Part shown: positions 1 to 64,000 of the stretch, one piece after another | Layout: each line of letters begins with the position of its first letter | Position numbering within the stretch: position 1 is the first letter of the stretch | DNA from: Acidimicrobiales bacterium | GTDB taxonomy: Bacteria > Actinomycetota > Acidimicrobiia > Acidimicrobiales > MedAcidi-G1 | DNA length: 64,000 nucleotides | Direction of reading: 5' to 3' | Assembly (NCBI GenBank): GCA_030747595.1 | Contig: JASLKK010000008.1 | Location: 1 to 64,000, forward strand | Notes under the pieces: generated by a model | The model's input: the letters and a program-made list of their open reading frames with translations, nothing else | What the model was told of the DNA's origin: nothing | Databases searched by the model: none | Position numbers and translations under genes: made by a program

Positions 1-723
1 CCAGTCCATGTACGTGCCACCAGCCACGTAACGCTGCGGACCACGACCCGGCGTCAACAGGCCGACCATCGCCGACGCCAGGTCCCGGACGTCGACGAGC
101 AGCCACCCGCCGGAGGCCAGGCTCATCATGATCTCGCTCTGCAACGTGGGGATCAGGTTGGCGGCCAGCACGTTGAGCCCCAGATCGGTCGGACCCGTCA
201 CCCCGGCCGGATAGATGATGGATACCGGCATACCGTTGTCCTGCATGGCCCGTGCGTGTTCCTCGGCCACCGCCTTGGATGCGTTATACGGGTTTCCCCC
301 TCCCTGCACCGGATCGTCGCCGGAGAGCACGTCACCGGTCGGCGGAAAGATCACCGACATGGTCGACAGGTGGACAATGGGGTCACACTCGGCGGCCGCT
401 GCGGCGTTGAGCACATTGACCGCTCCGGGGGCGTTGACCTCCAGCGCGTGGTGCATTTGCTCGGGATCCAGACTGGTGAACGCCGCGGTATGGACGCAGG
501 CGTCGCAGCCCTCGAGCGCAGTTGTCACGGCATCGAGGTCGGTCATGTCGCCGAGCACGGCCTCAACCTTGTTCGCTGAACCGTCGATGCCGTGCATAGC
601 CAGCATCCGATCCAACTTGTCGCCATCGCGCACCAGTGCCCGCACTTCGTGCCCGGCCGTCATCAGGGCGGCCAGCGTGTGGCCTCCGATGAACCCTGTC
701 GCTCCGGTCAACATGACCCGCAT
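1..723 (-). CDS. Extended short-chain dehydrogenase / NAD-dependent epimerase-dehydratase (3' part cut by window edge)
   Basis: NAD(P)-binding Rossmann enzyme of the extended SDR family. I translated the strand by hand. The N-terminus carries the dinucleotide motif TGATGFIGG directly after an ATG at 723, and a Y-N-A-S-K catalytic motif (YxxxK) follows at about residue 145. Some 241 codons are visible and the frame is still open at base 1, so the C-terminus is missing. The gene diverges from the ferredoxin/P450 pair, and a GTTAGCC palindrome lies in the shared upstream region. Relatives include 3-beta-hydroxysteroid dehydrogenases, dihydroflavonol reductases and sugar epimerases. The substrate cannot be told from sequence; the neighbouring P450 makes a hydroxylated lipid or terpenoid plausible. 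Confidence 0.85.
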   Translation of the reverse strand, partial: MRVMLTGATGFIGGHTLAALMTAGHEVRALVRDGDKLDRMLAMHGIDGSANKVEAVLGDMTDLDAVTTALEGCDACVHTAAFTSLDPEQMHHALEVNAPGAVNVLNAAAAAECDPIVHLSTMSVIFPPTGDVLSGDDPVQGGGNPYNASKAVAEEHARAMQDNGMPVSIIYPAGVTGPTDLGLNVLAANLIPTLQSEIMMSLASGGWLLVDVRDLASAMVGLLTPGRGPQRYVAGGTYMDW

Positions 724-859
724 CGCCGATTCCCCTTCCGCCCGGCACCGTGCCGGGAACAATCGGACCGTAGCCCCCTGTTGGTACCGGCGATCAGCCC
801 GAACCGTTGATAACACCGATTATCCACGAGTCTGCTGGCGCGCTATCCTGTCTCCAGAG

Positions 860-877
860 GTTAGCCAAACGGCTAAT
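860..877. promoter_or_regulatory. TetR-type operator, site 1 (GTTAGCC-AAAC-GGCTAAT)
   Basis: Inverted repeat with 7-bp arms (one mismatch at the outer base) and a 4-base centre. It lies 56 bases before the ferredoxin start and 137 bases before the divergent SDR start. Three more copies occur at 4793, 8038 and 9082. Two TetR genes lie between the outer copies, so control by one or both is the simplest inference. Confidence 0.7.
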
Positions 878-932
878 AGCATCTACAGGTCGTGAAAACA
901 CATGGACCGGGGTTCCGGGGGAGATGACACCG

Positions 933-1130
933 ATGAAGATCAAGGTCGATGCCGAAAGATGTGAAGGCCATAGCCGGTGCTACTCGCTGGCCCCCGAGCT
1001 GGTTGACGTGGACGACCTAGGCAACGCCTTCGAGTTGAACGACGGCGAGGTGCCCGCCGGACTCCAGGACAAGGCCCGCCTCATTGTCGACAACTGCCCC
1101 GAGTTCGCCATCACCATCGAGGAGGGCTGA
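933..1130 (+). CDS. 3Fe-4S type ferredoxin, electron donor for the adjacent P450
   Basis: A 65-residue ferredoxin. The cluster ligands visible are C10, C16 and C55 followed by Pro. The second position of the usual CxxC motif is His (C10-E-G-H13-S-R-C16), a form known in actinobacterial P450 partner ferredoxins that carry a 3Fe-4S cluster. I chose ATG 933 because GGGGGAG ends nine bases upstream. ATG 924, in the same frame, has no room for a ribosome site. The P450 gene starts three bases after its stop, so the two are translated together. Its expected role is to pass single electrons from an unlinked reductase to the P450 heme; no ferredoxin reductase gene is nearby. Confidence 0.9.
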   Translation: MKIKVDAERCEGHSRCYSLAPELVDVDDLGNAFELNDGEVPAGLQDKARLIVDNCPEFAITIEEG

Positions 1131-1133
1131 TCC

Positions 1134-2399
1134 ATGACCAAGACCACCGACACCCACGGCGATCCAGCTGCCGACGCGGTGGCCGCCTCCATCCCCGAGC
1201 GCTGCCCGGTCTCCGATGTCACCACCGACTACGACATGTTCGACGCGGACTACCTGCGCGACCCCTTCACGGCCTGGGCCGAGATGCGAGACCGCTGCCC
1301 GATCGCCCACACCGACCGCTACGGCGGCTCATGGCTCCCCACGAAGTACGACGACCTTCAGGCCATGGCCAAGATGGTTCCTGAACTGTCGTCCAAGTCG
1401 CCCATCGTGATCGACTTGCCCGAGGCACTCGTCAAGGGCGACTCCACTGGCTACAACGCGGCCGCCCCCATCACCGCAGACCCGCCTGAGCAAAATTGGA
1501 CCCGCCGGGCCCTGCTCCCCCACTTCACTCCCAAGGGCATCGCAGCGGAGACCGAGTACACCAAGCGGCTCTGCCACGAACTCATCGACGGATTCATCGA
1601 GAACGGCAGCTGCGACGCAGCAGTCGACTACGCCCAGCAGATCCCGCCCCGGGTCATCGCCAAGAAGCTCGGCGTGGACGCCTCCATGGTGGACGACTTC
1701 ATCGAGTGGGTCCGCGGTGTGCTTGAGCTGGGCCTTCAACAGCCCGAGCTGCGGGCCAAGTACCGCGACATCATTCGCGAGTTCTTCGCCGCCGAGGTGG
1801 CTGACCGACGAGCCAACCCGAAGGACGACCTAATCACTGCCCTCTGTCAGACGGAGCACGAAGGCAGCTTCCTGCCCGACGAGGTGATCATCGGCATGTG
1901 CAATCTGCAGCTGGTGGCCGGCATCGACACCACCTGGTCATCGATCGGCTCAGCCCTGTGGCACCTCGCCAGCCATGATGACGATCGGCGACGCCTGATC
2001 GACGAGCCCGACCTGTGGAACACCGCGGTCGAGGAGCTGCTGCGTTTCTACGCCCCGGTGACCATGGCCCGTAACGCAGCCGAGGACATCGAATACGGCG
2101 GGGTGAAGTTCAAGAAGGGCGACAAGATTCTCATGAACTTCCCTGGCGCCAACCACGACCCCGACCACTTCGAGGACGCCCACGAGGTGCATCTGGACCG
2201 CCAGCGGAACCGACACGTGGCCTTTGGTATCGGCATCCACCGGTGTGCGGGCTCGAACCTGGCCCGAATGGAGATGGAAGTAGCGCTCAAGACCTGGATG
2301 GAACGCATCCCCGAGTTCACGCTGTCAGATCCAGACGCCGTGACGTGGGCCGGCGGCCAGGTGCGCGGACCCCGCATCCTCCCAGTCACGTTTTCCTAG
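1134..2399 (+). CDS. Cytochrome P450 monooxygenase
   Basis: A 421-residue soluble bacterial P450. The landmarks are in the normal order: I-helix A262-G-x-D265-T266-T267 for oxygen activation, the ExxR pair E301/R304, and the heme loop F-G-I-G-I-H-R-C371-A-G with C371 as the axial thiolate. No membrane anchor is seen. It is paired with the 3Fe-4S ferredoxin just upstream. Regulation by the TetR-type site at 860 is inferred. Enzymes of this class hydroxylate terpenoids, sterols, fatty acids or alkylphenols. The neighbouring alcohol dehydrogenase, acyl-CoA dehydrogenase and hydratase fit a hydroxylate-oxidise-degrade route, but the substrate is unknown and I cannot assign a CYP family. Confidence 0.95.
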   Translation: MTKTTDTHGDPAADAVAASIPERCPVSDVTTDYDMFDADYLRDPFTAWAEMRDRCPIAHTDRYGGSWLPTKYDDLQAMAKMVPELSSKSPIVIDLPEALVKGDSTGYNAAAPITADPPEQNWTRRALLPHFTPKGIAAETEYTKRLCHELIDGFIENGSCDAAVDYAQQIPPRVIAKKLGVDASMVDDFIEWVRGVLELGLQQPELRAKYRDIIREFFAAEVADRRANPKDDLITALCQTEHEGSFLPDEVIIGMCNLQLVAGIDTTWSSIGSALWHLASHDDDRRRLIDEPDLWNTAVEELLRFYAPVTMARNAAEDIEYGGVKFKKGDKILMNFPGANHDPDHFEDAHEVHLDRQRNRHVAFGIGIHRCAGSNLARMEMEVALKTWMERIPEFTLSDPDAVTWAGGQVRGPRILPVTFS

Positions 2400-2403
2400 G
2401 GCG

Positions 2404-4728
2404 CTACTGGGCGACCGACTCGGCGTGGAATATCCCGGCGGCCACGGCGGTCCGGGTGGTCTCGTCCACCTCGCTCAGCAACTCGACGGTGACGCTACCG
2501 ATGGTGGCCGTGCACGTGAACCCATGGGGGTAGGGCCCCACCGGTGATCCGGTGTCGGTACCTACGTCGAAGCTCTCGCCCCCCATGGCAAACACCACGG
2601 GCACCGTCTGTTCAAGACGAGCCTGGCCCACGACCTGACCGTCCACCGCCAACGTAGCGGTACCACCGGCGCCGAAGCCTCCGTCCGAATCGAACAACAG
2701 CGCTACCTCCCGGCGGCCGGGTGCCAACGGTTCGACTGCGGCGACTGTGGTACGGACATGGCCATAGAGGTTGTAATGCCACGTCGGCCGACCTTCGTCG
2801 AGGTAGATCGCCCAACCGTTGAAGCTCCCGCCCTGACAGACGATGACCCCTTCTGGCGTCCCCTCAGGCACCTCGAGGTCACAGGTGATCCGGTAAGAGC
2901 GATTCTTGATGTTCAGGACGACCCGCTCGGGCATCCGAACGTGCGCCGTGGTGTAGGTCATCCGGGTGACCCCGACCGGCACCGACGGTGCTCGCATCGC
3001 CGGATCCAGGTTCATCGCCGCGTCTCGCAGCGGGTACACCCCGTTTCGCAGACACTCGGCGTCAAACAGGTCACGCATCTCCGCCAGCAACTCGGGTCGC
3101 TCGTCGGCCAGATCGTGGCTCTGGGAGAAGTCCTCACGCAGGTCATAGAGTTCCCACGATTCCTGTGGACCGTCGAAGGGAACCGAGCCGAACCGGATCC
3201 ACGGCAACCGGCCGTGGAAACACGACGCCATGAAACCTTCGTGGTAGATGCCGCGGTTGCCCATCATCTCGAAGTACTGGGTACGTCGGCCCTCCACCCC
3301 GGGATCGGTGAACGACGCCAACATCGACTGGCCCTCGATGGGCATCTGGTCGATCCCGTTCACCGAGGTCGGTGGCTCGATACCCGCCGCGGCGAGGATG
3401 GTGGGGGCAAGATCGATGACGTGGTGGAACTGGTCTCGAATTGCTCCGGCGTCGGTGATACGACGGGGCCACGACACGGCCAGCCCATTGCGTGTGCCGC
3501 CGAAATGCGATGCCACCTGCTTCATCCACTGGAAAGGCGCGTCCAGTGCCCATGCCCAACCCACGTTGTAGTGGCATTCACTGTGCTCGGTCCCGAAGTC
3601 GTTGATGTGTTGGAGCAGAAACTCCGGGTCCTCCTCGAAACCGTTCTGGAGGGCCGGTAGCGACCAGGTGCCGTCGATACGACCCTCGGCCGACGCCCCG
3701 TTGTCGCCGGTGACGTAGATAAAGAGTGTGTTCTCCCACTCGCCAATGCCCTCGAGAGCGTCGATTAGGCGGGCCACCTGAGCATCAGTGTGAGCCAGAA
3801 AGGCGGCGAACACCTCCATGAGGCGGCGGGCCACCGGCTTATACCGGTCGGGGTACTCGTCCCATGATGGGACCACGTCAGGGCGGGATGTGTTAACCGT
3901 GCCCGACGGGATGACACCCATCTCGAGTTGCCGCTCGAAGATGGACTGGCGGAGGTCGTCCCACCCCTCGTCGAAGAACCCACTGAAGCGGTCCAGCCAT
4001 GCGTCCGGTACCTGGAGGGGGGTGTGGACGGCCCCCGGCGAGAAATAGCAGAGGAACGGCTTGTCGGGCCGGTGGGCCTTGACCCGCTGCATCCACTCGA
4101 TGGCCTTATCGGCCATGTCCTCGGTGAGGTGGTAGTCATCGCGCCCCTCGTAGGGGGCGATTGGTGTGGTCTGGTCGTACAGGTCAGGTTCGAACTGCGA
4201 GGTCTCGGCTCCGGGGAACCCATAGAAGCGGTCGAACCCCAGGCCGGTAGGCCAACGGTCGAACGGCCCGGCCGGGCCGGTCTCCCATGATGGGGTGAGG
4301 TGGCCCTTGCCAAACATGCCGGTGGTGTAGCCGTTCTGGCGTAGCACCTCGGCCACGGTGGCCGCTTCGCGAGGAATGATCGAGTCGTAAGCTGGAAAGC
4401 CATTGGCCGCCTCGGTGATTCGACCCATGTGGACGGTGTGGTGGTTTCGACCGGTCAGCATCGAGGCCCGGGTGGGAGCGCAGATGGCCGTCGTGTGGAA
4501 ACGGTTGAAGCGCAGTCCCTCGGCGGCCACCCGTTCCAGCCCGGGCGCCGGGACCGGGCCTCCGAAGGCCCCGAACGACCCGAAGCCAACGTCGTCGAGC
4601 AGCACGAGCACGACATTGGGAGCGTCCTCCGGGGCGGAGTCCAGGACGATCGGGTCGGGTACGCAGTCCTCGGTGAGGCGCCCGATGGTTCCCTTGTAGG
4701 GCGGGGTGGGACGGGGGACGGCGGTCAT
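2404..4728 (-). CDS. Arylsulfatase (type I, Cys-type formylglycine sulfatase)
   Basis: A 774-residue sulfatase. The signature C83-A-P-T-R87 followed by S-M-L-T-G-R marks the cysteine that is converted to formylglycine, and paired Asp residues 45-46 fit the calcium site. No N-terminal signal peptide is obvious, so a cytoplasmic location is likely unless another route is used. The C-terminal ~200 residues form a beta-rich accessory region, as in long bacterial arylsulfatases. It is convergent with the P450 (four bases between stops) and divergent from the acyl-CoA dehydrogenase, with a degenerate operator between them. It would release sulfate from an organic sulfate ester. A formylglycine-generating enzyme is not encoded nearby. 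Confidence 0.93.
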   Translation of the reverse strand: MTAVPRPTPPYKGTIGRLTEDCVPDPIVLDSAPEDAPNVVLVLLDDVGFGSFGAFGGPVPAPGLERVAAEGLRFNRFHTTAICAPTRASMLTGRNHHTVHMGRITEAANGFPAYDSIIPREAATVAEVLRQNGYTTGMFGKGHLTPSWETGPAGPFDRWPTGLGFDRFYGFPGAETSQFEPDLYDQTTPIAPYEGRDDYHLTEDMADKAIEWMQRVKAHRPDKPFLCYFSPGAVHTPLQVPDAWLDRFSGFFDEGWDDLRQSIFERQLEMGVIPSGTVNTSRPDVVPSWDEYPDRYKPVARRLMEVFAAFLAHTDAQVARLIDALEGIGEWENTLFIYVTGDNGASAEGRIDGTWSLPALQNGFEEDPEFLLQHINDFGTEHSECHYNVGWAWALDAPFQWMKQVASHFGGTRNGLAVSWPRRITDAGAIRDQFHHVIDLAPTILAAAGIEPPTSVNGIDQMPIEGQSMLASFTDPGVEGRRTQYFEMMGNRGIYHEGFMASCFHGRLPWIRFGSVPFDGPQESWELYDLREDFSQSHDLADERPELLAEMRDLFDAECLRNGVYPLRDAAMNLDPAMRAPSVPVGVTRMTYTTAHVRMPERVVLNIKNRSYRITCDLEVPEGTPEGVIVCQGGSFNGWAIYLDEGRPTWHYNLYGHVRTTVAAVEPLAPGRREVALLFDSDGGFGAGGTATLAVDGQVVGQARLEQTVPVVFAMGGESFDVGTDTGSPVGPYPHGFTCTATIGSVTVELLSEVDETTRTAVAAGIFHAESVAQ

Positions 4729-4792
4729 TGGTCAGGATCTCCAACTCTGCGGGCAAGAACTGGGCTCGCTGGGGCTGGCCAGTGGCCCCATT

Positions 4793-4810
4793 CTTGGCCA
4801 TCTGGCTAAC
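4793..4810. promoter_or_regulatory. TetR-type operator, site 2 (degenerate copy)
   Basis: CTTGGCCATCTGGCTAAC matches the best copy at 8038 at 15 of 18 bases. It lies in the 92-base space between the divergent sulfatase and acyl-CoA dehydrogenase starts and ends ten bases before the latter. The right half is perfect and the left half is imperfect, so affinity may be lower. Confidence 0.5.
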
Positions 4811-4820
4811 ATGCGGTCAC

Positions 4821-6038
4821 ATGAGTGACTTCCCCAACGATATGACTGCCGGCGCCGCCTTTGCCGAGTTCAGGGCCGAGGTCCAATCCTTCCTCCACGA
4901 ATACGACCGACGCCCGGTCGCCCCCGGACTCTCCCGTCTGGACCGGGGCCGAGCCTTCCTGGCGGCGCGCTACGACGCCGGGCTGGGCGCTCTGGACTAC
5001 CCGGTCGCCGACGGAGGTCGAGGCCTGGACCGTCGCTTCGTCGACGTCTACCGCCAGGAGGCCGAAGGCCGGACCACCGATGACGGTGGTTCTGGATTCA
5101 GCATCGGCCTGGACATGTGCCTACCCACCATCCGCGACCACGGAAGCCCTGAACTACGCCAACGGTTCCTCGGCCCCGGGCTCCGGGGCGACGAGCACTG
5201 GTGCCAGCTCTATTCCGAGCCGGGTGCCGGATCGGACCTAGCTGGCCTGACCACCCGTGCGGTCCGCGACGGTGACGAATGGCTGGTCACCGGTCAGAAG
5301 GTATGGACCTCGGGTGCCGACCACGCCGACTTCGGCATCCTGCTGGCTCGGACCGACTGGGACGTCCCCAAGCACACCGGCATCTCCATGCTGGTACTTC
5401 CAATGCGCCAACCGGGCGTGGTGGTCCGGGCCCTCCACCAGATGACGGACGTGGCCCACTTCAACGAAGTCTTCATGGACGAGGCCCGGGTCCCCGTCGA
5501 CTGGGTCGTCGGGGGCCCGGGAAACGGCTGGAAGATGGCTGTCGCTCTCCTCGCGTACGAACGTTCCTCGCTCGGCAAGGGAAGCGGGCGCCAGCCCATT
5601 CCAACCGACCGGCTCATCGAACTGGCCCAGGCCAACGGGCGATCCCAAGATCCTGTCGTGCGTCAGAATCTGGCCCGTCTGGCCACCGGGACGAGGCTCA
5701 TCGAATGGCTGAACCTCCGCACGGGAATCCATCCATCGATCACAAAGCTCTGGCGGACCCAGCAGGGACACACGGCGGCCCATGTGGCCGCCGGGCTGGC
5801 CTGGCCCGGAGGTATCGCCTGGGACGGCTCTCGGATGGGCACCACCCAAACGGGCCGATTCGCCGACGCCGATGGCTCGCACTGGGCCTATGGGATCTGC
5901 GACTCACCTGCCCTCTCGCTGGCCGGAGGTACCGACGAGATCCAGAAGAACACCCTCGGCGAACGGGTCCTCGGCCTTCCCCGGGAGCCGGCCGGCAACC
6001 GTGATACCCCGTTCAGTCAGATACCGAAGAACGTCTGA
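4821..6038 (+). CDS. Acyl-CoA dehydrogenase
   Basis: FAD-dependent acyl-CoA dehydrogenase of 405 residues, introducing a 2,3 double bond in an acyl-CoA. Typical blocks are W-C-Q-L-Y-S-E-P-G-A-G-S-D-L (FAD/substrate region, about residue 132) and the C-terminal G-G-T-D-E-I-Q-K-N block with E-R-V-L-G-L-P. I used ATG 4821; an in-frame ATG at 4728 would run through the operator and add a non-family leader. The gene is convergent with the first TetR gene and overlaps it by 26 bases at the stops. The N-terminus is short compared with beta-oxidation enzymes, as in the actinobacterial FadE group that acts on branched or steroid side chains. The substrate is not known. Confidence 0.92.
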   Translation: MSDFPNDMTAGAAFAEFRAEVQSFLHEYDRRPVAPGLSRLDRGRAFLAARYDAGLGALDYPVADGGRGLDRRFVDVYRQEAEGRTTDDGGSGFSIGLDMCLPTIRDHGSPELRQRFLGPGLRGDEHWCQLYSEPGAGSDLAGLTTRAVRDGDEWLVTGQKVWTSGADHADFGILLARTDWDVPKHTGISMLVLPMRQPGVVVRALHQMTDVAHFNEVFMDEARVPVDWVVGGPGNGWKMAVALLAYERSSLGKGSGRQPIPTDRLIELAQANGRSQDPVVRQNLARLATGTRLIEWLNLRTGIHPSITKLWRTQQGHTAAHVAAGLAWPGGIAWDGSRMGTTQTGRFADADGSHWAYGICDSPALSLAGGTDEIQKNTLGERVLGLPREPAGNRDTPFSQIPKNV

Positions 6039-6645
6039 ACGGCTCCCGTTCCCCACGGGCTGCCGTACCCGGGTCTAGACCGAGCGACAACGACCGGAGG
6101 ATCAACGCCAGTCGTTCCTCCACCTCTTCAGCGAGGAGCGGATCCTCGCCACCCCTGGCGATCCACGGATCCATTGTCGTAGCAAAGAGGCAGCGGGCGA
6201 GATGGAACACCGTGGCAATGCCCACGTCGACCCGGACCTCCGTCTCATCCTCGCCAGTCCGCGTCTCGAGGGTCTGCTCTACAGCCACATCCAGCGTGGG
6301 ATGGGTCACGTGGGTGCGGTCGGCTTCACCGGACAACGACGCGTAGGCCACGGCCCGGACGAATTCTGGTGCCCGCAGGAGAGAAAACGGTTCCACCCGA
6401 CCCGAGGTATCCAACTCCTCCACAGCGGCATAAGACTCCGTGAGACGATCGAACCCCGCACGGAGCAGAGCCTCCTTCCCGCCGAAGTAGTGATGGACCA
6501 AGCCGTAGTTGACACCGGCCTCCTCAGCGAGAGCTCGCCCGGAGATCCGCTTAGGTGCCGAATGGCCTAGGAGACGGGCCGCGGCGGCCACCAGCGCCTC
6601 TCGGACCTCGTCGGCACCCTTGGGGGAAGAACCGCCGGTGGTCAT
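6013..6645 (-). CDS. TetR family transcriptional regulator (first of a tandem pair)
   Basis: A 210-residue repressor. The N-terminal helix-turn-helix has the recognition segment G-V-N-Y-G-L-V-H-H-Y-F at residues 44-54, followed by the family's G-K-E-A-L-L-R. The remaining ~140 residues are the helical ligand-binding and dimerisation domain. It overlaps the upstream TetR by four bases (ATGA) and is last in the hydratase-TetR-TetR operon. Its recognition helix is almost the same as that of its neighbour, so both probably bind the GTTAGCC palindromes. The ligand is probably an acyl-CoA or pathway intermediate, which is an inference from the cluster. Confidence 0.92.
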   Translation of the reverse strand: MTTGGSSPKGADEVREALVAAAARLLGHSAPKRISGRALAEEAGVNYGLVHHYFGGKEALLRAGFDRLTESYAAVEELDTSGRVEPFSLLRAPEFVRAVAYASLSGEADRTHVTHPTLDVAVEQTLETRTGEDETEVRVDVGIATVFHLARCLFATTMDPWIARGGEDPLLAEEVEERLALILRSLSLGLDPGTAARGEREPFRRSSVSD

Positions 6646-7220
6646 CGCTCGACCTCCACCCCGATCGACCGGTACAGCGATTCGAGCACGGTGAAAAACC
6701 GGTCCCGGATCACCTCACCGTCCGCTTCGAGGTCCAAGCCAAGCCCCGTGGCGTTGTGTTCGACGAACACCGGCCAACCCAACTGGAGCAAGACGATGGC
6801 TGCCACGGTGGCCCGGTGGTGGACGGGGTCGCCGTCCTGGTCGCCCTCGGTGGCCATCCCGAGCATGGCGTCAAAGACCGGGTGCGAAACGTCCTCGTCG
6901 TCGTACCCACCCTCAAGGGCGACGTGAGCAGCAAAGCCGAAGATCTCCCGGTCTGAGACGACCTGGTTCAATGGAATGGGTCGGGTGCCGCCCGCCATTG
7001 AATCGGCCAGAAGCCGGGAACCATGCCGACCTCGGGCGGCTCTGAGCAGGTCGCCGGACGACTCGAAGTAGTAGTGGACTAGGCCGTAGTTGACCTCAGC
7101 CTCTTCGGCCAGTGCCCGACCGGTGACCGTCGACGGGGGACGCTCCGACATCAACCGGATGGCCGCATCGAGCAGCGCCGTCCGGGAGGACGGTTCCCCG
7201 TCGGGATCGACGCCCATCAA
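6642..7220 (-). CDS. TetR family transcriptional regulator (second of a tandem pair)
   Basis: A 192-residue TetR protein with the helix-turn-helix at residues 34-51, including G-R-A-L-A-E-E-A-E-V-N-Y-G-L-V-H-Y-Y-F. The start overlaps the stop of the enoyl-CoA hydratase gene by four bases. It is clearly a paralogue of the next gene in the DNA-binding part, while the ligand-binding parts differ strongly. This suggests an old tandem duplication in which the two now sense different ligands or form heterodimers. The 28-bp palindrome upstream of the operon implies autoregulation. Confidence 0.92.
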   Translation of the reverse strand: MMGVDPDGEPSSRTALLDAAIRLMSERPPSTVTGRALAEEAEVNYGLVHYYFESSGDLLRAARGRHGSRLLADSMAGGTRPIPLNQVVSDREIFGFAAHVALEGGYDDEDVSHPVFDAMLGMATEGDQDGDPVHHRATVAAIVLLQLGWPVFVEHNATGLGLDLEADGEVIRDRFFTVLESLYRSIGVEVER

Positions 7221-7981
7221 GTCCGCGCCGGCCGAAGTTGGCCGGCCGCGGCGAGGAGGGCGGCTCCCCGATCGATGCGATCCGCACTGGTGACCACATC
7301 GGCGACCATGCCGGCGGTGTGCTCCTTCATCATCCGGCCCGCCGATCCGGGGAATCCGGCGATCTCGAGTGCCAGCCTTCGGGCTGCGTCGAGGACCTCG
7401 TCGTCAGCCACCACGTCGAGGGCGATCCCTAGACGATGCAAGTCCAGACCGCTGAACCGACGGCCGGAAAGGGTGATCTGATGGATCACGGAGAGAGGAT
7501 GTCGGCCCGACAGCCAGGCCAGGTTCATGGCGGCCGGCATGCCCTGACGGACCTCGCCGACTTGAAGGAACGCCCCCTCGCCGGCCACCAGAAGGTCACA
7601 GGCCAGGGCAAGCCCCGCTCCACCGTTGATGGCAAACCGTTCCAGCGCGCCCACGACCGGGACCGGACACTCGGCAATGGCCCGGTGGGCAGCAGCGAAC
7701 GACGAACTCGCCGTCCCGATCCAGGTCGGCGGCGGATCGGCGTTGTACTCCGTGAGGTCGAGGCCCGAACAGAACCCACCGCCAGCGCCGTGTAGGAGGA
7801 CGGCCCCAACGTCATCCCGGTCGGAGGCCTCGGCAAAGCAGGCGGCCAGAGCATCGGACAACGGTCCGACTATGGCGTTCTTCCTCCCCGGTCGATTCAG
7901 GACAATGGTGGCCAACCCGTCCTTGACCTCGAGGAGAACGGGGTTGTCGGGCGTGTGGTCATCGACTTTGTGATGGGTCAT
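7217..7981 (-). CDS. Enoyl-CoA hydratase/isomerase family protein
   Basis: A 254-residue crotonase-fold protein. The oxyanion-hole block H-G-A-G-G-G-F-C-S-G-L-D-L and the N-G-G-A-G-L-A-L-A-C-D-L block are present. Glutamate in V-G-E-V-R-Q-G-M lies near one of the catalytic positions. It heads a three-gene operon with the two TetR genes, and its promoter overlaps the 28-bp palindrome. It probably hydrates or isomerises an enoyl-CoA made by the dehydrogenase at 4821. The family is functionally mixed, so the exact reaction is open. Confidence 0.9.
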   Translation of the reverse strand: MTHHKVDDHTPDNPVLLEVKDGLATIVLNRPGRKNAIVGPLSDALAACFAEASDRDDVGAVLLHGAGGGFCSGLDLTEYNADPPPTWIGTASSSFAAAHRAIAECPVPVVGALERFAINGGAGLALACDLLVAGEGAFLQVGEVRQGMPAAMNLAWLSGRHPLSVIHQITLSGRRFSGLDLHRLGIALDVVADDEVLDAARRLALEIAGFPGSAGRMMKEHTAGMVADVVTSADRIDRGAALLAAAGQLRPART

Positions 7982-8032
7982 GATGTCCTCGATCGGTCAG
8001 GCGCTGTCAGTGGTTTCGGTAACAAGCGCGTG

Positions 8033-8060
8033 CTGAGGTTAGCCATATGGCTAACCTCAG
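8033..8060. promoter_or_regulatory. TetR-type operator, site 3 (28-bp perfect palindrome)
   Basis: The core GTTAGCCATATGGCTAAC is at 8038-8055. The symmetry continues outward without mismatch to C8033 and G8060, giving 14-bp arms. It lies 52 bases before the start of the hydratase-TetR-TetR operon, where autoregulation is expected. It is the strongest of the four copies. Confidence 0.8.
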
Positions 8061-8075
8061 GCAACCGGCCATCCT

Positions 8076-8333
8076 GATCTCCTCACGACCGAAACCGACA
8101 TCCTCAATCTGGACTTCAATGCCCACCTAGACCGCATCCGACGCTTCACTGACGAGGAGTTGAGCACCGGTGAAGTGGGCATGGTGGAACTCGGCGAGGT
8201 GCCGCCGCCGCTGGTTGACCACCAGGCCAAGACGGACCTGTTCGGCATCACCTTGCCCCGGGAGTGGGGTGGCTTGGGTTGAACCATGGAACAGCAGGTC
8301 CGCCACCTCATCGTCATGTCATCCCGTTCATGA
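8076..8333 (+). pseudogene. Remnant of an acyl-CoA dehydrogenase N-terminal region
   Basis: Reading from 8076 in the frame of codon 8097, the translation ends F-G-I-T-L-P-R-E-W-G-G-L-G, a typical block of acyl-CoA dehydrogenases. An in-frame TGA follows at 8280-8282. After that stop the same frame continues T-M-E-Q-Q-V-R-H-L-I-V-M-S, which is the expected next piece of the family, and then meets a second stop at 8331. There is no good start codon, and the FAD-binding and catalytic parts are gone, replaced by the convergent permease gene. This is a decayed gene fragment inside the TetR-regulated cluster, just downstream of the palindrome that may once have been its operator. Confidence 0.7.
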
Positions 8334-8335
8334 AG

Positions 8336-9052
8336 TCAGGTCAGGGCCCCCACGATGGTTGCCAGACCACCAAGACCACAGATCCCCAGGAGCACCGGTC
8401 GGAACCACTCGCTGTCCACCCATCGGCGAACCGGAGGTGCCAACACCAGACCGATGACGGCGGAACCCATGACGAGCGCGATCCGCCCCACCTCGGCGCC
8501 GTCGATCGCCCCACCGACCAACAGGCGCACGGTCACCACGGCGCTCAGCACCATGACGAAACCCGCGAGGTTGGGCCTCAGGACCTGGGGAGGGTCATCG
8601 TGGTGGAGGATGGCGTAGGGCGGTCCCGGAAGGGCGGCCACCCGAAGCGTGAACGCCGTCAGCACGCCGGCCAGCACCGACATCCATCGTCGGCTCGGGG
8701 GTTTCCAACCGGACCCCACTGCCACCACCGACAGCACGACCAGCACCCCCACAGCCAGCGTCAGACCCCGCTCCGAGAGGCCGGCCAGCGCCAGCTCGCC
8801 CAAGACCAGTCCGACCGGTGCCCCCAGAAGGCACTTCCGCCATCGCTTTGCATCGAAACCCGAGAACTCCATCGTGACATTGCGGATACCGACGACCGTT
8901 CCACCCAGGATGAGGGGAAGGGGAACGAACGCCGGATCCACGGCCATGAGCACCGGGCTGGCGACCAGGGCAATGCCGATGCCCGCCGAGGCCTGGACGA
9001 GGGAACCCGCAGCGACGGCGACCACCACGAGGACGATCTCGATCGGAGTCAC
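8336..9052 (-). CDS. TauE/SafE family membrane permease
   Basis: A 238-residue, very hydrophobic protein with about eight membrane spans and an N-terminal G-S-L-V-Q-A-S-A-G-I-G motif like that of TauE/SafE sulfite or sulfoacetate exporters. The start is a GTG at 9052. It stands alone on the minus strand, divergent from the alcohol dehydrogenase, with operator site 4 in the 92-base space between them. With an arylsulfatase 4 kb away, export of a sulfur anion is conceivable, but family members also carry other organic anions. Its start lies about 30 bases from the palindrome, so it may be co-regulated. Confidence 0.85.
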   Translation of the reverse strand: MTPIEIVLVVVAVAAGSLVQASAGIGIALVASPVLMAVDPAFVPLPLILGGTVVGIRNVTMEFSGFDAKRWRKCLLGAPVGLVLGELALAGLSERGLTLAVGVLVVLSVVAVGSGWKPPSRRWMSVLAGVLTAFTLRVAALPGPPYAILHHDDPPQVLRPNLAGFVMVLSAVVTVRLLVGGAIDGAEVGRIALVMGSAVIGLVLAPPVRRWVDSEWFRPVLLGICGLGGLATIVGALT

Positions 9053-9081
9053 TGATCGACCCTAACCCGAACCGGCGGATG

Positions 9082-9099
9082 GTTAGCCAAGCGGCTAAC
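9082..9099. promoter_or_regulatory. TetR-type operator, site 4 (GTTAGCC-AAGC-GGCTAAC)
   Basis: Perfect 7-bp arms with a 4-base centre, extended one pair outward (G9081/C9100). It lies between the divergent permease and alcohol dehydrogenase starts, 45 bases before the latter. Confidence 0.75.
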
Positions 9100-9144
9100 C
9101 TCCTAATCTTTCCCTAATCGAACCCTGACCACCACCGGAGCCCC

Positions 9145-10236
9145 ATGCGTGCCGCCGTCCTCCACGAAGCCCCCGGCGACCTCGTCGTCGAAGATCTGAC
9201 CATCGCCAAGCCGATTGGCCGCGAGGTTCTGATCCGAACGAAGGCGTCAGGCCTCTGCCACAGCGACCTCCACGTGATCGAGGGGCTGCTCCCGCTACCG
9301 TCGCTGCCCGCGGCGCTTGGCCACGAGGCCTCGGGCATCGTGGAAGCGGTCGGACCTGACGTGACGGCCTTCGCTCCAGGCGACCACGTAATCACCTGTC
9401 TGACTCAGTTCTGCGGCGTGTGCCCCGAGTGTCACGTGGGTCGCGTGTTCATCTGCTCGAACCGTCACGACCTAGCCCGCGGGCCCGAACTGGAACCGAC
9501 ACTGTCGCTTGACGGCACTCCAGTGCTCCCCATGGCCGGGCTCGGGGCGTTCGCCGAGCAGATATTGGTGCACGAGAATGGCGTGGTCGCCGTCGACCCG
9601 GCCGTGCCCTTCGACGTGGCCGCCCTCATCGGCTGTGCCGTGATGACCGGTGTGGGCTCAGCCACCAACGGCGCGCAGATCCGTCCGGGCGAAACGGTGG
9701 CCGTTATCGGCTGCGGAGGCATTGGTCTGAACATCGTGCAGGGTTGTCGGCTGGCCGGCGCCAGTCGGATTATCGCGGTGGACCTCAACGCCGAGAAGCT
9801 CGAAGCGGCCCGCGGGTTCGGAGCAACCGACGTGGTCGATGCCTCGACGGACGACCCGGTCGCTGCGGTACAGGCCCTGACTGGCGGCGGAGTCGATGCA
9901 GCCTTTGAGGCCATCGGACTGACGGCGACCGGCGAACAGGCGCTGGCCATGATCCGCCCAGGGCGCACCGCCTACCTGGTCGGAGTCCCGCCAATCACCA
10001 GCACCATGACCGTGCCCGGAGCGCTCATGGTGCTCCAGGCCAAGGGACTTAGGGGCCTGTTCATGGGCAACTCCAACTTCAAGGTGGAGATGCCCAATCT
10101 GGCCCGCCACTACCTGGAAGGTCGTCTTGAACTGGACCGACTGGTCTCGGCCCACATCACCCTCGACGAGGTGAACGACGGCTACACCGAGCTCAAGGCG
10201 GGAGCCACCTTGCGTTCCGTCATCATGTTCGACTGA
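9145..10236 (+). CDS. Zinc-dependent alcohol dehydrogenase (class III-like MDR)
   Basis: A 363-residue medium-chain dehydrogenase. The catalytic zinc ligands C38, H60 and E61 are present, as is the structural zinc lobe C90-x2-C93-x2-C96-x7-C104. The Rossmann motif G-C-G-G-I-G-L-N sits near residue 192. The enzyme would oxidise an alcohol to an aldehyde or ketone with NAD, fitting the step after P450 hydroxylation. The gene is preceded by operator site 4, so it likely belongs to the TetR regulon. It is convergent with the HAD gene. It resembles the NDMA-dependent and aryl-alcohol dehydrogenase groups of actinobacteria; substrate choice is unknown. Confidence 0.93.
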   Translation: MRAAVLHEAPGDLVVEDLTIAKPIGREVLIRTKASGLCHSDLHVIEGLLPLPSLPAALGHEASGIVEAVGPDVTAFAPGDHVITCLTQFCGVCPECHVGRVFICSNRHDLARGPELEPTLSLDGTPVLPMAGLGAFAEQILVHENGVVAVDPAVPFDVAALIGCAVMTGVGSATNGAQIRPGETVAVIGCGGIGLNIVQGCRLAGASRIIAVDLNAEKLEAARGFGATDVVDASTDDPVAAVQALTGGGVDAAFEAIGLTATGEQALAMIRPGRTAYLVGVPPITSTMTVPGALMVLQAKGLRGLFMGNSNFKVEMPNLARHYLEGRLELDRLVSAHITLDEVNDGYTELKAGATLRSVIMFD

Positions 10237-10257
10237 GATCCGGAACCACCGGGCCGC

Positions 10258-10989
10258 TCAGGAGCCAGCAACCAGCGCGGGGAACAGCCTGGACAGGTCG
10301 GCCAGGCAGTCGATGACGTGGTCGGCCTCAGCACCATCTTCCAGATCGTCCAGCGCCCCCCGAAACCGCACTGTTCCCATGCCTATGGCGCGGGCCCCAG
10401 CTACATCGGTCCGCTTCAGATCGCCCACGTGGACGATGGTCGTTGGGTCGTCGATGCCCAGGCCGTCCATGGCGGCCCGGAAGATGGCCGGGTCGGGCTT
10501 GTAGACGCCTACCTCATCGGAGAAGGCGGCGAACGCCACGTGCTCCAAAATGCCGTGTTCGGCGAGGTACGTCCTCAAATGCCGCCCTATGGCCAGATTC
10601 GTGTCCGAGATGATCCCGACGGCTACACCGCTTCTCGCCACGGCGGACAAGACGTCCGCCGCGTCCGGCACCGACATCACCCGTAGTTGGTACGACGCGA
10701 AATCAAACGCGGCGGCGAGGGCCTGGCGATCTCCACCTTCCAGCCGATCACCGAATGCGACGAAGCACTCATCGAGCGCACGCTCCGGTCCGTAGTGCCT
10801 ACCCGCTCGCCACTCGGTCTCAAACCGGTCGGGCAGTATCGACAGCACCCCCCACAGAAGCTCGGCCGGGATATCGAGCTTTCGCTCGTCGATGACCTCC
10901 TGCCAGTGCCGACGACGGATCTCCAGACCCCCGGGGACGCTAGTGAGGAGGGTGTTCCAGAGGTCGAAGGTGACGGCGCGGATCAGCAC
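10258..10989 (-). CDS. HAD superfamily hydrolase
   Basis: Haloacid-dehalogenase-like hydrolase of about 243 residues. Motif I is F-D-L-W-N-T-L near the N-terminus, motif II lies around I-I-S-D-T-N, and a late V-G-D-L motif follows with the acidic cluster. I chose the GTG at 10989, eight codons before motif I. A longer frame back to 11103 would overlap the malic enzyme end and has no family-like sequence. The substrate could be a phosphate ester or a haloacid. The gene is last on the strand after the malic enzyme, 37 bases away, and may be cotranscribed with it. Confidence 0.85.
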   Translation of the reverse strand: MLIRAVTFDLWNTLLTSVPGGLEIRRRHWQEVIDERKLDIPAELLWGVLSILPDRFETEWRAGRHYGPERALDECFVAFGDRLEGGDRQALAAAFDFASYQLRVMSVPDAADVLSAVARSGVAVGIISDTNLAIGRHLRTYLAEHGILEHVAFAAFSDEVGVYKPDPAIFRAAMDGLGIDDPTTIVHVGDLKRTDVAGARAIGMGTVRFRGALDDLEDGAEADHVIDCLADLSRLFPALVAGS

Positions 10990-11026
10990 GATCAGGGGAA
11001 CTGGTTGGTTCGGGGCCCAGGCGTGG

Positions 11027-12430
11027 TCAAGTCCGGCAGACCCCGTCGGCGACCGCCGCGGCGGCCACGGCCTCGGCAACCCGGTAGGGCACCGACTTGT
11101 CAAACACCGACGGCACCACGAACGAGGGCTTCAGGTCGGCTTCCGACACCGAGTCGGCAATGGCCCGGGCGGCGGCCAGCTTCATGTTCTCGGTGATGTC
11201 GGTGGCGCCTACATCCAACGCTCCACGGAAGATCCCGGGGAAGGCCAGCACGTTGTTGATCTGGTTCGGATAGTCACTTCGCCCCGTGGCCATCACCGCG
11301 GCGAGCCCGTCGGCCTCCTCTGGATGGATCTCAGGCTCGGGGTTGGCCATGGCGAACACGATCGGATCGGGATTCATGGTCCGCAGGTCGGCAGCGTCGA
11401 TCAGGCCGGGGCCACTCACACCAACGAACACGTCGGTGCCGACCAGCACATCCTTCAAGCTTCCCATCTTCCGATCAGGATTGGTGTGGTCGGCGAACCA
11501 CTCCTTGGCAACGTTCAGGTTGTCGCGCCCCGAGTAGACGGCACCCATCCGGTCCACCCCGACGATCTCGCCCACCCCCGCGTCCAGCAAGATCTTGCCC
11601 ACCGCTACCCCAGCGGCTCCCATGCCGGCGATCACCACCGACAGGTCGCCCATGTCGCGGCCGGTAAGTCGGCAGGCATTCCACAGGGCGGCCAGGGTGA
11701 CCACGGCCGTGCCGTGCTGATCGTCATGGAACACCGGGATGTCCAGGGCGGTCCGTAGGGCCTCCTCCACGTGGAAAGCGGCAGGAGCCGCGATGTCCTC
11801 CAGGTTGATGCCACCAAAGGTGGGGGCCAACCGAATCACTGTGTCGATGATCTCCTGCGGGTCGGTGACGTCCAGGCAGATCGGGAACGCGTCGACGCCC
11901 GCGAACTCCTTAAACAGCAGTGCCTTGCCCTCCATGACCGGCATGGCGGCCGCCGGACCGATGTCGCCCAGACCCAGCACGGCAGTGCCGTCGGTGACCA
12001 CGGCGACCGTGTTCTTCTTGATGGTCAGTTCGTGGGCCCGAGCTGGTTCATCGTGGATGGCAATGCAGACCCGGGCCACGCCAGGCGTGTACGCCATCGA
12101 CAGATCGTGGCGATCATTCACCTTGGCCAGGGACACGACCTCGATCTTGCCGCCCACGTGCATGTCGAAGGTGCGGTCGTACCAGTGGAGGATCTCCACC
12201 CCGGCCTGGTTCTCGATGGCCGTGACGACCGCCGCCGCGTGGTCCTCGTCACGGCAGTTGGCCACCACGTCGTTGACCAGGAGATCGCCACGGACGTCGA
12301 ATCCGCCCATCGACATGATGTTGGCGCCGGCCTCACCAATGGCGGTGGCCAGACGACCCAGAGTGTTGGGCACATTGTCCAATGCCACCTGGAGGTGGAT
12401 GGAATAGGCCGCGGTGGGGAGGAAGGGCAT
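11027..12430 (-). CDS. NAD(P)-dependent malic enzyme with N-terminal ACT domain
   Basis: Oxidative decarboxylation of malate to pyruvate. The 467-residue protein begins with an ACT domain (about residues 8-85), which usually binds an amino acid and gives allosteric control. The malic enzyme body follows, with Y-T-P-G-V-A-R-V, the metal/substrate block I-C-L-D-V-T-D, and a Rossmann motif G-M-G-A-A-G-V-A. It lies 60 bases downstream of pyrE on the same strand and may be read through from the purL-F-M-pyrE unit. The length is normal for the bacterial ACT-containing form. Confidence 0.92.
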   Translation of the reverse strand: MPFLPTAAYSIHLQVALDNVPNTLGRLATAIGEAGANIMSMGGFDVRGDLLVNDVVANCRDEDHAAAVVTAIENQAGVEILHWYDRTFDMHVGGKIEVVSLAKVNDRHDLSMAYTPGVARVCIAIHDEPARAHELTIKKNTVAVVTDGTAVLGLGDIGPAAAMPVMEGKALLFKEFAGVDAFPICLDVTDPQEIIDTVIRLAPTFGGINLEDIAAPAAFHVEEALRTALDIPVFHDDQHGTAVVTLAALWNACRLTGRDMGDLSVVIAGMGAAGVAVGKILLDAGVGEIVGVDRMGAVYSGRDNLNVAKEWFADHTNPDRKMGSLKDVLVGTDVFVGVSGPGLIDAADLRTMNPDPIVFAMANPEPEIHPEEADGLAAVMATGRSDYPNQINNVLAFPGIFRGALDVGATDITENMKLAAARAIADSVSEADLKPSFVVPSVFDKSVPYRVAEAVAAAAVADGVCRT

Positions 12431-12490
12431 CGGACGAGCCTAGGAGTGACCCACAGGAACGCCCCGATCAGGAAAATCCCAATCAGAGAG

Positions 12491-13072
12491 TCAGGGCCCC
12501 TCGTAGGGAAAGCCGAGGTCCAGGGCAGTCACCAGTGGTCGGAAGGCGATGCCCATCTCAGCGGCTGCCGGCCCACACGTGCCACCCCGATCAACGATGG
12601 GCAGCACTGCCACCGGTTCGGCACCCAGTGCCCGAACTGCCGCTGCCGCCTCCAGCGGGGATGTCCCCCGGGTGACGGTGTCCTCGGTTATGACCACCCG
12701 GTCGCCAGGCAGCAGGGCACCGGCCAATCGACCCTGGACCCCGTGGTCCTTGGACTCCTTACGGATGCTGAACGACCGGAGATACCGACCACGGGTAGCA
12801 GCCACGGCGGCGATCCCGAAGGCAACCGGGTCCGCCCCGGCGGTAAGACCGCCAATGGCCGTGATAGGGCCGACGCCTTCGGCCGCGGCGGCATCCAAGG
12901 AGTCGATTTCAGCCAGCGCAGCATCAGCCACCAGCAGGATCCCCTCAGCCCGACAGGCCGTCTGCTTGGCGTCGCAGAACCACGTGCTCTTTCGTCCCGA
13001 CTTGAGGGTGAAGTCCCCGGTGCGGATGGAGTGCTCCAGCAGATGGGCGATCAACGCCTCACGGTCGCTCAC
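12491..13072 (-). CDS. pyrE: Orotate phosphoribosyltransferase
   Basis: Transfers ribose-5-phosphate from PRPP to orotate to give OMP in pyrimidine synthesis. The 193-residue protein has the PRPP-binding motif V-V-I-T-E-D-T-V-T-R-G-T-S near residue 120, and K-S-T-W-F near the N-terminus. The GTG start at 13072 overlaps the purM stop by four bases (GTGA), so pyrE is translationally coupled to a purine operon. That placement ties both PRPP-using pathways to one promoter. Other type I phosphoribosyltransferases are possible, but length and N-terminus fit PyrE. Confidence 0.85.
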   Translation of the reverse strand: MSDREALIAHLLEHSIRTGDFTLKSGRKSTWFCDAKQTACRAEGILLVADAALAEIDSLDAAAAEGVGPITAIGGLTAGADPVAFGIAAVAATRGRYLRSFSIRKESKDHGVQGRLAGALLPGDRVVITEDTVTRGTSPLEAAAAVRALGAEPVAVLPIVDRGGTCGPAAAEMGIAFRPLVTALDLGFPYEGP

Positions 13073-14151
13073 GATCCGATGCCCCCTTGCCTCGTCCCAT
13101 TCATCCGTACCTGACCGCTACCGGCCGTCAGTTCACCGACCACCCGAGCCGGTCGATCGTGGGAGGCCAGCATGGCCACCACCGCATCGGCGTCACGATC
13201 AGGCACGGCCAGCACCATCCCGAGGCCCATGTTGAACACCCGGTCCATCTCGTCGTCGGACACGTCGCCCATGTTCTGCAGTTCGCAAAAGAACCGCGGT
13301 ACTTCCCACGTGGAGCGGTCCACCACCGCATCGAGCGTATTATCCATGACCCGCGGCAGGTTGCCGGGCAAGCCTCCGCCGGTTACGTGGGCCACGGCAT
13401 GGATCTCGTGGGCAGCCAGGGCGGCCACCACCGCCGGGGCGTAGATCACGCTCGGAGCAAGCATCTCGTCAGCCAAAGTGGTCGACGCACCCTCCCATGC
13501 AGGATCGTCGAGCGACCGGCCGGCCACGTCGAAGACCAGGCGGCGAGCCAGCGAGAACCCGTTGGACCGCAGGTTGGGAGATTCAATGCCGACCAGAACG
13601 TCGCCGGCCACCGCCGCAGTCCCGTCCAGCAGGGCATCCCGCTCGACGGCCCCCACAGCGAAGCCCACAAGGTCAAACTGATCGGCAGCCATGACGCCTG
13701 GATGCTCAGCCATCTCGCCGCCGATGAGTGCACAGCCCGCCTCGGCACACCCGTCGGCGATACCGGCCACCAGGGACTCGGCGGCGACCGGGTCGAGACG
13801 ACCGACGGCCAGATAGTCCAGGAAGAAAAGAGGAGCGGCGCCTGCGCAAACGAGGTCGTCCACGCACATGGCCACCAAGTCGCGACCAATGGAGTCAAGC
13901 CGACCGGTCTCGCGCGCGATCTCGGACTTAGTACCCACCCCGTCGGTGGCCGACACCAGTAACGGATCCCGGTAGCCCGAGCGACCGATGTCGAACAGAC
14001 CGCCGAAGCCGCCGATGTCACCCATGACCTCGGGCCGGTAAGTGCTCCGCACCAGCGGACCGATGCGTTTCACGGCTTCCTCACCGGCATCGATATCAAC
14101 CCCGGATGCCAGATAGCTCTCTCCCGCTCCGCTTTCCACTGACGAGGTCAC
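13069..14151 (-). CDS. purM: Phosphoribosylformylglycinamidine cyclo-ligase (AIR synthetase)
   Basis: ATP-dependent ring closure of FGAM to AIR. The protein is about 360 residues and shows G-V-D-I-D-A-G near the N-terminus and the ATP-binding block D-G-V-G-T-K, both typical of PurM. I chose the GTG at 14151, 13 bases after the purF stop. An ATG at 14226 in the same frame would place 25 non-family residues inside purF. It ends overlapping pyrE by four bases. Confidence 0.93.
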   Translation of the reverse strand: MTSSVESGAGESYLASGVDIDAGEEAVKRIGPLVRSTYRPEVMGDIGGFGGLFDIGRSGYRDPLLVSATDGVGTKSEIARETGRLDSIGRDLVAMCVDDLVCAGAAPLFFLDYLAVGRLDPVAAESLVAGIADGCAEAGCALIGGEMAEHPGVMAADQFDLVGFAVGAVERDALLDGTAAVAGDVLVGIESPNLRSNGFSLARRLVFDVAGRSLDDPAWEGASTTLADEMLAPSVIYAPAVVAALAAHEIHAVAHVTGGGLPGNLPRVMDNTLDAVVDRSTWEVPRFFCELQNMGDVSDDEMDRVFNMGLGMVLAVPDRDADAVVAMLASHDRPARVVGELTAGSGQVRMNGTRQGGIGS

Positions 14152-14164
14152 CAGTCTGAGTCCA

Positions 14165-15733
14165 TCAACTGCGTCCGAATAGGCGGTTGGCGGTATCGGT
14201 CGGGAGTTCGGCCTTCGCATCACCATCGCCGATCGGCATGGCCCGCTCGGGGGCGGGGGCGCCAGCCGCCCCCTCGAGTACCGCCTTGGAAAGGTTCACC
14301 GGAATCTCGATCGGGTAGGTCCCAGTCAGACAGGCATCACAGAACCCGGCGCCCACCGTGCCAGTGGCCTCTAAGAGGTGGTCCAACTTCAGATAGGTGA
14401 GGCTGTCCACCTCGAGATACTCGCGGATCTCGTCCACGGTGAGATTGGCGGCCAGGAGTTCGCCACGAGTGCCGGTGTCCATGCCGTAGAAGCACGGCCA
14501 GCGGTAGGGCGGCGACGAGACCCGCATGTGGACCTCCGCCGCGCCAGCGTCGCGAAGCATCCGCACCATGGCCCTTGTGGTGGTACCCCGCACTATCGAA
14601 TCGTCGACCACCACCAGGCGTTGCCCCTCGATGGTGTCGCGCAACGGGTTGAGCTTCATGCGCACCGCCGCGGACCGGAGGGCCTGGGTGGGAGCGATGA
14701 AGGTCCGGCCGATGTAGCGGTTTTTGACCAGACCCTGGCCGTACGGGATACCGCTGGCCCGCGCATACCCCTCAGCAGCGGGCATCCCCGACTCAGGTAC
14801 CCCCATCACCAGGTCCGCCTCCACCGGTGCCTGGTCAGCCAACATCTCACCCATACGGACCCTGGCATGATGCACGCTCTGTCCGTACAGGACGGCGTCG
14901 GGGCGAGCGAAGTAGACGAACTCGAACAGGCAGAGCTTGGGGTCGATGGCGTCGTCGTCGAACGGTCGGAGCGAACGCCAACCCGTGTCGTCGATGACCA
15001 CTACCTCGCCGGGATCCAGTTCACGAACCATGTGGGCCCCGATTACGTCCAGCGCCGGCGACTCAGACGCGAGTACCCAACCACCGTCCAGACGCCCCAG
15101 ACAGAGGGGCCGGAAGCCATTCGGGTCACGAACGCCGATGACCCGCTCGTGGTCGGCAATGACCAGTGAGAACGCGCCGTGGAGTCGAGGAAGTACGGCG
15201 GTCAGGGCAGCGTCCATGGCCTCGGCCTGTGGCAGGTCGGCGTGGCTGGCTAGTTCGGTGGCCAAAAGCTCGGCCATGAGGTCGGTGTCGGACGTGATAG
15301 CTCCGGGAAGCATCCCGGCCTCGGCGGCCAAGGCCTCGGTGTTGACCAGATTGCCGTTGTGGCCTAACGCGAACTCGACGCGGTCGACACCCCGGTAGAC
15401 CGGTTGAGCGTTTCGCCACGTGCTGGATCCGGTGGTCGAATATCGGGTCTGGCCAATGGCCAGGTCGCCGGTGAGGGCGGCCAACGTCCGGTCGTCGAAG
15501 GCGTTGGACACCAAGCCCATGTCCTTGACAACCGTGAGGGCCTCGCCGTCGCTGACCGCCATACCGGCCGACTCCTGACCGCGGTGCTGCAAGGCGTAGA
15601 GGCCGAGGTACGTCAGGTGGGCGACGGGCTGGCCAGGCGCATAGACACCGAAAACGCCACACGCCTCACGAGGGGTGTCGTCGTCCGCACCGGCCGCCGG
15701 GAGGTTCTCCTGGTCGACGGGCGCAGCGGTCAT
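14165..15733 (-). CDS. purF: Amidophosphoribosyltransferase
   Basis: Committed step of purine synthesis: PRPP plus glutamine to phosphoribosylamine. The 522-residue protein has the N-terminal nucleophile C25 in A-C-G-V-F-G after a 24-residue propeptide that should be removed. The PRPP motif is [12 protein letters not shown]. Cysteines in L-C-L-F-E-F, C-F-Y-G-M and F-C-D-A-C-L match the four 4Fe-4S ligands known from the Bacillus-type enzyme, so the oxygen-sensitive Fe-S form is likely. The start overlaps the purL stop by four bases. Confidence 0.96.
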
Positions 15734-17937
15734 CGGTTCGTAGTTCCGGCGCCCAGGGCCTCGGGCAATCGATCCTCGTGAGCTTGTCGCACATCGTCGA
15801 CGGCTACATCCAGAAGACCCTTCACGATGAGGCGGTCGCCAGTGGCCAGACCGATCCGGGTGGCCGGTACGGCGGCAGCCTCAGTGGCAGCCAACACATC
15901 GGTGAGGCGTTCCGGATCGACACAGCACATGACCCGACTGGGGCCCTCGCCGAATAACGCCCGATGGTCGGGCACCCGTGCCAGATGGGCACCCACGCCG
16001 GACCGGGCCACCATCTCAGCCACCGCTACCCCCAGCCCACCAGCCGACAGGTCGTGTACGCCGTCGACCATGCCGTCGGCAACCAGAGTACGGATGAGGT
16101 CAGCCACCCGCTGGTGTAGGTCGAAGTCCAGAGGCGCCAAGATGCCACCGGGGGCGTCGTGCGCCGATCCCCAGAGTGAACCACCGAGCGAGACGTCGTG
16201 GGGCCCGATCAGGACCAGACGATGGCCGTCCACGAGGGTGGCACCGGGGGGGCGCCGGTCCAGGTCGTCGACCATGCCGAGCAGGCCGATGACCGGAGTG
16301 GGGTCGATGTCGTTGCCGGCCGACTCGTTGTAGAGGCTGACGTTGCCACCGATCACCGGAGCACCGAAGGCCTCACAAGCCTCGGCCAATCCGTCGATGG
16401 CTTCGGACAGTTGCCACATGACCTCGGGATGCTCGGGGTTACCGAAGTTGAGACAGTTCACGACAGCCAGCGGGCGGGCGCCCACACAGGCCAGGTTCAA
16501 CACCGATTCGGCGACCACCCGGGCCGTGCCACCACGGGGATCCACGGCACACCATCGGTGGTTGCCATCGGTGGTCATAGCCAGAGCCCGTCCGGTCTCG
16601 GCTCCCGTGGTGGGGTGGCGAAGCTTCAGCACTGAAGCGTCATCTCCCGGGCCGACCACCGTATTCAAGAAGAGTTGGTGGTCGTACTGGCGGTACACCC
16701 AGGCTGGATCGATCAGCAAGTCGAGCAGGTCGGCCCCCATGTCGACCGGCGGGGCAAGCCCGTCGGCCATCGGACCCCGAGGCTCGGCCGGAGCGCTGCG
16801 AGGTCGGTCGTAGAGGGGAGCATCCTCATGGAGCGAGGCGGCCGGTACGTCAGCCAGTACCTCGCCGTCGAAGCCGTCCAGAATGCGCAGGGCGCCGCCC
16901 TCGGTAACTCGGCCGATCACCGTGGATGCCACCTCCCACCGCTCACAGATAGCCAGAACCCGGTCGAGGCCTTCGGGCTCGACAATGGCCAGCATCCGCT
17001 CCTGGGATTCGCTGGTCATGACCTCGTGGGCCTCCATGCCGGACTCACGCCGGTGCACAGCCGAGACGTCGACGTCCATGCCAACACCGCCACGCGACGC
17101 GGTTTCACTCGTGGCGCAGGTCAGGCCGGCACCGCCCAGGTCCTGGATGCCGACCACAAGGCCTTCGTCCAGCAACTGGAGGCAGGCCTCGATAAGACGC
17201 TTCTCCTCGTACGGGTCGCCGACCTGGACGCTGGGGCGCTTGTCGCCATCGTCCTCGGCCGAGAAGCCCGCCGAGGCCAGCACGCTGACTCCGCCGATAC
17301 CGTCTCGCCCGGTACTGGAACCCAGCAACACGGCCAGGTTGCCCACGCCAGAGGCTTGACCGAGAACAAGACGCTCTGTGGGCAGGATGCCCAGGCAGAG
17401 CACGTTGACCAGCGGGTTTCCTTGGTAGGTCCGGTCGAAAACGACCTCGCCGCCGACGGTGGGGACGCCCACCGCGTTGCCGTAGCCCGATACGCCCGAC
17501 ACCACGCCCTCGGCGATCCAGCGACTGCGAGCATCGTCAAGCGGACCGAACCGCAGGGGGTCCATAAGGGCTATTGGGCGGGCACCCATGGTGAAGATGT
17601 CCCGGAGGATGCCACCCACGCCGGTAGCCGCGCCCTGGTAGGGCTCGATGGCCGATGGGTGGTTGTGCGACTCGATCCGGATCGCGGCCGCGATGCCGTC
17701 GCCCACGTCGACCACGCCCGCGTTCTCGCCCGGTCCAACCAACACCCAAGGCGCTTCTGTCGGCAGGCGCTTCAGATGGATGCGGCTGCTCTTGTAGGAA
17801 CAGTGCTCAGACCACATAACCGAGTACATGGCCAACTCGAGTCCGTTGGCCCGACGGCCCAGAATCGAGTCGATCTGTTCAGCCTCATCATCGGTGAGTC
17901 CGAGGGCTCGATGGAGGGGCTCACTCACGTCGGGCAC
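15730..17937 (-). CDS. purL: Phosphoribosylformylglycinamidine synthase subunit PurL
   Basis: ATP-dependent conversion of FGAR to FGAM, working with PurQ and PurS. At 735 residues this is the small PurL type that needs those partners, and both are encoded just upstream on the same strand at 18,635-19,572. Typical blocks are [10 protein letters not shown] and R-I-E-S-H-N-H-P-S near the N-terminus. The start is GTG 17937 with GGGGGAG five bases before it. A hairpin and an AT-rich promoter-like stretch lie upstream. It begins the purL-F-M-pyrE unit. Confidence 0.96.
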
Positions 17938-17963
17938 CGTACTCCCCCATGGTCACCCGTCGG

Positions 17964-17981
17964 AGACCCGTCAGCGGGTCT
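17964..17981. promoter_or_regulatory. Perfect inverted repeat AGACCCG-TCAG-CGGGTCT before purL
   Basis: Seven-base perfect arms with a 4-base loop, 27 bases before the purL start and inside its likely 5' leader. It could be an operator for a purine regulator or a leader hairpin affecting translation. No uridine run follows, so a simple terminator is less likely. Confidence 0.5.
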
Positions 17982-18017
17982 GTCTATGCCCTCCTAAACC
18001 ACACAGTTTTTATAGTA

Positions 18018-18033
18018 ATAGAGCGTGTTCTAT
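18018..18033. promoter_or_regulatory. AT-rich divergent promoter zone with ATAGA-N6-TCTAT repeat
   Basis: The 254 bases between the purL start and the 18,192 start contain an AT-rich core around 18,005-18,110 that stands out in this GC-rich DNA. On the minus strand TATAAA occurs near 18,010, a possible -10 for purL. On the plus strand TTGATT and TATTTT are spaced 18 bases (about 18,051-18,080). The ATAGA/TCTAT inverted repeat lies next to the minus-strand -10 and could be an operator. These calls are by eye only. Confidence 0.35.
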
Positions 18034-18191
18034 GCAGTAAAAGAACGATGTTGATTCTCAGAACAAACTCGGATTATTTTGCGGTAATACTGGATTCTTC
18101 ACAGTCCAACTCGGTACCGGCCCATTCGCCACAGGATGGGTCAACGCAATACGAGCCTGATGGATCGACGGACAAGAAAGAGGTGGTGGTG

Positions 18192-18578
18192 GTGACACGC
18201 CCCAAGATGACCGAAGCTGAGAAGTCCGAGGTGGCTGGGGTACGCGAGTACCTCAAGGCCCTGGAACAAAATGCTCCCCGTCGGGGACGCAAGCGGACCC
18301 CGGAGAGCGTGGCCCGACAGATCGCTGCCGTGGAGGCTCAGATGGCCGAGGCCACCGTCACCAAACGCCTGGGCCTGATCCAGCAGCGCATCGACCTCGA
18401 GACCGAGCGGGAAGCGCTAGCCGCCGCCGAAACCGTCGACATGACGGCGCTCGAAGCCGAGTTCGTGCAGCACGCCGCGGCCTATGGAGGTCGCCGGGGT
18501 ATCTCCTACGGCGCCTGGCGCGAGATCGGAGTCTCGTCGGACACCCTTAAGTCAGCCGGTATCCGACGCAGTAGCTGA
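18192..18578 (+). CDS. Small conserved-looking basic/coiled protein of unknown function
   Basis: I do not recognise this 128-residue protein. The GTG start at 18192 has AAAGAGGTGG just upstream; in-frame starts as far back as 17949 would translate the promoter region. An N-terminal helical part carries the basic run R-R-G-R-K-R. The middle is rich in Ala, Glu and Arg and likely forms a coiled coil (about residues 40-85). The C-terminal 35 residues (Y-G-G-R-R-G-I-S-Y-G-A-W-R-E-I-G-V and so on) could fold as a small helix-turn-helix. It diverges from purL and shares its upstream region, so a DNA-binding or regulatory role is possible but unproven. Confidence 0.7.
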   Translation: MTRPKMTEAEKSEVAGVREYLKALEQNAPRRGRKRTPESVARQIAAVEAQMAEATVTKRLGLIQQRIDLETEREALAAAETVDMTALEAEFVQHAAAYGGRRGISYGAWREIGVSSDTLKSAGIRRSS

Positions 18579-18604
18579 AAGGCCGGCAACTCAGAGACCG
18601 GCAG

Positions 18605-18627
18605 TTGAGCAGCGGGGCGCTGCTCAA
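18605..18627. terminator. Bidirectional intrinsic terminator between purQ and the 18,192 gene
   Basis: Perfect hairpin with 10-bp arms TTGAGCAGCG / CGCTGCTCAA and a GGG loop, placed between two convergent genes. TAGGTTTT follows on the plus strand, giving a short T-run. It should end the small plus-strand gene and probably also the purA-to-purQ transcript. Confidence 0.75.
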
Positions 18628-18634
18628 TAGGTTT

Positions 18635-19297
18635 TCAGGCGGCTTCAAGCAGCGAACTGACCAGCACCGCACCGTCCGCGCTGCCCAGCAGTTCGTCACA
18701 GGCCCGCTCCGGGTGGGGCATGAGCCCGACCACATTGCGACCCTCGTTGCACACGCCGGCAATGTCGTCCACCGACCCGTTGGGATTATCCACGTAACGA
18801 AGGACGATCCGATCCTCGTCTCGCAATCGGGCCAATGTCTCGGCGTCACACGTGTAATTACCCTCAAAATGGTTGATGGGCACCAACAATTCCGACCCCA
18901 CCTCCGCCCGACGGGTCAGGGAAGAATCCGAGGACTCAACCCGCAGCACCGTGGGCTGGCACAGGAACTTCAGGCCACTGTTCTTCTGCAGCGCGCCGGG
19001 AAGCAGCCCTGCTTCGGTCAACACCTGGAAGCCGTTGCAGATGCCAACCACCGACCCACCGTCCGCGGCAAACCGAGCAATGGCGCCCATCATCGGCGAA
19101 AAGCGAGCAATGGCCCCCGGCCGCAGATAATCGCCATGAGCGAACCCACCGGGAACGATCACCGCGTCTATGCCCGTCAGGTCCTCATCGCCATGCCAAA
19201 GTAGACGACCCTCGCCGCCGAGCTTTTCCACGGCAGTAACCGCATCCATCTCACAGTTTGTGCCGGGAAAGACCACGACACCCACGGCAGTCGCCAT
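18635..19297 (-). CDS. purQ: Phosphoribosylformylglycinamidine synthase subunit PurQ (glutaminase)
   Basis: Class I glutamine amidotransferase of 220 residues supplying ammonia to PurL. The N-terminus V-V-V-F-P-G-T-N-C-E is typical of PurQ. The nucleophile elbow is V-G-I-C-N-G-F-Q and the His-Glu part of the triad is in P-H-P-E-R. The start ATG 19297 overlaps the purS stop by one base (TGATG), so translation is coupled. It is last in its unit, before a strong hairpin. Confidence 0.95.
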   Translation of the reverse strand: MATAVGVVVFPGTNCEMDAVTAVEKLGGEGRLLWHGDEDLTGIDAVIVPGGFAHGDYLRPGAIARFSPMMGAIARFAADGGSVVGICNGFQVLTEAGLLPGALQKNSGLKFLCQPTVLRVESSDSSLTRRAEVGSELLVPINHFEGNYTCDAETLARLRDEDRIVLRYVDNPNGSVDDIAGVCNEGRNVVGLMPHPERACDELLGSADGAVLVSSLLEAA

Positions 19298-19572
19298 CAG
19301 GCATCCTCTCCGGTCGGGCCACCGGCCGGGGTCACCATCACCGTGGCGTCCTCGATGACCGGGTTGGTCAGGAACGAGGCACACAGGTCCTCGGACCGGC
19401 GCGTCGCCTCAGCCTCGTCGGTCGCCTCGATGGCGAACCGGACCGTCTTGCCCACCGTCACGTCGGCTACACCGTCGTAGCCAAGGGCGGGAAGAGCACG
19501 CTCGATCGTCGCTCCGGCCGGATCGGCAATGCCGCCCCGCAACCTGACGTCCACCATCACGTCGAACTTCAT
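19297..19572 (-). CDS. purS: Phosphoribosylformylglycinamidine synthase subunit PurS
   Basis: A 91-residue PurS that bridges PurL and PurQ and helps channel ammonia. Typical features are the N-terminal V-M-V-D-V-R-L-R-G-G-I-A-D-P-A-G and the repeated beta-alpha pattern. ATG 19572 is preceded by AGAGGAG. A much longer frame continues upstream but is not family-like. A separate PurS fits the small PurL in the next unit. Confidence 0.93.
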   Translation of the reverse strand: MKFDVMVDVRLRGGIADPAGATIERALPALGYDGVADVTVGKTVRFAIEATDEAEATRRSEDLCASFLTNPVIEDATVMVTPAGGPTGEDA

Positions 19573-19609
19573 CGTCGTCTCCTCTCGGGATGCACTCTCA
19601 TCAGACCGG

Positions 19610-20533
19610 TCAGCTACCCACGCCAGGCCAGTCGACGAACGACCGGCCAGTGATCCGCTCGTAGGCCTCCACGTAACGCGACGAGGTGGCCGAGATGACC
19701 TCGTCGGGCAGCAGTGGCGGTGGCGGCTGTTTGTCCCAGTCCAGACCATCGAGGTGGTCGCGGACGGGCTGCTTGTCAAACGACGGTGGCGTGGCGCCCG
19801 GCTTCCAGGCCTCGGCGGACCAGAACCGGGACGAATCCGGAGTGAGGACCTCGTCAGCCAGCACCAGACGACCGTCAACCATGCCGAACTCGAACTTGGT
19901 GTCGGCGATGATCAGGCCCCGTTCCGCGGCCCACTCGGCGCCCCGTAAATAACAGGTGATCGACGCCTCACGGGCTGCTTCGGCCACCTCAGTACCCACC
20001 AGGTCGACGGACTCAGCGTACGAGATGTTGACGTCATGGCCCTCGTCAGCCTTGGTCGACGGCGTGAACACCGGTTCGGGAAGGCGGCTGGCCTCCAGTA
20101 GGTCGTCAGGCATCAGGGTGCCGTGCATGGTTCCCGAGGCTCGGTACTCCTTCCACGCCGAACCGGTGATGTAGCCCCGGACTATGCACTCGATGGGCAG
20201 CATCTCAGCCCGATGGCAAAGCATCGTCCGCCCGGCCAGTTCTGCGAGAACCTCCGGTGGCGCACCGTCTGGCTGACCGACGCTCAGGATCTGGTCAAGG
20301 TCCGCTGTGTCCGTCGAGATGAGATGGCCGTCAACAAGGCCGGCAAACTGCTCGAACCAGAAGGCGGTCATGGCGGTGAGCACCCGACCCTTGTTGGCAA
20401 TGGGCTCAGCCATCACCACGTCGAAGGCCGAGATTCGGTCCGAGGTGACCATCAACAGGCGGTCGTCACCGGCGTCATAGACGTCCCGCACCTTCCCCGA
20501 GTGCAGGTGGGGCAGCGGAATCTGTGGACTCAT
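19610..20533 (-). CDS. purC: SAICAR synthetase
   Basis: ATP-dependent joining of aspartate to CAIR. At 307 residues it is the longer bacterial/yeast-like form. Visible blocks are the N-terminal S-G-K-V-R-D-V-Y-D, the adjoining T-S-D-R-I-S-A-F-D-V, and I-I-A-D-T-K-F-E-F-G near residue 205. The ATG at 20533 is 14 bases after the purB stop. Confidence 0.96.
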   Translation of the reverse strand: MSPQIPLPHLHSGKVRDVYDAGDDRLLMVTSDRISAFDVVMAEPIANKGRVLTAMTAFWFEQFAGLVDGHLISTDTADLDQILSVGQPDGAPPEVLAELAGRTMLCHRAEMLPIECIVRGYITGSAWKEYRASGTMHGTLMPDDLLEASRLPEPVFTPSTKADEGHDVNISYAESVDLVGTEVAEAAREASITCYLRGAEWAAERGLIIADTKFEFGMVDGRLVLADEVLTPDSSRFWSAEAWKPGATPPSFDKQPVRDHLDGLDWDKQPPPPLLPDEVISATSSRYVEAYERITGRSFVDWPGVGS

Positions 20534-20547
20534 GTCTCTCCGGGTGT

Positions 20548-21963
20548 TTACAGGATCGGTTCCGGATCGTAGGCCGCGGCATGCGGATGGGCGGCCACCA
20601 CCTCGGCGACCCGTTCGATCACCACCGCGACCTGGGCCGAGGCGTTTCCGACGAAGGCCGACGGATCATCCAACAAGGCTTCCAGCGCGGCACGATCCAG
20701 GGGCAGGCGATCATCGGCAGCCAGTCGATCCAGGAGGTCGGTCTCCGACACCCCCTCCTCACGGCGGGCCAGGGCTGAACCTACGGCATGGGCCTTGATG
20801 ACATCGTGGGCTTCTTCCCGACCCATGCCGGCCTGCACTGCTGCAACCAGCACCCGGGTGGTGGCCAGAAACGGCAGGTACTGCCGGAGCTCGCGTTCGA
20901 CGACTGCCGGATAGGCACCGAACTCATCGAGCACGGTGAGGAAGGTCTGGAACAGGCCATCGGCAGCAAGGAAGGCGTCGGGGAGGGCGATGCGACGCAC
21001 CACCGAGCAACTCACGTCGCCCTCGTTCCACTGGTCTCCAACTAGCCCGCCGACCATGGCCAAGTGGCCTCGCAGGACCACAGCCAGGCCGCCGACCCGT
21101 TCGCACGACCGGGCGTTCATCTTGTGGGGCATGGCCGACGAGCCGACCTGCCCGGGGCGAAAGCCCTCAGTGGCCAACTCGTTGCCGGCCATGAGCCGGA
21201 CGGTGCGAGCTAGGTTCGCCGGCCCACCGGATGCCTGAACGAGGGCCGACACCACGTCAAAGTCCAACGACCGCGGGTACACCTGCCCCACAGAGTCCAG
21301 TACCCGGTCGAAGCCGAGGTGCCCGGCCACCAGCGACTCGAGGTGGTCCAACTTTGAGGCATCACCGTCGAACAGGTCGAGCTGGTCCTGCTGGGTGCCG
21401 ACCGGACCCTTGAGGCCTCGCAGCGGGTAGCCGGACAGCAGGTCGGTCACCCGACGAAGGGAGACCAGCAGCTCCTCGGCTGCCGTAGCGAACCGCTTGC
21501 CCAGCGTGGTGGCCTGAGCGGCCACGTTGTGACTACGACCGACCATGACAAGCCCGTCGTGCTCGGCGGCCAGACGAGCTAGACGAGCCAGAGCGGCCAC
21601 CATCCGGTCGCGCACCACCTCGAGGCTGCGACGCACCTGGAGTTGCTCGACGTTCTCGGTGAGGTCACGCGACGTCATGCCCTTATGGATGTGCTCGTGG
21701 CCAGCCAGCGCGCAGAACTCCTCTATGCGGGCCTTGACATCGTGACGGGTCACCCGTTCACGATTACGGATCGAGTCCAAGTCGACCTGGTCGACCACCG
21801 CCCGGTGATCGTCGACCACGGTATCGCCGATGGCCACGCCGAGTTCCTGCTGCGCTTCCAGCACGGCGATCCAGAGTTCACGCTCCATGACCACCTTGGC
21901 TTCTGGCGTCCAGAGGTCGACCATCGGTCGGCTGGCGTAGCGGGAGGCGAGGACGTTTTCCAT
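20548..21963 (-). CDS. purB: Adenylosuccinate lyase
   Basis: Acts twice in purine synthesis, releasing fumarate from SAICAR and from adenylosuccinate. The 471-residue protein has the superfamily signature [11 protein letters not shown] with the mobile-loop serine, and the T-S-R-D-L-T-E-N block with the substrate-binding residues. I chose ATG 21963. The frame continues upstream through purE, and that part is not family-like. It starts 38 bases after the purE stop. Confidence 0.95.
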
Positions 21964-22001
21964 AAGCGGCAGGTACGGAGTTCGGCGGTTGACGGGTCCG
22001 A

Positions 22002-22457
22002 CTACTTCGGGACCATCTCGGCGCGGTGCGCCTCGAGTTCGGCCACCAGTCCCGGATCGGAGATTCCCAGCATCTGGACGACCAGGAGGGCAGCGTTCAT
22101 TGCGCCGTCGACTGCCACGGTGGCCACCGGGATTCCCTTCGGCATCTGGACGGTGGCCAGCAACGAATCCCATCCGTTGATGGCGCCGCCGGAAAGGGGC
22201 ACGCCGATCACCGGAAGCGTGGTCTGGGCCGCAACCGCTCCGGCTAGGTGAGCTGCCATGCCAGCTCCGCAGATAATGGCCTGGTACCCGGCCTCGCGGG
22301 CACCCGACACGAACTCGGAGACCAGCGTCGGGCTTCGGTGGGCCGACATGACCCGAACGTCGGCGTCGATCCCATACCGCTCGAGGGTCACCGCGGCGGG
22401 CCCCATCTTGTCGCCGTCGTTCGGCGAACCCATCAGCACCGCCACTCGGTAACCCAT
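22002..22457 (-). CDS. purE: N5-carboxyaminoimidazole ribonucleotide mutase
   Basis: Moves the carboxyl group of N5-CAIR to C4 to give CAIR. The 151-residue protein has the N-terminal L-M-G-S-P-N-D block, S-A-H-R-S-P with the catalytic His, and [13 protein letters not shown] lies eight bases before ATG 22457. Class I PurE normally needs PurK to make N5-CAIR, and purK is not in the window. Confidence 0.95.
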
Positions 22458-22524
22458 CCTTATGCTCCTGTTCTCCGGACCCACATCAGGTCCCGTTCTA
22501 GTTCCGGATTGATTCTGACCGAGA

Positions 22525-23751
22525 TCAGCCGGCCGGATCCGCCGCAATGTCGGTGCGGTATTGCATACCGGGCCACGAGATCATCGACACCGCCTCGTAG
22601 GCACGTCGGCGAGCTTCGCTGACTGTCGGCCCCTGACCGGTAACGGTCAACACTCGTCCTCCAGTCGTGACCAAGCATCCGTCTCGCTCACCCACTCCGG
22701 CAGCGAACACGCTCACCCCGTCGATCGCCGAGGCGTCGGCCAGACCCTGGATCTGGTCGCCGGTGCGCGGTGCGGTCGGATAGTTCTCGGACGCGCAGAC
22801 CACGGTAACCGCCGCTCCGTCATCGAACGTCGGTCGGTCGGCCCGTCCGGCCAGGTCACCGGCCGCCGCTGCGGCCAGTAGGACACCGAGGTCGCTGGTG
22901 AGTCGGGGTAACACCACCTGGGTCTCCGGATCACCGAATCGCACGTTGTACTCGAGCACCCGGGGTCCGGTCGGGGTGTACATCAACCCGCAGTACAGGA
23001 CGCCCCGGTAGTCGATCCCCCGTGCCCGCAGGGCAGCCAAGGTAGGTCGCACCGCAGTGTCCATGAGATCGTTGACGGCCGCACTGGTGGCCAACGGGAC
23101 CGGCGAATAAGCACCCATCCCCCCGGTGTTCGGGCCGGCGTCGCCGTCACCTAGTCGCTTGAAATCCTGAGCGGGAGCTAGGGCCACAGCGTCATGTCCG
23201 TCGCAGATAGCCAGCACTGAGAGTTCGGGCCCAGTCAGGCCCTCCTCAATGACCAACGTACGGCCGGCGTCGCCGAAGGCATCCCCGGAGAGGTATGACC
23301 GCACGGCATCTACAGCCTCGGCGTGATCGGTGGTTACCACCACGCCCTTGCCGGCCGCCAAGCCGTCGGTCTTAACCACGAAGAGATCGTCCATGGTGTC
23401 CAGGAAAGCCAGGGCGGCGGCCTCATCGGAGAACGTCCCGTGAGCCGCGGTCGACACGCCAGCCTCGACCAAGACCTCCTTCATCCACGCCTTGGAGCCC
23501 TCCAGACGGGCACCGTCAGCGCCCGGCCCAAAGACCAGCTGGCCGGCGCCCCGCAGGCGGTCGGCCAGCCCGGCGACCAGTGGCGCCTCGGGGCCGATCA
23601 CGAAGAGGTCGGCGTCGATTTCGCTGGGCGGCATGTCCACCGACCCGGGGATGCCCGGGTTGCCGGGAGCCACCACCACGTCATGGTGATGGCCTAGTAC
23701 GTGGGCCAGCGCGTGTTCCCGCCCTCCGGAACCGACCACACAAACCCTCAT
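22525..23751 (-). CDS. purD: Phosphoribosylamine-glycine ligase
   Basis: ATP-grasp enzyme joining glycine to phosphoribosylamine. The 408-residue protein begins V-V-G-S-G-G-R-E-H-A-L, the usual PurD start, and carries the ATP-grasp D-G-L-A-A-G-K-G-V block. It also has G-G-M-G-A-Y-S-P and L-E-Y-N-V-R-F-G-D-P. GGAGG precedes ATG 23751. The gene lies 28 bases after purA and 67 bases before purE. Confidence 0.96.
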   Translation of the reverse strand: MRVCVVGSGGREHALAHVLGHHHDVVVAPGNPGIPGSVDMPPSEIDADLFVIGPEAPLVAGLADRLRGAGQLVFGPGADGARLEGSKAWMKEVLVEAGVSTAAHGTFSDEAAALAFLDTMDDLFVVKTDGLAAGKGVVVTTDHAEAVDAVRSYLSGDAFGDAGRTLVIEEGLTGPELSVLAICDGHDAVALAPAQDFKRLGDGDAGPNTGGMGAYSPVPLATSAAVNDLMDTAVRPTLAALRARGIDYRGVLYCGLMYTPTGPRVLEYNVRFGDPETQVVLPRLTSDLGVLLAAAAAGDLAGRADRPTFDDGAAVTVVCASENYPTAPRTGDQIQGLADASAIDGVSVFAAGVGERDGCLVTTGGRVLTVTGQGPTVSEARRRAYEAVSMISWPGMQYRTDIAADPAG

Positions 23752-23779
23752 GCGTCCCTCCACCCCGCGGCCGGCCGGC

Positions 23780-25084
<1,305 letters not shown>

Positions 25085-25162
25085 TTACGGATCGAGCCTA
25101 CCGCCCTCATGAACGCCCAGTTCCGTCGGTTTAGTCGCCGATCGGGACCATTTCGGGGGTTA

Positions 25163-25187
25163 ATCCTGCGCGTTCGCCGCGCAGGAT
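25163..25187. terminator. Strong hairpin after the dnaK operon
   Basis: Perfect 10-bp arms ATCCTGCGCG / CGCGCAGGAT with a 5-base loop, in the 283-base space between hspR and purA. No clear T-run follows on either strand. On position it most likely ends the dnaK-grpE-dnaJ-hspR transcript, though it could also lie in the purA leader. Apart from this and the purA promoter I see nothing in 25,061-25,343. Confidence 0.6.
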
Positions 25188-25343
25188 CCAAAGTCTCCCC
25201 AGCCCCCTGTGGACAACCCCCACCCACCAGTGGAGACAAGGGCTCTGCTGTGGACTGGGACGCGTTCTCGTTGCCTCCAGATGGCCAAAATACAGCGTTA
25301 TGAAGGCCTGGATCCACTTCGAGAACCGGTGGGAAACCGCAGG

Positions 25344-25736
25344 TCAGCGGGTCCGGCGGCCCCGGTAGATGGTGACGCTCTGATCCACCGGGACGAGGTC
25401 GCGGCGGTACTGGCGGTGCACGTTGGCGACCGCCTGATCACCCTCCAATCGCGTGGTGGCCAACTCGGCCTCGAGACGAGCCACTTCGGCTTCGAGGGCC
25501 AGCACCCGCTTTACCCCGGCGAGGTTCAGGCCCTCCTCGGTGAGCTGGGCGATCCGCAGCAGCATGACGATGTCAGTCTCGCTGTACCGACGGTTGCCCC
25601 CGGTTGTGCGGGCCGGGTCTACCAGGCCACGGCGCTCGTAGATCCGAAGGGTCTGGGGATGCATGCCGGCTAGCTCGGCGGCCACCGAGATGACGTAGAC
25701 GGCCTGATCGGGTCCGGGGCGGGGCAGGGGGCTCAT
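25344..25736 (-). CDS. hspR: HspR, MerR-family heat-shock repressor
   Basis: A 130-residue MerR-type regulator. The helix-turn-helix region is V-I-S-V-A-A-E-L-A-G-M-H-P-Q-T-L-R, followed by Y-E-R-R-G-L-V-D-P-A-R-T, the classic HspR pattern. A helical C-terminus follows. In actinobacteria HspR represses the dnaK operon with DnaK as co-repressor, and being last in that operon fits this feedback. The start overlaps the dnaJ stop by four bases. Confidence 0.93.
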   Translation of the reverse strand: MSPLPRPGPDQAVYVISVAAELAGMHPQTLRIYERRGLVDPARTTGGNRRYSETDIVMLLRIAQLTEEGLNLAGVKRVLALEAEVARLEAELATTRLEGDQAVANVHRQYRRDLVPVDQSVTIYRGRRTR

Positions 25737-26902
25737 GGGGTCTCACCGTTGAGTCTGTCAGGCGACGGATCTTCATGTTTTTGAGGTTCCTGTTCCTGGG
25801 GTTCCTTCGGATTCCTCCGGGCAGCCATCGCCTCGGCCAGGACCTCGACAGCTTCAATCTCCGCCTCGGTGGGATCGGTGAGCACGTCAACCTCGACGCT
25901 GACCAGCAGATCACCGGTCCCTCCCTTCTCCGGGACACCACGCTTCTTTACCCTGAAGGTTTGGCCACTGCGGGTCCCGGCCGGCACCTTGAGCGTCACC
26001 GTGCCACCGTCCAGGAGGGGCACCTCAATCTCGGAACCCAGAACCGCCTGGGGGTAGGTCACCGGAACAGACACCGTGAGGTGTCGCCCTCGCCGACCGA
26101 ACCGGATATCGGGTTCGACGGCCACCACGATGAACAGGTCGCCATCGGGTCCGCCTCGACCCGGCTCGCCGCGCCTCTTCAGGCGAATGCGTTGTCCCTC
26201 GTCGACGCCGGCGGGGATCCGGACCTTGACCTCCCGGGGGCGTCGCTCGACCCCACTCGCTTGGCACGACCCACACGGGTCGTCGATCTGGCTACCCCGA
26301 CCACCGCATTGGCCACAGGGCCGGCTGAACGAGAACGGGCCCTGATCCTCGGCCTGGACGCCGCGGCCGCGACAGGCCCCACAGGCCGTCGGCCGGGTTC
26401 CTGGGCGGGCGCCGCTTCCCGAACAGGTGCTGCAAACCGTGTCGCTGACCAAATGAACCGAGGTGGTGACGCCATTGACCGCTTCGGTAAACGAAAGAGT
26501 GAGGCGGGTCTCGAGGTCGGCGCCGCGCTGGCCCCGGCCGCTACCTCGGCCACCGTTGAACGCGCCACCGAACAGGTCGCCCAGGTCAAATCCGCCCATG
26601 CCACCAGTACCTGGGAATCCACCCCCCATGCCTCCGCCCGGGCCGGGGCCGAATCCACCCATGGGACCCATCTGCCGGATCTGGTCGTACTCGGCCCGGC
26701 GAGACTCGTCGCCCACAACGTCGTAGGCGGCCGAGACCTCCTTGAACCGGGCCTCTGAGGTCGCGTCACCCGGATTGGCGTCGGGGTGCAACTGGCGGGC
26801 CAATTTCCGGTAGGCCTTGGTGATCTCCTTGGCCGACGCCTCCTTCGAGACGCCTAGCGAGGCGTAGAAGTCCTTCTCGAACCACTCGCGCTGGGCGGTC
26901 AT
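25733..26902 (-). CDS. dnaJ: Chaperone DnaJ
   Basis: Hsp40 co-chaperone of 389 residues that delivers substrates to DnaK and stimulates its ATPase. It has an N-terminal J domain with the H-P-D motif, a Gly/Phe-rich linker, and four zinc-finger repeats (C-S-T-C-S-G-S-G, C-G-A-C-R-G-R-G, C-G-Q-C-G-G-R-G, C-G-S-C-Q-A-S-G). Two beta-barrel substrate domains follow. GAGGAG lies nine bases before ATG 26902. Confidence 0.95.
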   Translation of the reverse strand: MTAQREWFEKDFYASLGVSKEASAKEITKAYRKLARQLHPDANPGDATSEARFKEVSAAYDVVGDESRRAEYDQIRQMGPMGGFGPGPGGGMGGGFPGTGGMGGFDLGDLFGGAFNGGRGSGRGQRGADLETRLTLSFTEAVNGVTTSVHLVSDTVCSTCSGSGARPGTRPTACGACRGRGVQAEDQGPFSFSRPCGQCGGRGSQIDDPCGSCQASGVERRPREVKVRIPAGVDEGQRIRLKRRGEPGRGGPDGDLFIVVAVEPDIRFGRRGRHLTVSVPVTYPQAVLGSEIEVPLLDGGTVTLKVPAGTRSGQTFRVKKRGVPEKGGTGDLLVSVEVDVLTDPTEAEIEAVEVLAEAMAARRNPKEPQEQEPQKHEDPSPDRLNGETP

Positions 26903-26940
26903 CGGGTGGGCTCCTCGTCCGGTTCGGTTCGGATCGCGGC

Positions 26941-27582
26941 TCAGCCGCGCACGCGGACCATGGCCGGGCGCAGCACGCGTCCTTCCCACGCATAGCCGCG
27001 CCGCAGGACCTCGATGACTACCTGTCCGGCATCATCTCCATCGGCGGCCGGCTCGTGGAGCACGGCATCGTGTCGGTTGGGGTCGAACGGCTCATCGACC
27101 GGATCGAGCACTTCGAGTCCGACAGGCTCCAAGGCCTGGACCAGCGACGCCCGGATGGGGGCCACATCGTCAGCGCCGTGTTCAAGGGCCAGATCGCAGG
27201 CGTCGAACACGACCAGAAGCTTCTCGGCCAGATCACCACGGGCCCGACCACCCACCTCGGTGGTGCGACGGTCGGCCTGCTTTCGGTAGTTGGCGAACTC
27301 GGCTGTCACCCGTTGGAGGTCCGACAGGTACCCGTCCCGCTCAGCTTCCAGAACAGCCATCAATTCTAGAACCGGGTCACCGGTCCCCTCGGCCTCGTCC
27401 ACCGGTAGACCCTCAACCGGGATCTCATCGGAAGCTGTCGAATCGACGGTGTTGTCGACCTCTCCGGTCGGCGGAGCGTCGGACACTGACCCGGAGATCT
27501 CTGTCGAAGGGTCTGTGGACGGGAATCCGTCGTGCACGTCATCGGGTGACTGGCTTTCCGAGGACGCGCCGTCACCGCTCAT
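26941..27582 (-). CDS. grpE: Nucleotide exchange factor GrpE
   Basis: A 213-residue GrpE. The first ~70 residues are acidic and probably disordered. The long dimerising helix follows, with [15 protein letters not shown] near residue 90, and a C-terminal beta domain ends P-A-M-V-R-V. The start overlaps the dnaK stop by four bases. It speeds ADP release from DnaK. Confidence 0.94.
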
Positions 27583-29402
27583 GACTCGTCGACGATCTCC
27601 GCGTCAACCACGTCGTCGTCGGATCCGTCGGCAGACCCGCTCGCGCCGGCCGCATCCGAATCGGCCTGGGCGGCCTCGTACAGCCGCTGACCGAACTCCT
27701 GACTAGCGGCCATGAGCGCTTCGGTGGCCGAGCCGATGGCCTCGACGTCGTCCTCGCCCAAGGCCTTCTTCAGACCCTCGAGCTTCTCAGTGACGTTGGT
27801 GGTCTCATCCTCGGTGAGCTGGTCGCCCTGGTCGGCCAGCAACTTGTCGGTCTGGTACACGAGGTTGTCGGCGTTATTGCGAACCTCAGCCTCTGCCTTG
27901 CGCTTCTGATCCTCATCAGCATGGGACTCCGCATCGCGCACCATCTGATCGATGACGTCCTTGTCCAACGACGACTGACCGGTGATGGTCATGGACTGCT
28001 CGTTGTCGGTCGCTCGGTCCTTGGCCGACACGTGAACAATGCCGTTGGCGTCGATGTCGAAGGTGACCTCGATCTGGGGGGTTCCCCGGGGGGCGGGCGG
28101 CAGGTCGACCAGCTGGAACTTGCCCAGCGTCTTGTTGAACTGTGACATCTCGCGTTCGCCCTGCAGCACGTGGATCTCGACGGACGGCTGGCCGTCCTCG
28201 GCGGTGGTGAAGACCTCGGACCGCTGAATCGGAATAGTGGTGTTGCGCTCGATGAGCCGGGTCATGACGCCGCCCTTGGTTTCAATGCCCAATGACAGCG
28301 GGGTCACGTCGAGCAGGAGCACGTCCTTGACTTCGCCGACCAGCACACCGGCCTGGACCGCGGCGCCGATGGCCACGACCTCGTCCGGGTTGACGTTCTT
28401 AGACGGGTCGCGACCGGCAATCTCCTTAGCCAGATCGACCACCGCGGGCATCCGGGTAGAGCCGCCGACCAGAATCACGTGGTCGACCTCGCCCTTGGAG
28501 AGACCGGCGTCCTTCACGGCCTGCTCGAACGGCGACCGGCAACGGGCCAGCAGGTCAGCGGTGAGCTCTTGGAACTTGGCCCGGGTGAGCGTGTAGTCGA
28601 GGTGCAACGGCCCGGAGTCGGTAGCCGTCACGAACGGCAGGTTGATCTGCGTCTGCTGAACCTGGGACAACTCGATCTTGGCCTTCTCGGCGGCCTCCTT
28701 GAGGCGCTGGGCGGCCATGGCATCAGCACCCAGGTCGACACCGTGATCATTGCGAAACGAGGTGACGAGCCACTCGATGACCGCGTCGTCCCAGTCGTCG
28801 CCGCCGAGGCTGGTGTCGCCGTGGGTGGCCTTCACCTCAAAGACACCGTCACCGATTTCGAGCACCGACACGTCGAACGTGCCGCCGCCGAGGTCGAAGA
28901 CGAGAATCGTCTGCTCGGAGTCATCCTTGTCGAGGCCGTAGGCCAGTGCAGCGGCCGTGGGCTCGTTGATGATCCGCAGCACCTCGAGGCCGGCGATCTG
29001 GCCCGCCTCCTTGGTAGCGGTGCGCTGGGCATCGTCGAAATAGGCGGGCACCGTGATGACAGCCTGGTCGACGGTGGTCCCGAGGTAGGCCTCGGCGTCA
29101 CGCTTGAGCTTCTGGAGCGTGCGGGCCGAGATCTCCTGAGCGGTGTAGTCCTTGTCGTCGATGTTCTCGGTCCAACTGGTGCCCATCTGGCGCTTGACAG
29201 ACCGGATGGTGCGCCCCGGGTTGGTGATGGCCTGTCGCTTGGCCACCTCGCCGACGAGGACCTCGCCGTCCTTGGCGAACGCAACCACCGACGGAGTCGT
29301 ACGCGAGCCCTCGGCGTTAGCGATGACGACGGGGTCGCCGCCCTCGAGGACGCTGACGACCGAGTTGGTGGTTCCGAGGTCGATTCCCACGGCCTTACCC
29401 AT
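27579..29402 (-). CDS. dnaK: Chaperone DnaK (Hsp70)
   Basis: A 607-residue Hsp70. The nucleotide-binding domain shows G-I-D-L-G-T-T-N-S at the N-terminus, [12 protein letters not shown] and [10 protein letters not shown]. The substrate-binding domain and helical lid follow, and the tail is acidic. AGGAG stands before ATG 29402. It is first in the dnaK-grpE-dnaJ-hspR operon. A 385-codon frame on the opposite strand (28,479-29,636) is a codon-bias shadow. Confidence 0.98.
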
Positions 29403-29706
29403 GATTGGTGCTCCTATTTCCTTTTGAGGTTTTTCTGCTGCGATTGTTCTGTTGCAGTTCTTCTGCGGCGGCCCGGACCCTGTGTGGGTCAGGTCCGACG
29501 CAGAAGATCTGTCGAAAGGGCGGATGGGGCCCCGTCGGCCCGGGTTGGGGGAGGGATCCCGGTACCGACGGTGCAGGCTATGGACTGCCTGTCATGGCAC
29601 CACCCTTTATTTATATATAAGACTCTAGTTAGTTGAGTGCATCTATAGCAACTTCTGAAGCCGGATTTCTCATAACCGACGAAAAGCCATCCAGTACGGT
29701 GGTCTG
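29403..29706. promoter_or_regulatory. dnaK / gpmA divergent promoter region with HAIR-like element
   Basis: A 304-base gene-free stretch. Bases 29,606-29,652 are strongly AT-rich (TTTATTTATATATAAG), unlike the surroundings, and probably hold the dnaK -10 on the minus strand. GTTGAGT-N7-TAGCAAC at 29,632-29,652 resembles the HspR operator HAIR (CTTGAGT-N7-ACTCAAG). The left half matches 6 of 7 and the outer GTTG/CAAC are symmetrical at the right spacing, but the inner right half does not match. About 200 bases of dnaK leader follow, in which I see no other clear signal. Confidence 0.45.
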
Positions 29707-30450
29707 ATGCCCACGTTGATCCTGCTCAGGCACGGCCAGAGCACCTGGAACGCCACCAACCAGTTCACCGGCTGGTACGACTGCGACCTGACCCCACAGG
29801 GCGAGGCCGAAGCGCAGGCCGGGGCCCGACTACTGGCCGGGGCCGGGCTCCTCCCCGACGTGGTCCATACTTCGCTGCAGATCCGGGCCATCCGGACCGC
29901 CGAGCTCGCCCTGGCCGAACTTGGGCGGTCATGGATCCCGGTGCGTCGGGACTGGCGGCTTAACGAACGCCACTACGGCGACCTCACTGGTCTCAACAAG
30001 GCCGAGACCAGGCAACGTCACGGCGACGAACAACTCCAGGCCTGGCGTCGCGGCTATGCGACCCCGCCGCCACCCATTGCCGACGACAACCCGTTCAACC
30101 CCAACGACGACGAGCGCTACGCCGACATCGAACCGCCGCTGGCCGAATGCCTGGCCGACGTCGTGGTCCGGATGCTCCCCTACTGGGACGAGGCCATTGC
30201 CCCCGACCTGCGAGCTGGACGGACGGTGCTGGTGGCCGCCCACGGAAACAGCCTCCGAGCCCTGTGCAAGGAACTGGACGGCATCTCCGACGAGGACATC
30301 ACCGATCTGAACATCCCGACGGGCACGCCACTGCGCTACGACCTGGACGACGTCCTCCGGCCGCTGGAGGCCATGCCTGTCCTGGAACGATCACTGGATC
30401 CCGAGGCCGCCCGGGCCGCCGCCGAGGCCGTGGCCCGTCAGGCCGGCTGA
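29707..30450 (+). CDS. gpmA: 2,3-bisphosphoglycerate-dependent phosphoglycerate mutase
   Basis: Glycolytic interconversion of 3- and 2-phosphoglycerate. The 247-residue protein has the phosphohistidine motif L-L-R-H9-G-Q-S-T-W-N, the substrate block [10 protein letters not shown], and the second catalytic His in [10 protein letters not shown]. Length and motifs fit the cofactor-dependent form. It stands alone on the plus strand, divergent from dnaK. Confidence 0.95.
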
Positions 30451-30667
30451 ACTGGCCCCTCGAACTGGCCCAGAAAACGAGCCGACACGCAACGGGCCGG
30501 GGTCCTGCTGATCTGTGGGCCGGGCCGAAAGGTCATCCGACGATCACCGGCTGGTCCGACCCGTTTGCAACCGTCCCGTTTCCAACCGGATTGGGCCGCC
30601 CTACCAGAGTTCGCGGAGGCCAGCGGAAGCGACCGTGATAACCCGCGACAGATAGTCTCCGGTCGCC

Positions 30668-32902
30668 ATGACTGACACTTCTGCACCCGACGAGACCACC
30701 CGGCGGTTCCGCCCCAACCACGCCGTCATCGGGCTGGGCGTCCTGGTCGCCCTGTTCACCGCGGCATCCGGCGTTGCCTCACTGGTCAACGAGTTCCACG
30801 ACGACTCCCCGATCACCCGCGAAGTCTTCGCCAACATTCCGGGACCGTTGAAGTTGGCCTTCTACTCCGTCATCCCGATGCTGATCGTCTACGGGGCCGT
30901 CCTGTTCTCCTACCGAGTCCAGAACTGGCAGCGGGGCGCCCCCGACGACCGGTCCACGAAGCCGGCCAACGCCAAGCGGCGATTCGGTGATTTCCGGTCC
31001 GGCGTCTACATGCAGACCCTGCTTCGGGAGCCCGCAGCAGGCGTCATGCACGCCCTCATCTACTTCCCGTTCCTGATCCTGCTGGCCGTGACCACGGTGC
31101 TGGAAATCAACCACCAGGTCCCGGAGGGCCTCAAGTTCCTGCACGGCGACGTGTACCGGGCCTACACCGCGGTGGGCGACATCGCCGGTGTGCTCTACCT
31201 CATTGGCGTGACGTGGGCGGTGCTGCGGCGCTACGGACCCCGCCGGTTCCGGCCCTATCGCATCCGCATCAAGTCCAAGCCGGAGCACGCCGCGGTGCTG
31301 CTCATCTTCCTGGCCATCGGTGTCACCGGCTTCGGCGCCGAGGCGTTCCGCATCGCCCTGCAGGACACCGCCCCCGGCGGGCACGGTGCCGATCCCGAGA
31401 CGTGGTCGGTGGTCGGCTACCCATTGGCCATGGCCATCGGCGAGGCCGAGTGGCTAGTCGACGACGTGGCCGGGTGGCACCAGGGCTGGTGGATCGCCCA
31501 CGTGGCCTCGTTCATGGCCTTCCTGGCCCTGCTGCCCATCACGATGATCCGTCACATGTTCACGTCGCCGTTGAACATGTACCTGAAGGACCGGTCCCGC
31601 CCCAAGGGCGCCATGAAACCGATGCCCAACCTCATGGAGACCGAGTTGGAGAGCTTCGGTGCATCGACCATCGAGGACTTCACCTGGAAGCAGCTACTGG
31701 ACACCGACTCGTGCACCATGTGCGGCCGCTGCACCAGCGTCTGCCCGGCGCATGCCACCGGCAAGCCGCTGGACCCCCGAGAGATCGTGCTCAAAACCGG
31801 CGAGGTCATGGCAGCTACCGGCCAGACGGCAGTGTCTCCCCCCATCGGGACCGATGCCGAGGTCACCGTTCCGGCCAACTGGATGTTCGACCGCATCACC
31901 AACGATGAGCTCTGGTCGTGTACGTCGTGTCGGGCGTGTGACGAGATCTGCCCGGTCAACATCGAAATCCTGGACAAAATCCTGGACATGCGTCGCTACC
32001 TGTCGCTTATGGAGTCTGACTTCCCTAGCGAGTTGGGAGCGGCCTACCGGTCAATGGAGAACTCGGGCAACCCGTGGGGCCTGTCCCAGAGCGAGCGGGC
32101 TGACTGGGTGGGCGACCTGGAGGGCATCGAAGTGCTCGACGGCGGCGACCCCTTCGAGGCCGAGTACCTCTACTGGGTGGGTTGCGCCGGATCGTTCGAC
32201 GACAAGAACAAGAAGGTCTCACGGGCGATGGCCACGCTCATGCAGCGGGCCGGTGTGTCGTTCTCAATCCTCGGTCCGGCCGAGATGTGCACCGGCGACC
32301 CGGCCCGACGATCAGGCAACGAGTACATCTTTCAGATGCTGGCCATGCAGAACGTCGAGACGCTCGACGGCATGGGCGTCAAGAAGATCATCACCCAGTG
32401 CCCGCACTGCTTCAACACGCTGGCCAACGAGTACCCGCAGATAGGCGGGCACTACGAGGTGGTGCACCACAGCCAATTCCTTGAATGGCTGATCGCCGAC
32501 GGAAAGCTGGATATGAGCGATGCCCGACTCGACGAGCGAGTCGTGTACCACGACTCCTGCTACCTGGGTCGCCACAACGACGTCTACTCAGCGCCCCGCA
32601 ACGTGATCGGAAGCCTGGCCGGCATCGATCTGGTGGAAGCCAACCGCCAGGGCACCAAGGGGATGTGCTGCGGTGCGGGTGGCGGCCGCATGTTCATGGA
32701 GGAACACATCGGCAAGAACATCAACGTCGAACGCTCACAGGAACTACTGGCCACCGGCGCGACACGCATCGCCACAGCGTGTCCGTTCTGCTTCATCATG
32801 ATCGACGACGGCGTGAAGGGTGAAGGCATCGACGAGTCCGACGTGAAGGTGGGCGACATCGCCCTACACCTCCTCGAAGCACTCGACGCCGGCTCCGAGT
32901 AG
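30668..32902 (+). CDS. Membrane-anchored Fe-S oxidoreductase (HdrD-like, Rv0338c type)
   Basis: A 744-residue fusion. The N-terminal ~300 residues hold about six membrane spans and resemble the heme b/NarI-like membrane domain. Two 4Fe-4S motifs follow, C-T-M-C-G-R-C-T-S-V-C-P and C-T-S-C-R-A-C-D-E-I-C-P. Two CCG-type cysteine domains then occur (C-P-H-C-F-N-T-L and M-C-C-G-A-G-G-G), as in heterodisulfide reductase subunit D and glycolate oxidase subunit GlcF. This matches the actinobacterial Fe-S-binding reductase class. It probably moves electrons between a cytoplasmic donor and the quinone pool, but its partner is not established. The 217 bases before it hold no clear signal. Confidence 0.88.
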   Translation: MTDTSAPDETTRRFRPNHAVIGLGVLVALFTAASGVASLVNEFHDDSPITREVFANIPGPLKLAFYSVIPMLIVYGAVLFSYRVQNWQRGAPDDRSTKPANAKRRFGDFRSGVYMQTLLREPAAGVMHALIYFPFLILLAVTTVLEINHQVPEGLKFLHGDVYRAYTAVGDIAGVLYLIGVTWAVLRRYGPRRFRPYRIRIKSKPEHAAVLLIFLAIGVTGFGAEAFRIALQDTAPGGHGADPETWSVVGYPLAMAIGEAEWLVDDVAGWHQGWWIAHVASFMAFLALLPITMIRHMFTSPLNMYLKDRSRPKGAMKPMPNLMETELESFGASTIEDFTWKQLLDTDSCTMCGRCTSVCPAHATGKPLDPREIVLKTGEVMAATGQTAVSPPIGTDAEVTVPANWMFDRITNDELWSCTSCRACDEICPVNIEILDKILDMRRYLSLMESDFPSELGAAYRSMENSGNPWGLSQSERADWVGDLEGIEVLDGGDPFEAEYLYWVGCAGSFDDKNKKVSRAMATLMQRAGVSFSILGPAEMCTGDPARRSGNEYIFQMLAMQNVETLDGMGVKKIITQCPHCFNTLANEYPQIGGHYEVVHHSQFLEWLIADGKLDMSDARLDERVVYHDSCYLGRHNDVYSAPRNVIGSLAGIDLVEANRQGTKGMCCGAGGGRMFMEEHIGKNINVERSQELLATGATRIATACPFCFIMIDDGVKGEGIDESDVKVGDIALHLLEALDAGSE

Positions 32903-32950
32903 CGGGTTCCCCAACGGCAAGCTCCCTCGTCACGAGCGCCCGCCCGCGAA

Positions 32951-33517
32951 TCAGCGGTTGAAGTTTTCCCAGTAGCGACTAGGTCGCGGGCCTTCCTGGC
33001 CCCGGTACTTCGACCCGAGCTCGCTTGACCCATAGGGTCGATCGGCCGCCGTGGTCATCCGGACGAACGAGATTTGTCCAATCTTCATGCCCGGATAGAG
33101 GGTGATGGGGAGGCTGGCCACGTTGGACAGCTCAAGGGTGAGCTGTCCGTCCCAGCCGGCGTCCACGTAACCGGCCGTCGAGTGGATGAGCAGCCCTAGT
33201 CGTCCGAGGCTCGACTTGCCCTCCAGACGGGCCACCAGATCATCGGGGACGGTGACGCGTTCCGAAGTAGAGCCGAGCACGAACTCACCCGGGTGGAGGA
33301 TGAACGGATCGTCCTCGTCGGCCTCAACCTGCTCGGTGAGCTCAGTGAGGTCCTCGCGAACGTCGATGTGGCCCATGGTGTGATTGCGGAACACGAGGAA
33401 CCGGTGATCGAGGTGTAGGTCGATCGACGACGGCTGTACGCAGGAGTCGTCGAACGGCTCAACCACGATGCGGCCCGCGGCGATCTCCTCACGGAGGGTT
33501 CGGTCGGAGAGGATCAT
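32951..33517 (-). CDS. dcd: dCTP deaminase
   Basis: A 188-residue trimeric nucleotide enzyme of the dUTPase fold, converting dCTP to dUTP. The blocks [19 protein letters not shown], and [11 protein letters not shown] carry the active site. The C-terminal [11 protein letters not shown] is the closing lid. The bifunctional deaminase/dUTPase form known in mycobacteria has similar sequence, and I cannot separate the two by eye. It lies 12 bases after the ureohydrolase stop. Confidence 0.92.
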
Positions 33518-33529
33518 GCGGCGCTGATG

Positions 33530-34519
33530 CTACCCAGCCGCCCGGTCGGCAATGAGCGAGAGGATCTCAAACATCACGGCCATCGACCGGTAACTGGTGA
33601 TGGCGTTGGGTGAGTCGACGGTCGGCATGAGGCACACCACGTCGCCACCAATCACGTTCTTTCCCCGTACCGACCGTAGGAGTTGAGTGACTTGGTCGAT
33701 GCCAAAGCCCTCGATGCCGGCCTCGATGTTGGCCACGCCGGGAGCCACCGTCGGATCGAGGCAGTCCAGGTCAAAGGTGATGTAGAGCGGTCGGTCGCCA
33801 ATGCGCTCGTCTATGACCTCCATGACCCGCTCGGGGCCCATCTCGTCGTAGTCAACCTTGCGGATCACTTCGTAACCCAGTGCGTACGACGGGTCAGTCC
33901 AGCCCAGCGAACGGACGTTGCCCCGGATGCCGACCTGAACCGAGTGGGTGGGGTCCACGTGACCCTCCTCGACGAGGTAGCCGGCCCAGTGGGCAGCCGA
34001 CTTCACCGCTCCGAGGAAGTGCGGAATGGAGTGATAGGCGTCAGTGTGGGCGTCGAAGTGCAGCAGACAGGCTTTCTCGCCGCCGGTAAGGCGAGCCCCT
34101 TCGCCGGCGATGCCCTGGAGAATCCCACCGGTAATGGAGTGGTCCCCGCCGATCGACACCGGCCGGCACCCTGCCTCGCCAACCTCGCGGTAGAAGTCGG
34201 TGATGGCCTCGATGCAGGCCTCGTTGTCGTTGGCCCGGGGCAGGGGGACGTCACCCAGGTCGTGGATACGGGACGCCTCCCACGGGTCGAGTCCGAACGC
34301 GTCGTGGACCCGCCGGCCAAGAGCCGAGATGTCCCGGACGGCCCGGGGGCCAAGGTGCTGGTCACGTTGGGTGGTGCCGTTGCCCGTACTGTGAGGCACC
34401 CCGATCAAACCGATGTCGGCGTTGGCCGGGTCGGGATCGTGTTCGCACCGGAACAGCGTGGGGATGCCGTGCCAGTACAGGCCCTCCATCATCCGGTCCT
34501 GGTCAGTCCGCTCCATCAC
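33530..34519 (-). CDS. Ureohydrolase (agmatinase/arginase family) with altered substrate loop
   Basis: A 329-residue binuclear manganese hydrolase. All metal-ligand motifs are present: G-G-D-H-S-I, H-F-D-A-H-T-D-A-Y and T-F-D-L-D-C-L-D-P. The loop after the last motif is A-P-G-V-A-N-I-E-A-G, where agmatinases and arginases normally have A-P-G-T-G-T-P-E-x-G-G. This change near the substrate pocket argues against calling it agmatinase outright; guanidino-acid or formimino substrates are alternatives. The HD-domain protein gene lies 54 bases upstream on the same strand, so the two may act together. Confidence 0.85.
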   Translation of the reverse strand: MMERTDQDRMMEGLYWHGIPTLFRCEHDPDPANADIGLIGVPHSTGNGTTQRDQHLGPRAVRDISALGRRVHDAFGLDPWEASRIHDLGDVPLPRANDNEACIEAITDFYREVGEAGCRPVSIGGDHSITGGILQGIAGEGARLTGGEKACLLHFDAHTDAYHSIPHFLGAVKSAAHWAGYLVEEGHVDPTHSVQVGIRGNVRSLGWTDPSYALGYEVIRKVDYDEMGPERVMEVIDERIGDRPLYITFDLDCLDPTVAPGVANIEAGIEGFGIDQVTQLLRSVRGKNVIGGDVVCLMPTVDSPNAITSYRSMAVMFEILSLIADRAAG

Positions 34520-34573
34520 CTCTCCTAGTCCTTCTGTCCTGCTCTCGTTAGCCGCCGAACCGGAAGCGCCTTC

Positions 34574-35146
34574 TCAGCGGCGGGGGTTCCTACTGAATAC
34601 GTCGCGGATCAGCGGCAGGTAGTACTCGAACGGGTTCGAGTCGTAGGACGGGTCGAAAGCCGGGGCGTCGTACTCCGAACAGAACGTGGCGCAGTGGTCG
34701 AAATGCTCGTGGCCGTCAAACTTGTCGCGGGTGTCGCGGTCCATGCCGAGGTGGTGCCAGAAGTAATAACCCTGGAAGATTCCGTGGTTTTCGACCATCC
34801 AATGGTTGGCCTCCGACACGAAAGGCTTGAGGATCGCCGCGGCCACGTCAGGATGGTTGTACGGGGTGAGCGGATCACCGATGTCGTGCAGAAGGGCGCA
34901 AAGCACGTACTCGTCGTCACGGCCATCGCGTTCGGCCCTGGTGGCCGTCTGGATGCTGTGTTCGAGCCGGTCCACGGGGAAACCCCCGTAATCATTCCGA
35001 AGGTGTTCGAACTGCTCAATGATTCGGTCGGGCAGCCCCTGTTCGAGTTCGGCCCGCTGTTCCATGATCACCATCCAGTCCTCCTTCGTGGAGGTGGACA
35101 TGTCGGTGAACGAAGCCCGGGGGCCCGGATCGATCAGATCGGTCAT
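34574..35146 (-). CDS. HD-domain metalloprotein (PhnZ/MIOX-like diiron type)
   Basis: A 190-residue HD protein. Candidate metal ligands are H63 (E-H-S-I-Q-T-A), H87-D88 (L-L-H-D-I-G-D), H121 (E-N-H-G), H131/H132 and a late Asp near 160-165. Order and spacing resemble the small HD oxygenases PhnZ and TmpB and the inositol oxygenase fold more than phosphohydrolases. AGGAG precedes the ATG. It lies between the RimK-like gene (129 bases upstream) and the ureohydrolase. It could instead be a plain HD phosphohydrolase; substrate unknown. Confidence 0.7.
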   Translation of the reverse strand: MTDLIDPGPRASFTDMSTSTKEDWMVIMEQRAELEQGLPDRIIEQFEHLRNDYGGFPVDRLEHSIQTATRAERDGRDDEYVLCALLHDIGDPLTPYNHPDVAAAILKPFVSEANHWMVENHGIFQGYYFWHHLGMDRDTRDKFDGHEHFDHCATFCSEYDAPAFDPSYDSNPFEYYLPLIRDVFSRNPRR

Positions 35147-35275
35147 GCGAAGTCTCCTATTTCAAATGCGTCGAATGTTCTGCCTAGAAAGTCAACCATG
35201 GTCACCGCGTCGGCATCGGAGCCGGTACCGGGGTCACCAACAACCACTGGTGCCGGTGCCTCTCCTGGAGGCGGT

Positions 35276-36490
35276 TCATGCCTCGGCTTCGTCGTCGATA
35301 GGTCGCCCCGAAGCCAAATCCTCGGGCAACGGCCGGACTCGGGTCCGCCGCTTGCGACGCTCGGGAATCATGTCGCGCATCTCGTCGAGGCGGCCGAAGC
35401 AAAGCAGGCGGTCGTTGGCCTCGAGTTCCCGCTGGCGACGGGGATTGGGGATGACCTGGGCGCCGCGATGCAGGGTCAGTACCGATATGTCGCGTTCCAG
35501 TAGGCCGGACTCCTCGATGGTTTGGCCGACGAACGTGCCGTCCTCACGAACCAGGAGCTCGGCCACGCCGTAACCCGTGCTAACCGTGAGGCGTTGGCGA
35601 ACGTCCAACTCGGGGAAGGCCACTTGGTCATCGATGTAGTCGATGACCGCGCCGGCAATGTCCAGTCCGGTGGCCGATTCGATGCCCTCCAGACCAGGCG
35701 ACGAGTTGACCTCCATGACCAGCGGGCCGTCGACTCCCTCCAGCATGTCCACCCCAGCCACCCGTAGGCCCATGATCTGGGCGGCCCGCACCGCGGTGGT
35801 CTCATACTCCTCGTCCAGTTCAACGGCCTCGACGGTGCCGCCACGGTGCACGTTGGAGCGAAACTCGTCTCCCGCCGCGGTACGTCTCATGGCACCAACC
35901 ACCCGGTCACCGACCACCAGCGCCCGGACATCACGGCCTCGAGATTCCTCCACAAAGGCCTGGATGAGCACATTCTGCTTAGCGCTCTGGAGGGTCTCGA
36001 TGATGGCCGAGGCCACCCGGGTGTCGGGGGCCAAGATCACCCCGATGCCCTGAGTTCCCTCCAGCAACTTGATGACCACCGGGGCGCCACCTACCCGTTC
36101 GATGGCCGGTAGTACGTCGTCGCGGTTGCGGGCAAAGGCGGTAGCCGGCATCCCAATCTCGTGGCGGGACATGATCTGGATGGCCCGGAGCTTGTCGCGC
36201 GAATTGGCGATGCCGTTAGCGGTATTGGGTGTGTAGATGTCCATCTGCTCGAACTGGCGAACCACCGCGGTGCCGAAATAGGTAATCGACGCTCCAATCC
36301 GGGGAATGATGGCGTCGTAGTCCTCGATGGGTTGGCTGCGGTGCGCCATATCCGGACCGTCTCCAGCCAGATCGATGGCAAAGCGCAGTGTGTCCAACAC
36401 GTCGACCTCGTGACCCCGGTCCAGGGCCGCGAGGTGCAGCCGCATCGTCGAGTACGAGTCAGGCTGTCGGGAGAGGATGGCGAGCTTCAC
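35276..36490 (-). CDS. rimK: RimK-family ATP-grasp glutamate ligase fused to a TrkA_C domain
   Basis: A 404-residue protein. Residues 1-295 are a RimK-type ATP-grasp ligase. Visible parts are the lysine segment V-V-I-K141-L-L-E-G-T-Q-G-I-G-V, hinge E181-E182, D248 and the metal-binding E260-V-N262-S-S-P-G. Residues about 303-371 match a TrkA_C (RCK_C) ligand-binding domain, with G-Q-T-I-E-E-S-G-L and I-P-N-P followed by a G-D-x-L-like turn. The tail is basic then acidic. RimK enzymes add glutamates to ribosomal protein S6 or other substrates. The gene diverges from a RimB-like protease gene, a pairing known for RimK systems. Confidence 0.85.
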   Translation of the reverse strand: MKLAILSRQPDSYSTMRLHLAALDRGHEVDVLDTLRFAIDLAGDGPDMAHRSQPIEDYDAIIPRIGASITYFGTAVVRQFEQMDIYTPNTANGIANSRDKLRAIQIMSRHEIGMPATAFARNRDDVLPAIERVGGAPVVIKLLEGTQGIGVILAPDTRVASAIIETLQSAKQNVLIQAFVEESRGRDVRALVVGDRVVGAMRRTAAGDEFRSNVHRGGTVEAVELDEEYETTAVRAAQIMGLRVAGVDMLEGVDGPLVMEVNSSPGLEGIESATGLDIAGAVIDYIDDQVAFPELDVRQRLTVSTGYGVAELLVREDGTFVGQTIEESGLLERDISVLTLHRGAQVIPNPRRQRELEANDRLLCFGRLDEMRDMIPERRKRRTRVRPLPEDLASGRPIDDEAEA

Positions 36491-36583
36491 GCCGACTCCG
36501 GGATCGTGCGGGGAGATTCTGGTGGCACCATTATGGGGTGAATCGGTGGGCGGACGCCCGCCAAACCGCTAGGAGACGACCTC

Positions 36584-37159
36584 GTGCCCGAGAATAAGCG
36601 GAAGCGCTCACCGAATAAGCCTCCGCCCGCGCTCGGTTGGCGTGAGTGGGTGGGTCTACCCGAACACGGCTTGGAGTGGGTGAAGGCCAAGGTCGATACC
36701 GGGGCCCGCACATCGTCACTGCACGCTGCCGGGCTGCACACCTTCGAAGTCGAGAACCGTGAATGGGTGCGGTTCTCGATCTACCCGTGGCAGCGATCGA
36801 CGACCGATGCCATCCAGATCGAGGCCCGGGTGCTGGACCGCCGCCGGGTCCGCTCGTCCAGTGGCACGACCGAGCGGCGCCCCGTGGTGGTACTCCCGGT
36901 GCGAATGGGCAACAAGATCTATGACGTGGAGTTCACCCTCACTAGACGCGACGAGATGGGCTTCCGGATGCTGCTCGGCCGTCAGGCTCTTCGGGGCCGG
37001 TTCCTGATCGACACCGGCCGGTCCTACCTCCTGGGCCAGCCGCCTCGCACCGAACGACGGGCCAACCGGACCCCAAGTTCTGAGACGAACCCCAAGCCGG
37101 ACAGAAACCCCGAGGTGTTCCCCGGTCCAAAGTCGGACCAAACTCCGACCAATGGCTGA
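36584..37159 (+). CDS. RimB-like retropepsin-fold aspartyl protease
   Basis: A 191-residue protein of the family once called ATP-dependent zinc protease, now viewed as a retropepsin-like aspartic protease (RimB/SOHAIR-type) paired with RimK. The active-site motif is V-D38-T-G-A-R-T-S-S-L-H. A second block near residue 137, L-G-R-Q-A-L, leads to I-D-T-G-R-S-Y, the usual C-terminal signature. The start is GTG. The last 30 residues are Pro/Asn-rich and probably disordered. It overlaps the next gene by eight bases. It may trim glutamate tails added by the divergent ligase. Confidence 0.85.
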   Translation: MPENKRKRSPNKPPPALGWREWVGLPEHGLEWVKAKVDTGARTSSLHAAGLHTFEVENREWVRFSIYPWQRSTTDAIQIEARVLDRRRVRSSSGTTERRPVVVLPVRMGNKIYDVEFTLTRRDEMGFRMLLGRQALRGRFLIDTGRSYLLGQPPRTERRANRTPSSETNPKPDRNPEVFPGPKSDQTPTNG

Positions 37160-38105
37160 ACACGGATCGATCATCATCGGCGGGCACGAGGTCCGACAGG
37201 GCACCACCGACCACTTCGAATTGCCCATCGGTCGTCTGGTAACCGGAACCGACATGGCCCTACCCGTCCGGGTGGTCCATGGGGCCAAGCCCGGGCCGAC
37301 CGCCTGGCTCAACGCTGCCATCCACGGCGACGAGGTAGGTGGCGTGGAAGTCATTACCCGGGTGCTTCGGGATCTCGACCCGATGGCCATGCGGGGAACG
37401 GTGCTAGCCGTGCCGGTAGTCAACGTGTGGGGCTTTATGGGCGGAGACCGGTTCCTGCCCGACCGCCGCGACCTCAACCGCTCGTTTCCGGGGTCACCAT
37501 CGGGTTCGCTGGCCGCCCAGATCGCCCACCTGTTCATGACCGAGGTAGTGGGCCGCTCAGTGGTGGGCATCGACCTCCACACGGCGAGCGACCACCGGTC
37601 GAACCTGCCTCAGATCCGGGCTGATCTGGACGACCCGGAGACCCGGCGTCTGGCCGAGGCCTTCAGTGCTCCTGTGATGGTGCACGCCCGAAACCGGGCG
37701 GGGACACTGCGGCAGGCCGCCACGCGACGTGGGGCCACCGTGTTGCTCTACGAGGCCGGTGAGGCACTGAGATTCGACGAGACGGCCATCGCCACCGGAG
37801 TGGACGGGGTACGACGGGTGCTGGCCGCCATCGAGATGATCGACGGGCCGACCGCTGCGGAAGACCCGTCTGCCGAGTCCCGGGCCGCCGGCTGGGTCCG
37901 GGCCGGGCGCAGCGGCATCCTCCACCTGAGCGTCGACCTGGGTGACCGGGTCGAGCACCGACAGGTGCTGGGCACCATCGACGACGCCTTCGGTAACGCG
38001 GTGGCCGCCGTCCGGGCATCGAGGGGCGGCATGGTCATTGGGGTGACCCGCTCGCCGCTCGTCAACCGCGGCGACGCGGTGGCCCACCTGGCCGAAATCA
38101 CCTGA
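37152..38105 (+). CDS. Succinylglutamate desuccinylase/aspartoacylase family deacylase
   Basis: A 317-residue zinc carboxypeptidase-like enzyme. Zinc ligands are H58 and E61 in A-A-I-H-G-D-E and H143 in D-L-H-T. The substrate block is D-L-N-R-S-F-P-G, and a C-terminal biotinyl-like beta domain follows. Members of this branch are often found with rimK and the RimB-like protease. A role in removing an acyl or glutamyl group from the ligase product is an inference from context. Start ATG 37152 lies inside the end of the protease gene. Confidence 0.87.
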   Translation: MAEHGSIIIGGHEVRQGTTDHFELPIGRLVTGTDMALPVRVVHGAKPGPTAWLNAAIHGDEVGGVEVITRVLRDLDPMAMRGTVLAVPVVNVWGFMGGDRFLPDRRDLNRSFPGSPSGSLAAQIAHLFMTEVVGRSVVGIDLHTASDHRSNLPQIRADLDDPETRRLAEAFSAPVMVHARNRAGTLRQAATRRGATVLLYEAGEALRFDETAIATGVDGVRRVLAAIEMIDGPTAAEDPSAESRAAGWVRAGRSGILHLSVDLGDRVEHRQVLGTIDDAFGNAVAAVRASRGGMVIGVTRSPLVNRGDAVAHLAEIT

Positions 38106-38171
38106 ACGAGGTCTACGGGAGCAGCCGGGCGGAAGGGAACCCGATGGGCGTCGCTACGCTGGCGGCTCTCC

Positions 38172-38242
38172 GCGGGTGTAGTTCAATGGTAGAACCCCAG
38201 CTTCCCAAGCTGATGACGGGAGTTCGATTCTCCTCACCCGCT
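38172..38242 (+). tRNA. tRNA-Gly (anticodon CCC)
   Basis: The cloverleaf can be drawn by hand. The acceptor is GCGGGTG / CACCCGC with discriminator T, and the D arm is GTTC-AATGGTA-GAAC. The anticodon loop TTCCCAA has CCC at 38,204-38,206. The T arm is GGGAG-TTCGATT-CTCCT with one G-T pair. The first pair of the anticodon stem is C-A. No CCA is encoded. It would read GGG codons. Confidence 0.93.
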
Positions 38243-38259
38243 CGCTGACCGACCCGAGG

Positions 38260-39741
38260 TCAACGCCTACGGCCGCCCCGGGCCACCTCAGCCTCCCGCT
38301 TGACCCGGGTGAGCTCCACCCGGGCCTCCATGGCCTTGTAGTGCTCATCCAATGGGAAGCACCCCGACACCAGGCCGTTTCGGGGCGCGGTGGTGCAGTC
38401 GCTGAACGTCCGACAAAGGCGGCGACGATCCAGGGGACGACCGGCCAGCACGTCGGACGGCAGGTCCGGGTAGCTGAGCACCATCCTCCCGAGACCCACG
38501 GCATCCACCCGGCCGGCCCGTACCTCGGCCTGGGCCACGTGGGCCAGCCACTCCTGGAGGTACGAGTAGCCCGAACCGACGAAGGCCAGTTCAGGGTGTC
38601 GGGCCCGTAGAGCAGCGGTGGCACCGATCAACCGGGCCACCTCGACCAGTGGATCAGCCGGTGGGAGGTAGCCGTCCGACGGCGGGAAGTAGGCCGGTCG
38701 CTGGGCGTGCGGGCAGTGGTAGGGGCTCCCGGCCGTGGCGCACACCATGGACACTCCGGCGTCGGCCAGCATCCCCAGCAACCGGTCGGGTTCGGACAGG
38801 TCGAGGCCGGTCCCCGTTCCGTCACCGCCGAAGGCGAACCGGTACGGAGCCTCGACGGCTGGGCGGCCCACCCCGTCGGGCCCCGCCTCGTGGGGAGCCA
38901 GGTCGTACAGGCTGAGCCGGACCCCGAGGCCTAGGTCGGGGACCGCGGCACGGATGGCAGCCAACGTGCCCAGTTGGAAGCGGGCCCGATCCTCGAGGGC
39001 TCCGCCATACGACCCGTCGCGGTCCACCCCGCTGAGTAACTCGTGTAGCAGGTAGCCGTGGCAGGCCTTGACGTCCACGAAGTCGAAGCCGGCCTCGGCG
39101 GCCACCTCGGCAGCGACCACGAAGTCGCCCATCAGGTCATCCAACTCCCCGTCGCTCAAGACGCTCGATTCGTCGAGCGGAACCCAACCGTCCAATACGG
39201 GGTGCCGGTAGGCGATCCGGGGGACCGGTGACCCGTCGGGCCGGGACCACCGACCCGAGTGGGTGAGCTGCAGGCCGACCACCAGGTCGTTGGTGGGACC
39301 ATGGCGTCCGGCGTGGGCGGCCACCAACCGGGATCGCAGTCCACCCAGGTCGTCGACGCTGGAAGGCCCGATGCACAGCTGGTTGGGGTTGGCCCGGCCG
39401 TCGACCCGCACGGCGACGGCCTCGCCACCCCACACGAGCTTGGCCCCACCGGCCCCGAAGCGTTCCCACCGTCGGGCCACCAGGTCGGTGGGGCGCCCGT
39501 CGGTGGTCCCGTCCCAGCCCTCCATGGGCAGCACGGCGAACCTGTTGCCGACCGTGCGCGCGGTGCTCCCGGCGAGGGCCACCGTCCAAGGTCGGGCCAG
39601 GGGGGCGTCCGGTCCCACCTCCAGGTCGTCATCCAGGCACAGGTCCGTACCCGTCTCCAGGTCGAGTTCGGCGAGCCGGTCCCGGACGGCGGCCACGTCG
39701 GCCAGCCGACGGACCTGGGTGATGCGGTCCCGGGTGCTCAT
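38260..39741 (-). CDS. Old Yellow Enzyme family NADH:flavin oxidoreductase
   Basis: A 493-residue FMN-dependent TIM-barrel protein. Family blocks are [11 protein letters not shown] near residue 67, [10 protein letters not shown], and [11 protein letters not shown] with the substrate-binding His, followed by the Y-G-G turn. C-terminal cysteines (C-R-T-F-S-D-C) do not form the full 4Fe-4S motif of 2,4-dienoyl-CoA reductases, so this is a single-domain type. ATG 39741 was chosen over an upstream frame inside the DapA-like gene. It is last in the five-gene cluster and would reduce or isomerise an unsaturated carbonyl compound. Confidence 0.88.
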
Positions 39742-39748
39742 GGCGTCC

Positions 39749-40684
39749 TCAGAGGGTGGCCTCGAGCCGTCGGGCGATGTCACCCAGGATCTCCATGTCG
39801 GACCCGGGCCTGCGGGGCGCTCCGTCGGGGATCCGGCTGGAGCCGATCCACCCCCGGAGTTCCAGGAATAGGGCGGCGTCGTGGCGGTAGCCGGGTACGG
39901 GGTCCCGGAAGGTGAAGAACCCGAGGTACTGCAACAGGTCGTTGAGCTCGTGGAACGTCGGGTCCCCGGTCGCCCAGCGACGGTCCCGCTCGGCGAAGGC
40001 GTCGGGGGCGAACGTGGACAGCCCCAGCAGGTAGTCCGAGCCATACATGACCATGTCGATGGCCAGGTCGTTGCCGGTCAGCACCAGGAAGTCGGGTCGC
40101 ACCTCGTCGCGCACGGCCAGGCGCTCCCACTCAAGGCCACGGTCCAGGGACGAGTGCTTGGCCCCCACGCAGGCCCCGACCTCCAGCAGGCCCCGGTAGG
40201 CGTCGAGGTCGTAGATCCGGCCGTAGGGCACGAACATGGGGCCCAATTCGAAGGCCAGGAACCGGTCACACTGCTCGGCGATCGATGCGTGAGCGCCCAC
40301 CCAGCCATCGCCGTCCCGGCTAATCAGGCCGTGGGTGGGGAACACGATGGGGGTACCGCCAGCCGCCTCGATACGTTCCACCTCCCGGCGGTAGCCGTCC
40401 AGGTCGAACGGATCGCCGGGCCGGTCGTCGAGGTGGGCACCGGCCACGAAGTCGTCGCAGTGGGCGGCAGCCACATCCAACACCCGGCACTTGGTGACCG
40501 CGTCCAGCAGCTGCACGAAGCCGGTGTCCATGTTGACTGCCGGGGTCAGGCCGGCCTCGGCGGTCCGTGCCACGTGGGCGGCCAGGCCGTCGAAGTCCAC
40601 CGAGCCGTCATCGTGGTGGGGCAGGAGGATGGCCGACATGCCCGTGATGGTCCGGCCGGGCCGCACCGGGGGGGCACCGGGCAT
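39749..40684 (-). CDS. Dihydrodipicolinate synthase (DapA) family aldolase
   Basis: A 311-residue protein with the layout of a class I aldolase TIM barrel. A candidate Schiff-base lysine sits in V-G-A-K-H-S-S-L-D. The N-terminus begins the barrel with [15 protein letters not shown]. DapA relatives in sugar clusters cleave 2-keto-3-deoxy acids or dehydrate sugar acids, and here that role fits better than lysine synthesis. It overlaps the DUF2264 gene by one base (TGATG) and lies seven bases before the OYE gene. Confidence 0.8.
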
Positions 40685-42600
40685 CAGTCGGTCTCCCGAG
40701 TGGGGAGCCTGATGAGCGACTCGATGTCAGCCCCCTCGTGAGGCTCGGATTCGCGGTCGCGGAAACGCTCCAGCAGCGCGACGGCCTCGACGGGCGGCGG
40801 AGGCAGCTGGCCGGGCTCCGGTCCGGCTCCAGTCGGGGCGGCCCAGGCCGTACAGGCCAGCACGTGCTCGCCGGGCTCCAGCGCGCAGGACAGTACCGGC
40901 ACGGCGCTGGACGGGTCGACCATCGAGGCGTTGGGGGGCTGCGGTCGGACCGAGGCCTTCCGGGGTCCGGACCCGGCGGCAGGATGGTCGACGAGGCCGG
41001 TGACGTCGCGGACCGTGGCCAGCAGGGCCGATCCATCAGCGGTCGAGGTACGCACCTCGCTCTCCCCACCAACCAGGCGAAGCGAGTCGACGCCGACGGC
41101 GAAGCCAGTCTCCACCACACGAACGGCCCGTCCGGTCCGGATCAGGTGGACCCGGTGGTGGTGGGCCGCCCCGCCGACCAGGACAGTGTCGACCACCACG
41201 TCGGGCCACGGCCGCCACCGCGACCAGAGCATCGGACCCGTTTCGGCCTCGACGACCTCGACGTCCTCGATCCTTGAGCGGCTCCGTCGGTCGTCGCCGT
41301 CGACCAGCACAATGGTGGAGTCGGTCTCCGAAGCGCCCCAACCGAATTCGACCTCGCCGGTGAAGCCGTAGCGGGAGGAGTAGGCGAGCTTCTCGTACTT
41401 GGCCTCGACCTGTTCGATGAACCGGAGGCTCGTCGTGCGGCCGCCGGACAGCGCGACCGCGTGCACGTCGTCCCGGTCGACGATCCGGCCGGCCACCGTC
41501 TGGGCGACCGGGCCGTCGGTCGGACCGGGTCGGGCCTCGGGACCGGCCCAGAACGGGTGGTCGTCAGGGGCGGCCAGCCCGGCGAAGGCCTTCATGGCCC
41601 AGTAGGGCGACCCGGGCGAGTTGTACGCCTCGGCCAGGCGTCGGTTGTCGTAGCCGTACCCGACCGACAGCACGCCGTCACGGTCCGAGATGGGCCGGCC
41701 CGCCCACCAGCGGAGGTGTCGACCCCAGTGGCCGCGGGCCTCGGCCCACGGCACGGCCTCTACGTCGGCCAGGGCATAGGCACCCCAGAGGCTGGACTGG
41801 GCGAACCGGTAGGTCATGGAGCGGCCATAGGCGATGCCGGCCCCGTCGGGTCCGAACCAGTGGCTGAACTCGGGGCCGAAGAGCCGGGCCCGTTCGACGT
41901 AGCGGTCGGCCGCCTCCCGGTCGCCCAGGCCGGAGGCGTGGAGGATCAGCCCGTAGGTGTGGAAGGCGAAGGGCAGGTACCAGTCGACGTTGCCCAGGGT
42001 GCCATCGCGGGACCAGCCGTCGGCCACGTGGTAGTCCTCGATCCGCTCGACCGACCGCTGGCCAGCGCCCGCTTCCCCAGCAGCCCCAACTCGCTCGCGC
42101 CCCATGTGGACCAGGAGCCGGAAGTACTGCCAGTTGTTGGGAGCCGGCTCGAACTCGTCGATGCCGTCCAGCCAGGCAAGGACCCGCTGGCGGGCCGGGT
42201 CGTCCAGGGGTTCCCAGAGTTGGCCGGGGGTGAAGGCCAGGGCGAAGCCGACGGCCGCCATCTCGACCATCCGCTGGTCGTTGTCGCCTGCACACGGCCC
42301 CCAGTACTCGTCGCCGTCGGGGTCGGTCCCGGCGACCAGGCCGTCGCGCCAACGGTCCCAGTAATCGAAGTGGCCGCCGCCCACGGTCAGGGGGACGATC
42401 CCGTAGAGGGGGCGGGCCCAGCCCTCCAGCTCGGCCACCCGCCGTTCGAAGAGGGCGGCGCCGCTGCCCAGGCGGGCCCGGGCCCCACCGGGCGATAGGT
42501 GCCGGACAACCGGTTTCACGAGGTCGCGGACGGCCCGCTGGGCATCGGCCTTCGTGGCGAACGGGTTGCCGGCCAGTGGGTTGGCCCGGGGATCAGCCAC
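40684..42600 (-). CDS. DUF2264-domain protein, probable glycan- or uronate-active enzyme
   Basis: A protein of about 638 residues that fits DUF2264, an (alpha/alpha)-barrel family related in fold to unsaturated-glycoside hydrolases and polysaccharide lyases. Trp- and Tyr-rich helices are visible (H-F-D-Y-W-D-R-W and N-N-W-Q-Y-F-R), as expected for a sugar-binding barrel, with a beta-sandwich-like C-terminus. The GTG at 42600 overlaps the upstream stop by eight bases. No signal peptide is seen, so the substrate is probably an imported oligosaccharide. The function of this family is not firmly known. Confidence 0.75.
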   Translation of the reverse strand: MADPRANPLAGNPFATKADAQRAVRDLVKPVVRHLSPGGARARLGSGAALFERRVAELEGWARPLYGIVPLTVGGGHFDYWDRWRDGLVAGTDPDGDEYWGPCAGDNDQRMVEMAAVGFALAFTPGQLWEPLDDPARQRVLAWLDGIDEFEPAPNNWQYFRLLVHMGRERVGAAGEAGAGQRSVERIEDYHVADGWSRDGTLGNVDWYLPFAFHTYGLILHASGLGDREAADRYVERARLFGPEFSHWFGPDGAGIAYGRSMTYRFAQSSLWGAYALADVEAVPWAEARGHWGRHLRWWAGRPISDRDGVLSVGYGYDNRRLAEAYNSPGSPYWAMKAFAGLAAPDDHPFWAGPEARPGPTDGPVAQTVAGRIVDRDDVHAVALSGGRTTSLRFIEQVEAKYEKLAYSSRYGFTGEVEFGWGASETDSTIVLVDGDDRRSRSRIEDVEVVEAETGPMLWSRWRPWPDVVVDTVLVGGAAHHHRVHLIRTGRAVRVVETGFAVGVDSLRLVGGESEVRTSTADGSALLATVRDVTGLVDHPAAGSGPRKASVRPQPPNASMVDPSSAVPVLSCALEPGEHVLACTAWAAPTGAGPEPGQLPPPPVEAVALLERFRDRESEPHEGADIESLIRLPTRETD

Positions 42601-43390
42601 CGTCGTCTCCTCTCCCTGCGTCCAGCCAGGTGCGAAGCGTGGTGGCGTCGTCGGCCAGCTGCCCCGGGTCGTCGTCCCGCACGTACTCGAGGAAAGCCCA
42701 GCGGTCACGGCCGGCATCGGTCCACGGGCCGTCGTCGGGCACCGCGGCCAGGGCCGGTTCCCAGAGGGAGGCTCCGTCGGCGAGCGGGTACCGGTCGGTG
42801 AAGCCGGTCCCCCACTGATACACGTGCAGGTGGGAGAGCCGACCGGCGACCCGGACGAGCTCGGCCACGGCCTCGGCGTCGTCGAGGGACACGAGCGGCT
42901 GCCAGTAGGTGAACAGGCCCGGGTGGTCCACCTCGGCCAGCACGGCGAGGGCGGACGCCGCGGTCTCGGTCAACGTCCCCACGTGGTATTCGAGCGAGGT
43001 CGTCAGGCCCCGGGCGTCGACGACGGCCGCCGCCTCGGCTACGCCGGCCACCACGGCGGCCCGTTCGTCGGCCGGGGCGTCCGGTCCGGTGCCATACGGG
43101 GTCCAGATCCTGACATTGGCCACGCCGAGGGCCAGCGCCGTGTCGGCCACCCGTTCGACCTCGTCGCGGGGAGTCTGCCCGGCCTGCACGTAGCTGCCGT
43201 AGGAGGGGCTGGTCAGGTTGGCCTCCCGGCACCGGTCGGCCACCCGGGCCGCCTCGGCCTCGTCCCCGACCGGGACGTGCACGTCGCTGCCCCACTCGAC
43301 TCCGGCCAGGCCACCGGCCGCCGCCAGGTCGACGACCTCGTCGACCTCCAACTGGCGGAAGGTGATCGAACAGAGCCCGGGGCGGATCAT
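42593..43390 (-). CDS. Sugar phosphate isomerase/epimerase family TIM-barrel protein
   Basis: A 265-residue AP-endonuclease-2-like barrel. It starts M-I-R-P-G-L-C-S-I-T-F-R and shows A-G-L-A-G-V-E-W-G, S-L-E-Y-H-V-G with a metal-binding Glu, and H-L-H-V-Y-Q-W-G with His ligands. Relatives include hydroxypyruvate isomerase, tagatose epimerases and 2-keto-myo-inositol dehydratase. ATG 43390 lies eight bases after the dehydrogenase stop. It is coupled at its 3' end to the DUF2264 gene. Confidence 0.82.
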   Translation of the reverse strand: MIRPGLCSITFRQLEVDEVVDLAAAGGLAGVEWGSDVHVPVGDEAEAARVADRCREANLTSPSYGSYVQAGQTPRDEVERVADTALALGVANVRIWTPYGTGPDAPADERAAVVAGVAEAAAVVDARGLTTSLEYHVGTLTETAASALAVLAEVDHPGLFTYWQPLVSLDDAEAVAELVRVAGRLSHLHVYQWGTGFTDRYPLADGASLWEPALAAVPDDGPWTDAGRDRWAFLEYVRDDDPGQLADDATTLRTWLDAGRGDDGG

Positions 43391-43397
43391 GCGGGCC

Positions 43398-44420
43398 TCA
43401 TGCGATCCGATCCAGGTCGGCCCGGACGACCGGGTGGATCGGCGGTTCACCGGCCACGAACCGTTCCACCTCGGTGACGGCCAGGTCCCCCATGCGGCCA
43501 ACCTCGCTACCCAGGGACCCCGCGATATGTGGGGTCAGGACAGCACCCTCGTGGTCGTAGAGCGGCGAGTCGGCGGGTAGGGGCTCGGGGTCGGAGGTGT
43601 CGACGACGGCCCGGAGGCGACCCGACACGACCTCGGCGGTCAGGGCGTCGGTGTCGACGAGACCGCCCCGAGCCGTGTTGACGAGCCACGCCCCGTCTGA
43701 CATGCGGGCCAGCTGGGCGGCACCGATCATGTGGCGGGTGGCCTCCAGCAGGGGGGCGTGCAGGGTCACCACGTCAGAGACGGCGAGCAGTTCATCGAGG
43801 CCGACCCGACGGGCACCGTAGGACTCGATCTCGGAAAGGTAGGGGTCGCCGTCCAAGTACGGGTCGGCCACCAGGACGTCGACGTCGAGGGTCCGGAGCC
43901 GTTCAATGACCAGGCGGCCGACGGACGAGGCACCGACCACCCCGATGGTCCGGCCCCGGGTGCCCATCCGGGCGTGGTCGACCACCGCCTCCCGTCCCCG
44001 GACGGCACGGTGGCGGTCCCGGACGGCGAACGCGTCCTTGAGAGCCAGCACCACAACGGCGAAGGTGAACTCGGCCACCGGCACGGCGTTGGCCGCGGCC
44101 GCCGAGGTGACCACGACCCCGCGCTCCCACAGGGCGTCGGTCACCAGGGGCCGGACGGTGCCCGCCGCGTGGGCCACCAGCCGGAGATCGGGCAGGACGT
44201 CGAGCACCCCAGCGTCCAGGCGGGGACAACCCCACCCGGTGACCAGTACCTCCACGGCCGCCGGCAGCTCGCCGGGCGTGGCCACGGCACCCGGAACGAC
44301 CCGGTCGACCACCGCGTCCAGACGGTCCCGGACATCAGACTCGAACACCAGTGCCTCGAGGCCCGGAGCCATCAGGAGGGCGGCCCGGGGCCGGGAGGGA
44401 ACGGTCGACACGGGACCCAT
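43398..44420 (-). CDS. D-isomer-specific 2-hydroxyacid dehydrogenase
   Basis: An NAD-dependent dehydrogenase of about 340 residues. The Rossmann core has G-V-V-G-A-S-S-V-G-R. The catalytic arginine is in N-T-A-R-G-G-L-V-D and the catalytic histidine in T-P-H-I-A-G. The acidic residue is in the D-T-S-D-P-E-P-L block. I chose ATG 44420; a TTG at 44444 is possible. The gene is first in the minus-strand cluster and diverges from paaZ, with a TCAAA palindrome between them. It is not SerA, as the ACT domain is missing. Confidence 0.87.
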   Translation of the reverse strand: MGPVSTVPSRPRAALLMAPGLEALVFESDVRDRLDAVVDRVVPGAVATPGELPAAVEVLVTGWGCPRLDAGVLDVLPDLRLVAHAAGTVRPLVTDALWERGVVVTSAAAANAVPVAEFTFAVVVLALKDAFAVRDRHRAVRGREAVVDHARMGTRGRTIGVVGASSVGRLVIERLRTLDVDVLVADPYLDGDPYLSEIESYGARRVGLDELLAVSDVVTLHAPLLEATRHMIGAAQLARMSDGAWLVNTARGGLVDTDALTAEVVSGRLRAVVDTSDPEPLPADSPLYDHEGAVLTPHIAGSLGSEVGRMGDLAVTEVERFVAGEPPIHPVVRADLDRIA

Positions 44421-44468
44421 GGTCACCCACCGGTCCCCGGCCAACCAAACCCCGTCCCGCTTGCCAAG

Positions 44469-44486
44469 TAATCAAAGGTTTGATTA
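44469..44486. promoter_or_regulatory. Operator-like palindrome TAATCAAA-GG-TTTGATTA
   Basis: Perfect 8-bp arms around GG, ending one base before the paaZ start and 49 bases from the divergent dehydrogenase start. A second copy of the TCAAA-N2-TTTGA core lies before paaK at 51,106. A PaaR-like TetR repressor would suit such sites, but no regulator gene lies in the cluster. The closeness to the ATG suggests a leaderless paaZ transcript or a start inside the repeat. Confidence 0.7.
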
Positions 44487-44487
44487 G

Positions 44488-46551
44488 ATGGCGACGATGC
44501 GAGCTCTTGAAAGCCATGTCTGCGGGTCCTGGCACACTCCGGTCGCTGACGGCACGATGACCTACCACGCCGTCACCGGCGCACCGGTGGCGTCAGTGTC
44601 CAGCGCGGGGATCGACTTCAGCGCGTCAACCGCCTATGCCCGTGACGTCGGGGGCCCCACCCTCCGCTCGATGACCTTCCATGAGCGGGCAGCCCTCCTC
44701 AAGGCCGCCGGCCAGCTCCTGCTGGCCGAAAAGGAGTCGCTGTACGCCCTGTCCACCGCCACCGGTGCCACCCGGGCCGACTCATGGATCGACATCGAAG
44801 GTGGAGCCGGGGTGCTGCTGGGCTACGCGTCCAAGGGCCGCCGAGAACTCCCCGACGGAACCGTGCTACTCGACGGTGATCCCGAAGTTCTGGCACGGGA
44901 CGGTTCGTTCTTGGCCGCCCACGTAGCCACCTCGCGCCTTGGGGTGGCCGTGCAGGTCAACGCCTTCAACTTCCCCATCTGGGGGGCACTCGAAAAGCTG
45001 GCCACAGCGTGGCTGGCTGGCGTTCCGGCCATCATCAAGCCGGCCACTCCCACCGCTTTCCTAACTGAGGCCATGGTCCGCCTCATCGTCGATAACGGCC
45101 TGGTTCCCGACGGTGCACTCCAACTGGTGTGCGGCAGCGTCAGCGGTCTGCTCGACCACCTCGACGGCCAGGACCACGTGGCCTTCACTGGCTCGGCCGA
45201 CACTGCCGCGGTCCTTCGGGCCCACCCGAGGCTGGTGGCCCGCTCGGTCCGATTCAATGCCGAGGCCGACTCGCTAAACGCGGCGATCCTCGGCACAGCC
45301 GCCATACCCGGCACCACCGAGTTCGACCTCTTCACCTCCGAGGTGGTTCGGGAGATCACCGTCAAGGCCGGACAGAAGTGCACGGCCATCCGACGGGCAC
45401 TCGTCCCCACCGCGCAACTCGACACCGTGGCCGACGCGCTGGCTACCGCACTGGCCGACGTCCGTGTAGGCGACCCCGCCGATGAATCCACCCAAATGGG
45501 GGCCCTCGTCGGCACCACCCAACGCGAGGAGGTACGCGATGCGGTCATGAGTCTGCGGTCGTCCACCGACGTGGTCATCGACACCTGCACCTTTCATGAC
45601 GTCGACCCATCGGTCGGCGCCTTCCTGGCCCCCACTGTTCTCCGGGCCACCGATCCAACCGCCCGGTCCATCCATGCCACTGAGGCATTCGGCCCGGTGT
45701 GCACCCTCATCGGCTACGACGGTCCCGACGACGCCATCCGCCTGGCAGCCCTTGGCGCCGGCAGTCTGGTGGCCTCGGTGGTCACCTCCGACGTGGCCGA
45801 GGCCGCGGCCCTCACCCTGGGCATCGCTGCGCACCACGGACGGGTCCACGTGCTGGATGCCTCGACAGCCACCACCTCCACCGGCCACGGCTCGCCGCTT
45901 CCCACCCTCGTGCACGGCGGCCCCGGCCGGGCCGGCGGTGGTGAGGAGATGGGTGGCCTCCGGGGCATACGCCACCACATGCAGACGACAGCGATCCAGG
46001 GCTCGCCCGACGTGCTCACCGCAGTGACCGGGCAGTGGATGCCCGGGGCCACCCGTCACGTCGACCGAGGCCACCCGTTCAAACTTCACTTCGACGACCT
46101 AGAACTCGGTACGGCCATCCGGACCGACAGTCGCACGGTCACTCTGGAAGACATCGAGGGCTTTGCCCATAGCACCGGCGACCACTTCTACGCTCACATG
46201 GATGAAAAGGCCGCAGCAGCCAGTCCGATCTTCGGCGGACGGGTGGCCCACGGTTACCTCGTGCTGTCCTTGGCCGCCGGCCTGTTCGTTTGGCCCGATC
46301 CGGGGCCGGTGCTGGCCAACTACGGCATCGACCGGTGTCGCTTCGCCAAGCCCACCTACCCGGGCGACACCCTGACCGTCTGGCTGACCGCCAAGCGAAA
46401 GACCCTGCGAACCGGTGCCGGCTACGGCGAGGTGGCATGGGACGCCCAAGTGGTCAACCAGGCCGACGAGGTGGTGGCCGCCTACGACGTACTGACCATG
46501 GTGGCCAATCGTCCCGGGGTGAACGGCGCGGCCGAGTCGGAACCAGCCTGA
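44488..46551 (+). CDS. paaZ: Bifunctional oxepin-CoA hydrolase / semialdehyde dehydrogenase PaaZ
   Basis: Ring-opening enzyme of aerobic phenylacetyl-CoA degradation, 687 residues. The aldehyde dehydrogenase part (about 1-525) has N-A-F-N-F-P-I-W-G, E259 in A-E-A-D-S-L-N and nucleophile C298 in G-Q-K-C-T-A-I-R-R. The C-terminal MaoC-like hydratase part starts near residue 535 and shows S-T-G-D-H-F-Y-A-H-M-D and V-A-H-G-Y-L. Both active sites look intact. ATG 44488 has no ribosome site because the operator lies directly before it; ATG 44497 is an alternative. It overlaps paaA by one base. Confidence 0.95.
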   Translation: MATMRALESHVCGSWHTPVADGTMTYHAVTGAPVASVSSAGIDFSASTAYARDVGGPTLRSMTFHERAALLKAAGQLLLAEKESLYALSTATGATRADSWIDIEGGAGVLLGYASKGRRELPDGTVLLDGDPEVLARDGSFLAAHVATSRLGVAVQVNAFNFPIWGALEKLATAWLAGVPAIIKPATPTAFLTEAMVRLIVDNGLVPDGALQLVCGSVSGLLDHLDGQDHVAFTGSADTAAVLRAHPRLVARSVRFNAEADSLNAAILGTAAIPGTTEFDLFTSEVVREITVKAGQKCTAIRRALVPTAQLDTVADALATALADVRVGDPADESTQMGALVGTTQREEVRDAVMSLRSSTDVVIDTCTFHDVDPSVGAFLAPTVLRATDPTARSIHATEAFGPVCTLIGYDGPDDAIRLAALGAGSLVASVVTSDVAEAAALTLGIAAHHGRVHVLDASTATTSTGHGSPLPTLVHGGPGRAGGGEEMGGLRGIRHHMQTTAIQGSPDVLTAVTGQWMPGATRHVDRGHPFKLHFDDLELGTAIRTDSRTVTLEDIEGFAHSTGDHFYAHMDEKAAAASPIFGGRVAHGYLVLSLAAGLFVWPDPGPVLANYGIDRCRFAKPTYPGDTLTVWLTAKRKTLRTGAGYGEVAWDAQVVNQADEVVAAYDVLTMVANRPGVNGAAESEPA

Positions 46552-47486
46552 TGGGACGTACCTGGGCGTCGATGGACGAGTTCGAAGCGTTCCTCGACGA
46601 CGGCGGCATCGTCGAGGTCGACGACGAGATTCCTGACGGCTACCGGCAGGCGGTGTTCGCCTTCATCGAGATGCACGCCAACTCCGAACTCATGGGTGGC
46701 CTCACCGAACGCGACTGGATCCCCCGCACCCCCGGGCTTCGCCACAAGATGGCCGTCCTGGCCAAGACCCAAGATGAGATCGGCCACGGTCACCTGCTCT
46801 ACATGGTGGCCGCCGACATGGGACTCAAAACCCGCCGCGAGATGTTGGAGGACCTGTTCGCCGGGCGGTCCAAGTTCCACAACGTCTTCCACTACCGGGC
46901 CGCCACGTGGGGCGACCAGGTCGCCATCTCGTTCCTGGTCGATGCCGCGGCACTGGCCAGCCAGCAGGCCGTATTCAAGAACTGCTCCTACGGCCCCTAC
47001 CGGCGAATCCTGAAGCGGATCATCTCCGAGGAGGGATTCCACATGCGGATGGGCGAGGAACGGATGATGCTCATCGCCGAGGGCACCGACTTCCAACGCG
47101 CCATGTTCCAACAGTCGCTGGACAACTGGTGGTGGCCGGCCCTGCAGCTCTTCGGACCCGATTCCAAGCCTGATGACGTACTCCTGCGGTGGCACATCAA
47201 GTCGGAACGCAACGAGGTGCTGCGGGCCCGCTGGGTGCAGAAGTTCGCCCCGCTGCTCGTCTCCTACGGCTTCACCATTCCCGACCCGGGACTAGTCCAC
47301 GACCCCGAGGCCGACACGTGGACCGCCGGACCCATCGACTGGGGACCACTGAAGCGGACCCTGGCCATGGCCGGACCCGACTCGGCACGTCGCATCGGTG
47401 AAGCGGCCGCCAACTGGGCAAACACCAACTGGGTACGTGACGGCCTGGACGCCGCATCCGAACAGGCCACCGGAGTCCAGGCATGA
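46551..47486 (+). CDS. paaA: Phenylacetyl-CoA 1,2-epoxidase catalytic subunit PaaA
   Basis: Diiron monooxygenase alpha subunit, 311 residues. The iron-ligand helices are visible: F-I-E-M-H-A-N-S-E-L, K-T-Q-D-E-I-G-H-G-H and R-I-I-S-E-E-G-F-H. It epoxidises the ring of phenylacetyl-CoA together with PaaC, PaaB and a reductase. It is coupled to paaZ (TGATG) and overlaps paaD by four bases. Confidence 0.95.
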   Translation: MGRTWASMDEFEAFLDDGGIVEVDDEIPDGYRQAVFAFIEMHANSELMGGLTERDWIPRTPGLRHKMAVLAKTQDEIGHGHLLYMVAADMGLKTRREMLEDLFAGRSKFHNVFHYRAATWGDQVAISFLVDAAALASQQAVFKNCSYGPYRRILKRIISEEGFHMRMGEERMMLIAEGTDFQRAMFQQSLDNWWWPALQLFGPDSKPDDVLLRWHIKSERNEVLRARWVQKFAPLLVSYGFTIPDPGLVHDPEADTWTAGPIDWGPLKRTLAMAGPDSARRIGEAAANWANTNWVRDGLDAASEQATGVQA

Positions 47487-47953
47487 CGGCGATCCCGAGC
47501 GTGGAGGATGTGCGTGTCGCGGTGGCCACGGTGGATGACCCCGAATACCCGGGTATCTCCATTGTCGACCTCGGCCTGCTGGAATCGGTCGACGTGCGGC
47601 CCGACGGTGACGTGGTGGTCGGCCTAGTGCCCACCTTCTCGGGTTGCCCCGCGTTGGCCATGATCGCCGATGACGTACGCGCCGCAGTGGCCGCCATCGA
47701 CGGGGTGACCGGCTCCCGGGTGGATGTCCGCTGGTTGACCGGCCCGGCGTGGACCGTGGAACGCCTGACCGGAACTGCCCGACGGACCATGGCTGAAGAG
47801 TTCACGGTCGCCGTCCGAATCGGCCCCGGTCCCGTTCCGTGTCCACGGTGTGGCAACGACACTGCCGAGGAGTCGATGTTCGGGCCCAGCCGGTGTCGAG
47901 CCGTCCACGTGTGCCGTTCATGTACCGAGGTCGTGGAGGTGATGCGGGCCTAG
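47483..47953 (+). CDS. paaD: PaaD, assembly factor for the phenylacetyl-CoA epoxidase
   Basis: A 156-residue protein. The N-terminal part is a DUF59/MIP18-like iron-sulfur assembly domain with D-L-G-L-L and T-F-S-G-C-P near residue 55. The C-terminal part is a zinc ribbon with C-P-R-C and C-R-S-C. This is the standard PaaD (PaaJ) layout. The family is thought to help mature the oxygenase or its reductase. Confidence 0.92.
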   Translation: MTAIPSVEDVRVAVATVDDPEYPGISIVDLGLLESVDVRPDGDVVVGLVPTFSGCPALAMIADDVRAAVAAIDGVTGSRVDVRWLTGPAWTVERLTGTARRTMAEEFTVAVRIGPGPVPCPRCGNDTAEESMFGPSRCRAVHVCRSCTEVVEVMRA

Positions 47954-47967
47954 GGCCCGCCGACGCC

Positions 47968-48264
47968 ATGAAGCGCTACGAGGTATTCCTCAAGAAGGAC
48001 GGTCGGGACGAATACCGCCACGCCGGGTCGCTAGACGCGCCCAACGACCAGCTTGCTCTCGTGTTGGCCCGCGAGACCTACCTCCGACGAGCAGAAGGCG
48101 ACCGGATGTGGCTGGTCGACCGAGCGCATCTGGTGGTGGGTGACACCGACTTCGTGGCCCCCAATGCCGACAAACCACACCGCCACAACGACGGCGAGCG
48201 CATCTCCGAACGGCGAAAGCGCCTCCGTGAGGATCAAGAACCCACCGGAGAGGATGCATCGTGA
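47968..48264 (+). CDS. paaB: Phenylacetyl-CoA 1,2-epoxidase subunit PaaB
   Basis: A 98-residue PaaB, the small bridging subunit of the epoxidase. It starts Y-E-V-F-L-K-K-D-G and continues H-A-G-S-L-D-A-P-N-D-Q-L-A-L, as in the family. ATG 47968 lies 14 bases after paaD. The stop overlaps the GTG of paaC by four bases. Confidence 0.92.
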   Translation: MKRYEVFLKKDGRDEYRHAGSLDAPNDQLALVLARETYLRRAEGDRMWLVDRAHLVVGDTDFVAPNADKPHRHNDGERISERRKRLREDQEPTGEDAS

Positions 48265-49049
48265 CCGACCCATGGAACGTCGACATCCGAGAATTCGTCC
48301 TGGCCTTCGCCGACGACGAGCACCTGATGGGCCAACAGCACACTGAGTGGATCGGCGTAGCCCCGTTCCTCGAGGAGGACCTGGCCTTCAGCTCCATCGG
48401 GCAGGACGAGTTAGGTCATGCCGCCACGCTGTACGCCATCGTGGCCGGCGACGGCGACCCAGACCGCGAAGCGGGCATCGACGACAGGCAGCTCGACGCT
48501 CTCGCCTTCGACTCCGACCCCTCACGGTGGCGGTCGGCCCACCTCACCGAGATCAGGACCGACGAATGGGCCCATGCACTGGTCCGGCACTGGCTCTACG
48601 ACACCGCCGAACAGCTCCGATGGGAGCTCGTTGCTGAGTCCACACTGGAAGCACTCGCCAGCGCGGCCGCCCGTGCCGAACGCGAAGAATGGTTCCACCG
48701 TCGCCACGCCGATGGCCTCCTCGACACTCTGTTGCCGGTATCTGACGCCGGCGACCGCCTAAAGGCGGCACTGGTCGACTTGCTCCCCCTGGCGGTGGGC
48801 CTGTTCGACCCGGTGGCTGGCGAGGTCGAGGCGGTGGCGTCAGGCGTGACCGCAGCACCGTTCGATTCCCGAATGCCCGAGTGGGCTGACCGGGTCCGGG
48901 CCCGCTTCGACGTCGACCTTCCAGCCACTGGCCTGTCACCGTCCGACCGGCTGGCCCCGACCGGTCGGACGAACCGCTGCGATGCCTTCGGTCCACTGTT
49001 GTCGAGGATGCGCGAGGTGCTCGACCTCGACCCGGCCGCCATCTGGTAA
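48261..49049 (+). CDS. paaC: Phenylacetyl-CoA 1,2-epoxidase structural subunit PaaC
   Basis: A 262-residue ferritin-like subunit that scaffolds PaaA. It shows A-D-D-E-H-L-M-G-Q-Q-H-T-E-W, S-I-G-Q-D-E-L-G-H-A and D-E-W-A-H-A-L-V-R, typical of PaaC. GTG start with GTGA overlap. The expected next gene, the reductase paaE, is not present; a proline-racemase homologue follows after 40 bases. Confidence 0.93.
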   Translation: MTDPWNVDIREFVLAFADDEHLMGQQHTEWIGVAPFLEEDLAFSSIGQDELGHAATLYAIVAGDGDPDREAGIDDRQLDALAFDSDPSRWRSAHLTEIRTDEWAHALVRHWLYDTAEQLRWELVAESTLEALASAAARAEREEWFHRRHADGLLDTLLPVSDAGDRLKAALVDLLPLAVGLFDPVAGEVEAVASGVTAAPFDSRMPEWADRVRARFDVDLPATGLSPSDRLAPTGRTNRCDAFGPLLSRMREVLDLDPAAIW

Positions 49050-49089
49050 CCGAGCCTGTTGCCCATCAGTCGCGTTACGGTTCGCGACC

Positions 49090-50127
49090 ATGGTGCTGGC
49101 CCCCGACGAGGTGATCGTCGCCGACGACTACCACACGGCCGGCGAGCCGTTCCGAATCGTCGACCTCGGCCCCATGGAAGGCACCACGGTGCTGGACCGC
49201 CGATCGTGGGCTACGGCCAATCTCGACGACCACCGTCGGTTCCTGATCCACGAACCACGGGGCCACGCCGACATGTACGGCGGCATGGTCGTGCCTCCCG
49301 ACGGCCCATCCGCTGGTGGGAACAGAGCCGGCGATCTCGGCGTGGTGTTCTTCCACAAGGACGGCTTCTCTACGGCCTGTGGCCACGGCACCATCGCCAT
49401 GGCCACCTGGGCCATCGACACCGGCCGCATCGAAGCGCCATCCGACGGCGAGATTCCGGTGGTGGTCGATGTCCCATCGGGACGCCTGCACACCGTCGCC
49501 CGGATGGAAGCGGGCAGGGTGGCCTCGGTTCGCTTCACCAACGTCGAGTCCTTCGTGACCGCCCGCGACCTAACCGTGCAGACCGACCTCGGACCGGTGA
49601 CCGCCCACGTGTCATTCGGCGGCGCCTTCTACGCTTCGGTGGCCATCGACGACCTACCCGTATCGTGTCGCCCGGCCGACGTGGACCGCCTCATCGTCCT
49701 CGGACGGGCGGTCAAAGCGGAGTTGGCCGACCACCCCTCGACCGTTCATCCGTCTGACGACCGGTTGTCCGGCCTCTACGGCACGATCCTCCACGAAACG
49801 ATTGGCCTCCAAGAAGCAGCCTCCTCGGACAGCGGCCCCGTCCACCAACGAAACGTGACGATCTTCGCCGACGGCCAGGTCGACCGATCCCCCTGCGGGT
49901 CAGGGACCTGTGCCCGTCTGGCCCTGTTGCACGACAGCGGCGACCTTGAGATCGGCGCCACCTTCCTAAACGAGGGCGTGGCCGGTGGGGTGTTCGACGC
50001 CCGGATCGAGGCGGCCACCGGTGGCGGGATCATCCCGAGCGTGGAGGGCTCGGCCCACCGCCATGCCACCACCACCTTCCACCTCGACCCGCATGATCCC
50101 GTGGGACTGGGGTTCCTCTTCCGATGA
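49090..50127 (+). CDS. Proline racemase / hydroxyproline 2-epimerase family protein
   Basis: A 345-residue member of the proline racemase superfamily. Both catalytic positions are cysteine: C97 in S-T-A-C-G-H-G-T-I and C269 in R-S-P-C-G-S-G-T. The Cys/Cys pair fits racemases and 4-hydroxyproline epimerases; the dehydratases of the family have Thr at the second place. Start ATG 49090 lies 40 bases after paaC. The next gene is an ornithine-cyclodeaminase homologue, a partner often seen in hydroxyproline or proline-like amino acid catabolism. Its presence in the paa unit is odd. Confidence 0.88.
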   Translation: MVLAPDEVIVADDYHTAGEPFRIVDLGPMEGTTVLDRRSWATANLDDHRRFLIHEPRGHADMYGGMVVPPDGPSAGGNRAGDLGVVFFHKDGFSTACGHGTIAMATWAIDTGRIEAPSDGEIPVVVDVPSGRLHTVARMEAGRVASVRFTNVESFVTARDLTVQTDLGPVTAHVSFGGAFYASVAIDDLPVSCRPADVDRLIVLGRAVKAELADHPSTVHPSDDRLSGLYGTILHETIGLQEAASSDSGPVHQRNVTIFADGQVDRSPCGSGTCARLALLHDSGDLEIGATFLNEGVAGGVFDARIEAATGGGIIPSVEGSAHRHATTTFHLDPHDPVGLGFLFR

Positions 50128-50151
50128 CCCGCCTCCCATGACTGATACCCC

Positions 50152-51123
50152 ATGACCGGCCTCCCCCATTTCGATGCCGAGGCCATCCGGGCAGTGGTCG
50201 ACATGCCGACCTGTATCGCGGCCCTCAGCGATGGCAGTCGGGAGTTGGGCGACCTCCACCCCCGGGCGCAGGTACCGCTCGGCCCGGGCGACGACTTCCT
50301 GATGATGCCGGCAGTGTCACCAGCCGGGATTGGAGTGAAGATCGTCAACGTCGTCTCGGGCAACCGTGACCGGGGACTACCCCTCATCCACGGCTTCTAC
50401 CTCTACTGCGATCGGGAGACCGGGGTGCCGGCTGCCACGCTGGACGGCTCGGCGCTGACCACCCTGCGTACTCCGGCTGCTTCGGCTCTAGCTGCAGACC
50501 TCCTGGCTCGTCAAGATGTGACGACGCTCGGTGTGTTCGGCACCGGTATCCAGGCCCGAGGCCACATCGAGGCGATGCTGGTGGTGCGACCAGGCATCGA
50601 CCGCATCGTGGTGTCCGGTCGAACTAACGCTTCGGCCGTCGGCTTCGTGGCCGACCCCACCGTGCAGGCGTTGGCCGGTGATCGGGAACTGGTGGCCGGA
50701 ACGCCCGAGGAGACCGCGGGGTGTGCCCTGGTGTGCGGCTGCACCTCGTCGACCGAGCCGGTAATTCCCACGACCGCCGTCCGTCCGGGCGCCCACCTGG
50801 GGTTGGTCGGTAGTTACTCGATGGCCCGCCGGGAGGTCGACGCCGAACTGCTGGCCCGGGCCACGGTCTTCGTCGATGACCGCCATGCCGCAGCCCACGA
50901 GGCCGGTGACCTGATGGTGCCCGCCGAGGCCGGCGACTGGTCATTCGATGCGGTGGCCGGTGACCTCGCCGAACTCTGCCTCGGAACCGCTGGGCGACGA
51001 GACGACGACGAGATCACCCTGTTCAAGTCGGTCGGACTAGCCGTCTGGGACCTGATCGTGGCCGGAGCAGTCGTCCACGCTGACTGGACACACCGCCCAA
51101 ACGGCAGACAGTCAAACCTTTGA
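50152..51123 (+). CDS. Ornithine cyclodeaminase/mu-crystallin family protein
   Basis: A 323-residue NAD(P)-binding protein. Family blocks are D-D-F-L-M-M-P-A, K-I-V-N-V-V, the substrate-site T-T-L-R-T-P-A-A-S-A-L-A and the dinucleotide motif V-F-G-T-G-I-Q-A-R-G. Possible activities are ornithine cyclisation, 1-pyrroline-2-carboxylate reduction and alanine dehydrogenation. With the proline-racemase homologue before it, 1-pyrroline-2-carboxylate reductase is the best guess, but not proven. Its last codons overlap the palindrome at 51,106. Confidence 0.85.
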   Translation: MTGLPHFDAEAIRAVVDMPTCIAALSDGSRELGDLHPRAQVPLGPGDDFLMMPAVSPAGIGVKIVNVVSGNRDRGLPLIHGFYLYCDRETGVPAATLDGSALTTLRTPAASALAADLLARQDVTTLGVFGTGIQARGHIEAMLVVRPGIDRIVVSGRTNASAVGFVADPTVQALAGDRELVAGTPEETAGCALVCGCTSSTEPVIPTTAVRPGAHLGLVGSYSMARREVDAELLARATVFVDDRHAAAHEAGDLMVPAEAGDWSFDAVAGDLAELCLGTAGRRDDDEITLFKSVGLAVWDLIVAGAVVHADWTHRPNGRQSNL

Positions 51124-51129
51124 TTGTCT
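51106..51129. promoter_or_regulatory. Operator-like palindrome AGACAGTCAAA-CC-TTTGATTGTCT
   Basis: Eleven-base arms with one mismatch around CC, 26 bases before the paaK start. The core matches the site before paaZ when read on the other strand (TCAAAGGTTTGA). It overlaps the end of the cyclodeaminase gene, so paaK likely has its own regulated promoter. Confidence 0.68.
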
Positions 51130-51155
51130 AGGAGACCGATCGTTAGGACCCCCTG

Positions 51156-52490
51156 ATGCCCCTCCCCTTCGACCCCGTGGACACCGTCGGGCTTCCTGCC
51201 GAGCAGAAGCGCTCCCTGCAGGGAGAACGCCTGTCCGCGCTGGTGAACAGACTGGCCACCGGCGACAACACCTTCTGGTCAGAACGTCTGGCTGACATCG
51301 ACCCGGCATCGATCACCTCGGTGGACGATCTCCCCCGCCTGCCGTTCACCGTCAAGCAGGACCTCCGCGACCAGTACCCGTTGGGCATGGTCACCATCCC
51401 GGTGGAGGCCACCACCCGTCTCCACGCCAGTTCCGGCACCAGCGGGAAACCGACGATTGTCGTCTACACCCCCGCTGACCTCGCCATCTGGGCCGAGGTG
51501 AATGCTCGGGCCCTTGCCCTGGCTGGCACCCGATCCGACGACATCCTCCACAATGGCTACGGCTACGGCCTGTTCACCGGTGGCCTCGGCCTTCACTACG
51601 GCGGGGAGCGCCTCGGCTGCACCGTCGTGCCCGTGTCAGGTGGCAACACCGCCCTCCAACTCCAGCTCCTCGAGGACCTGGGCAGCCGGGTGCTGTCGGC
51701 CACGCCCTCGTTCTGCCTCGTCCTGGCCGAACGGGCCCATGCCCTGGGCATCCGGGACCAACTCGGCGTCGAGATCGGCATCTTGGGCGCCGAACCGTGG
51801 TCCGAGGGCATGCGTGAGCGCATCCACGAGGCATGGGGCGGCAGCTTCACCGCACTGGACATCTACGGCCTATCGGAGATCATCGGCCCCGGCGTAGCGA
51901 TGGAGGCCCCCGATGACCTCGGTGCCTTGAACGTCTTCGACGACCACTTCCTGCCCGAGATTGTGGATCCAGCCACCGGTCAGCCCCTGCCCGATGGCGA
52001 GTTCGGCGAATTGGTCATCACCACGCTCACCAAGGAAGCCATGCCGATGCTGCGGTACCGCACCGGCGACATAACCCGGATTCTCCCCAATACGGGCGAC
52101 ACGGCCGGGCCCGGCACCCGCCACTGGACCCGGATGGCCCGCCTCACCGGGCGGGCCGACGACATGCTCATCATTCGGGGCATCAACGTGTACCCGCGCG
52201 AGATTGAGGCCGTCCTGATGGACGACCCCGACGTGGGTGCCAACTACGCCATCGTCGTGGACCGCCGGGGTTCCATGGTCGAGCTCCGGGTTCGCGCCGA
52301 GGCCACGGCAGCGGCCAGCTCGGCCACCAACCTGGTCGTCGGCGGCGAACGCCTGGCCAGGCTGATAGCGGAACGCATCCGGATCCGAGCCGACGTCGAG
52401 ATGGTGCCCGAGGGCTCTATGCCCCGCACCGAGGTCGGCAAGGTCAAACGGGTCTTCGAGCAAGTAGACGACACCAATCCCTTGGAATGA
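51156..52490 (+). CDS. paaK: Phenylacetate-CoA ligase
   Basis: ATP-dependent activation of phenylacetate to phenylacetyl-CoA, 444 residues. The adenylation-site motif is S-S-G-T-S-G-K-P-T near residue 90, with E-I-I-G-P and Y-R-T-G-D-I further on. The C-terminal domain has G-R-A-D-D-M and I-R-G-I-N-V-Y-P. It feeds the epoxidase made by the upstream genes. Confidence 0.93.
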   Translation: MPLPFDPVDTVGLPAEQKRSLQGERLSALVNRLATGDNTFWSERLADIDPASITSVDDLPRLPFTVKQDLRDQYPLGMVTIPVEATTRLHASSGTSGKPTIVVYTPADLAIWAEVNARALALAGTRSDDILHNGYGYGLFTGGLGLHYGGERLGCTVVPVSGGNTALQLQLLEDLGSRVLSATPSFCLVLAERAHALGIRDQLGVEIGILGAEPWSEGMRERIHEAWGGSFTALDIYGLSEIIGPGVAMEAPDDLGALNVFDDHFLPEIVDPATGQPLPDGEFGELVITTLTKEAMPMLRYRTGDITRILPNTGDTAGPGTRHWTRMARLTGRADDMLIIRGINVYPREIEAVLMDDPDVGANYAIVVDRRGSMVELRVRAEATAAASSATNLVVGGERLARLIAERIRIRADVEMVPEGSMPRTEVGKVKRVFEQVDDTNPLE

Positions 52491-52537
52491 CTCGCCCACT
52501 GGTCTGAAGGCCCGAACACCAGCAAAAAACCTTCATT

Positions 52538-52554
52538 TCTGATGGTCCGTCAGA
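52538..52554. promoter_or_regulatory. Operator-like inverted repeat TCTGATGG-T-CCGTCAGA
   Basis: Eight-base arms with one mismatch about a single central T, 27 bases before the GTG of the acyl-CoA dehydrogenase. The TCTGACGG-type half sites resemble those of TetR repressors of lipid metabolism. It differs from both other palindromes in the window, so a different regulator is likely. Confidence 0.5.
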
Positions 52555-52581
52555 TTTCAGACGGGAGTAGCGTTACCTAGC

Positions 52582-53814
52582 GTGTCGGACCGCCCTGAGG
52601 ACACTCCTGAACAGGCCGAATTTCGCTCCGCGTCGCGCTCCTTCCTAGCCCAACACGCCGAACCCCGTACACGGATCGATCCCTGGCAGGTGTCCGGCTT
52701 CCCCGACGACGCCGAGGCGAAGGTGTACTTCGAACATGGTCGTGCCTGGCAGCGGACTCTGGCCGACCACGGATGGGCCGGTCTGACCTGGCCTGCCGAG
52801 TTCGGTGGCGGTGGCCGCCCACCATGGACCGACCGCATCCTTAGGGAAGAATCCGCGGACTACGGCTCCCACCCCGGCTTCATCGGCGCCACCATCGCCA
52901 TGCTCGGACCCACCTTGCTGGCCCACGCGTCAGATGAACTCAAGGCCCGATTCCTCCCGTCTCTGCTCAGCGGCGAGGTGGCCTGGTGCCAGTTATTCAG
53001 TGAGCCGGGCGCCGGCTCGGACCTGGCCAGCCTCTCTACCCGGGCCGTACGGGACGGCGACCACTGGGTGGTCCACGGCCAGAAGGTCTGGAACTCATGT
53101 GCCCAGTTCACCGACTGGGGATTCCTACTGGTCCGCACCGACCCCGATGCTCCCAAGCACCGTGGCATCACCTTCCTGCTGGTCGACATGACCTCGCCGG
53201 GCATCGAGGTCCGACCCCTCGTGCAGGCCAACGGGTCGTCGCACTTCAACGAGGTCTTCCTCTCCGGTGTCCGGATCCCCACCGACCAGATGGTGGGCGA
53301 GGTTCACGGAGGCTGGACCCCGACCCGCACCGTGCTGGCCAACGAGGCGGCGTTCATCGGTCGCGGCGAAGGCGCTCCGGCCTCGGACCGCCTCCGTGAC
53401 CTTGCCGCCCGACACGGTGGACTCGACGATCCCACCGTCCGCCAACGCCTGGCTCGCATTATCAGCCGGGAACGCCTCCAGAGCCTGATGGGCCAACGGA
53501 TCCAGTCTGCGGTCCGAGATGGACAGCAACCCCCCTTCGATCCGGCACTCACTAAGTTGCTGGCCGCCGGCACCAAGGTCCTGACTGGTGACCTCGCCGC
53601 TGACCTGGCCGGCCCATCAGCCATTGCCGGTCCGATCACCAACGACCGGGAGGGCACGTGGATCAGAGCCGAGGTCCTGAACCGCTTCGCCATTTCCATT
53701 GGCGGAGGCACCACCGAGGTCCAGAAGAACAATCTGGCCGAACGGTCACTGGGGCTCCCACGGGAGCCGGCCAACGACCGAGAAGCCGCATGGAAGGATG
53801 TCCTCCGCAGCTAA
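52582..53814 (+). CDS. Acyl-CoA dehydrogenase
   Basis: A 410-residue FAD-dependent enzyme. Typical blocks are W-C-Q-L-F-S-E-P-G-A-G-S-D-L, W-V-V-H-G-Q-K-V-W-N and the C-terminal G-G-G-T-T-E-V-Q-K-N-N. The start is a GTG at 52582. It is the same subtype as the enzyme at 4821, with a shared C-terminal L-G-L-P-R-E-P. It is followed by the fused transporter genes, so it may act on what they import; the operator before it is separate from the paa sites. Confidence 0.92.
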   Translation: MSDRPEDTPEQAEFRSASRSFLAQHAEPRTRIDPWQVSGFPDDAEAKVYFEHGRAWQRTLADHGWAGLTWPAEFGGGGRPPWTDRILREESADYGSHPGFIGATIAMLGPTLLAHASDELKARFLPSLLSGEVAWCQLFSEPGAGSDLASLSTRAVRDGDHWVVHGQKVWNSCAQFTDWGFLLVRTDPDAPKHRGITFLLVDMTSPGIEVRPLVQANGSSHFNEVFLSGVRIPTDQMVGEVHGGWTPTRTVLANEAAFIGRGEGAPASDRLRDLAARHGGLDDPTVRQRLARIISRERLQSLMGQRIQSAVRDGQQPPFDPALTKLLAAGTKVLTGDLAADLAGPSAIAGPITNDREGTWIRAEVLNRFAISIGGGTTEVQKNNLAERSLGLPREPANDREAAWKDVLRS

Positions 53815-53839
53815 GCGGGAACCGGGGGATGCGAACACC

Positions 53840-56092
53840 GTGACCGAAGAACACACCGAGGAGTCGATGTCCTCCGGGGAAACTCCCGGCGAGACAGGCG
53901 CGGACAGCAACGCCGCGTCCCTCGCGGCATCTGTACTGGCCGAAGAGGCCGCTCGCCACGCCGAGCAGGAAACCAACCAGATCATGTTCCCCGACGAGCT
54001 GCTGCCAGGGGTCAACAGCGCCGGCCTATCGCTGAAGAAGGGGCTCGCTATGGGTGGCGGCGCGGCGACCTTCGTCGTACTGGCCATCCTTAACTCGCTG
54101 GACGAACTCCAGATGGCCGCCATCTCCGTGCTGGCCCCCGACATCCGCGACACCTTCGGGGTCAGCGACGGCACCATCACGTTCATCGCCAGCTCATCGG
54201 GTGCCTTTGTGGTACTGGGCGCCATCCCCATGGGCTGGGCAGCCGACCGGTTCCGACGGATCCCGATCATTGGCTGGTCCAGCATCATCTTCGGCGCCAT
54301 GGTGGCCATGTCAGGTTGGGCGGTGAACGCCTTCACCTTCTTCTGGGCCCGGTTCGGCGTCGGGATCGCCAAGGCCAACACCATCCCGGTCCACTCGTCG
54401 GTCATTGCCGACACCTACCCCATCGGCATCCGTGGCCGCATCGGCGCCATCGACAAGGGCACCGGTCGCCTCCTGGCCGTGACCAGCCCGATCCTCGTAG
54501 GCGCCATTGCAGCAGCAGCCAACGGCCCCGGCGAGATTGACGGCTGGCGCTGGGCCTACTACCTCCTCGGGATTCCGGTGGCCGTGGCCGCTATCGCCGC
54601 CTTCTTCCTGAAGGAACCCCTGCGGGGACGCTGGGAAAAGGAGGACGTCCTTGACGAATCGTTCACCGAAGACGACCCCCTTCCCGTCTCCATGGACGCC
54701 GCCTTCTCCCGTCTAATGCAGATCAAGACCATCAAGACGGTGGTCGTCGGCTTCAGCGCACTGGGCTTCGGCCTGTTCACCGCCCCGGTGCTGGAGAACC
54801 TCTGGCTAGAGGACGAGTTCGGACTCGAATCATTCGAACGAGGAGCATGGGGCACCGTGGCCGGCCTGGCCACCGTCGGCGCGCTGATCTACGTAGGCCC
54901 CAAGTTCGACCGGATGTGGCGCGAGAACCCGACCCGCACCCTCCACCTGGTGGGCGCACTTATCGGATTCTCCGCCATCTTCAAGCCCATCCAATGGGCC
55001 ATGCCAACCGTTCCGCTGTTCATCGGCTTCTCGATCCCCACGCTGGTCATGCTGAGCACGGCGTTTGCCATGGTCGGTCCGCTCATGCAAGCCATCGTCC
55101 CCTACCGCCTACGGGGTACCGGCACGGCGCTCATCACCCTCTACATATTCTTCATCGGCGGCACCGGTGGCGGCCTCATCTCGTTCATGTTCGCCGATTC
55201 CTGGGGCCCTCGGGTCACCACGCTGGTGCTGACCGTGCCCAGCGCCCTCATCGGCGGCTGGATCATGTACCGGGGCGCCCGCCACATCCGCGGCGACCTC
55301 TCCCTGAACGTCCAGGAACTGCTCGACGAACAGGACGAACAGCGCCGGGCCGGTGGCGACGGCGAGGTCCCTGCACTGCAGGTCAACAACCTGGACTTCT
55401 CCTACGGGTCAGTCCAGGTTCTGTTCGACGTGGCCTTCGAGGTGAAGAAGGGCGAGACCCTGGCCCTACTGGGCACCAATGGTGCTGGCAAATCCACCAT
55501 CCTCCGGGTCATCAGTGGCCTAGGCGTTCCCCAGCGGGGCGTGGTGCGGCTGCACGGCCGCACGGTCACCTACTCGTCGCCCCAACTACGGTCCCGACTC
55601 GGCATCCAGCAGTTACCGGGTGGCAAGGGCGTGTTCGGCGATATGACGGTCCGCCAGAATCTGATCATGGGCGCCTACGTCCATCGGGCCGACAAGGCTG
55701 ACGTGGAACGGCGCATCGCCGACGTACTCGACTTGTTCCCCGATCTGGCCAACCGTCAGGGACAGCGCGCCGGATCGATGTCAGGTGGCCAGCAGCAGAT
55801 GCTGGCCCTGGCCCGAGTGCTGCTCCATGAACCCGAGGTCCTGCTCATCGACGAACTGTCCCTCGGCCTGGCCCCCACCGTCGTCCAGGACCTCCTGATC
55901 CTCATCGAACGCCTCCAGGAACGCGGCCAGACCATCGTCGTCGTCGAGCAGTCGCTGAACGTGGCCCTGGCCATTGCCGACCGGGCCATCTTCCTCGAAA
56001 AGGGCCAAGTTCGGTTCGAAGGCGCAGCTTCCGAGTTGGTCGAGCGCGACGACCTGGCCAGAGCCGTCTTCCTTGGAACGGACGGTGGCTGA
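53840..56092 (+). CDS. MFS-type membrane domain fused to a LivF-type ABC ATPase
   Basis: A single polypeptide of about 750 residues. Residues about 50-490 form an MFS-like domain with ten or more hydrophobic spans and an M-G-W-A-A-D-R-F-R-R motif like the MFS loop 2-3 signature. Residues about 510-750 are an ABC ATPase of the LivF class, with Walker A G-T-N-G-A-G-K-S-T (545-553), signature M-S-G-G-Q-Q-Q and Walker B V-L-L-I-D-E-L. I chose GTG 53840 with CGGGGGA upstream; ATG 53798 inside the previous gene is possible. One base separates its stop from the next gene, so the two products surely act together. Confidence 0.85.
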   Translation: MTEEHTEESMSSGETPGETGADSNAASLAASVLAEEAARHAEQETNQIMFPDELLPGVNSAGLSLKKGLAMGGGAATFVVLAILNSLDELQMAAISVLAPDIRDTFGVSDGTITFIASSSGAFVVLGAIPMGWAADRFRRIPIIGWSSIIFGAMVAMSGWAVNAFTFFWARFGVGIAKANTIPVHSSVIADTYPIGIRGRIGAIDKGTGRLLAVTSPILVGAIAAAANGPGEIDGWRWAYYLLGIPVAVAAIAAFFLKEPLRGRWEKEDVLDESFTEDDPLPVSMDAAFSRLMQIKTIKTVVVGFSALGFGLFTAPVLENLWLEDEFGLESFERGAWGTVAGLATVGALIYVGPKFDRMWRENPTRTLHLVGALIGFSAIFKPIQWAMPTVPLFIGFSIPTLVMLSTAFAMVGPLMQAIVPYRLRGTGTALITLYIFFIGGTGGGLISFMFADSWGPRVTTLVLTVPSALIGGWIMYRGARHIRGDLSLNVQELLDEQDEQRRAGGDGEVPALQVNNLDFSYGSVQVLFDVAFEVKKGETLALLGTNGAGKSTILRVISGLGVPQRGVVRLHGRTVTYSSPQLRSRLGIQQLPGGKGVFGDMTVRQNLIMGAYVHRADKADVERRIADVLDLFPDLANRQGQRAGSMSGGQQQMLALARVLLHEPEVLLIDELSLGLAPTVVQDLLILIERLQERGQTIVVVEQSLNVALAIADRAIFLEKGQVRFEGAASELVERDDLARAVFLGTDGG

Positions 56093-56093
56093 G

Positions 56094-58961
56094 ATGGACG
56101 TGCTTGCCTCCGAACTGGTCGCCTCCCCCTTGGTTCTGGCCGTCTGGACCACCCGTCAGCTCTGGTTCGACGGCCTTGTCAATGGCATGGTCTTCGGTCT
56201 GCTGGCCCTCGGGGTGGTGCTCATCTACCGCTCCACCCGGGTCATCAATCTGGCCGTCGGCAACATGGGCCTGCCCGCCTCGGGCCTCATGGGTGTCATG
56301 GTCATCAACTACGGATTCCCGTACTGGGCGGCCCTGGCCCTAGCCCTGCTGGTCGGGATTTCGGTGGGCGCCATCGTCGAACGGGCCATCATCCGTCGCC
56401 TGTTCGACGCCCCCCGGGTCATCGTGCTGGTAGCCACCATTGGTGTAGCCCAGCTCATGCAGGCCGTCCTGGCCTCGTTCCCCGACATCGAGAAGGTCCG
56501 CGGGCAGCGTTACCCGGTGCCCCTCGGATTCAAGTGGAACGACGTCTTCGGCCTGCGGATAACCGGACCGAAACTCACAATCCTTATCCTCGTTCCCCTC
56601 CTAGCCCTTGGCCTGTCGTGGTTTTTGAACCGGACGGTGTTCGGCCAGACGGTGCAGGCCTCGGCATCGAACGCCGACCTGGCACGCATCTCGGGCATCG
56701 ATCCCAAGACGGTGCAACTCTTCGTCTGGACGGTGGCCGGCCTGCTCTCGAGCGTGTCGCTGCTGCTCCTCTCGGGCAACCGTGGCTCGATCACCGGCAT
56801 GGCCAACCTGGGCCCCAACACCATGTCGAGGGCCCTGGTCGCCGCGGTGATCGCGGGCATGGTCTCGTTCCCCCGCGCCATCATCGCCGGCCTGCTGATC
56901 GGCGTGGCCCAGGCCCACGTGCAGTTCCTGTTCCTCGAACAGGGCGGGCTGATCGACTTCATTCTCTTCATCGTGGTGGCCATCGCCGTGGCCTTCCAAA
57001 GCCGGGGTGCCGCCGAGTCCGAAGGATCGTTCTCCTTCTCGGCTCGACGTCGACCCATCCCGGAACGACTCCGAGAGATCTGGTGGGTCCGGCGGATGTC
57101 GACCATCGCCCTAGGCCTTCTGCTGGCCATCGCCGTCGTGCTGCCCCTCCTGGTGACCCGCCCATCGCGACATCTCCTGTACGCCAGCATCATCGCTTTC
57201 GCCGTGTGTGCCATGTCGATGACCATCGTGACCGGCTGGGCCGGACAGCTCTCACTCGGTCAGATGACGTTCGCCGGCGTCGGCGCTCTCATGGCTGCCG
57301 GATTCAACCGGGGCCTCGAAGTCGGCATCGGCATCGGCGACTGGCACTTCTTCACGATCAGCTTTCCCCGGGTTCCGTACCTGGTATCGATGATGCTGGC
57401 GTCTCTCGTCGCCGCCGCCGTAGCGGCCCTCATCGGACTCGGCGCGCTCCGCGTCAAGGGTCTACTGCTTGCCGTGACCACCTTTGCCTTCGCCCTGGCC
57501 GCCCAGCAGTACGTGTTCCGACGTCCTGCCTTCAACGGTGGTTTCACCCAGAGCATCCCGTTCCGTCGGGGCAGTGTCGGACCGATCAACCTGGACAGCC
57601 AGCGTTCGTACTACTACCTGTGCCTCGCCGTCCTGATCCTCGTGCTGGTCGTCGTCCGGGCCCTGCGAGCCAGCGGGATCGGGCGATCAATCATCGGCGT
57701 ACGAGAGAACGAATACACCGCAGCGGCCTACACGGTCGGTCCGTCACGCACGAAGCTCATGGCGTTCGCACTTGCCGGAGGGATCGCCGGGCTAGGCGGT
57801 GCCCTGCTCGGCGGCCTCGTACAGAACATTCCCTACACCGAGCGCCTGTTCCAGATCGGCGACTCGTTGCGCCTGGTCTCCATGGTGGTAATCGGTGGCT
57901 TGGGCACCCTGATGGGTCCGGTCATTGGAGCCATGTGGGTGGTCGGCCTGCCCGCCTTCTGGCCTGACAACGACCTCGTTCCGCTGTTCACCTCCAGCAT
58001 CGGCCTGCTGATCCTGTTGCTCTACTTCCCAGGCGGCCTGATCCAGATCGCCTACGCGGCACGCGATGCCGCGCTCCGACTTGCCGAGGCGCGTCTCGGT
58101 GAGGCTTCCACGGAGCGGGCGACGGTACCCCCCGCGGTGATATCCAGCCGAACCACCACACGTCCGGTGCTGACCGGCCCGGCTCTCGCGGTCACCGACG
58201 TATCGGTGACCTTCGGTGGCCTCCGGGCGGTGGACAAGGCCTCCATGTTCGCCCAACCAGGCGAGGTCGTGGGCCTTATCGGTACCAACGGCGCCGGCAA
58301 GTCGACGCTCATGAACGCCATCGGTGGATTCGCCCCGTCCGAGGGCACCATTGAGATCCTCTGCCGGGATGCCTCACAAATGAACTCGGCCAACCGGGCG
58401 CGTCTGGGTCTGGGACGAACCTTTCAGGCAGCCCGCCTGTTCCCCGACCTCACCGTTCGCGAGACCGTGCAGGTCGCCCTCGAGGCACGAGGACGTACCG
58501 GTCTGTTGTCGACCGCCCTCCACCTTCCCTCGGCCACCCGGGCCGAACGGTCCAAACGGTCCGACGCCGACGACCTGATCGGCTTTCTGGGCCTTGGCCG
58601 CTACTCCGATGCTTTCGTGGCCGACCTCTCGACGGGAACCCGACGCATCGTGGAACTGGCCGGTCTACTGGCGCTCGATGCACAGGTTCTCTGTCTGGAC
58701 GAACCAACCGCCGGCATTGCCCAGCGGGAGACCGAGGCATTCGGACCACTGCTAAAGCAGATCCAGCAGGAACTGAACGCCACCTTGATCGTGATCGAAC
58801 ACGACATGCCCATGATTATGGCCCTCTCGGACCGGGTCTACTGCCTGGAGGCCGGACAGGTCATCGCACAGGGCACTCCCGATGAGGTGCGAAACGATCC
58901 ACAGGTGTTGGCCAGCTACCTGGGTACCGACCAGCGGGCCATCGACCGCTCCGACTCCTAA
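56094..58961 (+). CDS. Fused LivH-LivM-LivG branched-chain-type ABC importer
   Basis: A 955-residue protein joining three normally separate subunits. Residues about 1-320 are a LivH-like permease (G-L-L-A-L-G-V-V-L-I-Y-R, R-V-I-N-L-A-V-G). Residues about 330-670 are a LivM-like permease (G-W-A-G-Q-L-S-L-G-Q). Residues about 695-955 are a LivG-like ATPase with Walker A G-T-N-G-A-G-K-S-T (730-738) and Walker B V-L-C-L-D-E-P. The ABC signature reads L-S-T-G-T-R-R instead of L-S-G-G-Q. With the LivF part of the upstream protein, all four membrane/ATPase functions are covered by two polypeptides. No periplasmic binding protein gene is in the window. The substrate is likely an amino acid, amide or aromatic/short acid. 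Confidence 0.88.
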   Translation: MDVLASELVASPLVLAVWTTRQLWFDGLVNGMVFGLLALGVVLIYRSTRVINLAVGNMGLPASGLMGVMVINYGFPYWAALALALLVGISVGAIVERAIIRRLFDAPRVIVLVATIGVAQLMQAVLASFPDIEKVRGQRYPVPLGFKWNDVFGLRITGPKLTILILVPLLALGLSWFLNRTVFGQTVQASASNADLARISGIDPKTVQLFVWTVAGLLSSVSLLLLSGNRGSITGMANLGPNTMSRALVAAVIAGMVSFPRAIIAGLLIGVAQAHVQFLFLEQGGLIDFILFIVVAIAVAFQSRGAAESEGSFSFSARRRPIPERLREIWWVRRMSTIALGLLLAIAVVLPLLVTRPSRHLLYASIIAFAVCAMSMTIVTGWAGQLSLGQMTFAGVGALMAAGFNRGLEVGIGIGDWHFFTISFPRVPYLVSMMLASLVAAAVAALIGLGALRVKGLLLAVTTFAFALAAQQYVFRRPAFNGGFTQSIPFRRGSVGPINLDSQRSYYYLCLAVLILVLVVVRALRASGIGRSIIGVRENEYTAAAYTVGPSRTKLMAFALAGGIAGLGGALLGGLVQNIPYTERLFQIGDSLRLVSMVVIGGLGTLMGPVIGAMWVVGLPAFWPDNDLVPLFTSSIGLLILLLYFPGGLIQIAYAARDAALRLAEARLGEASTERATVPPAVISSRTTTRPVLTGPALAVTDVSVTFGGLRAVDKASMFAQPGEVVGLIGTNGAGKSTLMNAIGGFAPSEGTIEILCRDASQMNSANRARLGLGRTFQAARLFPDLTVRETVQVALEARGRTGLLSTALHLPSATRAERSKRSDADDLIGFLGLGRYSDAFVADLSTGTRRIVELAGLLALDAQVLCLDEPTAGIAQRETEAFGPLLKQIQQELNATLIVIEHDMPMIMALSDRVYCLEAGQVIAQGTPDEVRNDPQVLASYLGTDQRAIDRSDS

Positions 58962-59018
58962 TCTCCAAGGTCCCGCCCGCCGGGGATCCCGCCCAACAGA
59001 GATCCTGACGGCAGGCCG

Positions 59019-60131
59019 TTACTCCTCGCCGTCGCTCCCTGAGCGGTTCTCTAGCAGGTCGTCACGGATCTGGGTGGTTTCGACGGCTGCCGCCGGTCCC
59101 TCCGACACCTGGTTGACCCAGACGGTCCGCTGAGGGAACGGAATCTCGATTCCGTTGGTGTCGAATGCCTTCTTCAGGCGAGCCCGAATAAGACGACCGG
59201 TGGCCCACTGTTCGCCCGGCTCGGTTTTGACGGCGAGGCGGATGGAGATGGCGTCGGCTCCGAAATTCTGCACGCCCCAGATCTCTGGCTCCTCGATGAT
59301 GGTCGCCGACTCGAGTTCCTCTCGCCAAACGCTGTCGGCCACCTCCTTGATGACGCTGGCCGCTAGGTCGATGTCGGTGTTGTAGGCCACGTCGACGTCG
59401 AGCACCGTGCGGGCCCAGAGTTGCGACGAATTGCCTACTCGGCGGATCTCGCCGTTGGGCACCACCCAGAGCGCCCCGTGGACGTCTCGCAGCACCGTGG
59501 TTCGCAAGGTGACCCGCTCGACGGTCCCTGATGCGGCACCCACGTCGACGTAGTCGCCGACTCCGTACTGGTCCTCGATGATGATGAAGATCCCGGCGAT
59601 GAAGTCGGCGACCAGTGACTGGGCGCCAAAGCCCACGGCCAGGCCGACGATGCCCGCGCCGGCGATCAACGGACCTAGGTCAAGACCCAACTCACCGAGA
59701 GCCACCATGAACGCCAGGGCGTACACCGAGAAGCCGGCGAGGCTTCGGAGCACCGCACCGAGGGTCATGGCCCGCTGGCGGGACCGCTCGGCCTGTTCAT
59801 GGATCTTGGTCAGCTTTCCGCGTGCCCGACGGCCGAGACGGGACAGTGTGGCCGACGCCGAGTCCTCGGCCACGGTCTCCTCCTGGGTGCGGGTCTCGAC
59901 CAGGCGATTGACCATACGGTCGATGGCCCGCTTGACCAGTCGGTTGACTATCAACGCGCCGATCAGGATCACCACGACCTTCAAGGGTCGCTCGATCAGC
60001 CAGTCGACGAGCGAAGCAAGCGCCTCGTTGCCGGTGGTATCCCAGATCCATTCGCAGGTGTATCCCGGCTCAAGTCCACAGGCTTCCACCAGCCCCTGAT
60101 CCAATCCCATGGTCGTCTCCGTTTCAGCCAT
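59019..60131 (-). CDS. MscS-family mechanosensitive ion channel
   Basis: A 370-residue channel. Three hydrophobic spans lie in the first ~190 residues, and the pore-lining helix reads G-L-A-V-G-F-G-A-Q-S-L-V-A-D-F. A beta domain follows with V-P-N-G-E-I and the C-terminal cytoplasmic vestibule. I chose ATG 60131, with GGAGG nine bases upstream. It protects against osmotic downshock. It is convergent with the transporter operon. Confidence 0.9.
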   Translation of the reverse strand: MAETETTMGLDQGLVEACGLEPGYTCEWIWDTTGNEALASLVDWLIERPLKVVVILIGALIVNRLVKRAIDRMVNRLVETRTQEETVAEDSASATLSRLGRRARGKLTKIHEQAERSRQRAMTLGAVLRSLAGFSVYALAFMVALGELGLDLGPLIAGAGIVGLAVGFGAQSLVADFIAGIFIIIEDQYGVGDYVDVGAASGTVERVTLRTTVLRDVHGALWVVPNGEIRRVGNSSQLWARTVLDVDVAYNTDIDLAASVIKEVADSVWREELESATIIEEPEIWGVQNFGADAISIRLAVKTEPGEQWATGRLIRARLKKAFDTNGIEIPFPQRTVWVNQVSEGPAAAVETTQIRDDLLENRSGSDGEE

Positions 60132-60207
60132 CGACATCGCCTCCGGCCCGGACGGTAGTGGACCGGGCCGACGACCGGCCGGAGCCGTTGGCAACCGTCA
60201 CGGTGGT

Positions 60208-60411
60208 TCAGCCAGCGAGCGTGGCCACGGCCCATAGGGCGGCGGCCGTACCCAGGACGATGTAGAGCAGGCTGCGCCACAACGGCGCCCGCTCCAAGTC
60301 GCCCTCTTCACGTCCGGCTGGTGGCCGGATTAGAGCCATGGCGTTACCGACGGCCATTGCCGCGCCGAGGGCCAACAGCAGCCAGCTCAACAGATTTTCG
60401 CCCAGGAACAC
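60208..60411 (-). CDS. Small two-span membrane protein, unknown
   Basis: A 67-residue protein starting at GTG 60411, four bases after the dnaB stop. Two hydrophobic segments (about residues 6-27 and 45-65) flank a charged loop with E-E-G-D-L-E-R. No family is recognised. The link to dnaB suggests read-through expression. Support is modest: a clean hydrophobic pattern and tight spacing. Confidence 0.55.
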   Translation of the reverse strand: MFLGENLLSWLLLALGAAMAVGNAMALIRPPAGREEGDLERAPLWRSLLYIVLGTAAALWAVATLAG

Positions 60412-60415
60412 GCTA

Positions 60416-62002
60416 TTACCCGGCTCGGGACATGTTGGCAAAGCGCGTGTACCTGGGAAGCCATGCCAGCCGGACCGTGCCGGTCGGGCCGTTGCGGTGC
60501 TTGGCAACGATGACCTCGGACAGTCCCACATCGGCCGTGTCCGGGTTGTACATCTCATCGCGGTACAGGAAGATCACCACGTCGGCGTCCTGTTCGATCG
60601 AACCCGACTCACGCAGGTCAGCCAGCATCGGGCGCTTGTCCTGGCGGGCTTCGAGACCACGGGAGAGCTGGGATAACCCGATCACCGGGCACTGCAACTC
60701 ACGGGCCAGGATCTTGAGTCCACGGCTGATCTCGGCAACCTCTACCTGGCGACTCTCCGCTGACGAGCGACCGGTCATCAGCTGGATGTAGTCCACGATC
60801 ACCACACCCAGATTGCCGACCCGGCTCTTGAGACGCCTCGCCTTGGCCCGGATCTCCATCACAGAGATATTGGGGTTGTCGTCGATCCAGATATGCGCGT
60901 CGCCCAGCTTTCCGGTGGCGCGGTTGATCTTCGTCCAGTCCTCGGCAGAAAGCTGTCCGTTGCGGATGTTCGTCGCGTCGACCCGGGCTTCCGAGCAGAG
61001 AATCCGCTGGCTGAGCTCCAACTGACTCATCTCGAGCGAGAACACCACGGCCGGAAGCGCCTTGCGGATACCGACGTGAGCGGCAATACCCAGGGCGAAC
61101 GAGGTCTTGCCCATGGCCGGCCGCGCCCCGACAATGGTCAACGTCTCGTCCTGGAGGCCGGACAACAGCCGATCCAGATCGTCATAGCCGCTGGGCGTTC
61201 CGGTGATCTCCTCACCCCGCTCGTACAGGTCCTCCAACCGATCAAGGTTGGCGCTCAGGACGTCACGCATCTGGGCCATCGAGTCAGTGACCCGACCCTG
61301 CCCCACCTGGAAGACGAGGTTCTCCGCTTCGTCCACGGCCTTGACCACGTCGTCGGGGCGGCCGTAGCCGATTTCCGCGATCTCGTTGGCTGCTCCGATT
61401 AGTCCACGAAGGGTGGCGTGCTCCTGGATGATGCGGGCGTACTTGGATGCACTTGAGGTGGCCGGGGTCGAAGCCTGGAGTTCTAGGAGGAGTCCCGTCC
61501 CGCCCATCTGTTCGAGCAGTCCCGATCGGGTGAGGGCTTCGGCCACCGTGACCGAGTCGGCTGGTTCTCCTGAGGAATAGAGACCACAGATGGCCTCGAA
61601 GACATGCGAGTGGGACGGCTTGTAGAAGTGCTCAGCAGCCACTACCTCGAGTGCATCGGCAATGGCGTCGCGCGAGAGGAGCATGGCCCCCAAGAGGGAA
61701 GCCTCGGCATCGAGGTTGTGTGGTGGAACACGCGAGGCCAACGATCCGCTGGCTCGACGATTCTGGGACTGGTCTCCAGATCGCGATCCACTCCAGGATC
61801 CCGCCGAGGAGGGCTCCCAGCGCGGTGGCTCGTCGTACTCCGGGGGTTCGATGGGCGGCGGCTCACCGAGGGCCGGCGGCGGTTCGAGGGTAGGCGACGC
61901 CACGAGGGGATCGGACTGTAGATCAGTCGCATCCGGCGACTGGTCCGGCGCTTCTTCCGGGCGTTCCGAGGGCTCCGGAATTTCAGACGACGGAGCGTTC
62001 AC
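60416..62002 (-). CDS. dnaB: Replicative DNA helicase DnaB
   Basis: A RecA-fold hexameric helicase of about 528 residues. The N-terminal domain begins near P-H-N-L-D-A-E-A-S-L-L-G. Walker A is G-A-R-P-A-M-G-K-T-S, and Walker B lies in V-V-I-V-D-Y-I-Q-L-M. The L-S-Q-L-S-R and D-L-R-E-S-G motifs are present. No intein is inserted. About 80 Pro/Glu-rich residues precede the domain, an unusual disordered extension. Start GTG 62002 is a choice; ATG 62047 is in frame. Confidence 0.95.
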   Translation of the reverse strand: MNAPSSEIPEPSERPEEAPDQSPDATDLQSDPLVASPTLEPPPALGEPPPIEPPEYDEPPRWEPSSAGSWSGSRSGDQSQNRRASGSLASRVPPHNLDAEASLLGAMLLSRDAIADALEVVAAEHFYKPSHSHVFEAICGLYSSGEPADSVTVAEALTRSGLLEQMGGTGLLLELQASTPATSSASKYARIIQEHATLRGLIGAANEIAEIGYGRPDDVVKAVDEAENLVFQVGQGRVTDSMAQMRDVLSANLDRLEDLYERGEEITGTPSGYDDLDRLLSGLQDETLTIVGARPAMGKTSFALGIAAHVGIRKALPAVVFSLEMSQLELSQRILCSEARVDATNIRNGQLSAEDWTKINRATGKLGDAHIWIDDNPNISVMEIRAKARRLKSRVGNLGVVIVDYIQLMTGRSSAESRQVEVAEISRGLKILARELQCPVIGLSQLSRGLEARQDKRPMLADLRESGSIEQDADVVIFLYRDEMYNPDTADVGLSEVIVAKHRNGPTGTVRLAWLPRYTRFANMSRAG

Positions 62003-62147
62003 GCCACGCTGCCGATCGCCACCCCACCCATGGGGACAAGCATGCACGCGATGCCCTGTGGGGAACCAGAAGGAAAAGCACCGAACTTCTCCCCATCGCG
62101 CCGTAACTCACCGGGGAAAACCCGGGCCTTTCTGTGGACGACCGTCT

Positions 62148-62178
62148 GGCCGGTCCGAGCCTTCTCCCCGGACCGGCC
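62148..62178 (-). terminator. Hairpin after rplI
   Basis: Perfect 10-bp arms GGCCGGTCCG / CGGACCGGCC with an 11-base loop, just past the rplI stop and before dnaB. No T-run is seen. It probably ends or attenuates the rpsF-ssb-rpsR-rplI transcript. Confidence 0.55.
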
Positions 62179-62200
62179 GACGTTCGTCATAACCGGGGGA

Positions 62201-62647
62201 TCAGACCTCGGCCTGCACCTCGACGGTGACCGGAACGGCCACGTCGCTATAGAGGGCAACGGTGAACTCATACGAGCCCACCTCCTTGATTACCTCACCG
62301 GCGAGCTGCCGCCGATCGACTTCGAGCCCGACCTGCGCGGTCAGAGCCTCAGCCACCTCGACAGTGCCAACCGAACCGAACAAACGGCCCTCATCAGAGG
62401 CCTTGGCGGTCACCTGAACCACCACGCCGGCGATCCGAGCGGCAGTTGCCTCAGCCTCGGCCCGGTCTGACGCTGCCTTGAGCGCACGCTTGCGCCGCAT
62501 GGACTCGGCCTGCGCGGTCACACCGGCCACGGCCTCAATGGCCAGGCCCTTGGGCACCAGGTAGTTGCGTGCATAGCCGCGAGCCACGTCGACAATGTCG
62601 CCGGTCCGGCCCAGACCATCCACGTCGGAACGCAGGAGAACCTTCAC
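62201..62647 (-). CDS. rplI: 50S ribosomal protein L9
   Basis: A 148-residue L9 with the N-terminal domain M-K-V-L-L-R-S-D-V and [11 protein letters not shown], the long connecting helix, and a C-terminal RNA-binding domain. It overlaps rpsR by four bases and lies in the usual rpsF-ssb-rpsR-rplI order. Confidence 0.97.
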
Positions 62648-63111
62648 GACTGGGTCTCCTCGTCTACCGCCGACGCGGCCTCGACCGCATCGTCGAGCGT
62701 CTCGACGGCAACCACCTCGTCAATCGCCTCAACGGTCTCGTCGGTACCGGCCTCGTCATCCGAGCCGGGCGGCGGACCTGACGGACGCGGCGGCGGACCA
62801 TCGGCCCGGGCACCCCGGTCGTCATTACGACGCTCACGACGCTGGGTCGTGACGCGGTTGGCATAGGGAATCAGTGCCATCTCACGGGCGTTCTTGACCG
62901 CCCGGGCGACCTCACGCTGCTGCTGCTCGGTGTTGCCGGTGATCCGACGTGCCTTGAGCTTTGACCGCTCCGATACGAACTTCTTGAGAAGCTCGGTGTC
63001 TTTGTAATCGACGTACTCGATCTTGCCGATGACGAGTGCGCTGATCTTCTTCTTGCCCCGCCTGCCCGCATCGCGGGGCTTGGATCGGCGGGGAGGGGTA
63101 CGACGTGCCAT
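62644..63111 (-). CDS. rpsR: 30S ribosomal protein S18 with long acidic C-terminal extension
   Basis: The first ~85 residues are a normal S18, with the [16 protein letters not shown] block. A further ~65 residues follow: a basic/Pro-rich stretch and then a strongly acidic tail ending D-E-E-T-Q-S. Typical S18 has 70-90 residues, so at 155 this one is far longer. The extension runs to the overlap with rplI with no frame break, so it is probably translated. It starts one base overlapping ssb. Confidence 0.93.
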
Positions 63112-63542
63112 CAGAAAGGCTCCTCATCGGTCGGATGGGTGGGAGCGGTCTGGCCACCACCACCGGTCGGGGCGCCGGATCCACCGTCGCCGCGGAACTC
63201 GGTTCTGGTCACCTCGGCAGTCGCCCACCGGAGGCTAGGGGCCACCTCATCGGCTACCAGTTCCACCTTCGAGCGACGCTCTCCCTCCTGGGATTCCCAG
63301 GAGCGCTGATCGAGTCGCCCGTAGATGACGACGCGCATGCCCTTGGTGATGGACTCGGCCACGTTCTCAGCCAGGTCACGCCAGCAGGCGACGTCGAAGA
63401 AGGAGACGCTGTCCTCCCCGGTCTTGGACTTCATATTCCAGGCCACGCCGAAGTTGCACACGGGGGCGCCGCTCGGAGTGAACCGGAGTTCGGGATCACG
63501 GGTCACATTGCCCACGATGGTCACAGTGTTGTCGAATGCCAT
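63111..63542 (-). CDS. ssb: Single-stranded DNA-binding protein
   Basis: A 143-residue SSB with the OB fold starting [16 protein letters not shown] and a Gly-rich linker. The conserved acidic tip D-E-E-P-F recruits partner proteins. ATG 63542 has GGAGAG upstream. A frame continues upstream into rpsF but is not part of the protein. Confidence 0.95.
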
Positions 63543-63558
63543 TTGTTCTCTCCGGTGC

Positions 63559-63915
63559 TCAACCGGCCTCAGCCGGCTCCGCCTCACCCAAGAGGCCGCG
63601 TCGTGCGACCTCCGCATCGGGCAGGCGAATGATCTTGTGACGGACCACTTCACTGCGGTCCGCGAGTCTGAGGATGCGATCCGTGGAGTCCAGGTTGCCC
63701 GCATCGGTCACCACGTCGAGGACGACGTAGACGCCCTCCCACTTGTGGTTGATCCGGTAGGCAAATCGCCGACGGCCCCAGGGTTCGGAATCCTTGAGGG
63801 ACGCGATGCGTCCACCCTCAGATTCGATGTTTGCGGTGACCTTCGAAAGGCTGGCCTCCAAGGCTTCAGCCTCGAGGTCTCCGTCGAAGATGATCATGAG
63901 TTCGTATACCCGCAT
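63559..63915 (-). CDS. rpsF: 30S ribosomal protein S6
   Basis: A 118-residue S6 with the N-terminal R-V-Y-E-L-M-I-I-F and the P-W-G-R-R-R-F-A-Y block. The C-terminus ends E-A-E-P-A-E-A-G and lacks the terminal Glu-Glu that RimK extends in E. coli. It is first in the visible operon; bases 63,916-64,000 hold its upstream region with no clear signal. Confidence 0.96.
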   Translation of the reverse strand: MRVYELMIIFDGDLEAEALEASLSKVTANIESEGGRIASLKDSEPWGRRRFAYRINHKWEGVYVVLDVVTDAGNLDSTDRILRLADRSEVVRHKIIRLPDAEVARRGLLGEAEPAEAG

Positions 63916-64000
63916 GGCGGGGACTCACCTCCTCTGGTCTCGGACATCGCCCACGGCGTGCCCGGGGCCCCACGGTGGGGCAGGGGTAACGGGTTGTCAG

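Follow-up and report, generated by a model that had tools for sequence, protein, structure and literature searches.

A putative split double-TetR repressor and its predicted palindromic operators in a sulfatase, P450 and CoA gene cluster of Acidimicrobiales

TetR proteins are very common bacterial repressors and are usually treated as homodimers. The locus described here lies in a 64-kb stretch of DNA (the window); three known systems come closest to it. The double-TetR repressor Mce3R of Mycobacterium tuberculosis is reported to be a single chain whose two helices are not identical, with operators of 25 bp that are not palindromes (PMC11667970). The window resembles this system in having two TetR units, which putatively act together, a predicted autoregulation and a putative regulon of the lipid-catabolic type. 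Unlike Mce3R, it encodes the two units as separate proteins, and its predicted operator is palindromic, with a core of 16 bp. PMC5744401 describes AvaR1/AvaR2 and ScbR/ScbR2 of Streptomyces as homologous TetR proteins that have operators in common and are able to heterodimerise; the window also encodes two homologous TetR proteins, whose heterodimer is putative. AvaR1 and AvaR2 are presented there as autoregulator receptors that also form homodimers, whereas the window pair is encoded in an overlapping operon and has fused relatives. Finally, BkaR of mycobacteria heads a local, autoregulated TetR regulon for keto-acid/CoA catabolism and has a palindromic core of 16 bp (PMC3920632). The window shares with it a putative local and autoregulated TetR regulon, a putative CoA catabolism and the length and symmetry of the core. 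BkaR, however, is a single TetR whose binding as a dimer is reported as demonstrated, and the half-sites of its core (GTTA-N-T-N4-A-N-TAAC) diverge from those of the window after GTTA.

Table 1. Genes and predicted operators at the locus (positions in the window)
Feature	Position	Strand	Sequence or remark
NAD-dependent epimerase/SDR	1..723	-	truncated by contig end at base 1
Operator 1 (predicted)	860..877		GTTAGCC-AAAC-GGCTAAT; between SDR and ferredoxin/P450 genes
Ferredoxin, 4Fe-4S single-cluster family	933..1130	+	start codon uncertain, 933 or 924
Cytochrome P450	1134..2399	+	
Sulfatase	2404..4728	-	774 aa, CxPxR motif as CAPTR
Operator 2 (predicted)	4793..4810		CTTGGCC-ATCT-GGCTAAC; between sulfatase and acyl-CoA dehydrogenase
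Acyl-CoA dehydrogenase family	4821..6038	+	
TetR1	6013..6645	-	helix VNYGLVHHYF
TetR2	6642..7217	-	helix VNYGLVHYYF
Enoyl-CoA hydratase/isomerase family	7217..7981	-	first gene of the TetR operon
Operator 3 (predicted)	8033..8060		perfect 28-bp palindrome; upstream of hydratase-TetR2-TetR1 operon and broken acyl-CoA dehydrogenase
Second acyl-CoA dehydrogenase, fragment	8088..8303	+	
TauE/SafE family membrane protein (sulfite-exporter family)	8336..9052	-	
Operator 4 (predicted)	9082..9099		GTTAGCC-AAGC-GGCTAAC, exact match; between TauE/SafE and alcohol dehydrogenase
Zinc-type alcohol dehydrogenase	9145..10236	+	

A preliminary description of this DNA proposed that four copies of one palindrome, each just before catabolic genes, define a local TetR regulon. 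All four sites are where it placed them and all four are intergenic. The shared sequence GTTAGCC-N4-GGCTAAC is exact in only two, operator 4 and positions 8038-8055 within operator 3; operator 1 has one mismatch and operator 2, whose left half is degenerate, has two. The gene that had been called a permease encodes a TauE/SafE family protein. The site assigned to the hydratase and two TetR genes does adjoin their operon, of which it is a candidate auto-operator, but on its other side the second acyl-CoA dehydrogenase is decayed, with a fragment 68% identical to residues 2-73 of a 387-aa relative in genome G041. In most relatives the site corresponding to operator 1 likewise precedes a ferredoxin or P450 gene. 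In G036, a genome of the same species, the counterpart of the truncated SDR is 327 aa long, and the best NCBIfam model for the alcohol dehydrogenase is NDMA-dependent, with a score below the model's cut-off. The sulfatase carries a CxPxR motif in the form CAPTR.

The core derived from the family, TTRGCC-N4-GGCYAA, occurs four times in the 64 kb against 0.01 expected, and none of 100 shuffles reached four. The 14-base pattern of the preliminary description, with up to three mismatches, gave four occurrences, a count that 8 of 100 shuffles reached too, where 1.36 would be expected; because this is insignificant in the window alone, the family-derived core was used instead. The core occurs nowhere in the window but at the four sites, as had been claimed, and a scan of the whole genome (an assembly of 2.46 Mb, 95.9% complete) returned exactly these four places, so the objection that the motif might be common across the genome falls. 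The stricter TTAGCC-N4-GGCTAA is matched exactly at three places and with a single mismatch at a fourth, again the four sites. At two mismatches there are 27 further places, of which one lies in the window (20205-20220) and all others on different contigs; a backwards control pattern gives 96 when as many as two mismatches are allowed. In this genome the motif is confined to the promoters of co-localised genes. A sigma-70 promoter scan around the sites found none against 0.9 expected and is uninformative.

Among 48 genomes of the family the motif follows the TetR genes. An exact TTAGCC-N4-GGCTAA core is present in 16/16 genomes with TetR and in 5/32 without (Fisher p 9e-9, kinship ignored). 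The sulfatase is found in 30 of the 48, and the motif accompanies it in 15/15 of those with TetR and 2/15 of those without. Sister genomes that have the target genes but no TetR pair mostly have no sites: the pair is absent from five g4 genomes (G011, G012, G015, G016 and G018), in which the order of hydratase, acyl-CoA dehydrogenase and sulfatase is preserved, and the best match in the gap between acyl-CoA dehydrogenase and sulfatase has 4-6 mismatches. In the TetR genomes the sites recur upstream of orthologous genes, and in many there is a site at the TetR operon itself. There are some exceptions. In G044 and G047 the ferredoxin promoter lacks a site even when one mismatch is allowed, the acyl-CoA dehydrogenase/sulfatase site is decayed in the close relative G038, and G014 has one extra site with no pathway gene nearby. 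(The gene caller had been trained on the high-GC window and called few genes in the AT-rich G013, G014, G004 and G007 and in proteobacterial loci, where tblastn with window and relative proteins replaced it.) The motif thus tracks the TetR pair and not the target gene, and this comparison strongly supports reading the locus as a TetR regulon. It is very probable, from comparison of these genomes, that this TetR1/TetR2 pair has its operators in the four palindromes; the conserved set of genes makes it plausible that they belong to a single induced pathway.

Both TetR1 and TetR2 carry an N-terminal TetR helix-turn-helix (PF00440, above the gathering score). They are paralogues with 34% identity and near-identical recognition helices, which share VNYGLVH. 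Their genes overlap at ATGA, the hydratase and TetR2 genes overlap at TGATG, and both TetRs are found in 15 of the 16 TetR genomes; in the sixteenth, G023, the contig ends beside TetR1. Among the matches listed in a search of the open-access literature, there was no report of the palindrome motif or of the TetR pair.

TetR2 resembles the N-terminal and TetR1 the C-terminal domain of fused double-TetR proteins, which are found in other Acidimicrobiia and in MAGs labelled Rhodospirillaceae and Gammaproteobacteria. The window's own genome encodes one elsewhere (on C12), and a class-wide search at E 1e-35 found such proteins in at least 3 of 395 genomes, this one among them, a lower bound because four candidates were scored per genome. 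In a domain tree TetR1 groups with the C-domains and TetR2 with the N-domains in 82% of bootstraps when single TetRs and L120 are left out. The split of the domains is weak (81/46), and the AU test does not reject a topology in which the split and the fused domains each form a clade of their own (p 0.23); the two kinds of protein may have arisen separately. The predicted fold of the fused protein L108 (pLDDT 84.9, pTM 0.85) has Mce3R as its clear best match (PDB 9b7y; Foldseek E 7.9e-7, TM 0.46; Z 21.3, next match 12.6), and phmmer with TetR1, TetR2 and the fused L077 had no Mce3R chain among the matches listed. The window pair departs from double-TFR proteins in two traits: its units are two overlapping ORFs and not one polypeptide, and its predicted site is a palindrome and not an asymmetric operator.

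Beside several of the fused proteins there are asymmetric sites, with one TTAGCC half and one lineage-specific half; the patterns for the right halves were written after the sites had been seen. In the window's genome exact TTAGCC-N4-GGTAAG lies only beside the fused protein, with four places at up to one mismatch against 11 for a backwards control. In the Acidimicrobiia fused group the gene-start site takes in the start codon and a GCT codon, which makes its right half partly coding. No site was found at the loci of L080, where TTAGCC is absent, L120, G183 or G612. To judge by their length, some contigs stand under two labels (L118 = L103, L119 = L096, L117 = L108), and many of loci L064-L076 duplicate contigs of other locus sets. 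The helix of the C-domain, VNYGL[VI][HNS]HYF, is the more constant one.

Taken together, the data suggest that TetR1 and TetR2 form a local repressor, a double-TetR repressor in split form, which probably acts at local operators as a TetR2:TetR1 heterodimer. As a whole we consider this the best explanation, with moderate confidence, and the heterodimer as the main DNA-binding form only slightly less so. The two proteins would pair through their ligand-binding domains, each placing its recognition helix in one TTAGCC half-site, and the operator would be palindromic because the two helices are nearly the same; in the fused relatives the helix of the first domain differs and the second half-site would differ with it. 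The bound repressor would block the promoters of the ferredoxin-P450, sulfatase/acyl-CoA dehydrogenase, hydratase-TetR2-TetR1 (autoregulation) and TauE/alcohol dehydrogenase genes, and might be released by some pathway metabolite, perhaps an acyl-CoA. Binding, repression, heterodimer, ligand and substrate are all what we infer from sequence comparison. 'Each TetR protein' as the unit, in the words of the preliminary description, is probably wrong because the conserved overlapping pair resembles fused double-TetR repressors.

The sites of the fused proteins are consistent with a modular half-site code. In such a code the C-terminal unit, with helix VNYGL[VI]xHYF, would read TTAGCC and the N-terminal unit, at a constant distance of N4, would read a half that varies with the lineage: NYAQIHRHF would go with GGCTGC, HHAQVQQMF with GGTAAG, HPTFVGQCF with about GTAGAG and HHTLANYTH with about G(T/C)ATAA. 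In the window pair the variable half would equal the constant half, giving a palindrome. We give even chances to this code and the window pair as a split, symmetric, obligate TetR2:TetR1 heterodimer when they are taken as one joint reading. The split pair and its fused relatives (in three bacterial classes by label), with operators that appear symmetric or asymmetric along with the helices, form a series of paired repressors in which one can ask how such repressors arise and how each helix picks its half-site. A putative operator and gene set can now be given for this conserved sulfatase-P450-CoA cluster of uncultured marine Acidimicrobiales.

Distant TetRs with the same helix were also considered. 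Of 40 other loci, 672 kb in all, four have the exact motif near an actinobacterial TetR and together hold five exact palindromes, where composition would predict 0.02; the other 36 have no exact copy. For single same-helix TetRs 23 loci were given, 22 with an upstream gene of 592-619 aa, and a TTAGCC half-site precedes that gene in 15 of the 22. The second half at these sites is mostly different, so sharing this helix is not enough to set the full palindrome.

The strongest alternative is that TetR1 and TetR2 are two separate homodimers that compete for the same palindromes, each with its own ligand, giving two-input control. Near-identical helices and symmetric operators suit this equally, as a homodimer would also choose a symmetric palindrome; the homodimer is the usual TetR form, and AvaR1 and AvaR2 compete as homodimers besides forming a heterodimer (both according to PMC5744401). 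It is nevertheless unlikely, though worth keeping in mind, as the two proteins are present or absent together, their genes overlap and TetR2 and TetR1 correspond, in that order, to the two domains of single-chain proteins. Less probable still, and doubtful in our judgement, is a single binder, probably TetR1, with the other TetR modulating it or having other targets. The match of the TetR1 helix to the more constant C-domain helix would fit, as would the divergence of several fused N-domains (those of L078, L109 and the C12 protein of G000 fall below the Pfam TetR_N threshold), but VNYGL of TetR2 is invariant in 13 aligned family members (G013 and G014 are absent from alignments A1 and A2; TetR2 of G013 has VSYGL). 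It is very improbable that the palindromes bind another regulator or are shared by chance or descent: five genomes have the exact motif and no detected TetR pair, beside pathway genes in G045 (one) and G030 (two, contig 7.5 kb) and away from them in G004, G007 and G028 (one each; G004 68% and G007 78% complete), but the sites are exclusive in location and absent along with the pair in sister genomes, one is placed for autoregulation, and the same half-site lies beside same-helix TetRs of other groups.

Returning to the TetR2:TetR1 heterodimer, TTGGCC in both halves is found in 0 of 51 sites, which says nothing on heterodimers because only 0.3 would be expected by our own estimate. The left and right flanks of the sites covary to a small degree, with 115 matches against 95.6 in shuffles (p ~0.006; 45 sites, with the near copies G036 and G038 and the sites of G004, G007 and G028 dropped). 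By position, p was 0.006 at -2, 0.05 at -6 and above 0.05 at the other eight. The effect is carried largely by the hydratase-start sites, and an RNA structure was not adopted as an explanation. Flank symmetry averages 4.4 of 6 positions in the eight hydratase-start sites and 2.2 in the 37 others, a grouping made post hoc.

According to the preliminary description, a palindrome GTTAGCC-N4-GGCTAAC stands ahead of catabolic genes in four copies, read as a local TetR regulon; all four (operators 1-4) are present at the positions given. When the 14-base pattern is allowed three mismatches, the number is unimpressive by itself (1.36 expected in the window; 8 of 100 shuffles reach four). For the core kept by relatives, TTRGCC-N4-GGCYAA, the expectation in the window is 0.01 occurrences, and four are found. 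In the 2.46 Mb genome (95.9% complete), exact TTAGCC-N4-GGCTAA is found at three places and with one mismatch at one more, all within the same 8.2 kb. At two mismatches there are 27 places scattered across the genome, one of them inside the window, and a backwards control pattern with no more than two mismatches matches at 96 places.

Features of the window, its genome (G000) and two relatives
Feature	Location	Remark
SDR/epimerase	window 1-723	truncated by contig end
Operator 1	window 860-877	
Operator 2	window 4793-4810	
TetR1	window 6013..6645, -	
TetR2	window 6642..7217, -	
Operator 3	window 8033-8060	perfect palindrome, 28 bp
Broken second ACAD	window 8088-8303	faces operator 3; 68% identity to residues 2-73 of G041 ACAD
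Operator 4	window 9082-9099	
Two-mismatch motif	window 20205	
Fused double-TetR protein	C12:5129-6244	helices VHHAQVQQMF and VNYGLVNHYF
C12 site (L154, G000:C12:1-16000)	4986	before fused gene
C12 site (L154)	6288	before TauE/SafE
C12 site (L154)	7132	before luciferase-like monooxygenase; one mismatch
Hydratase-ACAD interval, G045	L043 6220-6547	matches 327 bp apart, no TetR pair between; one site left
Remote exact palindrome, G014	L063, C15 6833-6848	

Pfam assigns the window cluster a 4Fe-4S ferredoxin, a P450, a sulfatase, an acyl-CoA dehydrogenase (ACAD), two TetR proteins, a TauE/SafE family protein, a zinc alcohol dehydrogenase, an SDR/epimerase and a member of the enoyl-CoA hydratase family, whose gene overlaps with those of TetR2 and TetR1 in one operon. 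From the sulfatase, P450, CoA enzymes and TauE we infer a sulfated, lipid-like compound as a possible substrate. The second ACAD is a fragment in the window, is complete at the same place in G041 and reaches the contig end in G039. This suggests that operator 3 formerly served a second ACAD promoter, which it may still face. Clusters of relatives additionally hold an acyl-CoA synthetase, a nitronate-monooxygenase-like protein and, in some, a CoA-transferase. In many relatives the synthetase is divergent to ferredoxin-P450, where the window has the SDR/epimerase; an SDR was seen there in G000, G036 and G038.

The exact motif is present in 21 of the 48 family genomes and TetR1 in 16, and the motif is found in 16/16 TetR1 genomes (two of them one species) against 5/32 others (Fisher p 9e-9, kinship ignored). 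Those five, in which no TetR pair was detected, are G045 and G030 (a contig of just 7.5 kb), with sites beside pathway genes, together with G004, G007 and G028 (L039, L040, L041), each with a single isolated exact palindrome remote from such genes. The loci read hold 55 sites at up to one mismatch, none of which falls within a region that tblastn matches to a pathway protein; after dropping those last three genomes, 51 of 52 are near a pathway gene, the exception being the remote exact palindrome in G014.

The sulfatase orthologue is present in 30 of the 48 genomes, and the motif accompanies it in 15/15 with TetR versus 2/15 without (G045 and G030). Within genus g4, G013 and G014 have both TetR and motif. 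In G011, G012, G015, G016 and G018 the order hydratase, ACAD, sulfatase is kept, with a 98-99 bp gap at the place expected for the TetR pair; G017 keeps ACAD and sulfatase. The best matches in the ACAD-sulfatase gaps of these six have 4-6 mismatches. In genus g6, G025, G026, G027 and G031 keep ferredoxin-P450-ACAD and the hydratase, lack TetR, and the loci read in them contain no site even with two mismatches allowed. G032 has a two-mismatch relic 75 bp upstream of the ferredoxin match. Among TetR genomes, G044 and G047 lack a site at their ferredoxin promoters even when one mismatch is allowed, and in G038 the ACAD site has decayed. It is possible that G045 and the g4 loci L130-L134, in which the TetR pair is missing between hydratase and ACAD and one or no operator is left, are natural deletions.

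The recognition helices are VNYGLVHHYF in TetR1 and VNYGLVHYYF in TetR2, and VNYGL is invariant across the aligned rows (14 TetR1, 13 TetR2), which omit G013, whose TetR2 has VSYGL, and G014. A scan of named genomes with peptides from TetR1 yielded 53 loci, of which the 40 numbered L077-L116 cover 672 kb. Five exact palindromes, where 0.02 would be expected, fall in four of these 40 (Nocardioides with two, Rhodococcus and two Nocardia with one each), beside TetRs with VNYGL[VI]HH, and 36 contain no exact copy. In Yinghuangia the two halves are separated by an N3 spacer. Upstream genes beside single Acidimicrobiia TetRs with the same helix are preceded in 15/22 by just the TTAGCC half, joined to another second half. 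In L084-L088, L091, L094, L095, L099, L100, L102 and L125-L128 the helix is VNYGLIH, the second half is often GGCCCA and the upstream gene encodes 592-619 aa.

Elsewhere in the Acidimicrobiia, the sequence resembling TetR1 is part of a single open frame that encodes two TetR domains in about 370-400 aa, and sulfatase or P450 homologues adjoin several of these genes. MAGs titled Rhodospirillaceae and Gammaproteobacteria have chains of a similar kind, in which the first domain of L078 and L109 is too diverged for Pfam. Across the 15 aligned rows of fused proteins the C-domain helix VNYGLIHHYF is invariant and the N-domain helix is lineage-specific; the C-domain helix differs slightly in G612 and in the C12 protein of the window's own genome. 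In a tree excluding single TetRs and L120, whose domains are most like each other, 82% of bootstraps join TetR1 to the C-domains and TetR2 to the N-domains (support 81/46); the same backbone with all 45 domains gave 40/77, and the alternative grouping is not rejected (AU p 0.23). The model of fused L108 (pLDDT 84.9, pTM 0.85) has Mce3R, the solved double-TetR repressor of Mycobacterium tuberculosis, as its closest PDB structure and sole match at E <=0.001 (7.9e-7, TM 0.46; Z 21.3 over 343 residues, rmsd 6.9; next match Z 12.6).

Candidate operators of the fused proteins are asymmetric wherever found. Each of the 11 Acidimicrobiia loci scanned (9 distinct contigs) has a (T/C)T(A/G)GCC-N4-(G/A)GCT-N-C site that lies at the fused gene or just ahead of it, with a second, intergenic copy in 10/11 and a third match inside a gene in L103 and L118 (same contig). 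The gene-start copy shares bases with the start codon and a GCT codon in ten loci, and in L077 it lies 53-65 bp upstream of the called start, which is uncertain; coding constraint can thus be clearly set aside for the second copies only. In the window's own genome, exact TTAGCC-N4-GGTAAG occurs twice, both in the C12 cluster (ahead of the fused gene and of its neighbour, the TauE/SafE homologue), and with one mismatch twice, once there and once on C7. With no more than one mismatch its backwards control matches at 11 places, and the candidate C12 operators are therefore argued from location, not number. With right-half patterns picked after the sites were seen, TTAGCC-N4 is followed by G-N-A-N-A-(G/T/A) in 4/10, 2/3 and 4/10 in gammaproteobacterial loci (background 1.1-1.2%, from two of them) and by G-N-ATAA in 1/7, 2/5 and 0/0 in Rhodospirillaceae loci (0.04%, from two). 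No operator was found for L120, G183, G612 or L080; L120, a twelfth fused locus of the Acidimicrobiia group outside the 11 scanned, has no TTAGCC. The double-TetR proteins of L120 and L155 have two helices nearly alike (VNHGQ[IV]HHYF twice), and neither locus yielded an operator.

Fused double-TetR repressors are already known and described as infrequent (PMC11667970), and TetR heterodimers are known from Streptomyces (PMC5744401). Among the matches listed in the open-access literature searched, neither this palindrome with a split pair nor the half-site series was described; both are proposed here from sequence comparison and prediction throughout. The simplest account is that a C-type domain and an N-type domain would together read each operator of the group, one half-site apiece. 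In the window these would be separate proteins with nearly identical helices, which would explain why the operator is palindromic. Overlapping genes and joint presence or absence fit a TetR2:TetR1 heterodimer. The palindrome also suits two homodimers, and the TetR relatives AvaR1 and AvaR2 are described as capable of both homodimers and a heterodimer (PMC5744401).

Symmetry is highest in the hydratase-start sites, the presumed auto-operators (8 sites average 4.4 of 6 flank positions, the 37 others 2.2, in groups defined after the data were seen), which would fit tight autoregulation. A second dimer may also bind these sites, as is described for QacR on its 28-bp palindrome (PMC4482099).
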